Positions 1-64,000 of a stretch of DNA of 64,000 bases are shown here, one piece after another (the first letter of the stretch is position 1; the number at the start of each line of letters is the position of its first letter). This stretch comes from Paenibacillus sp. FSL H8-0537 (GTDB lineage Bacteria; Bacillota; Bacilli; Paenibacillales; Paenibacillaceae), in contig NZ_CP150290.1 of NCBI RefSeq assembly GCF_038051995.1, positions 4,826,001 to 4,890,000 on the forward strand. Direction: 5' to 3'. Position numbers and translations under genes: made by a program. The notes under the pieces are model-generated. The model saw nothing but the letters and a program-made list of their open reading frames with translations, ran no database searches and was not told the origin of the DNA.

Positions 1-331
1 TCTTGAGGTTTTTCCGAAGCTCCTCCTCAGTTAAGCCATCTGTCTTGATTAATTCATGCAGCAAATGCTCTTTGCCAAGGTAGAGAAATTTCTCTGTATC
101 TTGGTATTGCTTCGTTTGCGGCGCTTTAGTAGCCTCCGCAAGATGCTGCGTTTGCTGCAAAATCCATTTCCCATGCCGCTCGACTGCCCGTTTAATGACC
201 TCTTCACTTGCTGCTTTCGGCGCTTTTACCGTAATGAAGCCTGATGGCTCGATTTGAATCGATATTTTCTTTTCACGATTGCCATATTGAACATGAAACG
301 ATATCGTTTGATTTTCAAATTCAATGTTCAT
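1..331 (-). CDS. YgjP/DUF45-type M48 metallopeptidase-like protein, 3' part missing
   Basis: Reading leftward from ATG 331 the frame stays open to the window edge, giving about 110 residues that begin MNIEFENQTISFHVQYG. The N-terminal pattern of a beta-rich strand followed by IQIEPSGFITVKAPKAASEE and a helix ending KWILQQTQ is the one seen in YgjP-like (DUF45) SprT-type zinc hydrolases, whose HExxH motif would lie beyond the edge. The start is 3 nt after the stop of the GNAT gene upstream, so the two are co-transcribed. The family assignment rests on the N-terminal half only; the catalytic motif cannot be seen here. Confidence 0.75.
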   Translation of the reverse strand, partial: MNIEFENQTISFHVQYGNREKKISIQIEPSGFITVKAPKAASEEVIKRAVERHGKWILQQTQHLAEATKAPQTKQYQDTEKFLYLGKEHLLHELIKTDGLTEEELRKNLK

Positions 332-334
332 CGG

Positions 335-811
335 CTAGTTATAGGTCATCCAGGCTGTCGTGCCGAGCACTTCAAAGTCTTGCTTAAACCAGAAGTTGCG
401 CGTTTTATCCAGTGTGTACACATACATTCTCTGCTTCGGATATTTCGCTTTAAGCCAGTTGATAAAGGATGCCGCATGCCCTTTGCCTTCATATTCCTTC
501 AGCACATCCAGCGCTTCTATAAAAACAAAATCCTTTTTATTTTTAATGTCGATATAAAAGTCCTTTTCCAAATATTTTTCGTCATCGCTAAAATAATCCT
601 TTTCGGCTTTTTCAATGAGCTGCTTGCCGCTTGCATATTCCCAAATAACGCCGTAGCCGACCATCGTCTCTTCTGCTTCAATCACATAAACGTTTTCCGG
701 CAGCTCCGATGGGTCCTTCTGGCTCAATTCGCTTGCATGGTAGGTCGTCGTAATCTCGCCGAGTGTGTTCTGCATTTCTTTATCAAATGGTTTGGCTGTA
801 ATGCTAGACAT
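335..811 (-). CDS. GNAT family N-acetyltransferase
   Basis: A 158-residue protein starting MSSITAKPFDKEMQ. It has a GNAT-like layout: an early helical region, a central strand (FVFIEALDVLKEY), then EGKGHAASFINWL, which resembles the acetyl-CoA binding Q/RxxGxG/A turn, and a closing FWFKQDFEVLG strand-helix. The longer frame to 919 was rejected because AAAGGAGA lies 7 nt before ATG 811 and the extension has no ribosome site. It forms a two-gene unit with the downstream YgjP-like gene. The substrate is unknown. Confidence 0.75.
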   Translation of the reverse strand: MSSITAKPFDKEMQNTLGEITTTYHASELSQKDPSELPENVYVIEAEETMVGYGVIWEYASGKQLIEKAEKDYFSDDEKYLEKDFYIDIKNKKDFVFIEALDVLKEYEGKGHAASFINWLKAKYPKQRMYVYTLDKTRNFWFKQDFEVLGTTAWMTYN

Positions 812-912
812 GATTTTAATCTCCTTTTTGTCTGAAAGCTTATCTTCTAGTCGCTCTGACTCGTGACCGTTATCATACCATAATCGATGAATTAAAAAAT
901 AATAAAAACGAT

Positions 913-941
913 TTGACAACCGAAATCCATCACGATATATT
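913..941 (+). promoter_or_regulatory. Promoter of the marR-MATE unit
   Basis: A sigma-A-type promoter: TTGACA at 913-918, a 17-bp spacer, and TATATT at 936-941. Transcription should start near 948, inside the palindromic operators, which fits autorepression by the MarR protein. Confidence 0.75.
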
Positions 942-944
942 TAA

Positions 945-971
945 TTAGACATCTAACTATTAGATTTCTAA
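945..971. promoter_or_regulatory. Tandem MarR operators TTAGANNTCTAA
   Basis: Two perfect 12-bp palindromes, TTAGACATCTAA (945-956) and TTAGATTTCTAA (960-971), with centres 15 bp apart, lie over the expected transcription start of the marR gene. A third copy, with other central bases, lies before the MATE gene. Confidence 0.8.
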
Positions 972-996
972 TTCATTTTAACAGAAGGTGATAAGC

Positions 997-1452
997 ATGC
1001 AGCAAGACCGCAACCTGCAGCATAAATTTCGTATGATCGGACTAATGATGAAGCTCAACGTCAATAAGAAGTTGGAGGCGTACGGGCTAACGGTAGAGCA
1101 AGGGCATGCCATTCGGTATATTAATGAACATGAAGAAGGGGGACTTTCCCAGAAGGATCTAGAAATCACCTTTAACCGTAAAGGCTCCTCTATCAGCAGT
1201 CTGGTCAACAATTTGGAGAAGAAAGGCCTTATTGTTCGCAGGTCTGATCCGAAGGATGAGCGCCGCAACCTATTGCGTGTAACCCCAGCTGCGAAAGAGC
1301 TTCTTGGCTCATTCAATCAATATTTTGAAGATTTTGAACTTACGCTGCTGGAAGGCTTCACCGACGATGAAACCAACTTACTGTTCAGGTTCCTTGCACG
1401 CATCGAAGCCAATATCGATGAAGATACAACGAACTCTTTTGAGCGCAGATAG
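997..1452 (+). CDS. MarR family transcriptional regulator
   Basis: A 151-residue winged-helix protein. Residues about 30-110 show the MarR fold: a helix, the LSQKDLEITFNRKGSSISSL recognition region, and the wing around RRSDPKDERRNLLRVT. ATG 997 is preferred to an upstream GTG because AGAAGGTG is 7 nt upstream of it. It lies just ahead of a MATE pump, and the same palindrome is found before both genes, so it most likely represses itself and the pump and is released by a pump substrate. The ligand is unknown. Confidence 0.92.
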   Translation: MQQDRNLQHKFRMIGLMMKLNVNKKLEAYGLTVEQGHAIRYINEHEEGGLSQKDLEITFNRKGSSISSLVNNLEKKGLIVRRSDPKDERRNLLRVTPAAKELLGSFNQYFEDFELTLLEGFTDDETNLLFRFLARIEANIDEDTTNSFERR

Positions 1453-1517
1453 TAATTTTCACAACTCTCGTAACCCCCTCCTACGCATGAAGGGAAGGGG
1501 TTATGATCCTCATATAG

Positions 1518-1529
1518 TTAGAACTCTAA
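1518..1529. promoter_or_regulatory. Third MarR operator, before the MATE gene
   Basis: TTAGAACTCTAA is the same 5-2-5 palindrome as the two at 945-971, placed 42 bp before the MATE start. It indicates direct regulation of the pump by the MarR protein. Confidence 0.75.
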
Positions 1530-1570
1530 GTAATTAACTGCAAACCATACATGAGAAAGTGGTGACCCAC

Positions 1571-2923
1571 ATGGATGCTGAAAACCTCCATTATTTTGAA
1601 AAAGCACCGATTTATAAAGCTATCGCTCATTTCGCCGTTCCTATGATGCTCGGCATGTCGATGAGTGTTATTTACTCCATTCTTAACGCATATTTCCTTG
1701 GCACCCTGCACAATACCGAAATGCTAACGGCGCTAGCGCTTACCCTACCATTGTTCGCAGCTTTTATGGCGCTGGGTAATCTAATTGGCATAGGCGCAGG
1801 TACATTCATCTCCAGATTATTAGGTGAAAAAAGCTATGATGTGGTGAAGCATGTATCCTCCTTCTCCTTCTACACAAGTCTTGTCCTCGGTTTATTGTTG
1901 ATGATTGTGGGACTACCACTTATTGACCAAATTGTTCATGGGCTCGGGGCAACGGCTAGCTCCTTCGCATTCACAAAAGACTATGTCACCATGATGCTCA
2001 TTGGTTCGCCGTTTGTCGTCTTATTTTTCTCCTTGGAGAACATTGTCCGCTCCGAAGGGGCCGCAATGACCTCCATGATTGGGATGATTCTAAGCGTTAT
2101 CGTTAATATTATTCTTGATGCAATCGTTATTTTTGTATTACACGGGGATGTGATGGGAGTTGCAGCAGCAACGGTCATTTCCAACGCAGCAGCAAGTATC
2201 TTTTTCGCTATCTATATAGGGAGAAAAAGCAAGTTCCTCAGCATATCGTTGAAATGGTTCAAAGCATCTAAAGAAATTACGAGTAACATTTTCAAAATTG
2301 GCACACCCGTATTTATTATGAGCATGTTCCTAGGTGCAATGGGACTGATTTTCAACCACTACCTTATTGAATATGGGAATCAAGCCGTTGCTGGATTTGG
2401 CATTTCATCACGACTGCTGCAATTTCCTGAAGTTATCCTGATGGGGCTATGTGAAGGGGTTGTACCACTCATCGCCTTTTCCTTCACGGCCAATAAGCTT
2501 CGGATGAAAAAAACGATCAGCTTTACGATTAAGATGGTTGCTGCTTTGGCTACGATCTTCGGTGTTATCGTGTATTTAACTTCGGATCATTTGATTGGCT
2601 TCTTCACGAACGATTCGCAATTAATTGAGTTAGGCAGCTATATTCTGCATGTCACATTTTTATCCTTGTTCATTTCGGGGACGACAACGCTCTTCACGGG
2701 CATTTTCCAAGCGACGGGTCAAGTAAAAGCGGCTTTCGCAATGGCCATCGTGCAAGGTGTGACGCTCATCCCTGTCTTGTATCTCGCTAATCGCATGAAT
2801 GGCTTCCATGGTGTTGTCTGGTCGCTCGTTATAGCGGATGCTGTTGCCTTCCTCGTCGGGGCGCTCATGCTTTATGTGCTGCGGAATAAACTCCAGCCGG
2901 ATTTAGAGCAATTGGCGCAATAA
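1571..2923 (+). CDS. MATE family multidrug efflux transporter
   Basis: A 450-residue membrane protein with about 12 hydrophobic segments in two homologous halves, beginning MDAENLHYFEKAPIYKAI followed by FAVPMMLGMSMSVIYSI, a classic MATE first helix. The motif NLIGIGAGTFISRLLGE (about residues 75-90) is typical of the NorM/MepA branch. MATE proteins export cationic drugs using Na+ or H+. ATG 1571 is chosen over GTG 1559 because GGTGA sits just before it. It follows the marR gene after 118 bp containing an operator copy, so expression is probably induced by a toxic substrate. Confidence 0.92.
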   Translation: MDAENLHYFEKAPIYKAIAHFAVPMMLGMSMSVIYSILNAYFLGTLHNTEMLTALALTLPLFAAFMALGNLIGIGAGTFISRLLGEKSYDVVKHVSSFSFYTSLVLGLLLMIVGLPLIDQIVHGLGATASSFAFTKDYVTMMLIGSPFVVLFFSLENIVRSEGAAMTSMIGMILSVIVNIILDAIVIFVLHGDVMGVAAATVISNAAASIFFAIYIGRKSKFLSISLKWFKASKEITSNIFKIGTPVFIMSMFLGAMGLIFNHYLIEYGNQAVAGFGISSRLLQFPEVILMGLCEGVVPLIAFSFTANKLRMKKTISFTIKMVAALATIFGVIVYLTSDHLIGFFTNDSQLIELGSYILHVTFLSLFISGTTTLFTGIFQATGQVKAAFAMAIVQGVTLIPVLYLANRMNGFHGVVWSLVIADAVAFLVGALMLYVLRNKLQPDLEQLAQ

Positions 2924-2936
2924 ATATATTTTCTAT

Positions 2937-2965
2937 ACTGAACGGGTTTTCAGACACGCCCTAAT
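2937..2965. repeat. Solo end of a MITE-like element
   Basis: About 23 bases starting ACTGAACGGGTTTTC and ending CAGACACGC are identical, in inverse orientation, to the left end of the element at 9531-9697. They are followed by the dinucleotide TA. Only this one end is present, so it is a remnant. Confidence 0.6.
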
Positions 2966-2972
2966 CAAAAAA

Positions 2973-2999
2973 AGACACGGAAGTCCGCCTTCCGTATCT
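2973..2999 (-). terminator. Terminator of the VWA/MoxR operon
   Basis: An 11-bp stem, AGATACGGAAG with CTTCCGTGTCT on the minus strand, has a 5-nt loop and is followed by a run of seven T on that strand. It lies 27 bp after the stop of the VWA gene. Confidence 0.85.
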
Positions 3000-3025
3000 T
3001 TCAGCATCAAATAAAATAAGCTTCC

Positions 3026-4237
3026 TTACAAAGTCCCCATCCGCTTCGCCAGCTCCGCCAAATCCTGCCCCTTCAGTGCGCCTTCCACTAGGGTAGGGAG
3101 CAACGCGGGCGTGCAGGCAAAACACGGCGTGCCATCGCGGGACAGCTGTTTCGCAAGCCCTTCGTCATAGAACGGCTGGCCTTTGTCAGACAAAGCCAGC
3201 AGGCACATCGTACGCACACCCGATTCTCGCATTTCCCGCATTCGGCGTATAAGCCCGGACTGATTGCCGCCTTCATACAAATCCGAGATGATAATGAACA
3301 GCGTTTTCTTCGGCTCTTCAATAAATTGCTCACAATATTTGACCGACTTATGAATATCCGTACCACCGCCAAGCTGAATGCCGAACAGCATATCAACGGG
3401 ATCGTTAGCACATTGCTCGGTCAAATCCACAACCTCGGTATCAAACACCACTACTCTAGTATTTAGAGCCGGAATGCTTGCAAAAATCGAACCTATAACC
3501 GAAGCCCAAATAATCGAATCAGCCATCGAGCCGCTCTGATCAATATCGATAATGACCGTCCATTCTCGGCTGCGCTGCGCCCTGTCAAAATAATAAAATT
3601 TTTCAGGAATGATTACCCGCCGCTCCGTATCATAATGCTTCAAATTCCGCTGAATGGTCCGCTTCCAGTCCAGCCCGCTAAGGGATGGCAGCGGCGAATG
3701 CTGTCTCTTGTTGAGCGCCCCCGTCACCGCACGGCGAATATCGGTTTCCAGCAGCTTTACCAGCTCATCTACTACAGCTTTCACAAGCAGTCGCGCCGTA
3801 TCTTTCGTTTTCTCAGGGATTTTCCCCTTAAGCGAAAGCAGCGTGCCTACGAGCTGAATATCCGGCTTGACGGAGGCGAGCAGTTCCGGCTCGAACAGCA
3901 GCTGCTTCCAGCCTTTGCGTTCCATCGCATCATTTTGAATGATAGACACGACATCCTCTGGAAAAAACGACCTCACATCGCCGAGCCACTTGGACAGGTT
4001 AAGCGATCCGTGCCCCGCGCTTGACCCTCTTCCGGCTCCAGTGCCAGAGCCGCCCTTCGTACTGCCAGCCGCGCCGCTTTCATCATAAATGGCTGCCAGC
4101 GCCGCATCCATAATAAGCTCTTCCTCCGTAAGGGCAAGCCGCCCGTCCTCATTGCAGCTAGCCAATTGGCCCTCCGCTTCTTGCCCTAAAATCAGCCGCC
4201 AGCGCGAGACTGTATTTTCTTTCCGATTGTCCTCCAT
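3026..4237 (-). CDS. VWA domain (CoxE-like) protein of a MoxR-VWA cluster
   Basis: A 403-residue protein. The C-terminal half is a von Willebrand A domain with a full MIDAS: DIDQSGSM (DxSxS, about residue 230), the threonine in GGGTDIHKSV, and an ISDLYEGG acid further on. The N-terminal part is helical with a Gly/Ser-rich linker near residues 58-75. In known pairs, MoxR-type AAA+ ATPases act with VWA proteins as chaperone-like remodelling or metal-insertion complexes. It is the last gene of the five-gene operon, 3 bp after the preceding stop, with GAGGA as ribosome site. Its target is unknown. Confidence 0.88.
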   Translation of the reverse strand: MEDNRKENTVSRWRLILGQEAEGQLASCNEDGRLALTEEELIMDAALAAIYDESGAAGSTKGGSGTGAGRGSSAGHGSLNLSKWLGDVRSFFPEDVVSIIQNDAMERKGWKQLLFEPELLASVKPDIQLVGTLLSLKGKIPEKTKDTARLLVKAVVDELVKLLETDIRRAVTGALNKRQHSPLPSLSGLDWKRTIQRNLKHYDTERRVIIPEKFYYFDRAQRSREWTVIIDIDQSGSMADSIIWASVIGSIFASIPALNTRVVVFDTEVVDLTEQCANDPVDMLFGIQLGGGTDIHKSVKYCEQFIEEPKKTLFIIISDLYEGGNQSGLIRRMREMRESGVRTMCLLALSDKGQPFYDEGLAKQLSRDGTPCFACTPALLPTLVEGALKGQDLAELAKRMGTL

Positions 4238-4240
4238 ACG

Positions 4241-6550
4241 CTAAAGGTCCTCAAAATCAAAATCATTCAGATCGTCCAGCATTTTTATCTCTTCCTCCAT
4301 TAGCTCACCTGTTATAATTTCCGCCGCCTGCTCGCCGCTGACTCCCCACAGCTCGCCCAGCAGCTCGCCAATCATCGTCTTCTCCCTTGAAGAGAAGGAG
4401 CTGAAGGCTCTCCGCAAAAAGACAAGCGCCCGTTTAAACTCATCGTCCTGCAGCGAATTAATGTAATGGTTCAGCTGTTCCCATAAGCTTGTCCGTGAGA
4501 GCAGACTGTAGCGATTGCGCATCGACAGCCCTTCAAACCAGCCTGCACCAAGATCAGCCGTAATGCCTGGGGACAGGCGCCGTGAAACTTCCGCAGCACA
4601 CTGCTCAGCGGTAATCGCACCCCGTTCCATCAAGATAGCACAGGCGAAACCGGACAATTTAGGATTGCGGTCGTCTCGCTCCGATAAATGCAGCAGCTCC
4701 TGCACCCATAGCTGGTCATCAATGATTTCGCTCTGGTCCTGCGATATGCGGTTTAGCTCATTTATCGCCGTAATCATGCCGCCAGCTGCTTCATCATTGC
4801 AGCCCGAGCCATCCAGCAAATATAAGGAGCCGCGGTGGAACAGCTGCACAAGCAGCGGAATGAGCGGCTCAGTATCTACCTTGCGAATGTCGCCATAGCC
4901 AATAATCATCGCTAATTCCCGCGCTGCTGCTGCTATTTTCACGACATCGCGGCTGTCGGCGGCCAGCATCTGCAGCACCCTGCTGCCTTCCTCCATCTGC
5001 GAGGTCATGCCACAGCAGCCGGCAATATGAATGAGCGCCGAGGCTTCATCAATAGAGCGGCAGGCAAGAAGCTTCTCACGAAGCATATAAGCACAAGCCA
5101 CTTCAATGGTCTCCCCAAGCAGCGTCGCTTCTACGACTTGAATTTCAGCTTCCGGTGACCACTGGATAAGCCAATTTTCCGCCCAGGTAGCTCCTTCCTG
5201 ACCGCTTGGCTGGCTCTTTACAAACGATATGCCGAGCAGAAGCAGCCGGTGAAATAAAATGGAACGGTTTAAATCCAAAAAAGCAGCCTCCGCAGAAGCG
5301 ACCCTGCGATTTTCTCTGAGATCAAGCGTTAGGGTGCTGGCGACCGTCGTCTTGTACTTTTCCAGCTTTAATCTTTTTAGCTGCCGATTCAAATCATCCT
5401 GAATAGGGGTTTGGCTTACTCCTTCTGCCAAGCTGCCTATAGCCGTTCCCACATCAACTCTAGCGAGCGCTTCTGCGACAGCAGATAACTCCCCGTGCCC
5501 CAGCAGCGTTTGTGCAGCATCATGGAGATCGCGCAAAGTAGGCGCGCTGCCGTCATGCAGCGCAGCAAGCGACTCCGCCATCCGTACAGCTTCAATTACC
5601 TCAGCGGTAGAGCGGTGAGTGCCGCCGCTCCTTACCAATCTGGCAACCGAGGCGAGATAACGATGAGGAAGATCATCCAGCGCTCCGCGCTCCAGCGCCT
5701 CCCACATCAATTGATAATAGTGGGGCGCATCATTTCCGGCACCATACCCCGACATCGTCGACAGCTTATAATAGGAGTAGGGCATTAGCGTATGCTTGGT
5801 GCTGCGGGAAGGCAGTCCCGCTGCCGCCTCATCGCTCATCGCCTCGGTCAAATTCGCTAATGCAGCCGCATGATAGGCGCCGCAGACGACCACGATACGC
5901 TGTGGATGATGGCCGGCATCAATCATTTCCTTGATCTGCCGCCGCATATAGGACTCGCGCAAAGCATTATAGGCATGCTCGGCCGGGCGCTCGCGCTGCT
6001 CCTTCTCCTCGCCAAGGGCTCTCATCTCCGCTGAAAATGCGAGTATGGCTTCCCGGTACGCGCCGGGATTGGCATTATGCTCAAAGCTGCGCTCCCAATA
6101 CATATCATAATCGCTTTCACCGGCAAGCTCGGCAATTCGGCTGTAAATGGAACGTTTCTCTTCCCCTTCGGGTACAGCAGAAGGCTCCTTTTCCTTTGAT
6201 CTGAGCGCGTCCTGCAGCGCCAGCGTCACCGACGAAGGAAGATCGATAAATGCCGCAGCCGCGCCATGCTCCTTAGCCCATTTCATCGCCTGAAACTCCG
6301 GCGAATAGACAGCAAAGGGCCATAACACCGTACGCACGGGCAGCTCTTCGGTAAAAGCTAATAGGGCTGCTGGCAATTTAGTAGCAGCATGTGTCAAGTG
6401 CTTGATCTCGCCAGTAGCATCGGATGGCCCTTCAATAAGTACCGCTGTCGGCTGAACCTCATTCAGGTACTCCAGCAAATGCTTCGCCCCGCCAGGGGAC
6501 AAATGACGCACTCCGAAAATAAACACCTGATCCTCAGCATTTACATTCAC
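4241..6550 (-). CDS. DUF5682-like protein with TraB/EreA-like N-terminal region
   Basis: A large protein of 769 residues. Residues 9-45 read VFIFGVRHLSPGGAKHLLE then VLIEGPSD, and residues 198-230 contain RESYMRRQIKEMI followed by VVVCGAYHAAAL. A GxxH near the N-terminus, a conserved Glu, an Arg/Met helix and a late G-x-x-H strand are the layout of the TraB/TIKI/EreA-like superfamily, so an enzymatic N-domain is possible (inference). The remaining 500 residues are helical. Start GTG 6550 overlaps the upstream stop as GTGA with AGGAG 8 nt before it; a longer frame to 6589 is rejected. It is encoded between the MoxR ATPase and the VWA protein. Confidence 0.8.
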   Translation of the reverse strand: MNVNAEDQVFIFGVRHLSPGGAKHLLEYLNEVQPTAVLIEGPSDATGEIKHLTHAATKLPAALLAFTEELPVRTVLWPFAVYSPEFQAMKWAKEHGAAAAFIDLPSSVTLALQDALRSKEKEPSAVPEGEEKRSIYSRIAELAGESDYDMYWERSFEHNANPGAYREAILAFSAEMRALGEEKEQRERPAEHAYNALRESYMRRQIKEMIDAGHHPQRIVVVCGAYHAAALANLTEAMSDEAAAGLPSRSTKHTLMPYSYYKLSTMSGYGAGNDAPHYYQLMWEALERGALDDLPHRYLASVARLVRSGGTHRSTAEVIEAVRMAESLAALHDGSAPTLRDLHDAAQTLLGHGELSAVAEALARVDVGTAIGSLAEGVSQTPIQDDLNRQLKRLKLEKYKTTVASTLTLDLRENRRVASAEAAFLDLNRSILFHRLLLLGISFVKSQPSGQEGATWAENWLIQWSPEAEIQVVEATLLGETIEVACAYMLREKLLACRSIDEASALIHIAGCCGMTSQMEEGSRVLQMLAADSRDVVKIAAAARELAMIIGYGDIRKVDTEPLIPLLVQLFHRGSLYLLDGSGCNDEAAGGMITAINELNRISQDQSEIIDDQLWVQELLHLSERDDRNPKLSGFACAILMERGAITAEQCAAEVSRRLSPGITADLGAGWFEGLSMRNRYSLLSRTSLWEQLNHYINSLQDDEFKRALVFLRRAFSSFSSREKTMIGELLGELWGVSGEQAAEIITGELMEEEIKMLDDLNDFDFEDL

Positions 6551-7650
6551 TCGTTCATCTCCTTGCAGGCTTGATACAAATTCCGCCACTCTGCTCCCCG
6601 CTTCTTCATGACGTTGTCCAAATATTCCTTCCAGACGAGCTTGTCCTTATCATCATCCTTGACGATCGCGCCCTGCAGCCCGGCCGCCAAGTCGCTATCG
6701 GTCAGCTCCCCGCTGCCGAAGCTCGCGGCCAGCGCCATGCTGTTGGTCAGCAGAGAGATCGCTTCCGCGGTCGAGATGACACCTGCTGGCGATTTCAGCT
6801 TCTCTTTCTTGTCGAGCGTCATGCCGCTGCGCAGCTCGCGGAAAATCGTAACGACCTTGAGCAGCGCCTCATCTGCTGGAAGAGAGGCCTCAAGCTCATA
6901 GGATGCCGCAATTTCGCCGACCCGTTTTTTCACTATTTCAAGCTCTGTTTCCAGATCCGATGGTGCCGGCAGCACAATAATGTTAAACCGGCGTTTAAGC
7001 GCCGCCGACATTTCGTTGACTCCGCGGTCCCGGGTATTCGCTGTCGCAATAATCGAGAAGCCTTTGCGGGCACTCGTTTCTTTTCCAAGCTCGGGTACCG
7101 ATATCGTCTTCTCGGAAAGGATTGAAATGAGCGCATCCTGAACCTCCGACGCACAGCGGGAAATTTCTTCAAAGCGGGCAATGCCCCCATCCTCCATCGC
7201 CCGCATAATCGGGCTTTTCACAAGTGCCTCCGGCGTAGGCCCATTAGCCAGCAGCATCGCATAGTTCCAAGAGTAGCGAACCTGCTCCTCACTCGTTCCG
7301 GCGGTTCCCTGCACGACGAGCCCGGAATTGCCATAGATGGCGGCCGCCAAATTTTCCGACAGCCATGATTTAGCGGTGCCCGGCTCGCCAATTAGCAGCA
7401 ATGCGCGGTCCGTAACAAGCGTTGCAATCGCCATTTCAATTAAACGGGTATTGCCAATGTATTTGGGCGTAATGACCGTCTTGCCGGCTTTGCCGCCAAT
7501 GATGAAGGTCAGCACCGAGCGGGGCGACATTTGCCAGCCTGCCGGAATTTTCCCTTTCTCTGCTTTGCGCAGCGCCTCCAGCTCGTGACTGTATAAAACC
7601 TCCGCCGGAAGCCGCATCATATCCTGAAGCTGTTCTTGATCTGTACTCAT
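6547..7650 (-). CDS. MoxR-type AAA+ ATPase
   Basis: A 367-residue AAA+ protein of the MoxR/RavA type. It has Walker A GEPGTAKSWLSE (about residue 88), a Walker B-like ARFEEISRC (about 150), a sensor 1 stretch ATANTRDRG (about 205) and the arginine-finger region LKRRFNIIVLP. Such ATPases hydrolyse ATP to remodel partner complexes, usually with VWA proteins such as the one encoded in this operon. ATG 7650 is chosen because AAAGGAGATG lies 7 nt upstream. The stop overlaps the start of the DUF5682-like gene by 4 nt, implying coupled translation and a shared complex. Confidence 0.92.
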   Translation of the reverse strand: MSTDQEQLQDMMRLPAEVLYSHELEALRKAEKGKIPAGWQMSPRSVLTFIIGGKAGKTVITPKYIGNTRLIEMAIATLVTDRALLLIGEPGTAKSWLSENLAAAIYGNSGLVVQGTAGTSEEQVRYSWNYAMLLANGPTPEALVKSPIMRAMEDGGIARFEEISRCASEVQDALISILSEKTISVPELGKETSARKGFSIIATANTRDRGVNEMSAALKRRFNIIVLPAPSDLETELEIVKKRVGEIAASYELEASLPADEALLKVVTIFRELRSGMTLDKKEKLKSPAGVISTAEAISLLTNSMALAASFGSGELTDSDLAAGLQGAIVKDDDKDKLVWKEYLDNVMKKRGAEWRNLYQACKEMNE

Positions 7651-7707
7651 TTGTCCATCTCCTTTAAGTTTCAATAGGCTGTTGAACCTTCAGCGTTATG
7701 GCAGCCC

Positions 7708-9501
7708 TTATTTTCGCAATAAGCCGATTATTTCTTCCAGCTGTCGCGCACAGTCGTATCTATAGCTCGGAAGAATGGCTTCCAAGCGGTCTGCATAGCT
7801 CTTAGGGAAACAAAGCATTAAATGGAACAGATAAACGGAGAAGCTGTACAGGCTTCTGTCCTTTGAAACCTCCAAAATCTCCATTAACAGCTCAAGACGC
7901 CTAGCTTCCTCCACTCCGGCATGCTCCAATCCCTTAAAAACATGTACGCCAATTGTATTTAAACTGGTTTTCTTCTTCTCCTCCTCCTTCCACTCTTGCA
8001 GACTCTGCAGCAGAAATTCTTCTACCCTTTTGTGACCAGGCCGTGCAAAAACAGAAATCAGCTTCCAATGCTTACGATCAATGAGCCAGTCCAGCCAGCG
8101 GGTATCCCAAGCTTCAATCAGCGGCGCTGCCGTATTGATCTCCCCATTGTAATAGTCATAGCTGGCTACCATATACTCCATCGTATCCAGCATCTGACGA
8201 TCACGAGCGCTGGTTGCTCTGGTGACGACTTTTTTCAGCTCGCTCCCAATAGAACCCACATAATGCATGTATAATTCCTCAGCAGGCAATAGACGCTTCG
8301 CCATGCGGAATGAATATGGCAAAAAACGATGATTTTTGTTATCCAGCTCCTGCAGCAGGCTTAATACTTCTATGGAATTTGTTTGTTCCAAATATTGAGC
8401 TGCTTTGTCCAGCAGCGGAATCCAGCTTAAAGAGGTGAAACGGTCCGCTTCGCGTACGATCTGATAAAAAAGCCCCTCAAGCTGCGGCATGCGCACATAT
8501 TCGAACGCTCTCAAAAACGGCTCGACCTTTCCCCATGCTTTTTCGCTAGCCTTCTCATCCTTATTGTTCACAGGAGCCTGATCCAGCTCTGCCTTGAGCA
8601 AAGGAATAAGCCTTTCCGTCAACGGCTCAGATGGAAAGCGGTTGAGCGCCTCCGCCGCGAGCTCCTTGTCCTTTCCAGAAAATGCCGCAAATATACGCTC
8701 AATGCCCTGCGCAGAAGCTCCTGCGGCCAATGCGGCATAAGCCGCTTCCCGAATGGGCTTCTTTTTGTCCAGCGTCCAGCCTATTAAGGCATCGGTATAT
8801 CCCTCATGAAGGGCAAGACATTCGATAGCAGCGACCTTAATTTCATCTGTCCCATGCTCGGCCGCCTCATAGATAAGACCCAGCTCCGCTGCACCAGCCG
8901 CCTTATAAATAACACGCAGCTTGCGCACATCACTTTTGCCGCCGGAACGATTAAAGCCCCGGATTAAATACGGAACTACAGCCGCGCCATAGGAGGGCAA
9001 AATTTTATCCATAGCAAATTCGGCCATTTCAGAATAGGGGTCCTCCAGTGCGCGAATCGCAAATGGAAAAAGTCGCAAATCGTTGAACAGCCCTTCAGCA
9101 AAAGCAGCGGTCACGATTTCGTAGCGGCCGCTGCCTGTCGTCGAAAGCGCCTTTTGCACCTCGGCCAGCTTGCGATAGGAGTAGCTTGTGGATAACGGAA
9201 CGCCTCCGCCTGCGATATCCAAAACCTCGCCATCCACTGCCGTTTGGCCTTGCGTGTAAAGCACAGAGCCAAGCAGCGTGGCCAGCTCTTGCAGCTTCAC
9301 GGATGTTTCCGTTCCTTCGCCGGATTCAAGAAGCGCTGTAAGGCCTTCTCCCAATCTTTTAAAAATCGCTGCCCGCTCGCCTAGCTGCTGGAATTGCGGC
9401 TGAAGGCGCTTCAGGCGAAAATCTCCCGGAGCCAGATCGCTCCCGGCAATATAAAGCCTCCTTACCTCCTGATGAAGCTCTTGCAATAATGCTGTACTCA
9501 T
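7708..9501 (-). CDS. HEAT-repeat protein of the MoxR-VWA cluster
   Basis: A 597-residue protein with no signal peptide. Residues about 150-300 contain successive helical pairs typical of HEAT/PBS-lyase-like repeats (AIRALEDPYSEMAEFAMD, AAIECLALHEGYTDALIG, AAYAALAAGASAQGIE). The C-terminal half is also helical. It most likely acts as a scaffold, but no catalytic motif is visible. Start ATG 9501 has AGGGGGA upstream; the frame extension to 9570 enters a MITE-like element and is rejected. It is separated from the MoxR gene by 57 bp and from the upstream SWIM gene by the MITE. Confidence 0.78.
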   Translation of the reverse strand: MSTALLQELHQEVRRLYIAGSDLAPGDFRLKRLQPQFQQLGERAAIFKRLGEGLTALLESGEGTETSVKLQELATLLGSVLYTQGQTAVDGEVLDIAGGGVPLSTSYSYRKLAEVQKALSTTGSGRYEIVTAAFAEGLFNDLRLFPFAIRALEDPYSEMAEFAMDKILPSYGAAVVPYLIRGFNRSGGKSDVRKLRVIYKAAGAAELGLIYEAAEHGTDEIKVAAIECLALHEGYTDALIGWTLDKKKPIREAAYAALAAGASAQGIERIFAAFSGKDKELAAEALNRFPSEPLTERLIPLLKAELDQAPVNNKDEKASEKAWGKVEPFLRAFEYVRMPQLEGLFYQIVREADRFTSLSWIPLLDKAAQYLEQTNSIEVLSLLQELDNKNHRFLPYSFRMAKRLLPAEELYMHYVGSIGSELKKVVTRATSARDRQMLDTMEYMVASYDYYNGEINTAAPLIEAWDTRWLDWLIDRKHWKLISVFARPGHKRVEEFLLQSLQEWKEEEKKKTSLNTIGVHVFKGLEHAGVEEARRLELLMEILEVSKDRSLYSFSVYLFHLMLCFPKSYADRLEAILPSYRYDCARQLEEIIGLLRK

Positions 9502-9530
9502 GGGCTGTCCCCCTAAAATTATGATAGAAG

Positions 9531-9697
9531 CTAGTGCGTGTCTGAAAACCCGTTCAGTGGCACCTTTCACCGCCTTTTCGCCCCCTGCTTCGTTCCGTTT
9601 GCTTGACGCACCCCCGGTACGCCTTCACAAGCACGCCTTGCATGGAACGAAAATTCGGCAAAATTTGCTGTCCTCAGCGTTCTCAGACATGCCCTAG
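9531..9697. mobile_element. MITE-like element with terminal inverted repeats
   Basis: A 167-bp non-coding segment between two operon genes is bounded by CTAGTGCGTGTCTGAAAA (9531-9548) and the inverse of CTAGGGCATGTCTGAGAA (9680-9697), 15 of 18 matching. The ends next to TA suggest a TA target, as used by IS630/Tc1-type elements (inference). The inverted repeat at 9697 supplies the TAG stop of the SWIM gene. A solo end of the same element is at 2937-2965. Confidence 0.65.
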
Positions 9698-11139
9698 TAT
9701 AAAAGCCGAGTTATGGCTTCACCCTTTATAATAGTCAGCGGCTGAGCAACAAGCCGCCCTTGGTCCATCCGGTGCTCAAACATGACCAGAACACAGCAGT
9801 CAATAAGCTGAGCGTCATTCAGGTAAGGCAGCAGGGATACGGTGCCTTGCGGCAGCGCTGAAATATCCTCGAGCACAAGCTGTCCTCCGGCTTCATCTAT
9901 TAGCGCAAACTGCCCGCTTTCTGTTGTTCCGACTTTGGCGGCGTGCAGCAGCATAACGGGCGACTTGTCACTGAGCGGGTTTTTCAGCTGGTTCTTTACG
10001 CTCTTGACAGCTTCCGGATAAGAAGTGATCGCCTTCGAAGAAACGTTCGCTAAATCAGCTGCTGCTACTGCTCTCGGCAGCATTTCCTCAAAACGTACCC
10101 GTACATTCATATCTCCTGGATACTTGTATAGGTAAGGCACCTGGGCGACTTCAAAAAAGCTGTCATCCTCGCGCATATGCTTTGCTGCTTTGTGAGGACG
10201 ATATTGCACGGTGCGGTGAATTTCGCCGCTGGCCGCTTCAAGCCAATAGCCAACATCTACGAACTCTTGGCGGGCGTCATCGTCATAGCTGTAGAAGGCC
10301 AGCTGCAGCAGCTCTGCTTTTTCCGTAACAAGGCCAAATTCCTTCAGTTCGGTCAACTGCCAGGCATGGCCCAGCCACTCCTCAATCGTTGACGTATGAT
10401 CTAGCGCGAGCTCTGGGTCCTCCAGCTTGGAGAGCAAATAAGCTCGGCCTTTCTTAATAAAAGCATGCAGCGTAGTCAGTTGTTCCGCCGCATAGGTATA
10501 ACTCGCTTCACGGTCACGGTCATGATCACCTGCAAGCAGCAGCGCAAACCGCCGCAGCTCAATCTGGGCGCCGGACAAATAATAGTTGCCCAATTGCTTG
10601 ACGTGTTCCTGGATCGCTTTAAGCATTTTGCTGTCGATGGTGCCAAGACCGCTGCGAATAAGTGAAAGAATCAGCTTTTCCAGCACATCAAGCCCCTCCA
10701 GCTGGGCAGCTATTTTTTTCTTCAGCGCCGTCTTGTTCACCTTCTTCGGTTTAGGCGGCTCATCGCTATTTTCCTTTTGCGCTTTATTTTCAACGCGTTT
10801 TTCTGCTTTTTCGCGTTTGCTTATAATATCTTCAGGAATCGGTGCCACTTCAAAGGACAACCCGTCTGTGTATGCATACAACAAGCCTAAGCCATGCTTG
10901 CAAGGAAATTGGCGGCTGGGGCATGTACAGCGAAAGGTCGGCTTCTCTGGGACGATAAAGTCAACCGAGCACTCATAGTTGGACTTGCCGCTGCCTGAGC
11001 ATTGCCCAAATAATAGCTCCCCTACTTCGGAACGGTGTAACTGCACAAAGCTTTTTTTCTTAACGAGTCCTTGCCCGTTCTTAATAGCGGCAGCATTCGG
11101 AGCAAGCGAATCGACATAGGATGCTGAAATTTCAAGCAA
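9694..11139 (-). CDS. SWIM zinc-finger protein, first gene of the MoxR-VWA cluster
   Basis: A 481-residue protein with a SWIM finger at residues 71-82: C-x-C-x6-C-x-H in CTCPSRQFPCKH. SWIM fingers bind DNA or protein; related proteins often precede MoxR-VWA genes. Residues about 105-140 are a Lys/Glu-rich linker; the rest is alpha/beta without known motifs. I place the start at TTG 11139 because GGGAGG lies 8 nt upstream; ATG 11160, with only a weak TAGGA, would add seven residues. The TAG stop lies within the inverted repeat of the MITE, so the native C-terminus may have been altered by insertion. Confidence 0.8.
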   Translation of the reverse strand: MLEISASYVDSLAPNAAAIKNGQGLVKKKSFVQLHRSEVGELLFGQCSGSGKSNYECSVDFIVPEKPTFRCTCPSRQFPCKHGLGLLYAYTDGLSFEVAPIPEDIISKREKAEKRVENKAQKENSDEPPKPKKVNKTALKKKIAAQLEGLDVLEKLILSLIRSGLGTIDSKMLKAIQEHVKQLGNYYLSGAQIELRRFALLLAGDHDRDREASYTYAAEQLTTLHAFIKKGRAYLLSKLEDPELALDHTSTIEEWLGHAWQLTELKEFGLVTEKAELLQLAFYSYDDDARQEFVDVGYWLEAASGEIHRTVQYRPHKAAKHMREDDSFFEVAQVPYLYKYPGDMNVRVRFEEMLPRAVAAADLANVSSKAITSYPEAVKSVKNQLKNPLSDKSPVMLLHAAKVGTTESGQFALIDEAGGQLVLEDISALPQGTVSLLPYLNDAQLIDCCVLVMFEHRMDQGRLVAQPLTIIKGEAITRLLY

Positions 11140-11310
11140 AAAAGATTCCTCCCTACTCATTTCCTATAATTTACTTCACATTCTATTATAAGACATTTGC
11201 TAATATTTTTGATAGAGCACTAGAATCTGATTAAATCGCAGATTTATAAATAAATTGTTATAGAAATAGGACTTTTTACACAGAAAAAATTGTAATTAAT
11301 CTTTGTTTAC

Positions 11311-11506
11311 CAAGGTGAAACGGCTGTCGCCTTCCTTTGGCGGCGCAGCGCGTTTCATTCCGAGAAATATAGAGAAGGGATAGAAACATCATATCCTTTC
11401 CTATATTTCAAGGTGAAACGGCTGTCGCCTTCCTTTGGCGGCGCAGCACGTTTCATTCCGAGAAATATAGAGAAGGGATAGAAAAATTTTATCCTTTCCT
11501 ATATTC
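11311..11506. repeat. 98-bp direct tandem repeat, two copies
   Basis: Copies at 11311-11408 and 11409-11506 differ at only a few positions. Each contains two palindromes: GAAACG...CGTTTC around a GC-rich core, and AAATATAGAGAAGGGATA facing TATCCTTTCCTATATTT. It lies between the SWIM gene promoter region and the terminator of the MalT-like gene. No open frame or CRISPR-like spacing is present. Confidence 0.85.
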
Positions 11507-11511
11507 ATACA

Positions 11512-11538
11512 AAAAAAGCCTTGCCCCATGGCAAGACT
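11512..11538 (-). terminator. Terminator of the MalT-like regulator gene
   Basis: On the minus strand AAGTCTTGCC and GGGCAAGGCTT form a stem around ATG, followed by seven T. It lies 39 bp after the stop of the regulator gene. Confidence 0.85.
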
Positions 11539-11576
11539 TACAAAGCTGCATTCGTATTCATGCGGAATCGGCCGAT

Positions 11577-14141
11577 CTAGGGCAGCAAAATATTAGATTC
11601 CCTTGCTACCTGAAGCGCTTGAACGCGATTGCTCACACCGAGCTTTCTGTATATGCTCTTAATGTGCCACTTTATCGTTTCGTTCGCATTGCCGAGCCTC
11701 GCGGCAATTTCCTTATTGGCTAAGCCGTCAGCAATGAGCCGCAGCACCCGTATTTCCTGCTCCGTCAAACTTACTTTCGACTGCTGCAGCTCTTCTGGTT
11801 CTACATACAAAGCAAGGAGCAGCATCTGTACATATTCCATCGTTACAACGGGTTCCCGCTGCTCTATAGTCTCCTTAGCTGTATGCCTGGTCTGTTTATA
11901 AGCGGCGAGCAGCGCAGTCATCCTTTCGCCTTCATCAATGAAGCTGCGAATATAGCCTTGCGGCTCAGCGAGCCGCAGCGCATCCTCCAGATGGGCAAGC
12001 GCGGCATCCATTTTGCCTATTTGCTCAACGATCAAGCTTTGCAAAATGATGCTTTTTATGCGGTCGCGCAGCCGATCCTCCTTGCTTAATAGATGGCTAA
12101 GCCGCTTCAGCAAATGCAGCGCATCCTCCGGTCTGCCGCAGGCAGCAAGCACTCTGGCCAATATGAGATGCTCAGGCACGCGGTTTAGCGACACCTCGTC
12201 TGTATGCAGCATGCCGCAATGATCAAGCCAATTTTGCGCTTCTTGGATAAAGCCTTGCCGCAGAGCGAGACGAGCTTGCTCGGCCTCAATTCGCAAATAG
12301 AACAATACCGCATCGGGAGAATCGATATGCGACTTCAGCCGCACAAGCAGCTCCGTCGCCCGCTCGTTATTTCCCTTGGCCTGTTCGATTTGCGAAGCGC
12401 CAACCGCTAAATGAATCATAATTCGGGCAAAAGGCTTAATATCGTCGCGTTCAAGTGCCTGATTCGCATAAAACGAAGCTTCTTCCAGCCGATTCCATTC
12501 ATAAAGCAATTTGCTGTAAGACACATTGAGGAAGCCGATGAACGGATATTGTTTTTTATGCTCCCAGGCTGTAATCCATCTCCGCAAAAAAGCATCCGCC
12601 GCATGAAGGTCGTTAATAAACGCCAAATGGTCGTCAAAAGCATCATAGCCTTGGTAGCGATTGCGTCCCATCGTTTGAAAAAAGCTGCCCTCGGGCATGT
12701 ACTGCTCCACTCGCTCCAAATAATCCGACGTCAAATTTAAATCTTTATGTAAATAGGAAACGATCGAGCAAAAGAAATAAATATTGCCCATCGCCCGCTT
12801 CCAATCCGCTTCGTTTAATTGCTCTTTCAGCGCTGCAAATCGAATTAGGGCTTGCTCTATTTTGCGAAAAGCAGCTTTCCATTCACCTACCCCAAGCAGG
12901 ACTGAAATGTAAAACATTTCGACCATCGGCTTGTCTGCAAAGGCGCTCTCCGGCATGACGGATAGCCATCTATTTAATACAACGCTTTTGGTTTGCATAA
13001 AGGCTATCAGATTTTTTTCTATTAAACGTACGGCATCGTTATACTGCTGCCCTTGCAGAAAATGCTCAACCGCCTCCTGCTCAAGCCCCCGGCTCTCCAG
13101 CCACTGGGCGGCACGAATATGGGCTTGCCGTTTTTTAACCGGAGCGTTCCTCAACAGCTGCTGCTGCAAAAAATCCGAAAGCAAATGATGATACCGATAC
13201 CAGTCGCGCTGGTCGTCCAGCGGAATTATAAATAAATTCAAACGTTCGATTTTTTCCAATTGCTCCTGGCTGTTGGCAAAGCCGGTTACCGCCTCGCATA
13301 TCGAAGCATTTAATCGTTGTAAAATAGACGTTTCAAGCAAAAAATCACGCAGCTGAATGGGCAGTTGACTAAATACTTCCTCCAGCAAATAGTCGGAAAT
13401 ATGGTGATGCCCCTTAAACTGCTCAATCGATTCCGTTATGTTGCGGCTCTGCTTCAAGGAAATGGCAGCCAGCTGCAATCCGCTGATCCAGCCCTCTGTC
13501 TGAAGACACAGCAGTGCCACCTGTTCTTTCGTTAAATGCAGCTCCGTCATATCCCGAAAAAAAACAAACCCTTCCTCCAGCTCGAACCGCAAATCATGCA
13601 TCTTGATTTGATGATATTCGCCTTTCGCCCGCAGCCTTGCTGTAGGAATGGACAGCTCATTTCGGCTAGCGATATATATATGAATGTGAGCAGGAAGATG
13701 CTCCAGCAAATAAATGAAAGAATGCTGAATGGCAGGCAGTTCAATAGAGTGGAAATCATCAAGAATGATGACTAGCTCGCCTTCCAGTGCAGCCAGCTCA
13801 TCCAGCAGCATGCCCATCGCAGGCTCTGCAGACACCGCTGGCCCTTTGTCGATTAAGGATCGAAGCAAAGGAGCAAAGCCAGCCATAGAGGTCTGAATGG
13901 AAGCTGCCACATAGCTCCAAAATGTAATCCAGTCATTATCATGCACATCCAATGAAACCCATGCCACTGGCGAGCTGCATCCTTTTGCCCAACCGCTTAA
14001 GGCTGTCGTTTTCCCATAGCCAGCTTGGGCTGAAACGACGGTCAGCTTCGTTTTCATCCCCTCGTCAAGCTTGCTCATCAGCTTCGGCCGAAAGACCAAA
14101 GAGCTGCGAATGGGAGGAACATGAAGTTTAATGCTTGCCAT
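11577..14141 (-). CDS. MalT-like (LAL) LuxR-family ATP-dependent regulator
   Basis: An 854-residue regulator. Residues 38-48 form a Walker A motif (AQAGYGKTTAL), LVIILDDFH about residue 123 a Walker B, the middle about 400-750 a TPR-like helical array, and residues about 785-854 a LuxR helix-turn-helix (LTEQEIRVLRLIADGLANKE). This is the MalT/LAL layout: ATP and an inducer drive oligomerisation and activation of target promoters. No sugar operon is adjacent, and the next gene encodes a tautomerase fusion in the same direction 359 bp away, so its target is unknown. Confidence 0.92.
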   Translation of the reverse strand: MASIKLHVPPIRSSLVFRPKLMSKLDEGMKTKLTVVSAQAGYGKTTALSGWAKGCSSPVAWVSLDVHDNDWITFWSYVAASIQTSMAGFAPLLRSLIDKGPAVSAEPAMGMLLDELAALEGELVIILDDFHSIELPAIQHSFIYLLEHLPAHIHIYIASRNELSIPTARLRAKGEYHQIKMHDLRFELEEGFVFFRDMTELHLTKEQVALLCLQTEGWISGLQLAAISLKQSRNITESIEQFKGHHHISDYLLEEVFSQLPIQLRDFLLETSILQRLNASICEAVTGFANSQEQLEKIERLNLFIIPLDDQRDWYRYHHLLSDFLQQQLLRNAPVKKRQAHIRAAQWLESRGLEQEAVEHFLQGQQYNDAVRLIEKNLIAFMQTKSVVLNRWLSVMPESAFADKPMVEMFYISVLLGVGEWKAAFRKIEQALIRFAALKEQLNEADWKRAMGNIYFFCSIVSYLHKDLNLTSDYLERVEQYMPEGSFFQTMGRNRYQGYDAFDDHLAFINDLHAADAFLRRWITAWEHKKQYPFIGFLNVSYSKLLYEWNRLEEASFYANQALERDDIKPFARIMIHLAVGASQIEQAKGNNERATELLVRLKSHIDSPDAVLFYLRIEAEQARLALRQGFIQEAQNWLDHCGMLHTDEVSLNRVPEHLILARVLAACGRPEDALHLLKRLSHLLSKEDRLRDRIKSIILQSLIVEQIGKMDAALAHLEDALRLAEPQGYIRSFIDEGERMTALLAAYKQTRHTAKETIEQREPVVTMEYVQMLLLALYVEPEELQQSKVSLTEQEIRVLRLIADGLANKEIAARLGNANETIKWHIKSIYRKLGVSNRVQALQVARESNILLP

Positions 14142-14500
14142 TACTGATGGACACCTCCGAAAATGCCTATGTATCTATACTCATTATGTCAGACCACCCC
14201 CTAGTATAGCAGAAAATCGGGCAATAAAAATACGGCCCATACTGTTTGACCAGTATCCACCGTATTTGAATGGTTAACATATGAAATAACAAGTATTGAG
14301 GTTTCCCACAGATGGACAGCGCCTCCCAGCGGAAGCGTTGCCGCCATCTGTAGTATAGGCTGGCACCATTGGAGCTTGGCAGCTCGGCTGATGCCTTGAG
14401 AGGCAAATTGCGTCTTATTGTGTCACTGAAAAAAAAAGTGCTGTATGCTTGTTTATCATAATATGAAGCAAGCGATAAGAAAATCCCCCATTTGGGGGGG
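14142..14500. other. Intergenic region with hairpins
   Basis: No credible gene is seen. It holds a perfect interrupted hairpin at 14228-14267 (AAATACGG, ATACTG with CAGTAT, CCGTATTT) followed by a T-rich stretch on the minus strand, and an ACAGATGG/CCATCTGT inverted repeat at 14308-14351. The first could be a terminator for leftward transcription. The 79-codon minus-strand frame at 14167-14406 is not supported by a ribosome site. Confidence 0.5.
14482..14500 (-). terminator. Terminator after the tautomerase fusion gene
   Basis: CCCCC, a short AAAT loop and GGGGG followed by ATTTT on the minus strand, starting directly at the stop codon. It is short but well placed. Confidence 0.6.
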
Positions 14501-15211
14501 TCAGCTCATTTCTTGAAACAGCTGCTTCGCTACTTGTATTGCAGCTGCGGCACGCGGCCACCCCGCGTAAAAGGCAAGATGGGTTAATGCCTCTACGATC
14601 TGCTCCTCCGTCAAGCCATGCTGCAGCCCTAGACGAATATGGAAGGGCAGCTGCTCCGTCGATCCGCCCGCCACTAATGCGGATATCGTGAGCAGGCTGC
14701 GATCCCGAAGCGACAGCTGCTCTCTTTTCCAAACCTCTCCGAAGAGCACTTCCTCCGAATATTGGACAAATGCGGGCGCAATATCCCCGAACGTCTGCCG
14801 AACGTTTGAAGCAATCGTATCTTGAGGCGCAATCATTTGCGCGATTCCACTGCCGAATGTCCAATCCGCAAGCTCCGTCCCGACGAGCATAATGAATACA
14901 TCTTCCTCTCGAATGGCTAGCTCGCTTGCCAAACGCTGCGCTACCCTTTTATAAAAATGCTGCTTCTGCAACGTGCTTCTTCCCGATTTCAAAGTAATTT
15001 GGATATAGAGCAGTTCATCGGTTCGCCTTATGTTTAAATAATGGGGACTATAATAAAACTCGCCCGCCCGATGCCCATGGAATACTTGAAAAAAATCGTC
15101 CTCCGGCACATGGAAATGCTCCATCAGTGCGTGCATAATAACTTGGCTAATAGCCGACAATTGCGGCTCATCATATTTATTTTCCAAATAACTGACTCTG
15201 ACGAATGGCAT
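14501..15211 (-). CDS. Tautomerase-carboxymuconolactone decarboxylase fusion
   Basis: A 236-residue two-domain protein. Residues 1-about 130 form a tautomerase (4-oxalocrotonate-like) domain: the initiator Met is followed directly by Pro (MPFVRVSYL), the catalytic base of this family once Met is removed. Residues about 135-236 resemble carboxymuconolactone decarboxylase/AhpD-like proteins (LSLRDRSLLTISALVAGG, HIRLGLQHGLTEEQIVEALTH), though the AhpD CxxC is absent. ATG 15211 with AGGAGG is chosen over the longer frame, since it exposes Pro2. It is divergent from a LysR regulator. The likely role is degradation of a ring-cleavage or keto acid product. Confidence 0.88.
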   Translation of the reverse strand: MPFVRVSYLENKYDEPQLSAISQVIMHALMEHFHVPEDDFFQVFHGHRAGEFYYSPHYLNIRRTDELLYIQITLKSGRSTLQKQHFYKRVAQRLASELAIREEDVFIMLVGTELADWTFGSGIAQMIAPQDTIASNVRQTFGDIAPAFVQYSEEVLFGEVWKREQLSLRDRSLLTISALVAGGSTEQLPFHIRLGLQHGLTEEQIVEALTHLAFYAGWPRAAAAIQVAKQLFQEMS

Positions 15212-15270
15212 GCTGGCTTCCTCCTTCAATTGGATGCCCTTATTGTACGCCTTCCTCAATTATTTGTATA

Positions 15271-15298
15271 ATTGAATAAAATCATATTCTTATTCAAT
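15271..15298. promoter_or_regulatory. Palindromic operator between the fusion gene and lysR
   Basis: ATTGAATAA (15271-15279) and TTATTCAAT (15290-15298) are perfect inverted repeats with a 10-bp AT-rich spacer, in the 133-bp divergent intergenic region. The size and position fit a LysR binding site that controls both genes. Confidence 0.7.
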
Positions 15299-15344
15299 TT
15301 TATCGAATAAGATGGTTAGCTATTTATACAAGGAGCTGTTCAGC

Positions 15345-16220
15345 ATGGATTTGAAGGAGTTAACGACGTTTCAAACGATTGTTCAAGAAGGCAACTTTTC
15401 CAAAGCCGCCCTCAAGCTGCATTATGCCCAGTCTACTGTCACGAGTCAGGTGCAGCGGCTGGAGAAGGAGCTTGGCATTCAGCTGTTCAATCGGGGCTGG
15501 GATGCCGAGCTTACGGCCGCAGGGCAGCTGTTCGCCGCCGAGGTAGATAAGCTAATTGGACATTGGCATTATGTAGCGGAGCAGGCGAAGGCTTTGCAGC
15601 AGGAGGAGATTGGGACGGTCAGCATAGGAGCGTTAGAATCACTTGCAAAGCAGGTACTGCCTGCCTCACTCCGGCGGTTTCAGGAGCTTAAGCCCCGTGT
15701 TTCCTGCCATTTTGTTATAGGCAACACCGATACTTTGTCTCGCGCAGTGCTGCAAGGCAGCCTCGACTTTGCCATTTGCGGGGAACCTGCTGATTCGGCT
15801 GCCTTTCGCTTTGAGCCCTTATTTGAAGAGAGTATCGCTTTTGTGGCAACCAACGACCATCCCCTTGCGAGCAGGAAAGGCATAGATTTTGCCGAGCTGC
15901 TTGCTTATCCTCTCCTTATTGGAGGAGCTACATGCCTGTATTATTTGCGATTATCCAAGCAGTTTTCACGCTATGACAATGCTCCCCTCCTGCATACGAT
16001 CAGCCAAATTTCTGCCATTCCGGCATTTATCCAGCAGACAGCCGCTATAGGCGTTGTTCTTGCTTCGACACAGCTGGCGCCGAATCTTGTTGCCCTTGAT
16101 GTACAGCTCAAGGATGCTTCCATTCCCATTGGCCTGCTGCAGCTGCGCAATGAGGCCTATGCGTCCACATCGAAGCATCAATTGATGCGGTTTATTAAAG
16201 AGGAGCTGTCACTTGCTTAA
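15345..16220 (+). CDS. LysR family transcriptional regulator
   Basis: A 291-residue LysR protein. Residues 1-60 are the DNA-binding domain (MDLKELTTFQTIVQEGNFSK, AAL..HYAQSTVTSQVQRLEKELG), and the rest is a periplasmic-binding-protein-like effector domain. ATG 15345 has AGGAG 9 nt upstream; a longer frame to 15312 is not supported. Being divergent from the tautomerase fusion with a palindrome between them, it probably regulates that gene in response to its substrate. The effector is unknown. Confidence 0.92.
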   Translation: MDLKELTTFQTIVQEGNFSKAALKLHYAQSTVTSQVQRLEKELGIQLFNRGWDAELTAAGQLFAAEVDKLIGHWHYVAEQAKALQQEEIGTVSIGALESLAKQVLPASLRRFQELKPRVSCHFVIGNTDTLSRAVLQGSLDFAICGEPADSAAFRFEPLFEESIAFVATNDHPLASRKGIDFAELLAYPLLIGGATCLYYLRLSKQFSRYDNAPLLHTISQISAIPAFIQQTAAIGVVLASTQLAPNLVALDVQLKDASIPIGLLQLRNEAYASTSKHQLMRFIKEELSLA

Positions 16221-16351
16221 AGTAAGCTTATAGGTTTATGATAGTCGTATTAATGGCTTAATCACCTATAATTATTAGGAAAAAAATTATAATACTTATA
16301 AATTCATTGCTTACATTAGTTGAAGCTTTAAATTTAGAGGAGGCATTTTTC

Positions 16352-16813
16352 ATGGATCATGTGGACAAACAAATTTTATTCCATTTGCAAAATCAAGCGA
16401 GAATTTCCATGACGGAGCTTGGCAAAAGTGTGGGCCTGTCTCAACCTGCTGTAACGGAAAGAGTCAGACGGCTGGAGGAAAAAGGCATTATCGAGGAATA
16501 TCGTACGATCATTTCTCCGGAAAAGATCGGCAAGCAATCCATCGCCTATATGCTGTTTCAGACGCGAGATTGCCATGCCTTTCTTGATTTTGTCCATTCC
16601 TCTTCCGATGTTATGGAGTGCCACCGCATCAGCGGCCAGCACAATTACTTATTGAAAGTGCTGACCGACTCCACCCGCTCCCTTGAAGAGTTCGGCAATC
16701 AATGTGATAAATATGGTACATATACGATTTTGATTGTGATGTCGTCACCCATTGACCATAGGCAGCTTTTCCCCGCTCTTGAGGAAGCACCTTACCTAAC
16801 CGATTTAGGCTGA
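16352..16813 (+). CDS. Lrp/AsnC family transcriptional regulator
   Basis: A 153-residue protein. Residues 1-60 hold the AsnC-type helix-turn-helix (DKQILFHLQNQARISMTELG, SVGLSQPAVTERVRRLEEKG) and residues 65-150 the RAM effector domain, which binds amino acids and forms octamers. GAGGAGG lies 8 nt before ATG 16352. It is convergent with the MFS gene, whose stop lies 12 bp away. Targets are unknown. Confidence 0.92.
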   Translation: MDHVDKQILFHLQNQARISMTELGKSVGLSQPAVTERVRRLEEKGIIEEYRTIISPEKIGKQSIAYMLFQTRDCHAFLDFVHSSSDVMECHRISGQHNYLLKVLTDSTRSLEEFGNQCDKYGTYTILIVMSSPIDHRQLFPALEEAPYLTDLG

Positions 16814-16825
16814 TGCTCATACAGC

Positions 16826-18037
16826 TCAGCTTCTGTTTGCACGAAAACCATGCCCCTTGGCAAGCCACGCGAGAAGCAGAGCTACGATTACCAACAGGAA
16901 CAGTACCCATGGAAAGGAAATCACACCAAGCGTTTCAAGCAAAATCGCACCGATTAATCCGCCCCCGCCAATCGCCAAATTCCAGGCCGTCACCAGCATC
17001 GATTGCGCCACATCTGCATGATCGCCAGCGGCTTCGGCCACCGCTGTCTGCAGCAGCGTCGCCGCCCCGCCAAAGGTCAACCCCCACAAAGCAATGGCTG
17101 AATAGACGAGCATAGGCTGGCTGCTGCCTATGCCCAGCAGGACGGATGCGACGGCGAAACCCGCGAGGCTTATGATGACCAAAGCCCGCTGCATGCGGTC
17201 AATTAACAGGCCAATGAATAAGATGCCCGCAACCGATGTCACTCCAAAAACCAGCAAAACGACATCTACGCGTTCCACAAGCCCGATCACAGCCAAAAAA
17301 GGTGCTATATACGTATAAAGAATGTTGTGTGCAAGCACCCAGGCCAGGACAACGGCTAAGACGGGCCTTACTCCTGGGATAATAAATACGTTGTAGAGGG
17401 AGCGTCTCTTGGCCGAAGCTTGTCCTGCAAAGTCCGGCATCTTCCACATGATCCATAAGATGAGCAGCACGGCAAGCAGCGACATCATTCCAAAAACAAA
17501 CCGCCAGCCCGCAAACACACCAAGGAAAGTACCCGCAGGAACACCAAGTGCAAGCGCGATCGGTGCCCCAAGCATCGCTATAGCCATTGCGCGGCCCTTC
17601 AGTGCATCAGGCACCATCCGGCGAGCATAGCCAGCTGACATGCCCCATAATATGCCGGAGCTTACTCCCGCCATAAAACGGGCAATTATCGTCAGCCCAT
17701 AACTGGAGGAAAACGCCGTTACGCTGTTGAACAACAGAAAACCGACCATACATAGCAGCAGCAGAGGACGCCTGCGCCAGCTGCTCGTAGCCGCAGTCAA
17801 AGGAATAGCAGTCAATAAGGTGCCCAGCGCGTAAACAGTGACTAGTTGACCCGCTAGCGCCTCTGAAATGTGCAGCCCCTCCCCAATTTGCGGCAGCAGG
17901 CCCGCGGGAATCGTCTCCGTCAAAATACATATAAACCCTGCCATAGCGAGCGCTAATAATGCGGCCCAAGGCAGACGATCAGATGCTGGAGCAATGGCTT
18001 CTGCACTGCGAGCAGAAGCATGATGATGCTTGTTCAA
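16826..18037 (-). CDS. MFS transporter, DHA1-type efflux
   Basis: A 403-residue protein with 12 predicted membrane segments. It shows the DHA1 signature of AraJ/YdhP/sugar-efflux members: ETIPAGLLPQIGEGLHISEA in helix 1 and the loop WRRRPLLLL after helix 2. Such pumps export drugs or small metabolites in exchange for protons. I prefer the TTG start at 18037, which has AGGGAGTGG about 8 nt upstream, to an in-frame ATG at 18088 that lacks a ribosome site. No regulator is divergent from it. Confidence 0.88.
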   Translation of the reverse strand: MNKHHHASARSAEAIAPASDRLPWAALLALAMAGFICILTETIPAGLLPQIGEGLHISEALAGQLVTVYALGTLLTAIPLTAATSSWRRRPLLLLCMVGFLLFNSVTAFSSSYGLTIIARFMAGVSSGILWGMSAGYARRMVPDALKGRAMAIAMLGAPIALALGVPAGTFLGVFAGWRFVFGMMSLLAVLLILWIMWKMPDFAGQASAKRRSLYNVFIIPGVRPVLAVVLAWVLAHNILYTYIAPFLAVIGLVERVDVVLLVFGVTSVAGILFIGLLIDRMQRALVIISLAGFAVASVLLGIGSSQPMLVYSAIALWGLTFGGAATLLQTAVAEAAGDHADVAQSMLVTAWNLAIGGGGLIGAILLETLGVISFPWVLFLLVIVALLLAWLAKGHGFRANRS

Positions 18038-18351
18038 TGTAAAACCACTCCCTAAATAAAATGTGAACTTGCCAGCAAAGCCATCCATCGTTTTGCTGCT
18101 TTAAGTTTACATAAATAGGAGCGTGGTTTACATGAGTTGAACAAGGCAAATAAGCCATTTTTCAATGGAATTGCATGTAGATGTTCATCTCTGCCGTTAA
18201 TTTAAAAGTTTAATGCTTCCACAGTGGTAGACGAGCTAAGATTTAAGCGCATCCACGACTTTCGTCGGGCTCCGCCACCTGCTGCAGTCTGTTCCAAATC
18301 ACGGCAACCTCCTGTACAATATAGCCAAGTCTGTTGTAGGAGCGAATGACA

Positions 18352-19092
18352 ATGAATTACGAGCATAACGTGCACAAAGAAATCGCCGCTTGGGAGCGCC
18401 AGTTTTTCAAACCGCCCGGATGGCTGGAGAAAACATCAAAGACGATTGGAAAGCGAATTAACGACTTAATTCCACCCAAGGTGCACAACGTCATTACGGC
18501 CACTATAAAATCGATCGTGCGTACAGCGCTGTTCGGCGCGGAATATACGCCTAAGAGATCGGTGCTGCAAGGCCTTTCTCTAGAGCTCGCTGATCAAGAA
18601 GCGAAACAATTGTTTTCCTTATATCAAAAAATTGCGACCGCCGAAGGAGCAGGCACCGGAGCGGGTGGTATTGCGCTTAGCATTGTGGACTTCCCTGCGT
18701 TAATTGCAATCAAGATGAAATTTTTGTTTGAACTGGCACATGTCTATGGGTATGATACGAAGCAGTTTTCCGAGCGAGTTTTCATTCTTAAAGTATTCCA
18801 AATGGCATTCTCCGGAGCCGAGCAACGTGCCAAGCTGTTACACTCGATTAAACGCTGGGATACTGAAAAAGAATTGTTCTTCTCGGAAACCGAGTACTCC
18901 AAAAACATGGACTGGGAGACGTTCCAGAAGGAATACCGCGACTCCATCGACTTTCGGAAAATGCTGCAAATGGTGCCGGGGATTGGAGCAGTGGCGGGGG
19001 CTTGGGCGAATTACACCATTCTCGAGGAGCTAGGAGAAGCCGCAATGAACGCTTATCGGTTGCGAAGATTGAACGAGGGCTCATGGCTGTGA
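18352..19092 (+). CDS. EcsC family protein
   Basis: A 246-residue protein with the EcsC-like pattern: an N-terminal helix with WERQFFKPPGWLEK, a central glycine-rich helix (AEGAGTGAGGIALSIVDFPA), LKVFQMAFSG, and a C-terminal amphipathic VPGIGAVAGAWANYTILEELG. EcsC proteins are membrane-associated and of uncertain function; B. subtilis ecsC lies with an ABC transporter, but no transporter is here. ATG 18352 is at the better distance (9 nt) from AGGAG than ATG 18346. The last codons run into an AraC regulator remnant on the other strand, so the native end may have been changed by rearrangement. Confidence 0.85.
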   Translation: MNYEHNVHKEIAAWERQFFKPPGWLEKTSKTIGKRINDLIPPKVHNVITATIKSIVRTALFGAEYTPKRSVLQGLSLELADQEAKQLFSLYQKIATAEGAGTGAGGIALSIVDFPALIAIKMKFLFELAHVYGYDTKQFSERVFILKVFQMAFSGAEQRAKLLHSIKRWDTEKELFFSETEYSKNMDWETFQKEYRDSIDFRKMLQMVPGIGAVAGAWANYTILEELGEAAMNAYRLRRLNEGSWL

Positions 19093-19546
19093 TTTCTTTA
19101 AAGAGTCTGTGGAACGAAGAAATGCTCATGCAAGCGACATCAGCCAGTTTCTCAATTGTTAAAGGTTGATCATAATGTCGGATGATTTGGTCGATTGCCC
19201 CCTTGATGCGGTAGGTGTTGCTTCCTTCCAATGCAATTTGTGCCAGTGCAGTTCCATATTGCCCTTGAAGGAGTCTATAAATGATCTCTTTCTTATGAAT
19301 AGGGGCAAGAAACGGAATATCTTGAGGGGAATCTAGCAATTGAACCAATCGCAGCACAGCATCCAATATAGAAGATTCGATCTGAGCGACAAACATAGCT
19401 CGTGAAGCATCAACCTTTAAATTCGCATGAATCTTGGCGTCTTTCAAAACCTCTAGAATTTCATTCTGGCTAAAATCAAGTTTTATGCTCAAATATGGAG
19501 CATCAGGTGATGCCTTAACAACCTGTCCGATCACTGGAAGGTTCAT
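19080..19546 (-). pseudogene. AraC family regulator remnant (YqhC-like)
   Basis: Reading leftward from 19546, MNLPVIGQVVKASPDAPYLS and AQIALEGSNTYRIKGAIDQI match the later part of the AraC-type N-terminal domain of YqhC-like regulators, then TIEKLADVACMSISSFHRLF gives the first helix-turn-helix. About 90 N-terminal residues are missing, with a stop codon a few codons upstream. After KEITAMSP the similarity ends, removing the second helix-turn-helix. The fragment is broken at both ends and probably inactive. YqhC-type regulators often adjoin aldo/keto reductase genes, as here (divergent from 19776). Confidence 0.75.
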
Positions 19547-19775
19547 GGATGTTAAGTTTTAATTTGTTTTATTATACGTTATTAGTTTGCAAATAACGAT
19601 TGGCAGTGAGAGGAATAGGCAACCATTTAAGATTATTTAGATATCAGCTATATGTTCAGAAATGCATAATAAAGTTATGCCGCAGAGTACTATGGTTAAA
19701 TCTCCACTTATTTTTTCGGGAAAGATACAGCTGTATGAAATAGATGTCTAATTATAAAAAACTGGAGGGTTTTAA

Positions 19776-20627
<852 letters not shown>

Positions 20628-20643
20628 TGGATACGAACATGGG

Positions 20644-20675
20644 GGCTGCAGCAACGAACTAGCTGCAGCCTTTTT
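20644..20675 (+). terminator. Terminator after the aldo/keto reductase
   Basis: A perfect 9-bp stem GGCTGCAGC/GCTGCAGCC with a 9-nt loop, followed by five T. Confidence 0.9.
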
Positions 20676-20719
20676 GCCATTCAATTAGCTTATTATCACA
20701 GTTGCTTTAATCTCAGCCA

Positions 20720-23317
<2,598 letters not shown>

Positions 23318-23367
23318 CTATCTCTCCTAACCATTCATTATATGGAGTAAAAAATGTGATAAGCGTT

Positions 23368-25779
23368 TCAAGCTTTCTCGTACAAATTCGCAGGCAATGC
23401 CTGAACGAACGGCGACCAATCGCCCGTCGTGTAAAGATGAAGCCGGTGCATGGCCCGCGTACAAGCCGTATAAAGAAGCTTGCGTTCGTTGTCCCGGCCG
23501 TAAGCTTCAGGCGAAGCATCGTAGACCAAAACTGCATCGAACTCGACACCCTTGGCGAGATACACAGGAATGACCATCACCGCTTTTTCAAAGCCTAGCG
23601 TCTCCTTCGTAATGAGCTGCAGAGCCTCGCATCCTTGAATCCGCAACGCTTCATGGGCCAACCGGCTTTCGGCTGTGGTCTTCGTAATGACGGCAATGGA
23701 ATCGAAGCCTTCCGCCTTGAGCGCCGCAATGTCCGCCACAATTTGCGCAGCACGCTTCTCCCCGCTGCCGAGTGTCGTCAGGAGAGGCTTTTGACCTCCC
23801 CTTTCAAAAGGAGCAATCTCTTCTCCGCCCGGAAGCATCGATTTCGTAAATTCAACAATCTCCCTCGTTGAACGATAACTGCGTACAAGGCAGACAAGGC
23901 TTGTTTCGGCTTCGCCGAAAAGGCGGACCAGCGGCGAATCGGATGCAGCCAAGCTTGTAGCCTGCATGAAGATCGCTTGCCCGTAATCGCCTAGCACCGT
24001 CATCCGGGCACGGGGAAACAGCTTTTTTAAATATTCATATTGAAACATCGAATAATCCTGTCCTTCATCAACGAAGACATAGCGGATATCCGTGTTCGTC
24101 CGAACACCTTCGATCAGCTCTTTTACATACAAGTACGGAGTCGCATCCTCATGAAACAACTCGCTTCGAAGCAGCCTTTCCTTGGTTTGGCTGCATATTT
24201 CAGGCCATAGCGTGGGGATATCCGTCCCATTGGTTTGCTCCCGATAAGCCGCTTCATCAACAAACAATTGGGCGTATATGCCTTTGACATCTACAAACGA
24301 GAATTTTTTCACACTTTTCCTTAGCGGCTTAAAGCTTTCTTTCACGATTCTTCGGCGAAGCAGCTCTTCCTCCCTCAGCCCAAAGTTAAAGTCTCCTTCA
24401 TCTTCCCGGCGCTTGTTGTTCATTTTCTCGCGAACCTGCGCAATTTGCTCCGTAAGGTCGAATACTTCCTTCTCCTTATGCAGCATTTCGAAAACTTCCG
24501 CGTAATGCTCGGTGTCTAGATAACTAAGCTCTTCCTGTACCCAAGGCGCTTGCCGTTCCATGCGTTCCAGCAAGGCCAGCTCATCGAGCAGCCATTCCTG
24601 CAAGAGTGCGACACGATTGATTAGCGGCAGAGAACGGTCATAACCGTAAAATTTTGCACTCATTCGCTCCGCGGTGATCAACTCGCGGTCCCGAATCCAA
24701 ATACCGTTGAATCGCATGCCTTCCCTTCCCAACCACATTCCATAGTTCTGCAGGGCTTTCAGGAAAGCCTCGGAAGTTTTATATTCGATCCCCTGAAGAC
24801 GAGCCTTATACCCCGGCGCTCCTTGTGAGGTCAGTACAAATTCGATCTGATCAAAGGCATCCTCCGGCCGCAACGAGGAACCAAGCCAATAGTCGAGATA
24901 TTCTTGAAAAGTCGTCTGCTGCATATTCTCTTCACCTAGCTCCGGAAGGACGGTGGAGATATAACTGTTAAACATCGGATTCGGTGAGAAAAGCACGATT
25001 TGATCAGCCCTGATCGTCTGGCGGTGTTTGTACAGCAAGTACGCCACTCGCTGCAATGCCGCGGAAGTCTTACCGCTGCCGGCCGACCCCTGTACGATAA
25101 GCATCCGGCTTTTGTCATTGCGGATAATGGTGTTTTGCTCCTTCTGAATGGTTGCCACGATACTCTTCATTTGCGGGTCCGCAGCTTTACCGAGCACTTG
25201 CTGCAGCAATTCGTCTCCAATCGTTTCGCTTGTGTCAAACATGCTCTGAATTTGCCCATTTTGAATCTGAAACTGCCGTTTAAGCTCCATCGTCCCTTCG
25301 ACTCGTCCGATTGGCGTGACATAAGATGCCCTTCCAGGGGAGTGGTCGTAGTACAAGCTTGCGATTGGCGTACGCCAGTCATAGACTAGGAAGGTTAATC
25401 CGTCATTGTCGACGAAGGAAGTTACGCCGATATAGATTTGTTCGCTGAGGCTCAGACCGTCCTCTTGAAAGTCGATGCGTCCAAAATAAGGAGACGGAAG
25501 CAGACGGTTCATGCTTTTCCATTGCTTCGTCAACAGCTTGTATCCGCGCTCCCGTTCGGCCAATAGCGCTGACTGCTGGTTAATCGTGTAGAAGGTCTCT
25601 TCGAAATCTTCATACGTGCTTGTATTGATCGTAACCTCCTCCCAAAATCGCTTCCGGATGTCCACAGCCTGATCGTGCAGACCAGCAACCTCTGGCTCCA
25701 GTTCATCGATTCTCGCCTGCAGCTTGTTTCTGACCTGTTCTATCCGCACCTGTTCCTGCTGCCAATCCTTCGTATCCAT
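23368..25779 (-). CDS. helD: RNA polymerase-recycling helicase HelD
   Basis: An 803-residue UvrD/Rep-type superfamily 1 ATPase. It has an N-terminal coiled coil (about residues 1-75) that in HelD enters the RNA polymerase secondary channel, Walker A QGSAGSGKTSAALQR (about 240), DEGQDYSMFQ (motif II, about 575), and QLITKETLGFEKAVMV with KGVEFDAVLVYD (late motifs). HelD releases stalled RNA polymerase from DNA; the mycobacterial relative HelR gives rifampicin resistance. ATG 25779 is taken although AAAGGAG is 14 nt away; an in-frame GTG 15 nt earlier is an alternative. The rph gene follows. Confidence 0.9.
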   Translation of the reverse strand: MDTKDWQQEQVRIEQVRNKLQARIDELEPEVAGLHDQAVDIRKRFWEEVTINTSTYEDFEETFYTINQQSALLAERERGYKLLTKQWKSMNRLLPSPYFGRIDFQEDGLSLSEQIYIGVTSFVDNDGLTFLVYDWRTPIASLYYDHSPGRASYVTPIGRVEGTMELKRQFQIQNGQIQSMFDTSETIGDELLQQVLGKAADPQMKSIVATIQKEQNTIIRNDKSRMLIVQGSAGSGKTSAALQRVAYLLYKHRQTIRADQIVLFSPNPMFNSYISTVLPELGEENMQQTTFQEYLDYWLGSSLRPEDAFDQIEFVLTSQGAPGYKARLQGIEYKTSEAFLKALQNYGMWLGREGMRFNGIWIRDRELITAERMSAKFYGYDRSLPLINRVALLQEWLLDELALLERMERQAPWVQEELSYLDTEHYAEVFEMLHKEKEVFDLTEQIAQVREKMNNKRREDEGDFNFGLREEELLRRRIVKESFKPLRKSVKKFSFVDVKGIYAQLFVDEAAYREQTNGTDIPTLWPEICSQTKERLLRSELFHEDATPYLYVKELIEGVRTNTDIRYVFVDEGQDYSMFQYEYLKKLFPRARMTVLGDYGQAIFMQATSLAASDSPLVRLFGEAETSLVCLVRSYRSTREIVEFTKSMLPGGEEIAPFERGGQKPLLTTLGSGEKRAAQIVADIAALKAEGFDSIAVITKTTAESRLAHEALRIQGCEALQLITKETLGFEKAVMVIPVYLAKGVEFDAVLVYDASPEAYGRDNERKLLYTACTRAMHRLHLYTTGDWSPFVQALPANLYEKA

Positions 25780-25873
25780 CTTTGGTGAACACACTCCTTT
25801 TTCCGTTTTTTGGGAATAAAAAGAGCATTGACAAATCGAATTTCCAGATGTAAAATTACAGTAGGGATAAAAA

Positions 25874-25902
25874 TGAATACATACCTTGATTGAATTTGTC
25901 AA
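25874..25902 (-). promoter_or_regulatory. Promoter P1 of helD-rph
   Basis: On the minus strand TTGACA (25902-25897), a 17-bp spacer and TATTCA (25879-25874). It would give a 5' leader of about 90 nt. Confidence 0.6.
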
Positions 25903-25913
25903 TAACGCTATCG

Positions 25914-25942
25914 AGTATATCATAGTGTTATTTTGTGTTCAA
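25914..25942 (-). promoter_or_regulatory. Promoter P2 of helD-rph
   Basis: On the minus strand TTGAAC (25942-25937), a 17-bp spacer and TATACT (25919-25914), a good sigma-A match, 12 bp upstream of P1. No sequence resembling the GC-rich rifamycin-associated inverted repeat was found near either promoter. Confidence 0.65.
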
Positions 25943-26097
25943 TCTTTTTTTCGTGCCCTTGGGTAATGCTGGACACAAACTGTTGTTTCAACGCAAAGCA
26001 GCCGATCATTTCGACCGGCTGCTTTCTTGTTCCCTTATGATTCAATTATCGTTTCCCTAACTGCAATTCAATTCATTATCCCTCTAAACTTTTAGCT

Positions 26098-26304
26098 TCA
26101 GTCGCTTTTATATTCTAAAATATCGCCAGGCTGACATTCTAAAGCCTTACAAATCCCCTCTAAAGTGGATAATCTTATCGCTTTTGCCTTTCCATTTTTC
26201 AATATAGAAAGGTTAGCCATCGTTATTCCAACCCTCTCCGATAGCTCTGTTACACTCATTTTCCTCTTAGCCAACATCACATCAATATTAATGATTATCC
26301 CCAT
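26098..26304 (-). CDS. Small XRE/YozG-like DNA-binding protein
   Basis: A 68-residue Cro/CI-type helix-turn-helix protein (MLAKRKMSVTELSERVGIT, ANLSILKNGKAKAIRLSTLE, ICKALECQPGDILEY), typical of YozG-like regulators. ATG 26304 is preceded by GAGGTGA at 5 nt. The gene starts 10 bp after the stop of a DUF2975 membrane protein gene; such pairs are common in Firmicutes, and the membrane protein may sequester or modulate the regulator (inference). Confidence 0.88.
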   Translation of the reverse strand: MGIIINIDVMLAKRKMSVTELSERVGITMANLSILKNGKAKAIRLSTLEGICKALECQPGDILEYKSD

Positions 26305-26314
26305 GTTATTCACC

Positions 26315-26797
26315 TCAGACTGTCAAATCATTCTCTGATTTTATATCAATAGCCTCTTTCAAAAGCTTCTGGAGAACAGCAGCAAACACGGCGATCACCA
26401 AAGAGGCAAAAATCATGACCAATCCGATTACGATGATTCCTGGAGCATCGTCTTTCTCCGCTATCAGATAGAATAGCGGCATGCCTACCACATACAAGCT
26501 GCTGATCATGATTGCACAAATTTTTATGTTTTTTAAAACACGTACAGATAATTCCGAGAAAGCTTTATTGTGGTCAATATAACTTAAAAGTTTTAAAGCC
26601 TGATACAGGGCAAAGTAAAAAGGGATCGCTGCTGCATATAAATCGATGAAAACGAGATATTTCAAATAAGCATGATCTGGATATAACTCTGCTATAAAAT
26701 TCGCAATTTCCGGCACCATAAATATACACAAAGCAAGAACTGGGATGCCCATCACAATAACCGCTGCCTTTAAAAAGAGTGTTGTTCCTCGTTCCAT
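26315..26797 (-). CDS. DUF2975 family membrane protein
   Basis: A 160-residue protein with four hydrophobic helices (about residues 8-30, 44-65, 93-113, 120-145) and a charged C-terminus, matching the DUF2975 layout. The function of the family is unknown. It is co-transcribed with the small XRE regulator downstream. The upstream 177 bp is AT-rich and probably contains its promoter. Confidence 0.85.
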   Translation of the reverse strand: MERGTTLFLKAAVIVMGIPVLALCIFMVPEIANFIAELYPDHAYLKYLVFIDLYAAAIPFYFALYQALKLLSYIDHNKAFSELSVRVLKNIKICAIMISSLYVVGMPLFYLIAEKDDAPGIIVIGLVMIFASLVIAVFAAVLQKLLKEAIDIKSENDLTV

Positions 26798-26919
26798 AAA
26801 AAGCCCCTCACTTAAGATTAAATTTAATTCGACTTTAACACAATATTTATCGTTTTACAATAAAAATTTAATTCTAATTAATATATTATTATTGTTTTAT
26901 ACGCACAGATTTTCAAACG

Positions 26920-26955
26920 AAAAAAGAGCATTCCTCTTTGCAGAGAACTGCTCTC
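26920..26955 (-). terminator. Terminator of the YdcZ-Crp-YdcZ operon
   Basis: On the minus strand GAGCAGTTCTCT pairs with AGAGGAATGCTC and is followed by six T. It lies 20 bp after the stop of the last operon gene. Confidence 0.8.
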
Positions 26956-26974
26956 TCAAAAATACCGTTGGAGA

Positions 26975-27442
26975 CTAAGCCGCCTCAGACACTTCCTGCC
27001 GCTCACGCCTGCCGCCAAATTTCAATACAAAAATACCACCGATAATGACCAGCACGCCAAGCAGCTTGTTGATTGTAAACGGTACCTGGGCAAGCCCCAT
27101 CCAGCCAAGCGAATCCCATAATAGAGCAAATAAAACCTCAGAAGTCATAACAATGGCAATCGTTATTGTCGGACTAAGCCGCTTCATTGCCTGCATCAGG
27201 CTCATGACAACCCCAACCCCGATTAAACCGCTGAACCAAAACCAAGTCTGCATATCCTGCCATGCAAACAGCTGCCTCCCTTCCGAAATAAATCCAATGG
27301 TCAAAGAGGCCAGAAATCCGAGTCCCAATACGAGCGTCGTGGTTGCCCACGTTCCAGCCCGTTCATTTACCTTGCTGTTAAAAATCGCTTGTATGCTGAC
27401 GAGCGCGCCCGCCATAAGCGAAAACAATATGCCTGTCATCAT
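26975..27442 (-). CDS. DMT family transporter, YdcZ (DUF606) type
   Basis: A 155-residue protein with five hydrophobic segments. It begins MMTGILFSLMAGALVSIQAIFNSKV, the typical YdcZ N-terminus with glutamine and asparagine in helix 1. YdcZ proteins are half-size drug/metabolite transporters that probably act as dimers. Its ATG overlaps the stop of the Crp-type regulator as ATGA, so translation is coupled. A second YdcZ gene lies upstream of the regulator, which suggests a heterodimeric pump. Confidence 0.88.
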   Translation of the reverse strand: MMTGILFSLMAGALVSIQAIFNSKVNERAGTWATTTLVLGLGFLASLTIGFISEGRQLFAWQDMQTWFWFSGLIGVGVVMSLMQAMKRLSPTITIAIVMTSEVLFALLWDSLGWMGLAQVPFTINKLLGVLVIIGGIFVLKFGGRRERQEVSEAA

Positions 27443-28167
27443 TGGCCCTGCTCTCCCTTCTTATCCGTTAATGTATAATTATGATGATTGGCCCGTTTGC
27501 TTAAGGCATCCTTATTTTTAATAACAATCCATTGCTTCGTACGCTCGACGAGGCCTTCCTCACAAAACTGCCGTATGACCCGGTTTAGGTGCCGATAGCT
27601 TGTGCCAATCAAATTCGCGACATCCTTCAAATTGTCCGTGCTGAGCTCCCCTTTAAACTGCTCATCGGATTCGTCGTAGGAAACCGACAGCAAATAGCTT
27701 GCCAGGCGTACATCCACAGGCTGCATGACATTCAAGCTCATGGAATTAGATTTAAAATAAAACTTCCGCGTAATTTTCTCCAATAAAAATCGCAGCAGCG
27801 GCGCATAATCCTTCCCATGCTTATCTAGCCAGCGATGCTGAATCCCTATCATAATTACGGGAGATACGGCCTCTACTGTATTGAGAAACTCCGTGCCGCG
27901 AATATATTCCACATCGCCAATGACCTCAAGCGGCGTCTTAAAAGAAATAATGAGCGTCTTTCCCTCCGGCGAGTTCGTGTATACTTTAATTTTCCCCTTC
28001 ACCAGCACATACATATGCTGAGGCGTTTCCCCTTGACCGCATATGAGCTCCTCTTGTTCAAAGTTGTACAAGGTTAAATAAGAACGCAGCGGCTCATTAA
28101 ATACAGACTCCAGCTGGTGCAGCTGCAAATAATGACCGAGCAGCTCGCGGTCTTTGATTTCAATCAT
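27439..28167 (-). CDS. Crp/Fnr family regulator (YeiL-like)
   Basis: A 242-residue protein. Residues about 20-140 are a cyclic-nucleotide-binding-like beta roll (EELICGQGETPQHMYVLVKG, KIKVYTNSPEGKTL), and residues about 165-225 a Crp-type helix-turn-helix (LKDVANLIGTSYRHLNRVIR). The arginine/serine cAMP-binding signature is not clear, so the ligand is probably different. It lies between two YdcZ transporter genes in one operon, so it likely controls them. Confidence 0.88.
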   Translation of the reverse strand: MIEIKDRELLGHYLQLHQLESVFNEPLRSYLTLYNFEQEELICGQGETPQHMYVLVKGKIKVYTNSPEGKTLIISFKTPLEVIGDVEYIRGTEFLNTVEAVSPVIMIGIQHRWLDKHGKDYAPLLRFLLEKITRKFYFKSNSMSLNVMQPVDVRLASYLLSVSYDESDEQFKGELSTDNLKDVANLIGTSYRHLNRVIRQFCEEGLVERTKQWIVIKNKDALSKRANHHNYTLTDKKGEQGQ

Positions 28168-28204
28168 TTCCCCACTTCTTTCATAGCGTAGCTCGCTTTC
28201 GGCA

Positions 28205-28630
28205 TCAGCCTTTTAATAAAAACACACCGCTTATCATCATGCCAATGCCGATCAATTGCGCCCCATTTATTTTTTGCTTCTTCAAGCCAAAAAAGCCATT
28301 CGTCTCAATTATAAAGGTCATGCCGAGCTGGGCGATCAGCAGCATCGATACCATCAGCGTTACGCCAATCTGTTGAATGGCCGTTACATTACTGAAAATA
28401 ATAATAGCTGCAAAAGAGCCTCCTGCCAAATATAAAGGCTTTACCTGTCGAAATTCACGCCATTTTCCAGCACCTACGCACATTAAAATAATAAAGGCCA
28501 CGAAAAAGCCTGTAAATTGGGTAAGTGTTGCGGCTTGCCACGTTCCTATGCTTCCGCTAATTCTGGTATTTGCTATTCCCTGCAGCGTAATACATGCCCC
28601 TCCTAATATCGCAAACAAAATCCCTTTCAT
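28205..28630 (-). CDS. DMT family transporter, YdcZ (DUF606) type, second copy
   Basis: A 141-residue protein with five hydrophobic helices starting MKGILFAILGGACITLQGIA, homologous in layout to the YdcZ protein at 26975-27442. ATG 28630 with GGGAGAG upstream is preferred to an earlier in-frame start. It is the first gene of the three-gene operon. Both YdcZ subunits are single five-helix units, consistent with a heterodimer as in small multidrug resistance pairs (inference). Confidence 0.87.
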   Translation of the reverse strand: MKGILFAILGGACITLQGIANTRISGSIGTWQAATLTQFTGFFVAFIILMCVGAGKWREFRQVKPLYLAGGSFAAIIIFSNVTAIQQIGVTLMVSMLLIAQLGMTFIIETNGFFGLKKQKINGAQLIGIGMMISGVFLLKG

Positions 28631-28739
28631 GCTCGCTCTCCCCGTCCTTTTCATTTCCTTAATTAAACGGCAGAACGCTGTATATTGGAAAGGACATATG
28701 TCCCAAAAAAGATAATAGTCTCTTTATAACTTAACGGAA

Positions 28740-29924
28740 TTACTTAATGGAGCTGGCTATATTCCATGTAAATTGTTTAATTCGGTACGCCATTTTCCCA
28801 GTAATCATTATATCCATTCCCCATTTGTGCACCCATGTTAATCCCCTTTCTGGTCCTAGTCCGATGCTGAAGCTATCTATATAGCCTGTATGCCTTGGAG
28901 CCGTCTTCCCTTCAAGATCAGCTGCTATCACCTTGCCAAGTCTAGCCGCTTGCGGAATGGCCTCCTTGCAGGTCAGGCCGTCTGAACGTCCCGTCTCCGG
29001 ATCGATCACTTTTGCGCAATCCCCAATACTGTATATACCACTGGCAGCCTTAACCCGATAGCTTGCATCTATTTTGACAAACCCGCCCTCTGTTATCGGT
29101 AAGCCCAGCTGTCTTAAAGCCGGGTTTGGCATAAGTCCTAATGTCCAAATGAGCAAGCCAGCGGGCAGCTCTTCACCACTGGACAAATGTAGGCGCCCGG
29201 CTGCTTCCAACAGCACTCGGCTTCTATGAACGACTGTTACTCCGTTATCCGTTAGCAGCTGCTCTAATTTCGAGGCCACTTTGCCTGGCCCATCCAAAAA
29301 TAATCTTTCATGCGCATTAAACAAGCGAATGTGTACTTGATTCGGCTCCAATCCCAGCTGCTTTGCATCTGCCCTAACATAATGGGCTAATTCGGCCGCT
29401 GTTTCAATGCCGCTTATGCCAGCTCCCGCTACAGCAATCGTCATAAGGCGCTCTCGCTCGGCCGGATTGGCTTCGATAGCAGCCTGCTGTAAATTAGCTC
29501 GCCATGCTGTCCGAATGTTCTTCGCATGTTCCAAAGTAGCAAGCGGCAATCCGCCTTTTTCCTCGTCATGCTGCCGAATGATGCTGCCAATAGCTACTAC
29601 CAGCACATCGTAATATATCGTCTGCTCTTCCCCATTCCCATTGCGCAGCAGCAGTTTTTTTTCTGCCTTTTTAACCTCTGTGACGGTTGCCTCAATATGC
29701 TCCACACCTTCTGGGAACATTTCGGCAAGAGGTATGCAAATATTTTCATCTGTTACCGCTGGCTTAAAAAGGATGACCTTGCGCAAGTGATAGCTATTTT
29801 TGTCAATTAATACAAATCGGATAGACTGGCTTCTTTTACCGTTAATTAAATTTTTGCGTAATTCCTTCATCGCATGAATACCAGCATATCCCGCTCCAAT
29901 TACGATACAGGTCAATGTTTCCAT
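28740..29924 (-). CDS. NDH-2-like FAD-dependent NAD(P)H oxidoreductase
   Basis: A 394-residue flavoprotein. It has an N-terminal FAD-binding GAGYAGI, a second Rossmann GAGISGIETAAELAHY (about residue 170) for NAD(P)H, and a late GDCAKVIDPETG that contacts FAD. Type II NADH dehydrogenases pass electrons to quinone without proton pumping. The C-terminal part GLTWVHKWGMDIMITGKMAYRI fits a membrane-anchoring segment. ATG 29924 with GGGAGTGG is chosen over GTG 29933. No partner gene is adjacent. Confidence 0.88.
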   Translation of the reverse strand: METLTCIVIGAGYAGIHAMKELRKNLINGKRSQSIRFVLIDKNSYHLRKVILFKPAVTDENICIPLAEMFPEGVEHIEATVTEVKKAEKKLLLRNGNGEEQTIYYDVLVVAIGSIIRQHDEEKGGLPLATLEHAKNIRTAWRANLQQAAIEANPAERERLMTIAVAGAGISGIETAAELAHYVRADAKQLGLEPNQVHIRLFNAHERLFLDGPGKVASKLEQLLTDNGVTVVHRSRVLLEAAGRLHLSSGEELPAGLLIWTLGLMPNPALRQLGLPITEGGFVKIDASYRVKAASGIYSIGDCAKVIDPETGRSDGLTCKEAIPQAARLGKVIAADLEGKTAPRHTGYIDSFSIGLGPERGLTWVHKWGMDIMITGKMAYRIKQFTWNIASSIK

Positions 29925-30167
29925 TACAACCACTCCCTTAAGTTCATTTGGTTATTTGTCTGTATAACGATAAGAGAGTGTTTTTTGTGACAATGCCTTA
30001 CTTTCTTTCGAAATAAAATTTGATGCAGGTTTTTCGTATTGCTGAAAACCAAGAATTAAGAGGAGATTGAGATTTGCTTTAGTAGCACCGGGCTTTTCTG
30101 TTATAATTTATTCCCAACCATCTTGCGCGGAGTGACTGTTCTATGTATAATAATAAAAGTGTCACTC

Positions 30168-30240
30168 GGGGCCTTAGCTCAGCTGGGAGAGCGCATCGCT
30201 GGCAGCGATGAGGTCAGGGGTTCGATCCCCCTAGGCTCCA
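30168..30240 (+). tRNA. tRNA-Ala (GGC)
   Basis: A 73-nt cloverleaf. The acceptor GGGGCCT pairs with AGGCTCC, the D-arm is GCTC/GAGC, and the anticodon stem CATCG/CGATG encloses CTGGCAG with anticodon GGC. The T-arm is AGGGG TTCGATC CCCCT. CCA is not encoded after discriminator A240. A TATAAT box lies at 30102-30107. The 3' 16 bases are repeated at 30458-30473 and 30691-30706, and 14 of them at 37359-37372. Confidence 0.95.
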
Positions 30241-30473
30241 TATAAAAGAAACGCCATCACATTTTTCATGTGGTGGCATTTCTTTTATATGGAGAGCCAG
30301 GGGGCGAACCCCGGGGTTCAGTCCGCGCGCACGAAGCGAATGCGGAGGAGCACGGCGTCTGAATCTACCTCTAAAAGTCCTCGCCGAATACGCTTCGTCA
30401 GCCCTTTAATCAAAGATTCGGACATCCCATGATGGATTGGCGAGGTAAGCGAGGCAAATCCCCCTAGGCTCCA
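30241..30473. repeat. tRNA-linked 233-bp repeat, copy 1
   Basis: This unit begins right after tRNA-Ala. It has a long hairpin (GCCATCACAT facing ATGTGGTGGC, extended by AAAAGAAA/TTTCTTTT), then an inverted tRNA T-arm-like piece (AGGGGGCGAACCCC), then a 139-bp core starting CAGTCCGCGCGC, and it ends with ATCCCCCTAGGCTCCA, the 3' end of the tRNA. The hairpin also works as the tRNA terminator. No integrase gene is present. Confidence 0.85.
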
Positions 30474-30706
30474 TATAAAAGAAGCGCCATCACATTTTTC
30501 ATGTGGTGGCGTTTCTTTTATATGGAGAGCCAGGGGGCGAACCCCGGGGTTCAGTCCGCGCGCACGAAGCGAATGCGGAGGAGCACGGCGTCTGAATCTA
30601 CCTCTAAAAGTCCTCACCGAATACGCTTCTTCAGCCCTTTAATCAAAGACTCGGACATCCCAGGATGGATTGGCGAGGTAGACAAGGCAAATCCCCCTAG
30701 GCTCCA
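30474..30706. repeat. tRNA-linked 233-bp repeat, copy 2
   Basis: A tandem copy of 30241-30473 with only a few base changes, again ending in ATCCCCCTAGGCTCCA at 30691-30706. The exact 233-bp period shows a recent tandem duplication. Confidence 0.85.
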
Positions 30707-30737
30707 TAAAGAAAAAAGCCTTTAAACACAAGGATTT
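30707..30737. other. Short spacer between tRNA repeats and the mobile cassette
   Basis: AAAAAAGCCTTTAAACACAAGG forms at best a weak hairpin. With 34450 onward it would form the pre-insertion target sequence. Confidence 0.4.
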
Positions 30738-30748
30738 TGGTCGTACCC
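30738..30748. repeat. Left 11-bp target site duplication
   Basis: TGGTCGTACCC is found directly before the left terminal repeat and again directly after the right one (34439-34449). IS231-type elements of the IS4 family make duplications of about this length and favour G-rich/C-rich ends. Confidence 0.8.
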
Positions 30749-30847
30749 CATGCCCATCAAGCTAAGAACCTTAGTTTGGAATCAAGTGAGGAATTCTTCT
30801 ATTTTCATGGCTTTGTTAAATTCTAATATTGATATTTTACCATAAGA

Positions 30848-30874
30848 AAACCGCCTTAACTGAACAGGCGGTTT
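30848..30874 (-). terminator. Terminator after the RidA gene
   Basis: An 8-bp stem AAACCGCC/GGCGGTTT with an 11-nt loop, followed by TTTTC on the minus strand, 28 bp after the ridA-like stop. Confidence 0.8.
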
Positions 30875-30901
30875 ATTGAACTCCCGTCTTAAAACACCTT
30901 T

Positions 30902-31360
30902 CTATTCATCAACTTCAAATATTGAGTCAATTATGATTGGAAGATTGTCTCTAACGGAAACAGCTCCAAACACTGAACGTGCATGAATGCCCTTATCTCC
31001 GAACACGTCCAGCATAAGATCAGTACAACCATTTAACACTTTATGATGTTCTTCAAACTTAGCGTCGGCATTAACAAAACCCTGAATTTTAACCACCCTT
31101 TTCACATGCTCCAGCGAGTTTAAAGCTGATTTCAGTACAGCTAAAATTTCAATCCCAGTTTGTCGTGCAAACTGATAACCTTCTTCTGTAGTATAGTCCT
31201 GACCTAACTTACCTTTCGGGTTTCCAGTGGGCCCTTTACCTGATACGAACAATAACCCGTTTACTTTTACGAAGTTTGCATACTTAGCTGCTGGTTCGCT
31301 TGCACTTGGTAAAACGATTCCTAACACTTCTAATCTGCTTGCTATTGTTTGTTCAGTCAT
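30902..31360 (-). CDS. RidA/YjgF family protein
   Basis: A 152-residue RidA-fold protein. KVNGLLFVSGKGPT (about residue 35), LKSALNSLEHVKRVVKIQG, and RSVFGAVSVRDNLPIIIDSI correspond to the family's substrate pocket including the arginine. RidA hydrolyses reactive enamine/imine intermediates released by PLP enzymes, but this longer YjgH/TdcF-like branch has unclear substrates. GAGGGGAAG precedes ATG 31360. It is a passenger gene in the IS231-like cassette with its own terminator. Confidence 0.85.
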   Translation of the reverse strand: MTEQTIASRLEVLGIVLPSASEPAAKYANFVKVNGLLFVSGKGPTGNPKGKLGQDYTTEEGYQFARQTGIEILAVLKSALNSLEHVKRVVKIQGFVNADAKFEEHHKVLNGCTDLMLDVFGDKGIHARSVFGAVSVRDNLPIIIDSIFEVDE

Positions 31361-31548
31361 TCAAATACTTCCCCTCTTCGGAATGGAAAAATTATACTAT
31401 AACGTGAGCGGCGGGACTAAGAATAGGCTGCATGCCGGTTTTAACCAGGATTGTCTCACTTTATATTCAATCTACAACTTAATTTTCTTCGAACAGGAGC
31501 AGCTGCCACGAAGTCTGCTCTCTGGTTATTCAACTCGCTTTATCCTTC

Positions 31549-31910
31549 CTATTCATGCGAATGCTTTTTGCCGAATGCAGTCCAGTTCACAAGAAATATT
31601 CCGATGCCAATGCAAAATCCCCCTAAATAAACATACGTATGTATAGTCTCGTTATGGATGTGATGAACCCCGAGAGTACACCAAAGAACGGGGCTAAGAA
31701 CAGATAGGCGCTTGTTTTCCCAGGATCGCCATGACTTAGCAAGTAATACCATGCTGCAAATTGCACAATGGAACCCATAATGGCCAAGTACAATACAACC
31801 GACACAGAAGTTAGATTGAACGTAAGCTGCGGCGTTTCCATAACGGCACTCAGCAATAACAGAAGGAGACCGCCGAATAACTGACTGACATAAGTACAAA
31901 ATTGAGGCAT
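31549..31910 (-). pseudogene. EamA/DMT transporter C-terminal fragment, frameshifted
   Basis: In one frame, VSQLFGGLLLLLLSAVMETP to SAYLFLAPFFGVLSG (31910-about 31680) is the start of an EamA C-terminal repeat. The expected continuation, HIHNETIHTYVYLGGFCIGI followed by GIFLVNW, is in another frame down to 31549. The first two-thirds of the transporter is missing. A frameshift plus truncation make this a pseudogene. Confidence 0.8.
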
Positions 31911-31922
31911 CGGTTACTTGAT

Positions 31923-32020
31923 ATGAACTATTTAGAGGAACAAGGAAAAGATTATGTGTTAAGCGTGGAAGGTAAGGCGACGCTGCAGAATTGGGGTGTG
32001 AAAGTTCATGCCGATCAACT
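31923..32020 (+). pseudogene. ArsR-family regulator C-terminal fragment
   Basis: The plus-strand frame reads MNYLEEQGKDYVLSVEGKAT then LQNWGVKVH, matching the winged-helix wing and C-terminus of ArsR-type regulators. The helix-turn-helix is absent and the frame runs on into the antisense of the next gene. It adjoins the EamA fragment, so both seem to come from one deleted regulator-transporter pair. Confidence 0.55.
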
Positions 32021-32930
32021 AGGATTCCACAACTACGCTCGGATTAGCAGGGGAGTACTGTACGGTTCTCCAGCTTAGAGACATCGCATGACTCGTAATA
32101 ATTCCCCGTTCCAGATGAAATCGGATGATCCGCTGGGCATCCTGGAACCAGTGGGCGAATGGAGTCACATCCCATAGAATCTCGACCGTTCCCGTCAATT
32201 GAATAAGGCTGCCCGAGTCAAAATCCATGAATAACAGCCCTGCCTGCGGGTAACAGACTGCATTCCCAAGCGTATTAAACATCGCATTGCCGCTGTAATC
32301 CGGAAACACCAACGTCCGGTCATCCTCGGCTCTTACGAATCCCGGCATACCCCCGCGGTGGGATACATCCGTACCATACTGAAGATGTTGAGTTGCAATG
32401 AAGAAGGTATCCGCTTTATTCACCAGGGTCACCACTTCTTCAGAGAGCGTCTCCAGTGCCTGAGCTACCAGTTCAACGCTCGGTCCTTCTCTTAGGGTCC
32501 ATTCACGCGCTTGGATGTACTTCGGACAGTTGGAGTAGACTTGCTCTGCCCTAACTTGAAACCCGTTCGGTTGGATCTCCCCAATTCGGCCATTCAAGCG
32601 CATGCGGCGCCGGGTGGCGAAGTCGACTGCAATGGCTGCGATCGGATTGGAGGGGTACAGGCAGAGTGAGATGGGGTCCTGAGAATTAGGAACACCGTTA
32701 ATAATGGCATGCTGAGAGTCTTCTACCTTGATGAATCCGGGGGTTCCGAACCATACGGAAGCCCAAACTGCCCCATCGTCATCTGCTGCGCCAAGTATCA
32801 GAAAAGGCTGGCTTTCGAGGAACGTCTTCGCCGCTAGCGGAATCTCACTGTAAATGTTATTTTTGCGTGCTGCGATGTCCCTTACACCCGCCCGTTCCTG
32901 AACCTGAATTTCGCCCGGATGATAGTGCAT
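32019..32930 (-). CDS. Pyridoxamine 5'-phosphate oxidase-like FMN-binding protein
   Basis: A 303-residue protein with two split-barrel-like parts. Residues about 30-130 hold PFLILGAADDDGAVWASVWF and a basic DFATRRRMRLNGRIGEI; residues about 165-280 hold DTFFIATQHLQYGTDVSHRG and LGNAVCYPQAGLLFMDFDSG, the FMN-binding pattern of the PNPOx superfamily. The substrate is unknown; such proteins often reduce or oxidise small molecules or bind flavin/haem. Its ATG overlaps the VOC stop (TGATG), so the two are translationally coupled. It is a passenger of the IS231-like cassette. Confidence 0.85.
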   Translation of the reverse strand: MHYHPGEIQVQERAGVRDIAARKNNIYSEIPLAAKTFLESQPFLILGAADDDGAVWASVWFGTPGFIKVEDSQHAIINGVPNSQDPISLCLYPSNPIAAIAVDFATRRRMRLNGRIGEIQPNGFQVRAEQVYSNCPKYIQAREWTLREGPSVELVAQALETLSEEVVTLVNKADTFFIATQHLQYGTDVSHRGGMPGFVRAEDDRTLVFPDYSGNAMFNTLGNAVCYPQAGLLFMDFDSGSLIQLTGTVEILWDVTPFAHWFQDAQRIIRFHLERGIITSHAMSLSWRTVQYSPANPSVVVES

Positions 32931-33367
32931 CAGAAGAAACCACAAGCTTTCCCTTCCGTCGCCGTGTGCGCGTGGCAGCCCACACCCAGCAGCGCATAAA
33001 TCTCCAACCGGATCCCGTCCGGATCTTCGAAGAAGATCCCGCCGGAGTCTCCGCCCTCCGTATGAGCAACCATCCCATCATAGATGAAGGGAACTCCGTT
33101 CGCTCTCAATTTTTCCTCATATCCTTTAATGGTATCAACCGAATCCACTTCAAAGGCCAGATGATGCAGACCCGGCAGCCGTGGGGAGAAGCTTCCTTCA
33201 CTTTGCTGCCATAAGGTGACCAGATTCTTCTGATCATCGCCAAGCAGTGCGAATTTTCTTCCGGGTTCCTCCGATAGATTCCGCAGTGTAAAGCCCAATA
33301 CCTCCGTATAGAATCGAACCGATCTTTCTATTTCCGATACATTCAAACCAATGTGTCCCAATCTCAT
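32930..33367 (-). CDS. VOC family (glyoxalase-like) protein
   Basis: A 145-residue vicinal-oxygen-chelate protein. It has two beta-alpha-beta-beta-beta halves: RLGHIGLNVSEIERSVRFYT at the start, LHHLAFEVDSVDTIKGYEEK (about residue 68) and GIFFEDPDGIRLEIYAL (about 110). His and Glu metal ligands are in place. VOC proteins include glyoxalases, dioxygenases and antibiotic-binding or -modifying proteins. It is co-transcribed with the PNPOx-like gene, suggesting one detoxification step. AGGGGA lies upstream of ATG 33367. Confidence 0.87.
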   Translation of the reverse strand: MRLGHIGLNVSEIERSVRFYTEVLGFTLRNLSEEPGRKFALLGDDQKNLVTLWQQSEGSFSPRLPGLHHLAFEVDSVDTIKGYEEKLRANGVPFIYDGMVAHTEGGDSGGIFFEDPDGIRLEIYALLGVGCHAHTATEGKACGFF

Positions 33368-33494
33368 TTTCCATATCCCCTAACCACCAAAAATATCTTA
33401 CAGGCATTACAATACACAATATTATATAACTTGTAAATAGCTATTTTAGCGGTTAGAATTAAAACAGGAGCACAGAGAAGGAGTTGGATCAACC

Positions 33495-34088
33495 ATAGAT
33501 AAGCCCGCATTTGTTTTTGTAGGCAATCACTTTACAACTGATTTTGTGAACACCCGCAAGAATGTCAAAGGAATCCAGACAGAGCTCATCGAGTCTTGGG
33601 GTCATCTGATGAGCTGGCTGGAGCAGGCCGACAGACGGAAATGGGTGATAAGTGATCGAGAGGAGCTTACCCCTGACGAGCAGGACACCATCATTCAAAA
33701 GATCCTGATCATTCGCAGCCGGATTGAACAGGCATTTACCCAAATCATTCAGGAACAATCCATTCCGGCCTCGATCGTCACTTTTCTCAATCAAGAGTTG
33801 GCGCGTTACCGCAGTTATTATCAAATCGAGGCAGGCGATCAGGAACGTCCATTCACCACTGTCAGAAACTACGAGATCACGCAGCTGCCCGCCTTGTTCC
33901 TGGAAGAGGCCTGCCTCTTCTTCACGACATTCAAACTGGCTAATCTCAAGAAGTGTGAGAATCATGCCTGCATCCTGTTCTTCTACGATAGCAGCCGCAA
34001 TCAGCAGCGCCGCTGGTGCAGCATGGACAAGTGCGGGAATCGCGTCAAAGTAAATCAGCACTACCACCGCAAGAAAAACCAGGAATAA
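33495..34088 (+). CDS. CGNR zinc-finger (ABATE domain) putative regulator
   Basis: About 197 residues. The C-terminus has the CGNR finger: KKCENHACILFFYD, then RRWCSMDKCGNRVKVNQHY, with four cysteines. The N-terminal FVGNHFTTDFVNTRKN is the conserved ABATE start. This motif lies upstream of the first regular start (GTG 33546). The in-frame codon at the expected start (33495, after AAGGAG) is ATA, not ATG. Either ATA is used or the gene now starts within the motif. CGNR proteins are putative transcription regulators, and this one is divergent from the VOC-PNPOx pair. Confidence 0.72.
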   Translation: MDKPAFVFVGNHFTTDFVNTRKNVKGIQTELIESWGHLMSWLEQADRRKWVISDREELTPDEQDTIIQKILIIRSRIEQAFTQIIQEQSIPASIVTFLNQELARYRSYYQIEAGDQERPFTTVRNYEITQLPALFLEEACLFFTTFKLANLKKCENHACILFFYDSSRNQQRRWCSMDKCGNRVKVNQHYHRKKNQE

Positions 34089-34092
34089 AAAA

Positions 34093-34142
34093 AGAGGGGA
34101 TGACTTAAAAGTAGAAGAACCTACTTCCAAGACATCCCCTCT
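34093..34142 (+). terminator. Terminator after the CGNR gene
   Basis: A 10-bp outer stem AGAGGGGATG/CATCCCCTCT encloses AAGTAG/CTACTT. It begins 5 bp after the stop. No T-run follows on the plus strand, but an A-run precedes it. Confidence 0.65.
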
Positions 34143-34318
34143 TCACCGTTACAATCCGTAAATTCCCTCCGCAGCTTCTGGACCGAAGATTCGCCGTCTT
34201 TACCGAGCTTCATACAAATAGAATGGTATTCCTTTTTGCATGTCGGAGTCTCAAGGAACGTTAGCCAAACTTCTAATGTGATGGGGACTACCCCCATCCA
34301 TTCAGATAGGAGTACCGC
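34143..34318. other. Non-coding or unrecognised segment inside the cassette
   Basis: A 66-codon minus-strand frame (34121-34321) spans this segment but has no ribosome site and overlaps a terminator. I see no recognisable domain in it. Confidence 0.4.
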
Positions 34319-34320
34319 CA

Positions 34321-34438
34321 CATGCCCATCAAGCTAAAATCTTCGACTACCCTAAAACGAAAAAAGCTATCCTTTATTTAAGAAAAATAGCTTTTTTTCG
34401 TTTTGGGGGTGTATTAATTTCTTAGCTGGATGGCTATG
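34321..34438. repeat. Internal IS231-like repeat and hairpin near the cassette right end
   Basis: CATGCCCATCAAGCTAAAAT at 34321-34340 has the orientation of a left terminal repeat and faces the right repeat at 34419-34438, enclosing an 18-bp hairpin (AAAACGAAAAAAGCTAT with ATAGCTTTTTTTCGTTTT). The segment looks like a 118-bp internally deleted IS231-like element, but it lacks its own target duplication. Confidence 0.6.
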
Positions 34439-34449
34439 TGGTCGTACCC
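34439..34449. repeat. Right 11-bp target site duplication
   Basis: TGGTCGTACCC is identical to 30738-30748 and abuts the right terminal repeat. Confidence 0.8.
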
Positions 34450-34489
34450 CTGAAATCGCCCGATCTCTAAGCATGAAAGGCTGTCCTTT

Positions 34490-34585
34490 TACGTCAACTG
34501 GTTCAATAAGCATCGGATTCACGGAACACTGGAATACATGACACCTGTTCAGTATCGACATGCAGCCCTTAAAAAAGCTGTCTGA
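34490..34585 (+). pseudogene. IS3-family transposase C-terminal remnant
   Basis: Thirty-one codons ending in TGA read YVNWFNKHRIHGTLEYMTPV then QYRHAALKKAV, the characteristic C-terminus of IS3-family (IS150-type) OrfB integrases. The DDE catalytic part is missing and no start is present. It lies directly beyond the IS231-like cassette. Confidence 0.82.
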
Positions 34586-34840
34586 TTTACTGTTGATAAT
34601 CCAATCATCCAACGGGGTATTGTTTTCCTTCGTCAGTTTCGCGTTGAGCATTCCTAGCACTAATAAAGCACTTTACGCACTAAAGCCCTTGTTCTGTTGC
34701 ATGAAGTAACAAAACAAGGGCTTGATTAAATTAACTTTCATTGCAAGCAGCAACGGAATGAAGTGCATGGCACCTGAAGCATTTCTCTGATGTATGCTGA
34801 AGTTTTATGAACAATCCATACTTCAACGAGGTACTCCCAT
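34586..34840. other. Intergenic region with a strong hairpin
   Basis: No gene is recognised. AAGCCCTTGTTCTGTT (34683-34698) and AACAAAACAAGGGCTT (34708-34723) form a 16-bp stem with one mismatch and a 9-nt loop, probably a bidirectional terminator for the XRE regulator gene on the minus strand. Confidence 0.6.
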
Positions 34841-35698
34841 TTACAATTCCTTTGTTTCAGTTTCGTACGTAGATGAAGCAAGATGATTGAGCTTCTCCAA
34901 CGTATTTCCCAGTGGAAGTGGGGTGTATAGCAAAATTTTCAGCTCAGGGAACTCAGCGATCAATAACGTTGTTTGTCTCAGGAACAAACTTCCTACAACA
35001 GGATGGTTCAGCTCTTTGTTGCCATGAGTGATCTGGATATCGTGCAAAGCCCACCATTCCCGAAACTCCAAGCTGGCTTCGCTTAAGTCGTGTATAAACT
35101 GGCTAAACCACGGGTCATCTGCGTATTGGTCGCTGGTCGCTCGAAACAAGGCTTGACCGTTTTTTGCTTCTCTTTCCCAGTTTATAAGCAGCATACGCTG
35201 TGATGGATTGGTAAAAACATACCATATTAAGTTGATATCCCTCTCAGAACGTTTTGAATAATCACCAAACACCCGGTTCGCCAAAGAGTTCCACCCAACA
35301 ATATTCCATTTGTAATCAACAGCATACGCCGGACAGGTATCCCAAGAATCCAATACGCTTTGAAGCAGGTTATCATACTCCAATGACTGTTGAGTTAAAT
35401 GCTGAATCGTAACCGTGTCCAACGCCAAATCAAACAGATGCCTTCTTTCCATCCAATCCAATCGCAGCGCTCTAGCGATGCTCTCCAGCACTTGCGTCGA
35501 GACATTTATATCACGCCCCTGCTCCAGCCACGTATACCAAGAAACGCTAACTCCGGCAACTTGCGCCAACTCTTCTCTTCTTAACCCTGACGTCCTTCGT
35601 CTTGTCCCTATCGTAAACCCGTGTTCCGAAGGATCCAGACGTTCTCTGCGCGTCCTTAAAAAGTCTCCCAATTCCGAACGCCGACTGTTCGCACTCAT
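34841..35698 (-). CDS. XRE regulator with MmyB-like ligand domain
   Basis: A 285-residue protein. Residues about 10-85 form an XRE helix-turn-helix (LRTRRERLDPSEHG; RRTSGLRREELAQVAGVSVS; YTWLEQGRDINVSTQVLE), and residues about 105-270 an MmyB-like PAS-type ligand domain (AVDYKWNIVGWNSLANRVFG; FREWWALHDI). This group commonly regulates a divergent oxidoreductase gene, as here with the aldo/keto reductase at 35964. GGGAGTGG lies upstream of ATG 35698. Confidence 0.92.
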   Translation of the reverse strand: MSANSRRSELGDFLRTRRERLDPSEHGFTIGTRRRTSGLRREELAQVAGVSVSWYTWLEQGRDINVSTQVLESIARALRLDWMERRHLFDLALDTVTIQHLTQQSLEYDNLLQSVLDSWDTCPAYAVDYKWNIVGWNSLANRVFGDYSKRSERDINLIWYVFTNPSQRMLLINWEREAKNGQALFRATSDQYADDPWFSQFIHDLSEASLEFREWWALHDIQITHGNKELNHPVVGSLFLRQTTLLIAEFPELKILLYTPLPLGNTLEKLNHLASSTYETETKEL

Positions 35699-35963
35699 TT
35701 AATCCACTCCCACTATTTATTAATAAATTCTCTTGAAAGTCGATGGCTCTAGCCACGTGGGTTTCTTTCGCAAAGTCTGTTCCAAACACTAACGTTTTTT
35801 TGGAAATTAAACAGGAATGGCCCCTTATAAGGTAAGGATGTCCCTATAACCTGGTGTTACTGCACCTATGATAACTAAACTCATCGTTACCCAATTGTAT
35901 CTGTGGCATAATCTTAGCACAGGTGGCTAAGTACAATTCAATCATATAGGAGAGATGATAAAC

Positions 35964-36941
35964 ATGAAATATCGGAAATTAGGGAAAAACGGACCGGAAA
36001 TCTCTGTGATCGGTTTTGGAACTTGGGCTATTGGCGGCGGAGACTGGGTATTCTCATGGGGCGAACAAAACGATCAATTGTCGCAAAATAGTATTCGTGC
36101 TGCGCTTGATGCTGGCATTAACTTTTTTGATACGGCTGCTGTTTACGGAATGGGTCATTCAGAAGAAGTGCTTGGTAAGGCGCTTAAAGACAGTCGCGAC
36201 AAAGCCATCATCGCTACTAAGTTTGGATTAGTCTGGGACGGTAAAAACAATATAACCCGCAACGGAACATACGGTTCGATCATTCGCGAAGCGGAAGATT
36301 CCTTGCGCCGTCTCGGCACCGATTATATCGATTTGTACCAAATGCACTGGCCCGATACTGACGTTAAAGCACCTCTTGAAGAAACACTGCGAGCCATGGA
36401 GAAGTTGGTTCAGGATGGCAAAATACGTTATGTAGGAGTCAGCAACTTCCCCATCGCACTTCTTGATGAGGCTTTGGCGGTCAGACATATTGATTCCCTG
36501 CAACCGCCTTACTCCATACTTGCTCATCAGGTGGAGTCCGATCTTCTGCCGTATTGCATAGCTAAAGGAATCGGTGTACTGGCTTATAGTCCGCTTGCAT
36601 CGGGCCTTCTCTCGGGCAATTATACTTTCGACTCTCGCTTCGATGAGCAGGATTGGCGATCGAAATCCCCTTCCCATACCGGGGAAAGTTTCATGCAAAA
36701 TATCGCTATTGTCGAACAAATCCAAGACGTAGCCGAACAACTCGGCATCACAGTTTCCCAATTAGCTATTGCTTATGTTCTGGAGAATCCTGCCTTAACG
36801 AGTGCTCTTATTGGGGTACGTAAGCCCGAGCATATTTTGAATGCTTTGGCCGCTGCCGAAGTAACACTGGATGAATCTGTGCTTACAGAGATAAGAAGTA
36901 TTGCCAAAAGCGCCCGAATCGTAATGCCTATCAACGAATAG
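35964..36941 (+). CDS. Aldo/keto reductase (YhdN/IolS-like)
   Basis: A 325-residue aldo/keto reductase of the longer AKR11/IolS type. It has MKYRKLGKNGPEISVIGFG, the catalytic DTAAVYG with Tyr, ATKFGL with Lys, QMHWPD with His, and a C-terminal GVRKPEHILNALAA that binds NADPH. ATG 35964, 9 nt after AGGAG, is better placed than ATG 35955. It is divergent from the XRE-MmyB regulator and probably controlled by it. Confidence 0.92.
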   Translation: MKYRKLGKNGPEISVIGFGTWAIGGGDWVFSWGEQNDQLSQNSIRAALDAGINFFDTAAVYGMGHSEEVLGKALKDSRDKAIIATKFGLVWDGKNNITRNGTYGSIIREAEDSLRRLGTDYIDLYQMHWPDTDVKAPLEETLRAMEKLVQDGKIRYVGVSNFPIALLDEALAVRHIDSLQPPYSILAHQVESDLLPYCIAKGIGVLAYSPLASGLLSGNYTFDSRFDEQDWRSKSPSHTGESFMQNIAIVEQIQDVAEQLGITVSQLAIAYVLENPALTSALIGVRKPEHILNALAAAEVTLDESVLTEIRSIAKSARIVMPINE

Positions 36942-37186
36942 TGTATTCAAAATAAACAACAGAATTCATCAGTGTCGGGCTATTGCCACTTATCTCGCAG
37001 GATATGCATATCTCGATAGCTACAGCCGGATAAACCGTTTCCTTACACGCTCTTGGGGTAACTTTAGGGGCACCAATTCTTTGACATCCCATTTAGCTCG
37101 TAAATCAAGCACTGGTTTTAGCTTTGAGCCAAAAATATTGTATAATATCTTTCGACTTTGGGGTGTGTAATATTCCTATGTGGTAG
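36942..37186. other. Intergenic region before the third tRNA-linked module
   Basis: No gene is recognised. A TATAAT box at about 37140-37145 lies 40 bp before the tRNA-like segment, similar to the spacing upstream of the real tRNA gene. Confidence 0.4.
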
Positions 37187-37372
37187 ACCGCATCGCTGGC
37201 AACGATGCGGTCAGGGGTACAGTCCGCGCACACGGAGCGAATGCGGAGGAGCACGGCGTCTGAATCTACCTCTAAAAATCCTCACCGAATACGCTTCTTC
37301 AGCCCTTTAATCAAAGATTCGGACATCCCCTGATGGATTGGCGAGGTAAACGAGGCAAATCCCCCTAGGCTC
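37187..37372. repeat. Third, diverged copy of the tRNA-linked module with a tRNA-like arm
   Basis: GACCGCATCGCTGGCAACG begins a stretch closely matching tRNA-Ala from the D-arm to the T-stem (to AGGGGT). It is followed by the same 139-bp core (37220-37358) as in the 233-bp repeats and then ATCCCCCTAGGCTC, the tRNA 3' end. The D-arm 5' part and acceptor 5' strand are missing, so it is a broken tRNA with the core inserted in the T-loop. It ends 5 bp before the TetR stop. Confidence 0.8.
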
Positions 37373-37376
37373 TTCC

Positions 37377-38048
37377 CTATTGCCTCGATAATTTTTGAAC
37401 CATCTGATTCAAAAATAAATCCATCTCCGAACTATTTTCTAAGTTAATGAATTCCGATTTCAGGATTTGGTGCCTCATGACTTCGTAATAATCGGACAAT
37501 GCCTGCTTCAGCGACAAATGATGGAGCATCAGCAGCTTGGGATCAATCATTTTCCTGAGCATCGTGTCCATTTGAATGAGGAGGATCACCGGATTCAAGT
37601 GCTGAAACACATCATTTTTCATCCCCCTGTCAAAAAACTCCCTCACCTGCTCATTGCGCATCTCAACCTCACTTGAAAGCGTCTCGTACAAGTCGGGATA
37701 GATGCTGCCTAACTCCTGCAAGAAAATATCGGACAAGTACACCGCCATCAGCAAAGACTGCTGAAACACTTTATCAAAGGATTTGACATAGGAGTTGTTA
37801 TCGGTGAGTGGCCAAGCCTGCACCATTTCCGAAATATATTCCACGTAACGACCTACAACCGCTTCAATGATCTCATCCTTGGAAGCAAAATACTTATACA
37901 TGGTCGCCTTGCTGATGTCCATATATTTAGCTGCATCATCCATCTTCAGCGTAGAAAATCCATTTTTTTGAATCACAGGTATAATCTTTATAATAAGCTT
38001 TTGGATGGTTTTATTTCTCTTCTCCAATGCCTGGGATTTCGTATCCAT
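37377..38048 (-). CDS. TetR family transcriptional regulator
   Basis: A 223-residue TetR protein with helix-turn-helix at residues about 15-62 (IIPVIQKNGFSTLKMDDAAK, YMDISKATMYKYFASKDEII) and a helical ligand domain. It is divergent from the aldo/keto reductase at 38217, and a perfect palindrome lies between them. The 3' end touches the third tRNA-linked module. Confidence 0.92.
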   Translation of the reverse strand: MDTKSQALEKRNKTIQKLIIKIIPVIQKNGFSTLKMDDAAKYMDISKATMYKYFASKDEIIEAVVGRYVEYISEMVQAWPLTDNNSYVKSFDKVFQQSLLMAVYLSDIFLQELGSIYPDLYETLSSEVEMRNEQVREFFDRGMKNDVFQHLNPVILLIQMDTMLRKMIDPKLLMLHHLSLKQALSDYYEVMRHQILKSEFINLENSSEMDLFLNQMVQKLSRQ

Positions 38049-38097
38049 GGGGTAAAGCCTCCTATTTCTTCATGCCTAAAATTATAACTCAATTGTT

Positions 38098-38116
38098 CAA
38101 AAAGTTGAACTTTTTG
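38098..38116. promoter_or_regulatory. TetR operator
   Basis: CAAAAAGTTGAACTTTTTG is a perfect 9-1-9 palindrome in the 168-bp divergent region, as expected for a TetR dimer site. Confidence 0.78.
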
Positions 38117-38216
38117 TACTTATTAAACTTTTAACGACTTTTTAGTTTACTTTTTAGCATTGTTCGTGATATTGTTATTTTCATGAAATGCAAAATTAAA
38201 AGGAGGCTTGAACACG

Positions 38217-39185
38217 ATGGAAACTTTGCCCTTGGGTAACCAAGGATTGCAAGTATCCCGTTTGGGATTAGGATGTATGGGAATGTCCGAATTTTATGGA
38301 GAAACGGATGATTCTGAGTCTTTAAACACGTTGAATCACGCTCTGGGGTTGGGCATTACGTTTTTTGATACAGCGGATATTTACGGTTATGACGAGGACG
38401 GCATCGGGGTAAATGAAAAGCTGGTTGGTAAAGGATTAAGAGCACACCGTCATTCCGTCCAGATCGCAACAAAATTCGGATTGCTACGCAATAAAACACA
38501 GAACTTAGGATACAATGGAAAGCCGCAATATGTAAAAGAAGCCTGTGAAGCCAGCTTGCAGCGTTTAGGCACAGACTATATCGATCTGTATTACTTGCAT
38601 AGGGCCGATCCTGATGTTCCAATTACAGAGACGGTTGGAGCCATGGCTGAGCTCGTAAAAGAAGGAAAAGTCCGCTATTTGGGCCTTTCAGAAGTAACCC
38701 CCCAACAATTGGCCGATGCTCACGCTGTCTTTCCCATTTCAGCCGTTCAAACCGAATATTCCTTATGGTCCAGAGAGCCTGAGCTTGGTCTATTGCATGC
38801 TTGCAGAGAGCTTGGGATCGGTTTTGTACCCTATAGTCCGCTTGGAAGAGGTTTTTTGACCGGCACTCTCTCAAGTCGAAGCCAACTGGCACAGGATGAC
38901 TGGCGCATGTATAATCCCCGCTTTTCGGAAGAGGCCTTCGAACAGAACAGCAATATCGTCCATGGAATACAACTGCTCGCCCAGCAAAAAGAAGTGACAC
39001 CAGCCCAAATCGCGCTGGCATGGGTAACTGCCCAAGGAAACGATATCGTTCCGATTCCGGGTACAAAGAGAGTGAAGTATTTGCAACAAAATGCAGCCGC
39101 TTTATCCATCCGCTTAACACCTGAAGAGCTATCCCGATTGAATGCAATTGCCCCTGCTGGCAGTACCTTCGGAAGCCGTTATTAA
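38217..39185 (+). CDS. Aldo/keto reductase (YcsN/AKR13-like)
   Basis: A 322-residue reductase with LGLGCMGMSEFYGETDDSES, typical of the AKR13/AKR8-like branch, DTADIYGYDEDGIGVNE, ATKFGLL, YYLHRADPD and C-terminal IPGTKRVKYLQQNAAAL for NADPH. ATG 38217 has AAGGAGG 10 nt upstream. A TetR gene is divergent. The likely role is reduction of toxic aldehydes or quinones on induction by the TetR ligand. Confidence 0.92.
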   Translation: METLPLGNQGLQVSRLGLGCMGMSEFYGETDDSESLNTLNHALGLGITFFDTADIYGYDEDGIGVNEKLVGKGLRAHRHSVQIATKFGLLRNKTQNLGYNGKPQYVKEACEASLQRLGTDYIDLYYLHRADPDVPITETVGAMAELVKEGKVRYLGLSEVTPQQLADAHAVFPISAVQTEYSLWSREPELGLLHACRELGIGFVPYSPLGRGFLTGTLSSRSQLAQDDWRMYNPRFSEEAFEQNSNIVHGIQLLAQQKEVTPAQIALAWVTAQGNDIVPIPGTKRVKYLQQNAAALSIRLTPEELSRLNAIAPAGSTFGSRY

Positions 39186-39488
39186 GCATTAATAAATAGA
39201 GGAACTCACATTTATAAATGCTTACCCAAGAAAATCGGGTGAGTGCATTGACGTATCCCATTCCAGCGTAATGAATGGAAGGTTATCGATGCGGGAAAAC
39301 GTTATCCGCAAATTAATGAATACCCCGCATCTCGAGAAGAGAGCGGGGTATTTCAGCTTAGAGATCGGATGAAGCAGCCCTAACAATCTGCATAATATCA
39401 AGCTGGCCTCTTCGATACTGTGAGTTTATAAGCACAGTTATAATTATAAAGCGTGATTTTTCCTAGTCATTATAAGGACTGACCCGAG
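39186..39488. other. Intergenic region with terminator-like hairpin
   Basis: AATACCCCGC (39319-39328) and GCGGGGTATT (39343-39352) form a 10-bp stem with a 14-nt loop, a likely bidirectional terminator between convergent genes. Nothing else is recognised. Confidence 0.65.
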
Positions 39489-40505
39489 TTATTTCGCATC
39501 TGGCTGCATAACTTGGGCAAGCAGTTCAAACGACCGGAGGCGCGACTGATGATCATACAACTGGGAGGTCGTCATCAGCTCATTAGCCCTCGTCTGCTTG
39601 ACAATTGAATCGAGCTTTGTCTTGACCGTATCAGGGCTGCCGATTGCGGAATACCGCATCATTTTATCACGAACCGTCACCTTCTCCTGCTCTGTCCAAA
39701 GCTCGTTCATATCGTCTACAGGCGGCATTAATTTGCTGTCACGTCCGCGTATCAAATTAAGCATCTGCTGCTCTTGTGACGTGAAGAGCCTTTTTGCTTC
39801 CTCATCGGTATCGGCAACAACCACATTCACACTGACTATTACATACGGACTGTCAAGTTCCTTCGACGGAAGGAAGCTGCGATGATACAGCTCAAGAGCC
39901 GGCAGTAAATAGTCTGGGGCAAAATGGCTGGCGAACACAAATGGCAGCCCCAGCTTGCCCGCCAGCTCTGCGCTGAATCCACTTGATCCCAGCAGCCAGA
40001 TCGGGATATCCAAATCCACTCCCGGATATGCTTTCACACCTGGCACTGCTCCGTTCAGCGCTGGATTAAAATAAGAACGAAGTTCATGCAATAGCTCTGG
40101 AAATTGGCTTCCATCACTGTGCAGTCCTCTTCGGAGTGCCCTAACCGCAGGCTGGTCCGATCCCGAAGCTCGACCAAGCCCCAGATCAATTCGCCCCGGA
40201 AAGAGCGATTCCAAAGTTCCGAACTGCTCCGCAACCGCAAGCGGTGCATGATTAGGCAGCATGATGCCGCCTGAACCTACTCGAATTTTGTTCGTATGCG
40301 AGGCTATATGGCCGATAATAAGTGAAGTAGCCGAGCTGGCAATCCCCTGCATATTGTGATGCTCGGTAACCCAGTAGCGTCGATAACCCCATTGCTCCGC
40401 ATGCACAGCAAGATCAACAGCTTCGCGGAAGGAACGGGCAGCCGTTCCTCCTTCAATAACAAGTGTATAATCTAATATGGATAATGCTACATCCTGAATA
40501 GCCAT
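39489..40505 (-). CDS. LLM class flavin-dependent oxidoreductase
   Basis: A 338-residue luciferase-like monooxygenase of the MsnO8 type: [58 protein letters not shown] and [15 protein letters not shown] are the hallmark blocks, in order from the N-terminus. Such enzymes use reduced FMN and oxygen. ATG 40505 lies 11 nt after AAGGAGG. It follows the MarR gene by 44 bp in the same direction and is probably regulated by it. Confidence 0.92.
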
Positions 40506-40549
40506 GTGTATACAAGCCTCCTTCTGATTTAGCAAAACGTTTATTTATG

Positions 40550-41005
40550 TTATTTGAGATTGCTCGATATGCGTTCTATAAACGAAGTCATTTCCATTAC
40601 TTCCTTATCTGAAAAATCCCTCGTCATTTTATCCAGAAATATTTCTTTTCTCCGCGTCAGCTCTATTAATTCGGACTCTCCTAGGGGGGTCAAAGCAACA
40701 AGCGTATTTCGTTTGTCGTTCTCATATTTGCGGCTAAAGATTAGTTGATGTTCCTTCAAATCTCTGAGATGTCTGGTTACAGCTGCAGCATCAACATGGA
40801 GCAAAGTCTGCAGCTCCAGCTGATTCATCTCCGTGCGTCTATGGATATGACACAAGATTTCCAGCTTCGTGCAGCTAGTCTTCACAGATGAAGAAAAAAC
40901 TTGTCCCATCTCCTTAGCCAATATATGCAGTCCATATAATAGCTGGTCTTTGTCAGAACACTGCTTATCGATTCCAATCCTCTCCCTCGTAAATAGTTGA
41001 TGCAT
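40550..41005 (-). CDS. MarR family regulator of the LLM gene
   Basis: A 151-residue MarR protein with LLYGLHILAKEMGQVF, then winged helix MNQLELQTLLHVDAAAVTRH and wing KYENDKRNTLVALTPLG. The start is uncertain: ATG 41005 lies inside the operator, about 11 nt after the predicted transcription start, with no ribosome site. The only purine-rich site (GAGGGAGAGG, 40973-40982) is followed in frame only by ATT and ATC codons. Two palindromes overlap the promoter, implying autoregulation and control of the LLM oxidoreductase. Confidence 0.88.
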   Translation of the reverse strand: MHQLFTRERIGIDKQCSDKDQLLYGLHILAKEMGQVFSSSVKTSCTKLEILCHIHRRTEMNQLELQTLLHVDAAAVTRHLRDLKEHQLIFSRKYENDKRNTLVALTPLGESELIELTRRKEIFLDKMTRDFSDKEVMEMTSFIERISSNLK

Positions 41006-41020
41006 CAATTGATATATCAA
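40997..41020. promoter_or_regulatory. Adjacent MarR palindromes TTGATNNATCAA
   Basis: TTGATGCATCAA (40997-41008) and TTGATATATCAA (41009-41020) are two perfect 12-bp palindromes placed head to tail, covering the predicted transcription start and the start codon of the MarR gene. Confidence 0.8.
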
Positions 41021-41022
41021 CT

Positions 41023-41051
41023 ATTATAAGATAAGCCGGAGCGAAACTCAA
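41023..41051 (-). promoter_or_regulatory. Promoter of the MarR-LLM operon
   Basis: On the minus strand TTGAGT (41051-41046), a 17-bp spacer and a perfect TATAAT (41028-41023), immediately upstream of the palindromes. Confidence 0.75.
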
Positions 41052-41084
41052 ATATTTTTCTCCGGTTGAAAATTTTCAAACATA

Positions 41085-41130
41085 AAAAGGCCGGTGCCAG
41101 AAGCATCGTCTGCTTCTAACCCCAGCCTAT
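41085..41130 (-). terminator. Terminator of the hxl operon
   Basis: AGAAGCA and TGCTTCT form a stem around CGTC, extended imperfectly by GGCTGGGG/CCGGTGCC pairs, with TTTTTAT on the minus strand. It lies 17 bp after the hxlR stop. Confidence 0.6.
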
Positions 41131-41146
41131 TTTGACTCTAAAGCTG

Positions 41147-41506
41147 CTATTTCCACACGACTTCCTCGCCGTAGTTTTTGCCCCAATCATACATCATGCG
41201 CAGCACCGGCATCAGGCTTTCGCCGTAAGCCGTTAAGGTATATTCCACTCGCGGTGGAACCTCTGCATACACTTTGCGCTCAACCAGCAAATCTTCCTCT
41301 AGCTCGCGGAGCTGATTCGTCAGCATTTTCTGGGTGATATGGGGAATCATTTTCTTCAGCTCACTGAAACGTTTCGTTCCTTCAAGACCAAGATGCCACA
41401 ATATAATCAACTTCCACTTGCCCCCAATGACGGCCAGCGTAAGCTCCTTCTCGCAGTTGATTTCACGTAAGTTAATACGTTCCTTTAATTCCTGAGCCAT
41501 AACCAT
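41147..41506 (-). CDS. hxlR: HxlR family transcriptional regulator
   Basis: A 119-residue winged-helix protein: [20 protein letters not shown] with the conserved [24 protein letters not shown] and a wing ending [16 protein letters not shown]. HxlR activates the formaldehyde-induced hxlAB genes in Bacillus subtilis. Here it lies downstream of hxlB in the same direction, 60 bp away, instead of divergent. AAGGAGGGGG lies before ATG 41506. The symbol follows the context. Confidence 0.88.
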
Positions 41507-41565
41507 TCCCCCTCCTTCCCAGTATACATGATGAAGCAGCTTCCAGCTATGCTGTGCGCTGCCTG

Positions 41566-42123
41566 CTACTCCAGATTCGCGTGATTGCTGTACATGGTGT
41601 TGCCGCTGAGGCCCTTCTTCTCCATCAAGCTTAAGATAACCGCATCATAGAAAATAAGGAGACCTTGCTCAAAAAGAGAAGCCATCGGCTGCACGGTCTG
41701 CTTGGCCCCATCCTGCTCTTCCTTCGCCGCAGCCTGCAGCGGTACAACGATATGCGCCGCACGTCCAAGCGCCGACTCTGGATTCGTCGTAATGACGGCC
41801 AGCTTGCCGCCGAGCGTCTCCGCCTTTTGTGCCATCGCAATGAGGCTGCTCGTCCCGCCAGAGCCCGAGCCCAGCACAAGTACGTCGTCTTTGCCCAGTG
41901 CACGCGTCACCGTCTCGCCAGCGACATAAGCATCAAAGCCCATGTGGACAAGCCGCATGGCAAAAGCTTTGCCCATCAGGCCCGAGCGCCCAGCACCTGA
42001 GACGAAAATACGCGGAGCGCGCATAATCGCATCTGCCAGCTCGCCTGCGGCATCATCCGGAATGAGCTGCGTCAGCCGCTCCAGCTCCTGTACGATTTCT
42101 CCTGCAAGCTGACTAATACGCAT
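41566..42123 (-). CDS. hxlB: 6-phospho-3-hexuloisomerase
   Basis: A 185-residue SIS-domain isomerase: [40 protein letters not shown], and [20 protein letters not shown] match HxlB. It converts arabino-hex-3-ulose 6-phosphate to fructose 6-phosphate in the ribulose monophosphate pathway. ATG 42123 gives exactly the length of B. subtilis HxlB; a GTG 24 nt upstream inside hxlA is less likely. It starts 5 bp after the hxlA stop. Confidence 0.95.
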
Positions 42124-42128
42124 CAGCT

Positions 42129-42761
42129 TTAGGCCTGTTTGATCCACTGCTGCATTTGCGATGCAGTTGCGGATTTATTTTCAGCACCCGTAATACCGCC
42201 GCCTACGATAACAAGATCAGGCTTAGCCGAAATAACCTCTTGCAGCGTATCGATTTTGATGCCGCCTGCGATTGCTGTTTTGGCTTGTTTTACAACACGC
42301 TTGATCGCTGCCAGCTCTTCGAAGGAGTTTTTGCCTTCAGCCTGGTGATCATAGCCGGAATGGACACAAATATAGTCTACCCCAAGCGCATCAATTTCCG
42401 CTGCACGCGTTTCAATGTCTTTCACATTGATCATATCGACCATAATTTTGTTGCCCTGCTTGCGTGCTTCTTCAACCGCTCCTCTAATCGTGGAGTCGTC
42501 GGAAACACCAAGAACGGTAATGATATCAGCACCCGCTTCGGAAGCTTTCATCACTTCGTAGCCGCCAGCGTCCATAATTTTAAGATCGGCAAGTACTTTC
42601 AGGTGAGGGAAAGCTTCTTTAATCGCTTTAACCGCATGCAGTCCCTCGTTAATAACGATAGGTGTTCCGATTTCAACGATATCGATAAATGACTCAACCT
42701 CTTTAACCAAAACCTTTGCTTCCTCAATGTTCACCAAATCAAGCGCCAATTGCAATTCCAT
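42129..42761 (-). CDS. hxlA: 3-hexulose-6-phosphate synthase
   Basis: A 210-residue orotidine-decarboxylase-like TIM barrel: MELQLALDLVNIEEAKVL, EIGTPIVINEGLHAVK, VLADLKIMDAGGYEV (D-x-K-x-x-D active site) and AGGIKIDTLQEVISAKPDL. It condenses formaldehyde with ribulose 5-phosphate, removing formaldehyde. The length equals B. subtilis HxlA. AAGGAGTG is 10 nt before ATG 42761. It leads an hxlA-hxlB-hxlR operon. Confidence 0.95.
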   Translation of the reverse strand: MELQLALDLVNIEEAKVLVKEVESFIDIVEIGTPIVINEGLHAVKAIKEAFPHLKVLADLKIMDAGGYEVMKASEAGADIITVLGVSDDSTIRGAVEEARKQGNKIMVDMINVKDIETRAAEIDALGVDYICVHSGYDHQAEGKNSFEELAAIKRVVKQAKTAIAGGIKIDTLQEVISAKPDLVIVGGGITGAENKSATASQMQQWIKQA

Positions 42762-42905
42762 GTATACGCACACTCCTTCATCAAATGTTGGAAAAGGTTA
42801 CTCTTGCTACAGGTATTAGTCTAGCCCCTTTCCGCCATTTGAGGAAGTACGCACTTGAAAGTGGTGTAGTTACTTGAAGGATACTATTGTGGTATATCAG
42901 GCTTT

Positions 42906-43304
42906 CTAGACAATTGTATAGTTCACCCAGCTGCCTTGAACCGCATCCATTTTATCAAAAAAATGTTGAGCCCGCTTATTTTGCGGGGATGTTATCCAGA
43001 ACATATGAGCAAAGCCTTGCTCCTGTGTGTACGATCTGCATTTCAAAAATAGCTCGGCTTCCACTTCCGTATCCCGGTACGGCTCCAGCAGAAAAAAATC
43101 ATTCATCAGTGTAATCCGAGCTGCTTTCATTGTACTAATCGTAAAATATAACGTAGCGAAGCCAATCAACTGCTGCTCCTTCTGCTGCTCCTTCTCAACA
43201 ACAAGCTGGATACCGCCTTGCTTCTCCAGCAGTTGCTCAATTAGTTGGTGAATTTCTATCGTGTCTAACGCAAAAAAACAACGCCTTGATCGGCGCTGTT
43301 TCAT
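42906..43304 (-). CDS. GNAT family acetyltransferase, possibly frameshifted at its start
   Basis: A 132-residue frame with GNAT features: LIGFATLYFTISTMKAARIT, LMNDFFLLEPYRDTEVEAEL, and a late FWITSPQNKRAQHFFDKMDA. No ribosome site precedes ATG 43304, and its first residues (MKQRRSRRCFF) are atypical. In another frame, ATG 43317 gives MNKLDETAPIKALFF, which would continue into ALDTIEIHQLIEQ if a run of seven T near 43276 had six. So this may be a frameshifted gene or a sequence error. The substrate is unknown. Confidence 0.7.
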   Translation of the reverse strand: MKQRRSRRCFFALDTIEIHQLIEQLLEKQGGIQLVVEKEQQKEQQLIGFATLYFTISTMKAARITLMNDFFLLEPYRDTEVEAELFLKCRSYTQEQGFAHMFWITSPQNKRAQHFFDKMDAVQGSWVNYTIV

Positions 43305-43349
43305 CTAATTTATTCATGCCACTGATTTGGAAGCTATGCCGCCTCAGAT

Positions 43350-43829
43350 TTAATCCTTCATTCCATTCGGTGAGCTGTCCTTTGACAGCAGGCTGCTGAG
43401 CTCCTTCATGAACATATCAATGTCCTTGAACTGCCGATATACAGAAGCAAAACGAACATAAGCTACTTCATCGACCGGATAAAGCTGACCCATCACCAGC
43501 TCGCCAATGACACGGCTCTCCACTTCAGCATGTGCAGTAGTGCGCAGCTCCTTCTCCACCTCAGAAACGACTACCTCCAGCCTTTCAGCGGGAACTGGGC
43601 GCTTCTCGCAAGCTCGGATTAAACCACGCAAAATTTTATCACGGCTGAACTCTTCGCGGCTGCCATCTTTTTTGATGACGACTAGCGGCGTTTCCTCAAT
43701 CATCTCAAACGTCGTGAAGCGGCTTTTGCATTTCTCACATTCCCGGCGGCGACGGATGGACTTGTTCTCGTTAGCGGGACGCGAGTCCAGCACCTTCGTT
43801 CCGGAGTAGTCGCAATATGGACATTTCAT
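43350..43829 (-). CDS. nrdR: Transcriptional repressor NrdR
   Basis: A 159-residue protein with an N-terminal zinc ribbon ([15 protein letters not shown] and [16 protein letters not shown], four cysteines) and an ATP-cone domain ([39 protein letters not shown]). NrdR senses ATP/dATP and represses ribonucleotide reductase genes. GGGAGG lies 9 nt before the ATG. Its neighbours coaE, mutM and polA are the usual ones in spore formers. Confidence 0.97.
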
Positions 43830-43879
43830 TCTCTTTTCCTCCCTTCTAAGCTATTTCTAAAAATTACCAAACAATTCCT

Positions 43880-43909
43880 GTAATGAAGTTCGGATTTTCG
43901 CACATAATA
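43880..43909 (+). promoter_or_regulatory. Putative sigma-G promoter of the spore protein gene
   Basis: CATAATA (43903-43909) fits the sigma-G -10 consensus, with GTAAT (43880-43884) 18 bp upstream as a weaker -35. This agrees with forespore expression of small acid-soluble proteins. Confidence 0.5.
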
Positions 43910-43939
43910 CTTTTACCAACCGCGAGGAGGTGAACACAC

Positions 43940-44158
43940 ATGAGCGCAAACCGCAGCAGCAACCAACTGGTTGTACCACAAGCGACAGCAGCACTCGACC
44001 AAATGAAATTCGAGGTTGCTCAAGAGCTTGGAATCGCGATTCCACAAGACGGTTACTACGGTAACATGGCTACAAAGGACGCTGGTTCCATCGGAGGGTA
44101 CATTACCCGCCGCCTGGTACAAATCGCTGAGCAATCCCTTGCAGGGGGCTCCCATTAA
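43940..44158 (+). CDS. Alpha/beta-type small acid-soluble spore protein
   Basis: A 72-residue protein: LVVPQATAALDQMKFEVAQE then LGIAIPQDGYYGNMATKDAG and IGGYITRRLVQIAEQSLAGG. The GPR protease site region (KFEVAQELG) and the C-terminal DNA-binding helix are conserved. It saturates spore DNA and protects it from UV and heat. A strong GAGGAGG ribosome site is present. It shows that the organism forms endospores. Confidence 0.97.
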   Translation: MSANRSSNQLVVPQATAALDQMKFEVAQELGIAIPQDGYYGNMATKDAGSIGGYITRRLVQIAEQSLAGGSH

Positions 44159-44182
44159 TAAATAGCTCTTGTAATAACAGAC

Positions 44183-44230
44183 AGCTTTGGCTGCTTAAGT
44201 CCTGAAGTGACGGGCAGCCAAAGCTTCTTC
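44183..44230. terminator. Bidirectional terminator between ssp and the transglycosylase gene
   Basis: A perfect 12-bp stem AGCTTTGGCTGC/GCAGCCAAAGCT with a 19-nt loop between convergent genes, followed by TCTTCCTGTTT on the plus strand. Confidence 0.8.
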
Positions 44231-44234
44231 CTGT

Positions 44235-44822
44235 TTACGGCTCAAGTTCCGGGTACAAGTCTTTGTACTTATTATAGTACTTCACGACCTTTTGTACATA
44301 ATCGCGTGTTTCTTTATATGGAATTTTACCAGCATCTTCGAACGTGCCGTCCCATTCCCCCGAATCGAGCCACTGCCGGACTTTACCTGGACCTGCATTA
44401 TAAGCAGCAATGACAACGATATTATTTTCATCAAATTGTTTGTGCAGCGAAGCTAGATACCATACCCCCAGCTCGATGCTCACGTCAGCACGATTGCGCA
44501 GCGTCTCCTCAGTAACCTGCTCGAAGCCTGCCTTCTCGACGATCCATTCGGCGGTGGCCGGCATAATTTGCATCAGTCCGAGCGCACCCTTCTTCGAAAC
44601 CTTTCCCGTCTGGAAATTCGTCTCCGCCCTTATAATAGCCGCCACCAAATGCGGATCTACCTGATAGCTAATGGCACTTGCCCGAATGTCAGCCTTATAA
44701 TCAATGGGATAGAGCTTTTTGAGCAGCCATGCCGGTTGAGCGACAATAATGACAACAATGATAATAAATAATAGCAAAAACAGCCTTCTCCGAGCGACCT
44801 TTCTTCTCTTGGCCCTCAGCAT
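44235..44822 (-). CDS. Membrane-anchored lytic transglycosylase, Slt type
   Basis: A 195-residue protein. A basic N-terminus (MLRAKRRKVARRR) is followed by one membrane helix (LFLLLFIIIVVIIVAQPAWL), then an SLT domain: DPHLVAAIIRAETNFQTGKV with the catalytic Glu in RAETNF, GALGLMQIMPATAEW, and AAYNAGPGKVRQWL. It cleaves peptidoglycan with anhydromuropeptide release. ATG 44822 lies inside the 3' end of coaE (7-nt overlap), so the two are translationally coupled. Confidence 0.93.
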   Translation of the reverse strand: MLRAKRRKVARRRLFLLLFIIIVVIIVAQPAWLLKKLYPIDYKADIRASAISYQVDPHLVAAIIRAETNFQTGKVSKKGALGLMQIMPATAEWIVEKAGFEQVTEETLRNRADVSIELGVWYLASLHKQFDENNIVVIAAYNAGPGKVRQWLDSGEWDGTFEDAGKIPYKETRDYVQKVVKYYNKYKDLYPELEP

Positions 44823-45415
44823 GTAAGAACCTTGCTCTTCCAAAACTCTTGAACCTGCTGCCTCGTCTGCGCGGGCGTTCCGCTGTTGTCGATGACCCAA
44901 GTCGCTCTGCGCTTCTTCTCTTCCATGTCCATTTGCAGCCCTATGCGCCGCCTTGCTTCCTGTTCATCTACGTTGTTTCGTGCCATCAGGCGCTCCAGTT
45001 GGATGTGCTCCGGCACGTACACAACGAGTACACCTTCATACAAATGCTCTTGCTCCGTCTCATACAGCAGCGGAATATCCGCAACGACCAGCGTATCCTG
45101 ATGCTGACGTTCATAATCAGCCATTCGCTGCTGCATCGTAGCCCTAATCGCCGGATGCAAAATCGCTTCAAGCTGCCCTAGCTTCGCTTTGTTATTAAAT
45201 ACGATTTGGCCGAGCGCTGCCCGATCAAGTGTACCGTCCTTATGTAACACAGCTTGTCCGAACGCAGAGGCGACCGCCGCTAGAGCGGGCTCCCCTGGCA
45301 AAACGACTTCTCTTGCTACCTGATCGGCATCCACCAGCAGCGCTCCGAGCTCCACTAATAGGTGGGCAACGGTGCTTTTTCCAGTAGCAATGCCGCCGGT
45401 TAATCCGATCCTCAT
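44816..45415 (-). CDS. coaE: Dephospho-CoA kinase
   Basis: A 199-residue kinase: MRIGLTGGIATGKSTVAHLL with the P-loop, LLVDADQVAREVVLPGEPAL, VVADIPLLYE and the lid-region ERLMARNNVDEQEARRRI. It phosphorylates dephospho-CoA in the last step of coenzyme A synthesis. ATG 45415 with GAGGTGG upstream is chosen; a longer frame to 45508 lacks a ribosome site and would shift the P-loop. It lies between ytaF and the transglycosylase gene. Confidence 0.96.
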   Translation of the reverse strand: MRIGLTGGIATGKSTVAHLLVELGALLVDADQVAREVVLPGEPALAAVASAFGQAVLHKDGTLDRAALGQIVFNNKAKLGQLEAILHPAIRATMQQRMADYERQHQDTLVVADIPLLYETEQEHLYEGVLVVYVPEHIQLERLMARNNVDEQEARRRIGLQMDMEEKKRRATWVIDNSGTPAQTRQQVQEFWKSKVLTC

Positions 45416-45432
45416 GCCCTTCCACCTCATCT

Positions 45433-46230
45433 TTACAGCAGCTTTGATATTCCAATCATAATAAGCAGAATGCCTGGCAGTACCGCAAGCGCCTGCATGC
45501 CCTTCCAATGCGAGAAGCGGAACCCGAAGCTGATGCCCCCTAGCAAAAATAATGCGCTAGCCGCAGCGATAACAATTGCTGTCAGCAAGGCGGGCAAACC
45601 AATCATCGCGGCCCCAATTCCCGCACCGAAGGCATCAAGCGACAGCGCTACGCCGAGCATGATCGCCTCAGAGGCGGATATTGTGCCCGACTTATCGACG
45701 TCCGCCGCCTGCGGTGTCCGTAAAATCTGAATGACAAGCCCAATGCGCCTCAGCTCAACAATCACAACAAGCACTGGATGGCTGGCCTCCGCCGCTGCTG
45801 CGGAGAGCCCCGAAGCTGTGGAGGCTGCTTCTGCTGCCTTCTCAGCGGTCGCAGCGGTCGTCTCTACACCAGTCAGACCTGAGCGCTCCTCTGGCAACAG
45901 GGTGCTATTACGAGAAGCTGCGGATGCATTCTCCGCATCCACCTTCTTGCTTTCATGGCGATTACGCCGCAGCTGGAGCAGCGCCCAGCAGCCAATACCC
46001 ATCAGCACGATAGCGCCAATCAAGCTCGCCGTGCCTGGCGACAAATATTTTGCGATAACACTGCCTAGCTGCATCGACAATAAAATGATCAAGCCCGAGC
46101 AGCAGGCGATAATTAGCACAGACAGCAACGGAATGCGAATACGGCGCAAACCATACGTAATGCCAACGCCGAAGCCGTCCACGCTCACAGCAAAAGCGAG
46201 CACGATCAACGAAACCAGATGCAAAGCCAA
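45433..46230 (-). CDS. ytaF: Sporulation membrane protein YtaF
   Basis: A 265-residue membrane protein of the MntP/YtaF type, with three N-terminal and three C-terminal helices (LIVLAFAVSVDGFGVGITYG and LGVALSLDAFGAGIGAAMIG, each with an intramembrane Asp). The cytoplasmic loop (about residues 92-150) is unusually long and Ala-rich. Just before the second repeat is DVDKSGTISASE, which fits an EF-hand calcium loop (D-x-D-x-S-G-x-I-x-x-x-E). The start is TTG 46230. Role: sporulation, mechanism unknown. Confidence 0.9.
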   Translation of the reverse strand: MALHLVSLIVLAFAVSVDGFGVGITYGLRRIRIPLLSVLIIACCSGLIILLSMQLGSVIAKYLSPGTASLIGAIVLMGIGCWALLQLRRNRHESKKVDAENASAASRNSTLLPEERSGLTGVETTAATAEKAAEAASTASGLSAAAAEASHPVLVVIVELRRIGLVIQILRTPQAADVDKSGTISASEAIMLGVALSLDAFGAGIGAAMIGLPALLTAIVIAAASALFLLGGISFGFRFSHWKGMQALAVLPGILLIMIGISKLL

Positions 46231-46374
46231 CCCTCGTCACTCCCTGCACATGCAGGTGCCCCGATTTCACCCTACAGGACATCTGCCTATTGTTCATCAC
46301 AATAAACAGCATATGCAGCTGTATGCCTAGGGTGAATGGCTTCATCATCGATGGCCTGGCTTTCGTTTTCGCGA

Positions 46375-47232
46375 TTAGCCTGCGCTTTGCCCGCCCGCTT
46401 GCTCCGGCGCCTTCTGGCAGCTAGGGCAAATATGCGTGCCTCTGCCGCCAACGACAAACTTCTCAATGGCTTCTCCGCAAGTATGGCAGGGCTCGTCCTT
46501 CCGGCCATAAACGAGCAATTGATGCTGAAACATGCCCATCTCGCCTTGCCCGTTCACGTAAGATTTAATGGATGAGCCGCCCGCTTCCACTGCTTTGCCA
46601 AGCGTAGAGCAAATAGCTGCATGCAGCTTATCCCACTCTCCGGAAGCAAGCGAGCTGGCGGTGCGCTCGGGATGAATGCCCGCTTGAAACAGCGCTTCAT
46701 CTACATAAATATTTCCGAGTCCGACCACATATTCCTGATTGAGCAGCAGCGGCTTGATTTTCGTAGAGCGCCGTGCCAGCTTGGTTTGCAGCACATCGCG
46801 TGTAAACGCAGGCTCCAGCGGCTCAAGGCCCAGCTTATTCAGCGGCGGCAGCTCGAACTCCGTTCCCGGCGTGAACAAATGCATCGTGCCAAACTGCCTG
46901 ACATCTTTATATCTTAAATCCGTTCCATCCTCAAAATGGAACAGGACATGCGTATGAAGCTCGATTGGTTCATCGCTTTGGAATAATCCATAGCGGCCTT
47001 CCATGCGCAAATGCGACACGAGCACAAGCCCGTCCATCACGATGCGCAGAAACTTTCCGCGCCGCTCGACCGTCTCGATCGTCATGCCGACAAGCGCATC
47101 CTCGAATTGCTCCGGCACAGCCGGACGCTGAATGATGCGGGGAAGCCGCACCGTAACCGATTTAATCTTTTTTCCTGCAACAAGCTCAATTAATGTTCGT
47201 CTAACCGTTTCTACCTCTGGAAGTTCCGGCAT
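46375..47232 (-). CDS. mutM: Formamidopyrimidine-DNA glycosylase
   Basis: A 285-residue Fpg. It starts MPELPEVETVRRTL with catalytic Pro2 and Glu3, has SHLRMEGRYGLF, and ends with a C-terminal zinc finger (CHTCGEAIEKF then CPSCQKAPEQ). It removes oxidised purines such as 8-oxoguanine and cuts the abasic site. GAGGTGAAAGGA precedes the ATG. It lies 48 bp after polA in the same direction. Confidence 0.97.
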   Translation of the reverse strand: MPELPEVETVRRTLIELVAGKKIKSVTVRLPRIIQRPAVPEQFEDALVGMTIETVERRGKFLRIVMDGLVLVSHLRMEGRYGLFQSDEPIELHTHVLFHFEDGTDLRYKDVRQFGTMHLFTPGTEFELPPLNKLGLEPLEPAFTRDVLQTKLARRSTKIKPLLLNQEYVVGLGNIYVDEALFQAGIHPERTASSLASGEWDKLHAAICSTLGKAVEAGGSSIKSYVNGQGEMGMFQHQLLVYGRKDEPCHTCGEAIEKFVVGGRGTHICPSCQKAPEQAGGQSAG

Positions 47233-47280
47233 ATCCTTTCACCTCAACGTCTATTATACCTGATTTCCGCTCCCAGCGGG

Positions 47281-49956
47281 TTATTTCGCTTCATACCAGT
47301 TCGCTCCAAAACTAACGTCCGCCTTAAGCGGAACATCGAGCTTGATTGCGGCTTCCATCACCTCGGGAAGGAGCTTTTTCATCTGTTCCAGCTCATCCTC
47401 CGGCACCTCAAATACCAATTCATCGTGTACTTGGAGCAGCATGCGGCTTTTGAGCTTCAGCTCTTGCAGCTTCTGATTCATATGCACCATCGCCAGCTTA
47501 ATAATATCCGCCGCTGTGCCTTGAATCGGGGAATTCATTGCTGTTCGCTCAGCGAATGAACGTTTATTGAAGTTCGAATGGTTAATATCCGGCAAATACC
47601 GTCTGCGATCCAGCAAGGTCGTCACGTAGCCTTGCTTCGCCGCTTCGACTTTAATTCGATCCATGAACGACTTCACGCCTTTAAAGACGCCGAGATATTG
47701 CTCAATAAACCGTCCGGCTTCATTTCGCGTAATGTTCAGGTTGTTGGAAAGGCCAAAGTCGCTGATGCCGTACACAATGCCGAAATTGACCGCCTTTGCC
47801 GAACGGCGCATGTTTGAATCCACCTGATCCTCGGTTACGCCAAATACATCCATTGCCGTTTTCGTATGAATGTCCATGTCCTGAATGAACGCTTCCTTCA
47901 TATTCTCATCGCCGGAAATATGGGCGAGCACGCGCAGCTCAATTTGCGAATAGTCCGCTGCGAGAATGGTCCAGCCCGGTTCGGACGGGACGAATGCTTT
48001 GCGAATTTTGCGGCCCTCTTCCAGGCGGATCGGAATGTTCTGCAAATTCGGAAATTGACTGCTCAGACGGCCCGTTGCCGCAATGGTCTGGCGGAAATAC
48101 GTATGAATTTTGCCTGTCTGCTCGCGAATTTCCTTGAGCAGCCCTTCCACATAGGTGGATTGCAGCTTCGCAAGCGTCCGATAATGCAAAATCAGCGGCA
48201 CAATTTCACTGTATGGCGCCAGCTCCTCGAGCACCTCAGCATCTGTCGAGTAGCCCGTCTTGGTCTTTTTCCTTGCGGGCAGGCCCAGCTTCTCGAACAG
48301 CACCTCGCCCAATTGCTTCGGCGAATTCAAATTAAATTCCATACCCGCCTGCTTGTAAATTTCCGTTACCAGCGTAGCAAGCTGGCGCTCCAACTCGCTG
48401 CCCAATGTCTCCAGCTCCGCCTTCTCGACGCTAATGCCCTGGTGCTCCATTCGCGCCAAAATAACGGAGAGCGGCAGCTCCAGCTCTTCATACAAGCTGA
48501 GCATGTCTGTTTCCTTCAGCTCGTCACGCTGCAAAGGCGCCACTCTGCGCACCGCATCGGCTTTCGTTGCCAGATGCTGATACAGCACGGCCGCAGCTGG
48601 AACTTTAAGCTTCGCTCCTTTGCCGTACACCGACTCATCATTAGGAACAGCAGGCTGGTCGTAACGATGGACAATGCCGGAGAGCAATAGACTTGATTCC
48701 GTCGGATCAATGACATAAGCGGCTAGCTGGACATCAAAGCTCACACCGCTCAAAGATAGGCCCGCCCACTTCAAAGCCAGCTCGACTTTATGCGTATCAA
48801 AGCCGATCTTCTTCTTGCCTGGATCAGCGAGCCAGCTTCGCAGCGGCTCTGTGAACGCTTCCTTCAGCGCCGCGAAAGGCAGCGCATATGCCGCTTCGGC
48901 GTTTGCCAGCGCCAATCCGACCAGCTCGGCCTGATGCGGATTTTCACCAATCGCCTCCACATACAGACCGAAGCCGCTCTCATCCGCTTCAAGCGCCTTC
49001 ATCAGCTCATCGAGCTTCGGCGCATCCTCAGCAGACTCAATCGCGGTCAGGTTCAGCTCGGCCGCTTCGCCTGCTGAACCACTTCCTTCGCCACTCAGTC
49101 CGAGCCGTTCCTGAACGGATCGAAACTCCAGCCGGCGCAGCATATCCGCAAGCGCCGGCCCGTTAAAGCCGCTGTAGCGAATCGCCTCCGGCTCCTGCTC
49201 AGGGGCAAGCGGCACCTCGCGGTGAATCGTCGCGAGCTTCTTGCTCATCACCGCATCCTCTTTATGCTGCTCGACCTTTTCCTTCATCTTGCCTTTCAGG
49301 CTGGCTGTGTTCGCCAGCACTTCTTCAACCGTGCCGAATTCATGCAGCATCTTCAGCGCTGTTTTCTCGCCAACGCCCGGAATGCCCGGAATATTGTCGG
49401 ACGCATCGCCCATCAGCCCTTTCAAATCAATGATTTGATTAGGCGTCAGTCCATATTTCTCCTTAATAGCATCAGGCGAATATCGCTCCTGCTCGCTCAC
49501 TCCTTTACGCGTTAGCGCTACGGTCACATGCTCCGATACGAGCTGGAGCATATCCTTGTCGCCCGTGACGACAAGCGTCTCGACCTTCTGCTCGTCCGCA
49601 AGCCGGGTGAGCGTGCCAATAATATCGTCAGCTTCAAATCCGTTCAGCTCAAACTGCGCAATTTGAAAAGCCTGCAGCAGCTCCTTGAGCACCGGGAACT
49701 GTTCCGACAGCTCTGGGGGCGTTTTTTCCCGTCCGCCTTTATATTCCGCATAACCCTCATGACGAAAGGTTGCCTTGCCTGCATCAAATGCAACGAGCAC
49801 ATGCGTCGGTTTTTCATCTTCCAGCAGCTTAAGCAGCATCGTCGTAAAGCCATATATCGCATTCGTATGTAAACCAGCCGAATTCGTAAGCGGAGGCATT
49901 GCAAAAAATGCCCGGTACGCAATACTATTGCCATCTAATAACATCCATTTATCCAT
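47281..49956 (-). CDS. polA: DNA polymerase I
   Basis: An 891-residue polymerase. Residues 1-about 300 form the 5'-3' exonuclease (LLDGNSIAYRAFFAMPPLTN, GFEADDIIGTLTRLADE, LMGDASDNIPGIPGVGEKTA). The 3'-5' exonuclease domain (about 310-480) lacks the DEDD acids: FGLYVEAIGENP replaces FDTETD. The polymerase domain has LAADYSQIELRVLAHISGDE, the finger helix MRRSAKAVNFGIVYG and LLQVHDELVFEVPEDE. So it has no proofreading, as in other Bacillales. ATG 49956 with GAGGTG upstream is chosen. Confidence 0.97.
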   Translation of the reverse strand: MDKWMLLDGNSIAYRAFFAMPPLTNSAGLHTNAIYGFTTMLLKLLEDEKPTHVLVAFDAGKATFRHEGYAEYKGGREKTPPELSEQFPVLKELLQAFQIAQFELNGFEADDIIGTLTRLADEQKVETLVVTGDKDMLQLVSEHVTVALTRKGVSEQERYSPDAIKEKYGLTPNQIIDLKGLMGDASDNIPGIPGVGEKTALKMLHEFGTVEEVLANTASLKGKMKEKVEQHKEDAVMSKKLATIHREVPLAPEQEPEAIRYSGFNGPALADMLRRLEFRSVQERLGLSGEGSGSAGEAAELNLTAIESAEDAPKLDELMKALEADESGFGLYVEAIGENPHQAELVGLALANAEAAYALPFAALKEAFTEPLRSWLADPGKKKIGFDTHKVELALKWAGLSLSGVSFDVQLAAYVIDPTESSLLLSGIVHRYDQPAVPNDESVYGKGAKLKVPAAAVLYQHLATKADAVRRVAPLQRDELKETDMLSLYEELELPLSVILARMEHQGISVEKAELETLGSELERQLATLVTEIYKQAGMEFNLNSPKQLGEVLFEKLGLPARKKTKTGYSTDAEVLEELAPYSEIVPLILHYRTLAKLQSTYVEGLLKEIREQTGKIHTYFRQTIAATGRLSSQFPNLQNIPIRLEEGRKIRKAFVPSEPGWTILAADYSQIELRVLAHISGDENMKEAFIQDMDIHTKTAMDVFGVTEDQVDSNMRRSAKAVNFGIVYGISDFGLSNNLNITRNEAGRFIEQYLGVFKGVKSFMDRIKVEAAKQGYVTTLLDRRRYLPDINHSNFNKRSFAERTAMNSPIQGTAADIIKLAMVHMNQKLQELKLKSRMLLQVHDELVFEVPEDELEQMKKLLPEVMEAAIKLDVPLKADVSFGANWYEAK

Positions 49957-50147
49957 TATTGACACCTCATTTATCGGTTCTAATGGTTATCATACCATAA
50001 CTGCAAATGCCTTTGCTTCCTTCTCGCGCCCCGCTCGCAATATTCCTAAAAACCCGCATCCGCAGCTTGCATAAGCGAGGTTGCCATGCCCATAAGACAT
50101 TGCCTGTTCGTGAAAAAAAAGCTCTCTCCAAGCTCCATATGGATCGC

Positions 50148-50354
50148 TCAGAAACAGCTTTTCTCATCCCGCCACCGCTGCTGGACTAGGCTGGCAATTT
50201 CGCCCGGCCGCCCTAGCAAATAGCCTTGGGCATAATGCACGCCCATTGCCTTTACCTTGTCCAGCTCCGCTTGGTGCTCAATGCCTTCGGCGATAATGCC
50301 AATGGCCATTTTGTCAGCCAGCTGGACAAGCGTATGCACAATATGCTCCTTCAA
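50148..50354 (-). pseudogene. C-terminal remnant of an EAL domain
   Basis: Sixty-eight codons read MKEHIVHTLVQLADKMAIG then IIAEGIEHQAELDKVKAMGV and YAQGYLLGRPG, the last helices and strands of an EAL c-di-GMP phosphodiesterase. The catalytic EAL motif and most metal ligands are absent. The fragment starts just after the stop of the GGDEF gene and in a different frame, so it is likely a decayed part of a once longer protein or neighbour. Confidence 0.7.
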
Positions 50355-50356
50355 CT

Positions 50357-51943
50357 CTAACTTCTCACTTCGATCCCCTCTGTAGCATTACGTTCTTGTG
50401 TGCAAAAAGCCATATCTTGCATGACATACACACTGCCTTTTTGCATCTTGGCACGCTTCTTGAGCTTCGCTGTTAGAGTGGATATGTGGCTAGGCGTCGT
50501 CCCGCCGGCAGCAAGCATTAAAGATAGGGACAAGGTAACCCCTTCCTGCTCCACTGTGTTGCCGTGACGATCCTCCACCATGCTGACTTCGACTCCACCG
50601 TAATACCGTTTTACCCCGCCGTCGAAACGTTCAATCAGCCTGGTGCAGACTTTCTCAGCATAAGAGGCCTCCGTTACCATAATGAAATCATCACCACCGA
50701 TATGCCCGATAAAATCGCCCGCCATCCCGTATTCTTCCTTAATCCCGACTAGCGTATCAGCCAAAAAACGAATAAGCGCGTCGCCTTGGCTAAATCCAAA
50801 GCAATCATTAAACCATTTGAAATAATCCAGGTCCGCATAAATGACGGCGAACGGCTTGTCACCACTGCTCCTGCGAGCCAGCTCCAGCTGAATGCCCTCA
50901 TTGCCGGGCAGACCTGTCAGCGGGTTGGCTGATCTTGCCGCCTCCATGCGCAGCGTCGTAATGCGCTCCAAAATATCGCGAACCGTCGTTGCGCCAAGCA
51001 GTTGGCCTCCCGCTGTAATGATAACGACATCATACAAATGGGAAATATCCCGCGCCATCGCCAGCTGAGACACCAGCTCTATCGGCATGTCCGCGTCCAC
51101 AATTAATGGCGATGCATTCATAATTTTTTCAACAGGACGAGTAGAATAAAGCGGCAGCCCGTATTTCCCCGCCAGCAGCTCATGCAGCTTCTGCTTCATC
51201 AGCAAGCCCACGGGGCGCCCCTGCTCCTGTAAAATAACGCATTGCTCCTTGCCGTTCCTATTGAAAAAATCGGCAATTTCCGCCACGCGTGCCTGCGCTG
51301 AGAAGACGGGAAACGGCGCTGCCTGCTCACCAATGCTCATGCCAGGGGCTGCATAATAAGCGATTGCCGATTCGTCCGTACCTGCTTGCGCTTCCGGTTC
51401 AAGCGCAACCGCTATCTCCTGCTGATTTTGCCCATCTGCAAATGCCAGCACAGCTGTTGTTTCCCGCTGCACCTCCAGGCTCGGGCTTATCGCCACTTCA
51501 TCAGCCTGACGGCTTGAACCCCCTATGCTGCTGTACACCGGTTCCGCTCGCCGCCAGGCTTCCCTGATAGCTTTCCATGCGGCTTGTTCAGCCGCAGCAG
51601 TACTCTGCCCTGCCGGCGGATAAGCGATCACATGGCCTACTAAAACATGTTGCTCCCGGCTTATGAGTTTATACAGCTCCGCTGCACTGTCATTCAACGC
51701 CTGTTCAGGCGCAAGCTTCGAGCCATTGCTGCCGAGCATAAAATAATACTCCTGTTCAAAGCCGTGCTTCCAGATCAGCCTGAACGACCTTAGCTTCCGC
51801 TCCCATATCCGCAACCACTTTACGGGCAAGGCTCGTTCCTCTGTTACCCTTATATATATGACGCCAACTCCCCCAAGCCGCCAGCTTTCCCTCATCACTT
51901 GGAGCAGTTCTATATGGATCAGACCAATTGCCATATCATCCAT
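50357..51943 (-). CDS. GGDEF-domain protein with CBS-like sensor
   Basis: A 528-residue soluble protein. Residues 1-about 110 are unassigned, about 225-335 a CBS-pair-like region (QCVILQEQGRPVGLLMKQKL, YSTRPVEKIMNASPLIVDAD, LLGATTVRDILERIT), and about 345-500 a GGDEF domain (NPLTGLPGNEGIQ, YADLDYFKWFNDCFGFSQGD). The active loop is GGDDF, compatible with activity; the allosteric RxxD site is MAGD, so product inhibition is probably lost. ATG 51943 has AAAGGGAGA upstream. Its sensor head resembles that of the chemoreceptor-like protein at 58747. Confidence 0.88.
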   Translation of the reverse strand: MDDMAIGLIHIELLQVMRESWRLGGVGVIYIRVTEERALPVKWLRIWERKLRSFRLIWKHGFEQEYYFMLGSNGSKLAPEQALNDSAAELYKLISREQHVLVGHVIAYPPAGQSTAAAEQAAWKAIREAWRRAEPVYSSIGGSSRQADEVAISPSLEVQRETTAVLAFADGQNQQEIAVALEPEAQAGTDESAIAYYAAPGMSIGEQAAPFPVFSAQARVAEIADFFNRNGKEQCVILQEQGRPVGLLMKQKLHELLAGKYGLPLYSTRPVEKIMNASPLIVDADMPIELVSQLAMARDISHLYDVVIITAGGQLLGATTVRDILERITTLRMEAARSANPLTGLPGNEGIQLELARRSSGDKPFAVIYADLDYFKWFNDCFGFSQGDALIRFLADTLVGIKEEYGMAGDFIGHIGGDDFIMVTEASYAEKVCTRLIERFDGGVKRYYGGVEVSMVEDRHGNTVEQEGVTLSLSLMLAAGGTTPSHISTLTAKLKKRAKMQKGSVYVMQDMAFCTQERNATEGIEVRS

Positions 51944-52205
51944 GCCAAGTCTCCCTTTAGTCTTGGTTGTTCTGCTTCTACCTTACCAGCCAAATGTGAG
52001 CAGAGTAACATTTTCATGTAAACTATCTGTAAAGCACAAGACTTTTGCCCTAGATGCAGTCAGCTAACTAGCGTGCCTGTCTGTCATACATGCCTTTTTC
52101 AGTACAAAAAAACAACTCCATACCAGCTTTCTTAGCAGGCAGAAGTTGTTGCTGGGGCATACAAGGCCCGATTGAAGCTATACAGGAAGCAAGCATGCAG
52201 GGGGA
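51944..52205. other. Intergenic region between pstB and the GGDEF gene
   Basis: Apart from the terminator at 52111-52151 nothing is recognised. Confidence 0.4.
52111..52151 (-). terminator. Terminator of the pstSCAB operon
   Basis: On the minus strand ACAACTTCTGCC...GGAGTTGT forms an imperfect hairpin followed by seven T, 54 bp after the pstB stop. Confidence 0.8.
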
Positions 52206-52964
52206 TCACCCGAAACGACCTGAAATATAGTCGCTCGTTTCTTTTTTGCTGGGATTTGTAAACATTTTCTCTGTATTTTCGAATTCCACCAGCTCACCGG
52301 ACAGGAAAAACGCCGTTTTGGCCGAAATCCGCGCCGCCTGATGCATATTGTGCGTGACAATAACGATGCAATAGTCCTGCTTCAGCTCCGTAATCAGTTC
52401 CTCTACCTTCGCGGTCGAAATAGGATCAAGCGCCGAGGCTGGTTCATCCATCAAAATAATGTCCGGCTTGACCGCAATGGAGCGGGCAATACATAGCCGC
52501 TGCTGCTGTCCGCCAGACAGCCTAAGCGCCGACGTATGCAAGCGGTCCTTCGTCTCTTCCCAAAGCGCCGCTTTGCGCAGCGATTCCTCGACCAGCTCAT
52601 CGAGCTCACTTTTATTTTTGATGCCGTGGTAGCGCGGGCCAAAAGCAATATTTTCATAAATCGACTTATGAAAAGGGTTCGGCCTCTGCCACACCATACC
52701 GATGCGTCTGCGCAGCAGCACTACATCGGTTTTCGGATTGTTGATATCCTCATCGCCAATCCAGATTTCTCCGGTCATTTTAGCGTTCGGAATCAAATCA
52801 TTCATCCGGTTCAGCGTCCGCAAAAAAGTCGATTTCCCGCAGCCCGACGGTCCGATGAGCGCCGTAACCTGTTTATTTTCAAAATCGATCGATACATTTT
52901 TAACAGCCTTATTGCTGCCATAATAAACGCTTAAATCGCGTACGGATATGCCATTTTCAGCCAT
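52206..52964 (-). CDS. pstB: Phosphate ABC transporter ATP-binding protein PstB
   Basis: A 252-residue ABC ATPase: Walker [21 protein letters not shown], signature [16 protein letters not shown], Walker [15 protein letters not shown]-loop [10 protein letters not shown]. It drives high-affinity phosphate uptake with PstA and PstC. It is the last gene of pstSCAB, 14 bp after pstA. The Q-loop reads MVWQRPNPF, whereas the second PstB (57661) has MVFQQPNPF, so the two are distinct paralogues. Confidence 0.96.
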
Positions 52965-52978
52965 ATGCTGCCATCCTC

Positions 52979-53866
52979 CTATTTCGTAGCGGTAAACTTG
53001 CGGTACATGAAGCGGCCGAGCCAGCGTGCGAGCAAATTAAACAGCAGCACCATGATAACCAGTACAGCCGAAGCTCCAGCAGCAATTTCCGCAGCATCGG
53101 GAGCAAGTCCCTCGGAATTGATTTTCCAAATATGAACCGCAAGCGTTTCAGCCGGGCGCAAAGGGTTAAGCGGCGATACTGGGCTGAACGGGTTCCAATC
53201 CGAAAAATCAAGTTTAGGCGAGCTCATTCCTGCCGTAAAGAGCAATGCCGCCGCCTCACCAAATACGCGGCCCGCAGCTAAAATCGTGCCCGACACAATA
53301 ATCGGCAATGCGATGGGCAGCATGGTGGACGTTATCGTCTTCCACTTCGTCAAGCCCAGCGCCAGGCTCGCTTCCTTCTGCTCTCTTGGCACGCTTTTGA
53401 GACCCTGCTCCGTAATCCGCACCATCAGCGGCAGATTGAACACGGTGAGCGCAAGCGCGCCCGCAAGCAAGGAGAAGCCAAGACCGAGATAATTGACAAG
53501 CATAAGTAAGCCGAATAAACCAACAATAATGGAAGGGAACGAAGATAATACCTCAACGACAAGCCGGATAAAATCAGTCAGCTTGCTCGGCTTCGCATAT
53601 TCACTCATATAGATGCCTGCGCCAATCCCAATCGGAACGGTGATAATCATCGTAAGCACGAGCAGGAACAAGGAGTTGAACAGCTGCGGCCCAATGCCTC
53701 CGCCTGCTCTGAACGATTCAGGAGCCGAGGTCAGGAAGCTGAAGCTGATATGGCCTAGCCCGCGCACAAGAATGAAGCCGAGCAAGCCGATTAGCAGCAG
53801 CACGATGAATGCAGCTACGCAAATAATGACGGCTGTGGCAATTTTATCTACTGTTTTTGGTTTCAT
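52979..53866 (-). CDS. pstA: Phosphate ABC transporter permease PstA
   Basis: A 295-residue permease with six membrane helices and the PstA signature: [40 protein letters not shown], and the EAA loop [20 protein letters not shown]. It forms the membrane channel with PstC. Its start overlaps the pstC stop by 4 nt. Confidence 0.96.
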
Positions 53867-54768
53867 AGTTTAGACCTGCCTTCCAGCCAGCGTACGATAA
53901 ATACGAAAACGAATGTCATGAGCATCAAAATCATCGCAAGCGACCACAAAGCATTGTTATGTGTGGAGCCAGCAGCCGTGTTGCCCATGCTGAGCGTAAT
54001 AGCGCTTGTCAGCGTCGAAGCCGACTCAAACAGGGAGCGCGGCACAAAGGGCGCGTTGCCGATAACCATCTGTACAGCGAGCGCCTCGCCGAATGCCCGT
54101 GCAATACCGAGCACGACACCCGTCATGAGCGCAGGAAGCGTAGTCGGAATGACGACGCGATAAATCGTTTGCCAGCGTGTGGCACCTAGTGCGTAAGAGC
54201 CTTCCTTCAGTCCAGCAGGCAAGGAAGCGAGCGCATCTGTCGCAACCGTCGTCATCGTTGGCAAAATCATAATGGACAATACAAGTGCACCCGCAGCTAC
54301 ACCCAAACCTTGTCCAGGAAAAATATCACGGAATAAAGGCACGATGACGCTAAGACCGATAAAGCCGTATACGACGGATGGAATGCCCGCCAGCAGCTCA
54401 ATAACCGGCTGCAAAAACTTGCGTCCAAATTTCGGCGTAATTTCAATCATAAAGATGGAAGCGCAAATGCTGAGCGGTGCCGCAAGCAATGCCGCAAGCA
54501 GCGACGTGCTGAAGGAGCCGAAGATGAACGGGAATGCACCGAAGGATGGGGGAGATCCTTCCGGGCTCCATTTTAAACCGCCTAAAAGCTCAAATACGTT
54601 TACATGATCTTTAAAAAAGGTGCTCAGTCCACGGGAAGCGACAAAATACACCATGGCAATAATCGTCGCAACCAAAAACAGGACACATAAGGTTGTATAT
54701 ACTTTACCGACCCATTCTTCTACAAAATGGTTATTGCCCGCTGTTTTTTTCGGTATCGTTTGCGCCAT
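53863..54768 (-). CDS. pstC: Phosphate ABC transporter permease PstC
   Basis: A 301-residue permease with a longer N-terminus and six helices: FGAFPFIFGSFSTSLLAALL, LQPVIELLAGIPSVVYGFIG, and the EAA loop LKEGSYALGATRWQTIYRVV. It pairs with PstA. It is separated from pstS by 76 bp containing a strong hairpin, which can lower pstCAB expression relative to pstS. Confidence 0.96.
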   Translation of the reverse strand: MAQTIPKKTAGNNHFVEEWVGKVYTTLCVLFLVATIIAMVYFVASRGLSTFFKDHVNVFELLGGLKWSPEGSPPSFGAFPFIFGSFSTSLLAALLAAPLSICASIFMIEITPKFGRKFLQPVIELLAGIPSVVYGFIGLSVIVPLFRDIFPGQGLGVAAGALVLSIMILPTMTTVATDALASLPAGLKEGSYALGATRWQTIYRVVIPTTLPALMTGVVLGIARAFGEALAVQMVIGNAPFVPRSLFESASTLTSAITLSMGNTAAGSTHNNALWSLAMILMLMTFVFVFIVRWLEGRSKL

Positions 54769-54786
54769 AATGATCTCCTCTATACA

Positions 54787-54826
54787 GCCAGAAAGAGGCA
54801 GATTGCGAATCCGCCTCTTGTGCTGG
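54787..54826 (-). terminator. Attenuating hairpin between pstS and pstC
   Basis: On the minus strand GCCAG...AAGAGGCGGATTC, a GC loop, and GAATC.GCCTCTT...CTGGC form a long stem without a clear T-run. It is more likely a partial terminator or 3' stabiliser of pstS mRNA than a full stop. Confidence 0.65.
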
Positions 54827-54844
54827 CCTATGAATGATTAGCTA

Positions 54845-55801
54845 CTACTTCTTAGTGATGTTGCCGTCGAGATCGCGAACAACTTGCATTTGGCTAGTTG
54901 GGATGTAACCCAGTTCTACAACCAAGCCTTTTTCGTTTTGGATTTCATCGCTCATCATGTATTCCAGGAAAGCTTTTGCTGCTGCATCAGGCTCGCCTTT
55001 TGTATACATGTGCTCATAAGCCCATACTGGATACGTGCCGTTTGCTACGTTCTCAACGTTAGCTGCAACACCGTCATAGCTTACGGATTTGATGGAATCG
55101 TCCAGGTATGAAAGTGCAAGGTAACCGATAGCGCCTGGAGTTTCACCGATAATTTTCTTAACAGTACCGGACGAATCCTCTTGGATCGAGCCTTGAAGAT
55201 CTTCGGACTTCTGGCCAAGTGCATATTTTTCAAAAGTAGCGCGAGTACCGGAGCTTGCAGGACGGTTTACGATTACGATTGCTGCATCGTCGCCGCCAAG
55301 GTCTTTCCAGTTCGTTACTTTGCCTGTGAAAATATCAACCAGCTGTTGCTTCGTAAGGTTGTCTACTTTTACTGCTTTATTTACAACTGCTGCCATAGCG
55401 ACTACTGCCACTTGGTGGTCAACCAATTCTTTTGCTTTATCTGCATCCAGCTTCTCTTCCGCATAAACGTCGGAGTTGCCGATATTTGCTTGTCCTTCGG
55501 ATACTTGCGTCAGGCCCGTACCGCTGCCGCCGCCTTGTACTTGAATCGTAACGCCGCTGTTTTTTTCCATAAACATTTTCGACGCTTGGTCAACCAATGG
55601 TTGAAGTGCAGAGGAACCTGTTGCTAGAAGCGAGCCTGTTAGACCAGATGCTTCTGCAGATGGTTCAGCGGATGGCTCTGTCGATGGGCTGCTTGAGCTT
55701 GTTGCGCTGCCTGCTGTTGTACCTCCATTGTTTGCTTGGCCGCATGCAGCCAGTGTAAATGTCAGTACCATTGCCATAATCAACATCAAAGACTTCTTCA
55801 T
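54845..55801 (-). CDS. pstS: Phosphate-binding lipoprotein PstS
   Basis: A 318-residue protein with a lipoprotein signal (MKKSLMLIMAMVLTFTLAAC, lipidated Cys20), a Ser/Thr/Glu-rich linker (about 21-55), and a PBP-like PstS domain: GLTGSLLATGSSALQPLVDQ, VQGGGSGTGLTQVSEGQANI, RPASSGTRATFEKYALGQ, GAIGYLALSYLD. It binds phosphate outside the membrane and hands it to PstCA. Upstream are PHO-box-like repeats, consistent with PhoP control. Confidence 0.97.
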   Translation of the reverse strand: MKKSLMLIMAMVLTFTLAACGQANNGGTTAGSATSSSSPSTEPSAEPSAEASGLTGSLLATGSSALQPLVDQASKMFMEKNSGVTIQVQGGGSGTGLTQVSEGQANIGNSDVYAEEKLDADKAKELVDHQVAVVAMAAVVNKAVKVDNLTKQQLVDIFTGKVTNWKDLGGDDAAIVIVNRPASSGTRATFEKYALGQKSEDLQGSIQEDSSGTVKKIIGETPGAIGYLALSYLDDSIKSVSYDGVAANVENVANGTYPVWAYEHMYTKGEPDAAAKAFLEYMMSDEIQNEKGLVVELGYIPTSQMQVVRDLDGNITKK

Positions 55802-55860
55802 TTCTTATTTTCCCCTCTCAATACCTTGTTTGCTTCACAAGACCTATTGTAGATCGGGGG

Positions 55861-55888
55861 CATTAACCTAATGTTTTCTGTTTGTAAA
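55861..55888 (-). promoter_or_regulatory. PHO-box-like repeats upstream of pstS
   Basis: On the minus strand TTTACA (55888-55883), AAAACA (55877-55872) and TTAATG (55866-55861) recur every 11 bp, as PhoP boxes do in Bacillus. They lie 60-87 bp before the pstS start. Confidence 0.6.
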
Positions 55889-55903
55889 ATTATCAATTAA
55901 ATC

Positions 55904-55922
55904 TCATAGATTTTTTCTATGA
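55904..55922. promoter_or_regulatory. Palindrome in the pstS-lysR divergent region
   Basis: TCATAGA and TCTATGA, 5 bp apart, form a perfect inverted repeat of LysR-site type, close to the start region of the LysR gene. It may be the autoregulatory site of that regulator. Confidence 0.55.
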
Positions 55923-55968
55923 ATGTGGATATGATATAGATAAAATGAAAGATTTCAGGAGGCAGCTC

Positions 55969-56871
55969 ATGAGTTTGTTAAAAATGAAGTTAATGGTCCT
56001 CATCGATCGCTATAAACAGATCACCGCGGTGGCCAATGCCCTGCAAATCAAGCAGCCCACCGTCAGCTTTCATATGAAGAAAATGGAGGAGGAATGGGGC
56101 GTCAAGCTGTTCGAAATGCGAACGGGGAAGGTGCTGCTCACGAAAAATGGAAAGCTGCTGCTTCATTATGCTTCGCAAATTGACCAATTATATAGCGAGG
56201 CGGAGTCGAGGCTTGGTGCCATTCATGCGGCAGAGAAAAATCGTTTTGTGATCGGCTGTACGACCAGCACCACTGCTTACCTGACGAGCAGTGCCGCAAT
56301 GGGGAGGCTGCGGACACTCTCAGGCAGCCATGCCGCCGTTATCTCCATCGCCGTTCATGATGAGGAGGAGCTTTATCAGAGGCTGCATCTTGGAACGATC
56401 GACTTTATTTTGTATGGAGCAGGAAAGCAGCAGGCAGAGGGTGGCGAATTCCGCTATCAGACGATGGGTGCCTCGCCGCTCCGGCTTATTATTCCTCAGC
56501 AGCATCCTTTATATGAATGGTCAGGAGAACTATCACTCTATTCGCAGCTCGAAAAATATGAGTTTGCCGAGCTTGCTGACAGCTCCGTCGTTCAGCGCAT
56601 TCATGAGTGGAGCCGCAAATGCCAGTATTCTTTAACTTCGCATGCCTCCTTCGGATCGGTAGAACTGCTTATAAATACCGCTGCGGCCTGCGGAGATCTT
56701 GCTATCTTGCCCGAATGCTTATTGCCGCAAACGGCTAAACTAGAGGAGCTTGGGTTAAAGCTTGCTGTGCTGGATGATGAAGCAGCGCGGTGGGCCATGA
56801 TGGCAAGCTGGCGAAGCCAGCACTGGGATCAAGCTTTTATGCAGCAGGTGCTTGAAATAATCAGCTTATAA
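55969..56871 (+). CDS. LysR family regulator inside the pst-phoU region
   Basis: A 300-residue LysR protein with helix-turn-helix YKQITAVANALQIKQPTVSF, HMKKMEEEWGVKLFEM, and an effector domain starting near residue 90 (FVIGCTTSTTAYLTS). ATG 55969 lies 6 nt after AGGAGG. It sits between pstSCAB and pstB-phoU and is divergent from pstS, so a role in phosphate or phosphonate response is possible (inference). LysR genes are not a standard part of this region. Confidence 0.88.
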   Translation: MSLLKMKLMVLIDRYKQITAVANALQIKQPTVSFHMKKMEEEWGVKLFEMRTGKVLLTKNGKLLLHYASQIDQLYSEAESRLGAIHAAEKNRFVIGCTTSTTAYLTSSAAMGRLRTLSGSHAAVISIAVHDEEELYQRLHLGTIDFILYGAGKQQAEGGEFRYQTMGASPLRLIIPQQHPLYEWSGELSLYSQLEKYEFAELADSSVVQRIHEWSRKCQYSLTSHASFGSVELLINTAAACGDLAILPECLLPQTAKLEELGLKLAVLDDEAARWAMMASWRSQHWDQAFMQQVLEIISL

Positions 56872-56874
56872 AAC

Positions 56875-56919
56875 AAAAAAAGCCCCATTTCCACAGCAGC
56901 GTGGAAATGGAAGCTTTTT
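56875..56919. terminator. Bidirectional terminator between lysR and phoU
   Basis: A perfect 10-bp stem CCATTTCCAC/GTGGAAATGG with a 6-nt loop, seven A before it and five T after it. It serves both convergent genes. Confidence 0.88.
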
Positions 56920-56934
56920 CACTAGATTACTAGG

Positions 56935-57597
56935 CTAAACGTTCAAATCTGGTCTTGTGCCTGTCACAATGTAGACGACGCTCTCACCGATGTTAGTGGC
57001 GTGGTCGCCGAAGCGCTCGAGGTATCGTCCAACAAAGCTAAGCAGCGAGGACTGCGTAATGTTGCGGGGGTTTTCCATCATTAGGGAGTAAAGCTCCCGG
57101 GTAATTTGCCCGTACAGCGCATCGACCTGATCGTCATCCTTTGCCATTTTGTAAGCGAGATCGACATTTTCTTGGATGAAGGATTGGATAGATTCCGTTG
57201 TCATCATTTGTACAATTTCAGCCATGCGGGGAAGATCGATGAGCGGCTTAATTAGTTCCTGCCCATCCATACGCAATACGACCTTGGCAATATCAACCGA
57301 AAGATCACCCATCCGCTCCAGATCGCTGGCAATGCGGAAGGCAGATAATATACGGCGCAAATCCTTCGCTACCGGCTGCTGCGTCGCTATGAGCTTTGCT
57401 CCAAGCTCCGTTACTTTCTCCTCCAGCTGATTGAGCGAAAGATCAGCGACGATGACCTGCTGTGCGCGCTCCACATCAACGGCTTTTAATGCTTCGATGG
57501 CTTCGACCAATGCATGCTCAACAAAATTCCCCATCTCTATTACAAAATCATGAAGCTGCTCGAGACCGAGGTCGAACTCCTTGCGTGTTGTCATCAT
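56935..57597 (-). CDS. phoU: Phosphate signalling regulator PhoU
   Basis: A 220-residue protein of two three-helix bundles: MTTRKEFDLGLEQLHDFVIE, RRILSAFRIASDLERMGDLS (first E/D-rich metal site), and LSFVGRYLERFGDHATNIGE (second). PhoU links Pst transport to PhoR/PhoP signalling and limits phosphate uptake. GGGAGG lies 9 nt upstream. It follows the second pstB by 63 bp. Confidence 0.96.
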   Translation of the reverse strand: MMTTRKEFDLGLEQLHDFVIEMGNFVEHALVEAIEALKAVDVERAQQVIVADLSLNQLEEKVTELGAKLIATQQPVAKDLRRILSAFRIASDLERMGDLSVDIAKVVLRMDGQELIKPLIDLPRMAEIVQMMTTESIQSFIQENVDLAYKMAKDDDQVDALYGQITRELYSLMMENPRNITQSSLLSFVGRYLERFGDHATNIGESVVYIVTGTRPDLNV

Positions 57598-57660
57598 TTT
57601 AACTTTCCTCCCAAATGATCAATCTTTACATGGAAAACGCATGAGCCCGCGTGTTCGGCA

Positions 57661-58416
57661 TTAGCCGAAGCGTCCAGAAATATAATCCTCGGTACGCTGG
57701 TCGGTCGGATTGGAGAACAGCTTTTCCGTATCCGCATATTCAACAACCTCGCCGTTCAGGAAAAATACCGTTTGACCCGATACCCTAGCCGCCTGATGCA
57801 TATTGTGCGTAACCATGACAATCGTATATTTATCCTTCAGCTCCTGGGTCAGCTCCTCGATTTTCAAGGTAGAAATCGGATCAAGCGCCGAAGTCGCTTC
57901 GTCCATCAGCAAAATATCCGGATTTACCGCAATCGCTCTTGCGATACACAGCCTTTGCTGCTGACCGCCCGATAAGCCGAGTGCCGAGCGCTTCAAGGAA
58001 TCCTTCACTTCGCCCCACAGCACCGCGGATTTCAAGCTCGTTTCTACAATTTCATCAAGCTCTTTTTTGTTTGTAATGCCGTGCAGGCGCGGACCATAAG
58101 CCACATTATCATAAATGGACTTTGGAAAAGGATTCGGCTGCTGGAATACCATGCCGATTTTACGGCGCAGCGCCTCTACCTCTACTTCGTTAGAATAAAT
58201 ATTTTGTCCGTCAATCATGATGCTGCCTTCAATCTTCGTCCCTTGAATCATGTCATTCATCCGGTTAAGCGTCCGCAGCAAGGTCGATTTGCCACAGCCG
58301 GAAGGCCCGATAAAGGCGGTAATCGCCTTAGCCGGAATTGTTAGCGATACGTTCTTCAGTGCGTGGAACGCCCCGTAGTACAGGTTCAGCTTGTCTATGT
58401 TAATTAGCGCTTCCAA
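57661..58416 (-). CDS. pstB: Phosphate ABC transporter ATP-binding protein PstB, second copy
   Basis: A 251-residue ATPase: Walker [22 protein letters not shown]-loop [49 protein letters not shown]. The start is TTG 58416 with AAGGAGGAG upstream. It is transcribed with phoU from a PHO-box-like promoter at about 58700, giving a leader of about 260 nt. Two PstB paralogues in tandem Pst loci are known from Bacillus (pstBA, pstBB). Confidence 0.95.
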
Positions 58417-58505
58417 ACGTTCTCCTCCTTATTGCTTTCTATTGCCCGTTTAGCCCTTATTCATGGGTTGTATGTGATTCATTACAAAACTAATCTGTTC
58501 CGTTC

Positions 58506-58680
58506 TAGAAGTGTGGTGAAAGGATGCTTCACTGCATGAAAAGCTTGGCTTACGATCGCCGTTACCCTTGAATTACTTTGAATAAGCTACTAAATGGAGA
58601 AATTCAAGGGTAAAAGCGAAAGCGAACGCTTCTCCAGCTCAAGCTTTTCATTCCGTTACGCCTTTTCCACCACGCTTCTA
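58506..58680. repeat. Nested palindromic 175-bp element in the pstB leader
   Basis: Three nested inverted repeats: TAGAAGTGTGGTGAAAGG (58506-58523) with 58661-58680, ATGAAAAGCTTG (58536-58547) with 58640-58651, and TTACCCTTGAATT (58562-58574) with AATTCAAGGGTAA (58600-58612). A small AAGCG/CGCTT hairpin is inside. It is either a structured leader RNA of pstB-phoU or a MITE-like element. Confidence 0.7.
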
Positions 58681-58696
58681 TATGTTACAGACTGTT

Positions 58697-58735
58697 TGTA
58701 AATCTTATATTGCATTTATGTTAACGTGGTGTTAA
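58697..58735 (-). promoter_or_regulatory. PHO-box array upstream of pstB-phoU
   Basis: On the minus strand TTAACA (58735-58730) and TTAACA (58724-58719) are perfect PHO boxes with a 5-bp spacer. TTTACA (58702-58697) lies in the same 11-bp phase, with one weak box between. Confidence 0.72.
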
Positions 58736-58746
58736 AAGTAGACGAT

Positions 58747-59964
58747 TTAGGAGAACCTGCTTTTTTGCAGGCTGCTCATCTCGTCTGCAACATGCTGCAC
58801 TTGCAAATACGCCTGCTCAGATAATGTTCCAATTTGCCCGGCATTGCTGCGATTGTCGGCCGCCGCATGAAATAGGCTATTGAACGCGCCTCCTACCTCA
58901 TGCACATGTGCTTCGCTTGATGCCGTCTCCAATCTGCCGCTTTGCGCGAGCTGCGCCGTTTGTTCGATTTCCTGGATAATCGTTTGGATAAGCGATGTAA
59001 TCGTAGAAGCCGATGTTTTCGTCTGGTTCGCCAGCTTCATCACTTCGCCAGCCACGACCGCAAAGCCCCGCCCATGCTCGCCGGCCCGCGCCGCTTCAAT
59101 CGAAGCATTAATCGCAAGCAAATTGCTTTGCTCTGCAAGTTCCTTTATAAGCCCTGACACCTTGCTAATAGAGCCAGCCTCCGCCTGCAAAGCACGCATC
59201 CGCTTCTCCTGAAGCTGTGAATTGGCAGCGATAGAGACGAATGCTTGCGTTACTTTATCCAGCTCGTTCTTCCCCTTTAGCGTCAAATCCACCATCAGGA
59301 CCGAAAGCTCCTCGCCTTCCTCCGTGGAGCCACGCACGCTTTGAATCGCTGATTCGATCTCCTTTACACGCTCTTCGGCAGATTGAATCGTCCTGCGCTG
59401 GGCCTGCTCCGCTTCCTCCTGCAGCCTTTTGGAAAGCTTCAGCAAATCGGCAACCGTCAAGATGCCTGTGAACGTATCATCCTCTGTTACAAGCACGCAA
59501 TCATAGAGCACTTTTTCCTGGCGATTAAGCGCCCGCTCAATGAGATGCTCCGGTGCACTATCCATATCTATAATGAGCGGGGCTGCATCCATCATGACGG
59601 TAATAGGCTTTTCATAATATAAGTCCGCACTAAAACGATGGCCCAGCTTTAGAAAAAAACGATTCCGCATCATGAGTCCCTTCACTCTGCCTGCGGCGTC
59701 GCAAATGACGACACATTCTGATTCGGGATGCTGCTTGAAGACAGCTATCGTCTCTTTGCAGGTCCGCTCCTCCCGTATAAACGGCGCCTGACGAATAAAA
59801 TCAGCAAGCTGGGCGGCCTGCTGCAATGGAGCGTCTGCCTGCTGCCACATACCGGCAGCCTCTGCAGTTAAGATATTTTCTGCCTGCTGCTCTGGAAGAC
59901 AGGCTTCTAATTCGTCCATATCCAGCTTTATATCCATCGGATGCGCTAGCTCAGCAGTCGTCAT
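58747..59964 (-). CDS. Soluble methyl-accepting protein with CBS-like sensor
   Basis: A 405-residue protein without membrane helices. Residues about 65-185 form a CBS-pair-like region ([56 protein letters not shown]) similar to that of the GGDEF protein at 50357, and about 190-400 an MCP signalling hairpin with tip [20 protein letters not shown] and [16 protein letters not shown]. It likely signals to CheA from the cytoplasm. AAGGATG lies upstream of ATG 59964. Confidence 0.88.
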
Positions 59965-60104
59965 TTGTCATCATCCTTCCGTGAGTCCTTCTTCCTTTAC
60001 TATAGGTCTTTAGCATCAACGGAAATACTTTGCTATGTTAACGCAATGTCAAATTAGACCAAGCCCGCCAATCAGAAATTCCACTTTAAGGAAAAGGGAC
60101 AAAA

Positions 60105-60148
60105 AACCGCTATTCACGCTGCTGAATCAGCAGGGGAATAACGGTTTT
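60105..60148 (-). terminator. Terminator of the chemoreceptor gene
   Basis: On the minus strand AACCGTTATTC...GAATAGCGGTT is an interrupted stem with an inner CTGCTGA/TCAGCAG, followed by six T. Confidence 0.82.
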
Positions 60149-60158
60149 TAGAAAAAAA

Positions 60159-62270
60159 TTAAATTTTAAACTGCGACAGTTTACCCAGCAGCTCCTGAAC
60201 CATATGGTCCAGCGATTCAGCCGCCGCCGATATTTCCTGCATCGACGCGAGCTGCTCCTCGGAGGCCGCCGCGACATTATGGGAATTCGATGCGGTATCG
60301 CCAGCTATAACCGCCATTTGCTCAACACTTGCGGTCATTTGCTGCGAGCTTGCATTCATTTGTCCAGCCGCTGCTGAAACCTCTTGAATTTGACCGCTCA
60401 CCGCGCTCATTTCATTCATAATCGCATTGAAGAGCTCGCCGCTTCCTTCTACGGTTTGCGCGCCGCTGGCCACTTCCTTGGACCCTCTTTGCATCGTTTG
60501 CGCCACATGCTCCGTATCGCTGCGGATGCCATCCACAAGCTGTGATACTTGATCCGCAGCCTGCTTCGTTTGCTCCGCCAGCTTGCGCACCTCTTGCGCT
60601 ACTATTGCAAAGCCCCGGCCATGCTCGCCTACACGCGCAGCCTCAATGCCAGCATTCAGCGCCAGCAGATTTGTTTGTACGCTGATCGCTGTAATCAAGC
60701 CTGTCATTTGTCCGATTTGGGCCGAGCGTTCATTAAGACGTACAATCGCTGCTTCCGTCTCGGAAACCGAATGCTGGATTTGTCCCATTTGCCGGACAGC
60801 TTGCTGCATCAGTTGATAACCATCGGACGTCTGGAGCGCGACGCCATTTGCAGAGGCTGCTACCTGATCGCTCGATTCAGCTATCCGCTGAACAAGGCTG
60901 GACATCGCATACATCGCCTCGGCGGTGCCGCCTGCATGCTGATTTTGCGACTCGGCATCCATCGCCACCGTCTGAATGGATTCGGCAATCGTCTCGGACG
61001 CTTTGCTCGTCTGGTCAGCGCTAGCCGTCAGCTGCTCCGACGTTTCACTGACGGCTACTCCGAGATTCGTCACGAGTTGGAACATGCTCCTCAGCTTCTC
61101 AGTCATGCTATTGAAGGAGGCAGCCATTTTGCCCAGCTCATCCTGCTGTTTAATAGCAATCGACTGGGTGAGGTCGCCCTCGGCCATTTTTTCAAGGCCC
61201 TGATTAAACAATTGAAGCTTGCGAATGACCATAAAGCGAATCAGGAGGGAAATAATAAGACCTAATAAAAGCATTGAACTTATCGCAACGATAAGCAGGC
61301 TCGTTTGGCTCTTCGTAAATTCTGCAAAAATCGCTGTTTTCGGAATGACGCTTTGGCTGTACCAGAACTGGGTGCTCCCTGGCAGTGCGATTGGCTCGAA
61401 TAGCCGCAACACTTCGTCTCCGTCTGCATTCGGGGTATAGCCCAATAGGCGCGTTCCTTTCATCACATCATCCAGCAAAGCCTGTTTTTCGGCATTATCG
61501 CCAAAAGGCTGATTTAAAGTGGCTGGATCGTTGGGATTAGCCAAATACTTTCCTTTTTCACTTATAAGCGATACATGCCCGCCCATCGGAGCATATTCGG
61601 CTGCTGCATTTTGAAAGCTTTCAATCGATATGTCAGCCCCAACGATGCCTAGAAAGGCGCCGCTTTGATCCATTATAGGAATAACGATTGATGTAATAAG
61701 CACCTGCTGACCAGCTATTTCATAAAAATAAGGGTCAACATAGGTGGTTTTTTTAGACTCCTTAGGCAGTAAATAATAGTCGCCAGCCCCTTGTACCGTA
61801 TAATCCGTTAGTGGACTAACTGCTGTACTACTTCCATTCCGGAAAACATAAGGGATAAAGCGGCCCGTTATATCATCGTATGACTTAAAATTAATGTTGA
61901 CTTCATCTTTCTGGTCAAAAGCATTTGGCTCCCAGAGTGTATAATAGGCGAGCACTCGCGGATCATTTTCGACCATTGTTCCCAACAGCTCCACGACGTT
62001 TTCCCGCGACAGCTGCTGTTCGCTGCGTGTATCCTGAAGAGTAAACTTCAAAGTCTCAAGCTTCGACTCCACTGCTGTCATTTCCTTTTGAATCATCATC
62101 ATAAAATCCGTTCCAGCAATTTGCCCCTCCTGCTCGCCTTTCGTAACGGCAAGCGTCCGCAGCTGATTCAAGTTCAGTGTAATCATGACACTGAAGATGG
62201 CAAGCAAGCACACGATGACACTGGATACCAATTTAACCGTCAAAGATAAATGTAGATGTTTCTTTCTCAT
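60159..62270 (-). CDS. Methyl-accepting chemotaxis protein with dCACHE domain
   Basis: A 703-residue receptor. Helix 1 is at about residues 12-33, then a large extracellular double CACHE domain ([59 protein letters not shown]), helix 2 at about 320-340, HAMP ([20 protein letters not shown]), and an MCP hairpin with tip [20 protein letters not shown]. dCACHE receptors usually sense amino acids or other small molecules. ATG 62270 with GGAGGGGAG is chosen over a longer frame. Confidence 0.95.
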
Positions 62271-62401
62271 GCTACCCGCTCCCCTCCAAAACAACATGAA
62301 TCGTTAATCGACAATAAATCCACATTTATTTATAGGTATATAGAACCATATCATTAATTCTTTGTATCTAATGTATAATTTAAAGCATTTTTCAATGCAA
62401 A

Positions 62402-62426
62402 GAACCGCGAATTTCATTCGCGGTTC
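62402..62426. terminator. Hairpin between the beta-galactosidase and chemoreceptor genes
   Basis: GAACCGCGAA (62402-62411) and TTCGCGGTTC (62417-62426) form a perfect 10-bp stem with a 5-nt loop 20 bp after the GH42 stop. There is no strong T-run. Confidence 0.7.
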
Positions 62427-62446
62427 CTGCACAAACGTTGGAATAA

Positions 62447-64000
62447 TTAACGAGATTTACGTTTTAAAATCCGAACATCATACGCAGCAAGCGCCAGTGC
62501 AGCCCCCACTTGACCACCATTCAATACATCCTCATAAGAGTGGTCATCGAGCGCCACTTGTTGCTCTTGCGGTGTGAAGTTGGATACGAATACATAGTCT
62601 GACTCCCCATCGCCGCGCAGCTGCGCGGTCACGCCTTCAGGCAGCTCGGTATCCAGCACTTTGCGAATGCCTTCCTGCTCCACTAGCGTCTTGAAGAAAT
62701 CTGTGAAAAATGGTTCTTTATTGCGGGAAGCTACATAATACGCTTTCCCCTTGCCCAAGCGGTTTACCGTCAATGCCGGACGGCCAGCATAGAAATCTTC
62801 TCCGTATACGGCCAGCGCCTCTGCGCCTTCAAGATGGATAAGGTCGCAAAGCTCATGCGCTTCGTACTCTCCGGACAAGCCAAGAGCATTGCCTTCCGAC
62901 ATGACTACGCGATTCGTCTCGCCGTCATGAAGGGAATCAATCTCCTCTGACCAAATGCCGAGCGTTTTGCGAAGCGGCCCTGGGAAGCCCGTCAAGAAGC
63001 AAAGATCGCTTTCGTTAACGATGCCAGTCCAGTAAGTCGCAATAAACGTGCCGCCATTTTCAACAAACTTCTCAATAGCCTCGCCAACACCTGGACGCAC
63101 CATGTACAGCATAGGCGCGATCACGATTTTATATGAATCCAATGCGCATTCAGAATCAATAATGTCTACCGGGATGCCGAGCTCCCAGAATGGACGGTAA
63201 TGCTTGCGCGCTGTTTCCTCGTAATGAATGCCGCAGTTGCGCGGGCCTTGCGAATCTTTGACCGCCCAGCGGTTTTCCCAATCGTAAATGATCGCGACTT
63301 CCGGCTTAACCGTTGTGCCGACCACATCTTCAAGCTTCGTAAGCGCATGGCCTACGTCGGTCACATCTTTAAATACGCGGGTATGCTCATGTCCGACATG
63401 GTCAACGACCGAGCCATGCAGCTTTTCGCTGGAGCCGCGGCTTTTGCGCCATTGGAAATATTGCACGGTATCCGAGCCATGGGCTACGGCCTGCATGGAA
63501 GACAGCAAATGCATGCCCGGCTTCTTCAGCTTGCTGACCGGCTGCCAGTTCGTCATGCTTGGCGTGCTTTCCATCAGCATAAATGGCTTGCCGCCTTTGA
63601 GTGAGCGGAAAATGTCATGGTTGAAGCCGATCCAAGCCGCCAGCTCGCTATCGCTTTCCAAGCTGTGCCAAGTTGGGTAAGCATCCCACGAAATCATATC
63701 GAGCATATCCGCAAACTTCCAATAATTCAGCCCTTCGAAGTCGAGCATAAAATTAGTTGTAATCGGCAGCTCCGGATTAATGGCACGAAGCGGCTCCATT
63801 TCCTTACGGCAGAAGTCCACCGTCTGATCAGTAACAAAACGCATCCAGTCCACATTCATGCCGTGAACAGCTCTTTCTCCGCGGCGCGTTGGTGTATCGA
63901 CTTGGCTCCAATCGGTATAGGTGTGACTCCAGAACGTCGTCCACCAAGCATCATTCAATGCATCAAGTGTGCCATAACGCTGCTGCAGCCAGCCGCGGAA
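62447..64000 (-). CDS. GH42 beta-galactosidase, N-terminal part beyond the window
   Basis: The frame is open to the right edge (517 residues visible). ALNDAWWTTFWSHTYTDWSQ and HGMNVDWMRFVTDQTVDFCR are typical of GH42 domain A. KPFMLMESTPSMTNWQ contains the nucleophile Glu, followed by the trimerisation domain (CGIHYEETARKHYRPFWELG) and the C-terminal beta domain. The acid/base NE motif lies beyond the edge. It hydrolyses terminal beta-galactosides of oligosaccharides. The apparent TTG at 63958 is only an internal codon. Confidence 0.95.
   Translation of the reverse strand, partial: FRGWLQQRYGTLDALNDAWWTTFWSHTYTDWSQVDTPTRRGERAVHGMNVDWMRFVTDQTVDFCRKEMEPLRAINPELPITTNFMLDFEGLNYWKFADMLDMISWDAYPTWHSLESDSELAAWIGFNHDIFRSLKGGKPFMLMESTPSMTNWQPVSKLKKPGMHLLSSMQAVAHGSDTVQYFQWRKSRGSSEKLHGSVVDHVGHEHTRVFKDVTDVGHALTKLEDVVGTTVKPEVAIIYDWENRWAVKDSQGPRNCGIHYEETARKHYRPFWELGIPVDIIDSECALDSYKIVIAPMLYMVRPGVGEAIEKFVENGGTFIATYWTGIVNESDLCFLTGFPGPLRKTLGIWSEEIDSLHDGETNRVVMSEGNALGLSGEYEAHELCDLIHLEGAEALAVYGEDFYAGRPALTVNRLGKGKAYYVASRNKEPFFTDFFKTLVEQEGIRKVLDTELPEGVTAQLRGDGESDYVFVSNFTPQEQQVALDDHSYEDVLNGGQVGAALALAAYDVRILKRKSR

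Follow-up and report, generated by a model that had tools for sequence, protein, structure and literature searches.

An IS231-like mobile insertion cassette without a transposase gene in Paenibacillus sp. FSL H8-0537

Results

Ends and target site of the unit

Analysis of a 64,000-nucleotide stretch of the genome of Paenibacillus sp. FSL H8-0537 (contig NZ_CP150290.1, positions 4,826,001 to 4,890,000; hereafter the window, to whose numbering positions refer) identified a unit of 3,690 bp (30749-34438) which is almost certainly an IS231-group unit inserted by transposition. The features that delimit it are as follows:

30738-30748, left copy of the 11-bp target duplication TGGTCGTACCC, 11/11 identical to the right copy
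34439-34449, right copy of the 11-bp target duplication TGGTCGTACCC, 11/11 identical to the left copy
30749-30768, + strand, left terminal repeat CATGCCCATCAAGCTAAGAA, IS231-like (20/20, 0 mismatches)
30749-30808, + strand, IS-derived terminus of 60 bp, 90% identical to the outer (transposase-3') IS end and 85% to the inner cassette end of a second genome, G050
34321-34340, + strand, internal copy of the terminal repeat (2 mismatches)
34321-34438, MITE-like palindrome of 118 bp forming the right end of the unit
34419-34438, - strand, right terminal repeat CATAGCCATCCAGCTAAGAA, inverse of the left (17/20, 3 mismatches)

A preliminary description of the window had recorded terminal repeats with a 17/20 inverse and a perfect 11-bp duplication around them, and both were borne out at 30749-30768 and 34419-34438 and at 30738-30748 and 34439-34449, respectively. 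When up to three mismatches were allowed, the end pattern matched three times in the window, against 0.01 matches expected from 100 shuffles. According to the available text of a 2008 survey, IS231-subgroup elements have ends of the form CAT-------AA--TAA--- and direct repeats of 10-12 bp (PMC2266710). The left end of the unit carries 8/8 and the right end 7/8 of these signature bases, and its 11-bp duplication falls inside this range. Two inverted IS repeats (20/20 and 17/20) thus bracket the unit in the manner of a mobile insertion cassette (MIC), and a target duplication marks its transposition as a unit both here (11/11) and, with a different 11/11 sequence, in G050.

The earlier inventory of ends was correct for the two outer ones and overlooked the third copy (34321-34340) together with the palindrome. 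As positions 34309-34450 fold as a long palindrome (z = -8.3) and similar palindromes to that of 34321-34438 are present in relatives, this segment is here named MITE-like.

The surroundings are also repetitive. A tRNA-Ala(GGC) gene and, after it, a tandem pair of 233-bp copies (96% identical to one another), each repeating the 3' end of the tRNA, occupy 30168-30690; a third, partial copy of the 233-bp repeat occurs 6.7 kb on (37126-37375), and related copies of this tRNA-Ala-associated repeat are present in other genomes. To the right of the cassette, positions 34489-34600 recur at 82-89% identity in many relatives and by eye resemble the C-terminal end of an IS3-type transposase.

Cargo genes

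The genes and gene remnants between the ends are:

30902-31360, - strand, RidA/YjgF-family gene, 152 aa (PF14588, PF01042)
31545-31881, - strand, EamA-family exporter gene (Pfam EamA, 31623-31910), truncated with its N-terminal half gone; 289 aa and open in G050
31909-31984, + strand, remnant aligning with sequence of G050 and G091 in which G091 has a regulator gene of ArsR type (identified by eye)
32019-32945, - strand, PNPOx-family flavoprotein gene (PF01243, PNPOx_N); the ATG at 32930 is probably the start, giving 303 aa as in P0001
32930-33367, - strand, VOC/glyoxalase-family gene, 145 aa (PF00903)
33546-34088, + strand, divergent CGNR zinc-finger regulator gene (PF11706), its frame open upstream to at least 33480

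The RidA, PNPOx, VOC and CGNR genes, which are the passengers expected of an MIC, had been named beforehand and each was confirmed by a Pfam domain, while the truncated EamA exporter gene and the ArsR-type remnant had been missed. The VOC stop overlaps an in-frame PNPOx ATG within the TGATG at 32928-32932, which fits the translational coupling predicted for these two genes, and the CGNR gene was confirmed to lie on the opposite strand to both. The CGNR frame runs on 5' of its first ATG/GTG/TTG codon (33480-33546) with conserved-looking residues and a good ribosome site upstream; an ATA occupies the expected start, with the same bases in the window, in G050 and in Paenibacillus sp. P96.

The PNPOx search gave 18 named loci; VOC was found nearby in 13 of these and CGNR in 10, in 10/10 cases on the opposite strand, and nine, with the P96 copy among them, have both genes in the same divergent arrangement as the window. 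RidA was found at none of the 18 (E <= 1e-8). VOC, PNPOx and CGNR are clustered at other loci and RidA was not found there; they are therefore a conserved cluster turned cargo, with RidA and the exporter as extras. Unlike that cluster, the copy in the window is mobile cargo and is accompanied by RidA and an exporter remnant. Judging from the names of the protein families, the cargo may be a CGNR-regulated set directed against a reactive small molecule, with a role in stress or detoxification. A fosfomycin-type function of the VOC protein was rejected, the Fos models scoring far below their cut-offs (25 of 32 families listed). No PDB sequence match to the PNPOx protein was found at E <= 0.001, and no literature on a CGNR zinc finger as a regulator with the VOC family was found among the titles and abstract openings searched.

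A second copy of the cargo beside a broken insertion sequence

The passenger set was also sought in other genomes and was found between the same kinds of end in G050, which by kinship belongs to the same genus. There it lies at another locus in a unit of 6,266 bp, which is flanked by a different but likewise perfect 11-bp duplication, TGGGCTCACCC (read on the opposite strand), a result that supports the earlier reading of the window unit as an MIC. The cargo DNA of the two copies is 98.1% identical over 1,137 bp and 97.5% over 2,389 bp (92% in the last 106 bp), whereas in homologous parts of the two chromosomes the identity is 67-74% (19.9-kb test). The flanks of the window unit do not correspond to those of the G050 unit, no counterpart of the window insertion site was found in G050, and one flank of the G050 unit has just two short matches in the genome of FSL H8-0537. 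Because cargo of 97.5-98.1% identity occupies different sites in chromosomes that are 67-74% identical, we read the window unit as a horizontally spread mobile insertion cassette.

The copies differ by internal deletions. The window is without 625 bp and 356 bp of G050 sequence across the EamA and ArsR-type genes, two gaps that the preliminary description overlooked. Over this region G091 matches G050 at 85% (1,441 bp) and has an open EamA-like frame of 301 aa and an open ArsR-type frame of 251 aa, so the 625 and 356 bp represent losses in the window. Conversely, G050 is without approximately 47 bp of the inner half of the MITE that is present in the window.

Within the G050 unit two open transposase pieces are followed by an 11-bp spacer (GGGCACGGCCA) and then by the cassette's own left end; the duplication encloses the IS and cassette together, not the cassette by itself. 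Against the IS4-family model NF033592 (cut-off 115) the two pieces scored 116.6 and 113.4 bits, that is, one above and one just below, and the transposases of genomes G007 and G183 were above it. The Y(2)R(3)E(6)K motif of IS4-family DDE transposases, YSLRWQIEILFKTWK, was read by eye in this cognate IS. The IS beside the G050 cassette is thus a broken, IS4-family, IS231-like element, and the IS231-like label given earlier to the window unit is upheld by the end signature, the 11-bp duplication and this neighbouring transposase. Of eight other units (described below), six match the left end of the window unit over just 18-21 bp and two not at all. The junction of IS remnant and cargo is common to the window and to the inner cassette end of G050, which suggests that a transposase-free form may be older than either copy. 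In G050 (locus L040, 9076-9126) the ends of IS and cassette that meet across the 11-bp spacer are near-perfect inverted copies sharing TCAAGTGGAGGA, as though one end had been overwritten with a copy of its neighbour.

Paenibacillus sp. P96 contains PNPOx-VOC-CGNR at 97.8% over 2,072 bp plus short remnants of neighbouring cassette sequence. No IS231-type ends were found around this core, but the G050 copy has the boundary, and the ends of the window unit bear the IS231-subgroup signature. In a set of one genome per species, the core was present at >=98% identity in 3 of 394 family genomes, namely FSL H8-0537, G050 and G250, the last apparently the P96 genome (two candidates scored per genome). 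An empty site, with the two window flanks adjoining, was not seen among the matches listed for 99 genomes including FSL H8-0537 (three candidates per genome).

Transposase genes in the host genome

With the two open G050 transposase pieces as queries no homology was detected in the window at E <= 1e-3, in agreement with the earlier statement that the unit has no transposase, and the open reading frames inside the unit are accounted for by other genes, as in an MIC. In the host genome as a whole a G007-type transposase was not found at E <= 1e-60 (matches in 11/394 family genomes), as was the 208-aa piece of the G050 transposase at E <= 1e-20 (matches in 4/99 relatives); there are 13 DDE_Tnp_1 matches, and the end pattern (<=3 mismatches) occurs only at the three sites in the window. 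An IS231/IS4 transposase with matching ends was thus found beside the same cargo in G050 and not in the host genome and, since no cognate transposase was found there, the cassette is probably stranded.

Modular units in relatives

We examined 32 stretches around MITE and transposase matches, with 71 end-like sites; the window and G050 were included and the P96 locus was not. A perfect 11-bp duplication flanked 7/35 left-right pairs within stretches, the window and G050 among them, the seven being six long units and one 113-bp MITE in G235, compared with 5/1,203 pairs in a cross-stretch control in which 10-12 bp were allowed. Eight further units in relatives consist of transposase, cargo and MITE-like end, with other genes and with duplications of 11-12 bp (0-1 mismatch), and there are ten long units with 0 or 1 mismatch in the duplication. 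It is perfect in the window, G050, G007 C6, G096, G003 C1, G411 and the G183 unit at 4.95 Mb, and has one mismatch in G007 C1, the G183 unit at 1.46 Mb and G184. The outer limits of the G183 4.95-Mb unit are ambiguous, because the same 11-mer (<=1 mismatch) also follows the MITE by itself.

All nine units besides the window have a common order (9/9), with the transposase gene terminal and its 3' side outward, the cargo on its 5' side and the MITE-like end opposite. Three units (G007 C6 and both G183 units) retain an open transposase frame, and in the other six the gene is disrupted or has an internal deletion. Only a partial match to the MITE was obtained in G050, G003, G007 C1 and one G183 unit; G184 gave no BLAST match, but contains a short segment bounded by an end at either side. 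The cargo of these units is varied:

G096, PLD-type (Pfam)
G003, TetR, two SDR and F420_oxidored (Pfam)
G411, alpha/beta hydrolase and HxlR (Pfam)
G183, Erythro_esteras (Pfam)
G183, glycosyltransferase and deacetylase-like (by eye)
G007 C1, RCC1-like repeats (by eye)
G184, MFS and TetR-like (by eye)

The 265-aa ORF of G007 C6 had no Pfam match. One 7.6-kb IS231-like unit of G183 (L134, 9738-17371) has an intact transposase and cargo including erythromycin-esterase-family, two-component and membrane proteins. In a G007 unit (L113, 8228-12821) the IS231-like transposase is internally deleted, with residues 1-61 and 437-478 left, and is accompanied by an RCC1-like repeat gene and an apparent further transposase gene.

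Many stretches gave no matching left-right pair (e.g., L107, L109, L131, L167, L169, L170, L172, L173), none of six transposase modules with both own ends recognised had a perfect duplication around the module alone, and a further G007 transposase copy (L119) had a duplication of 9/11. In many cases both flanks read GGGGTNCC(R)CCA in the direction of the element, an inward orientation that plain target duplication does not explain. At L106, L109, L131, L151, L158 and L164 the same target-like 12-mer points inward at both ends of transposase modules or MITEs and is therefore inverted, not direct. The inner ends of composites are mostly of the GGGGTNCCGCCA form.

These observations may reflect a modular IS231-like transposon family in the Paenibacillaceae and relatives, a proposal to which we give an even chance. 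Its fixed plan would comprise a transposase module, exchangeable cargo, a short MITE and an 11-12-bp duplication, and the window unit would be a transposase-less, species-crossing member. Exchange of cargo would follow from the position of the inner ends, which remain beside target-like sequence of the GGGGTNCCGCCA type that would attract new insertions.

Discussion

Origin of the cassette

The account that we favour, and consider probable as a whole, is that of an IS231-group cassette moved by a transposase supplied in trans. The transposase-3' terminus of an IS231-like IS (at 30749) and a cognate MITE-like end (34321-34438) would enclose a damaged group of host genes (RidA, the EamA remnant, the ArsR-type remnant, PNPOx, VOC and CGNR), and an IS231-group DDE transposase, presumably provided by another copy, would join the two outer ends. 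The segment would then have moved by cut-and-paste and been inserted at TGGTCGTACCC, leaving the 11-bp duplication, and the helper transposase may later have been lost from the genome, so that a cassette with putative stress or detoxification cargo was left stranded.

It is possible, if rather unlikely, that a composite of IS and cassette in the G050 form was inserted at the window site by its own transposase and that the IS was subsequently lost by homologous recombination of outer and inner ends. Both of these ends in G050 are 85-90% like that of the window over 60 bp, and the first ~25 bp of the window unit resemble the outer IS end and the rest the inner cassette end, as a crossover predicts. 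However, there is no IS trace at the window site, and the inner end of G050, a near-perfect inverted copy of the neighbouring IS end over the 11-bp spacer, may have been altered by it, so that the form in the window may be the older one.

That the boundaries coincide by accident, a lone IS end and an unconnected MITE flanking host genes that never moved together, we regard as very improbable. Solitary ends and MITEs are indeed present in relatives, and chance duplication matches are commoner than for random DNA (the 5/1,203 cross pairs), because flanks share a target consensus, but G050 has this cargo at an unrelated site, again enclosed by ends of both kinds and with a perfect duplication of its own. 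Scarcely credible is arrival of the genes in a larger tRNA-Ala-associated island to which the IS231-like ends are incidental; this would accommodate the tRNA-Ala gene at 30168-30240 with its adjoining tandem 233-bp copies and the partial copy near 37126-37375, but identity with G050 breaks off at the IS231-like ends, beyond which the two genomes differ. Such an island was rejected as the vehicle because the cargo sits at a different place in G050.

Relationship to known elements

In the published material available to us, MIC231 of Bacillus cereus is described as passengers between IS231-type ends, without a transposase, mobilised in trans by IS231 transposase (PMC3913671, PMC1196294); MIC231A1 carries adp, and MIC231D is a named modular or composite IS231-MIC231 element (PMC3913671). 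The window unit resembles MIC231 in having passengers between IS231-type ends and no transposase, and differs in its passengers, its host clade and its 118-bp MITE-like right end. Passengers of IS231 are reported to sit between the left repeat and the transposase gene (PMC2266710), and in the nine related units the cargo is likewise 5' of that gene, as in modular IS231-MIC231 elements; unlike those, the nine end in a MITE-like palindrome and their hosts are of the Paenibacillaceae type, not of the B. cereus group. The IS231 subgroup of the IS4 family shares with the window unit its end signature and 11-bp duplication, and an NF033592 transposase is present in the cognate element, whereas the window unit itself, unlike IS231-subgroup ISs, is without one. 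MITEs, MICs and transporter ISs have been described, the last term being tied to the IS1595 family in the available portion of that source (PMC3129680). The window unit is like transporter ISs in that IS ends carry genes unrelated to transposition, and unlike them in its IS family and in having no transposase.

Among titles and abstract openings, with most subscription papers outside reach, no description of such a cassette in Paenibacillus and no work on IS4-family miniature inverted-repeat elements of Paenibacillus was found; the IS231 literature touching Paenibacillus that was seen there concerns B. cereus-group genomes. Assignment of the window unit to the known MIC231/modular-IS231 kind is well supported, in a clade for which this literature yielded no described cases. 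With no transposase gene to draw attention to them, units of this type easily escape notice.

The value of the finding lies in the comparison of two sites and in the plan repeated in relatives, and the degree of surprise is moderate. It provides a clear natural example of a transposase-free cassette common to two genomes that are 26-33% apart in homologous DNA, with a composite form for comparison. The habit of IS231 of carrying passenger genes, in an element which the 2008 survey, as far as its available text goes, placed almost exclusively in the B. cereus group (PMC2266710), is thereby seen in Paenibacillaceae-type genomes with varied cargo.
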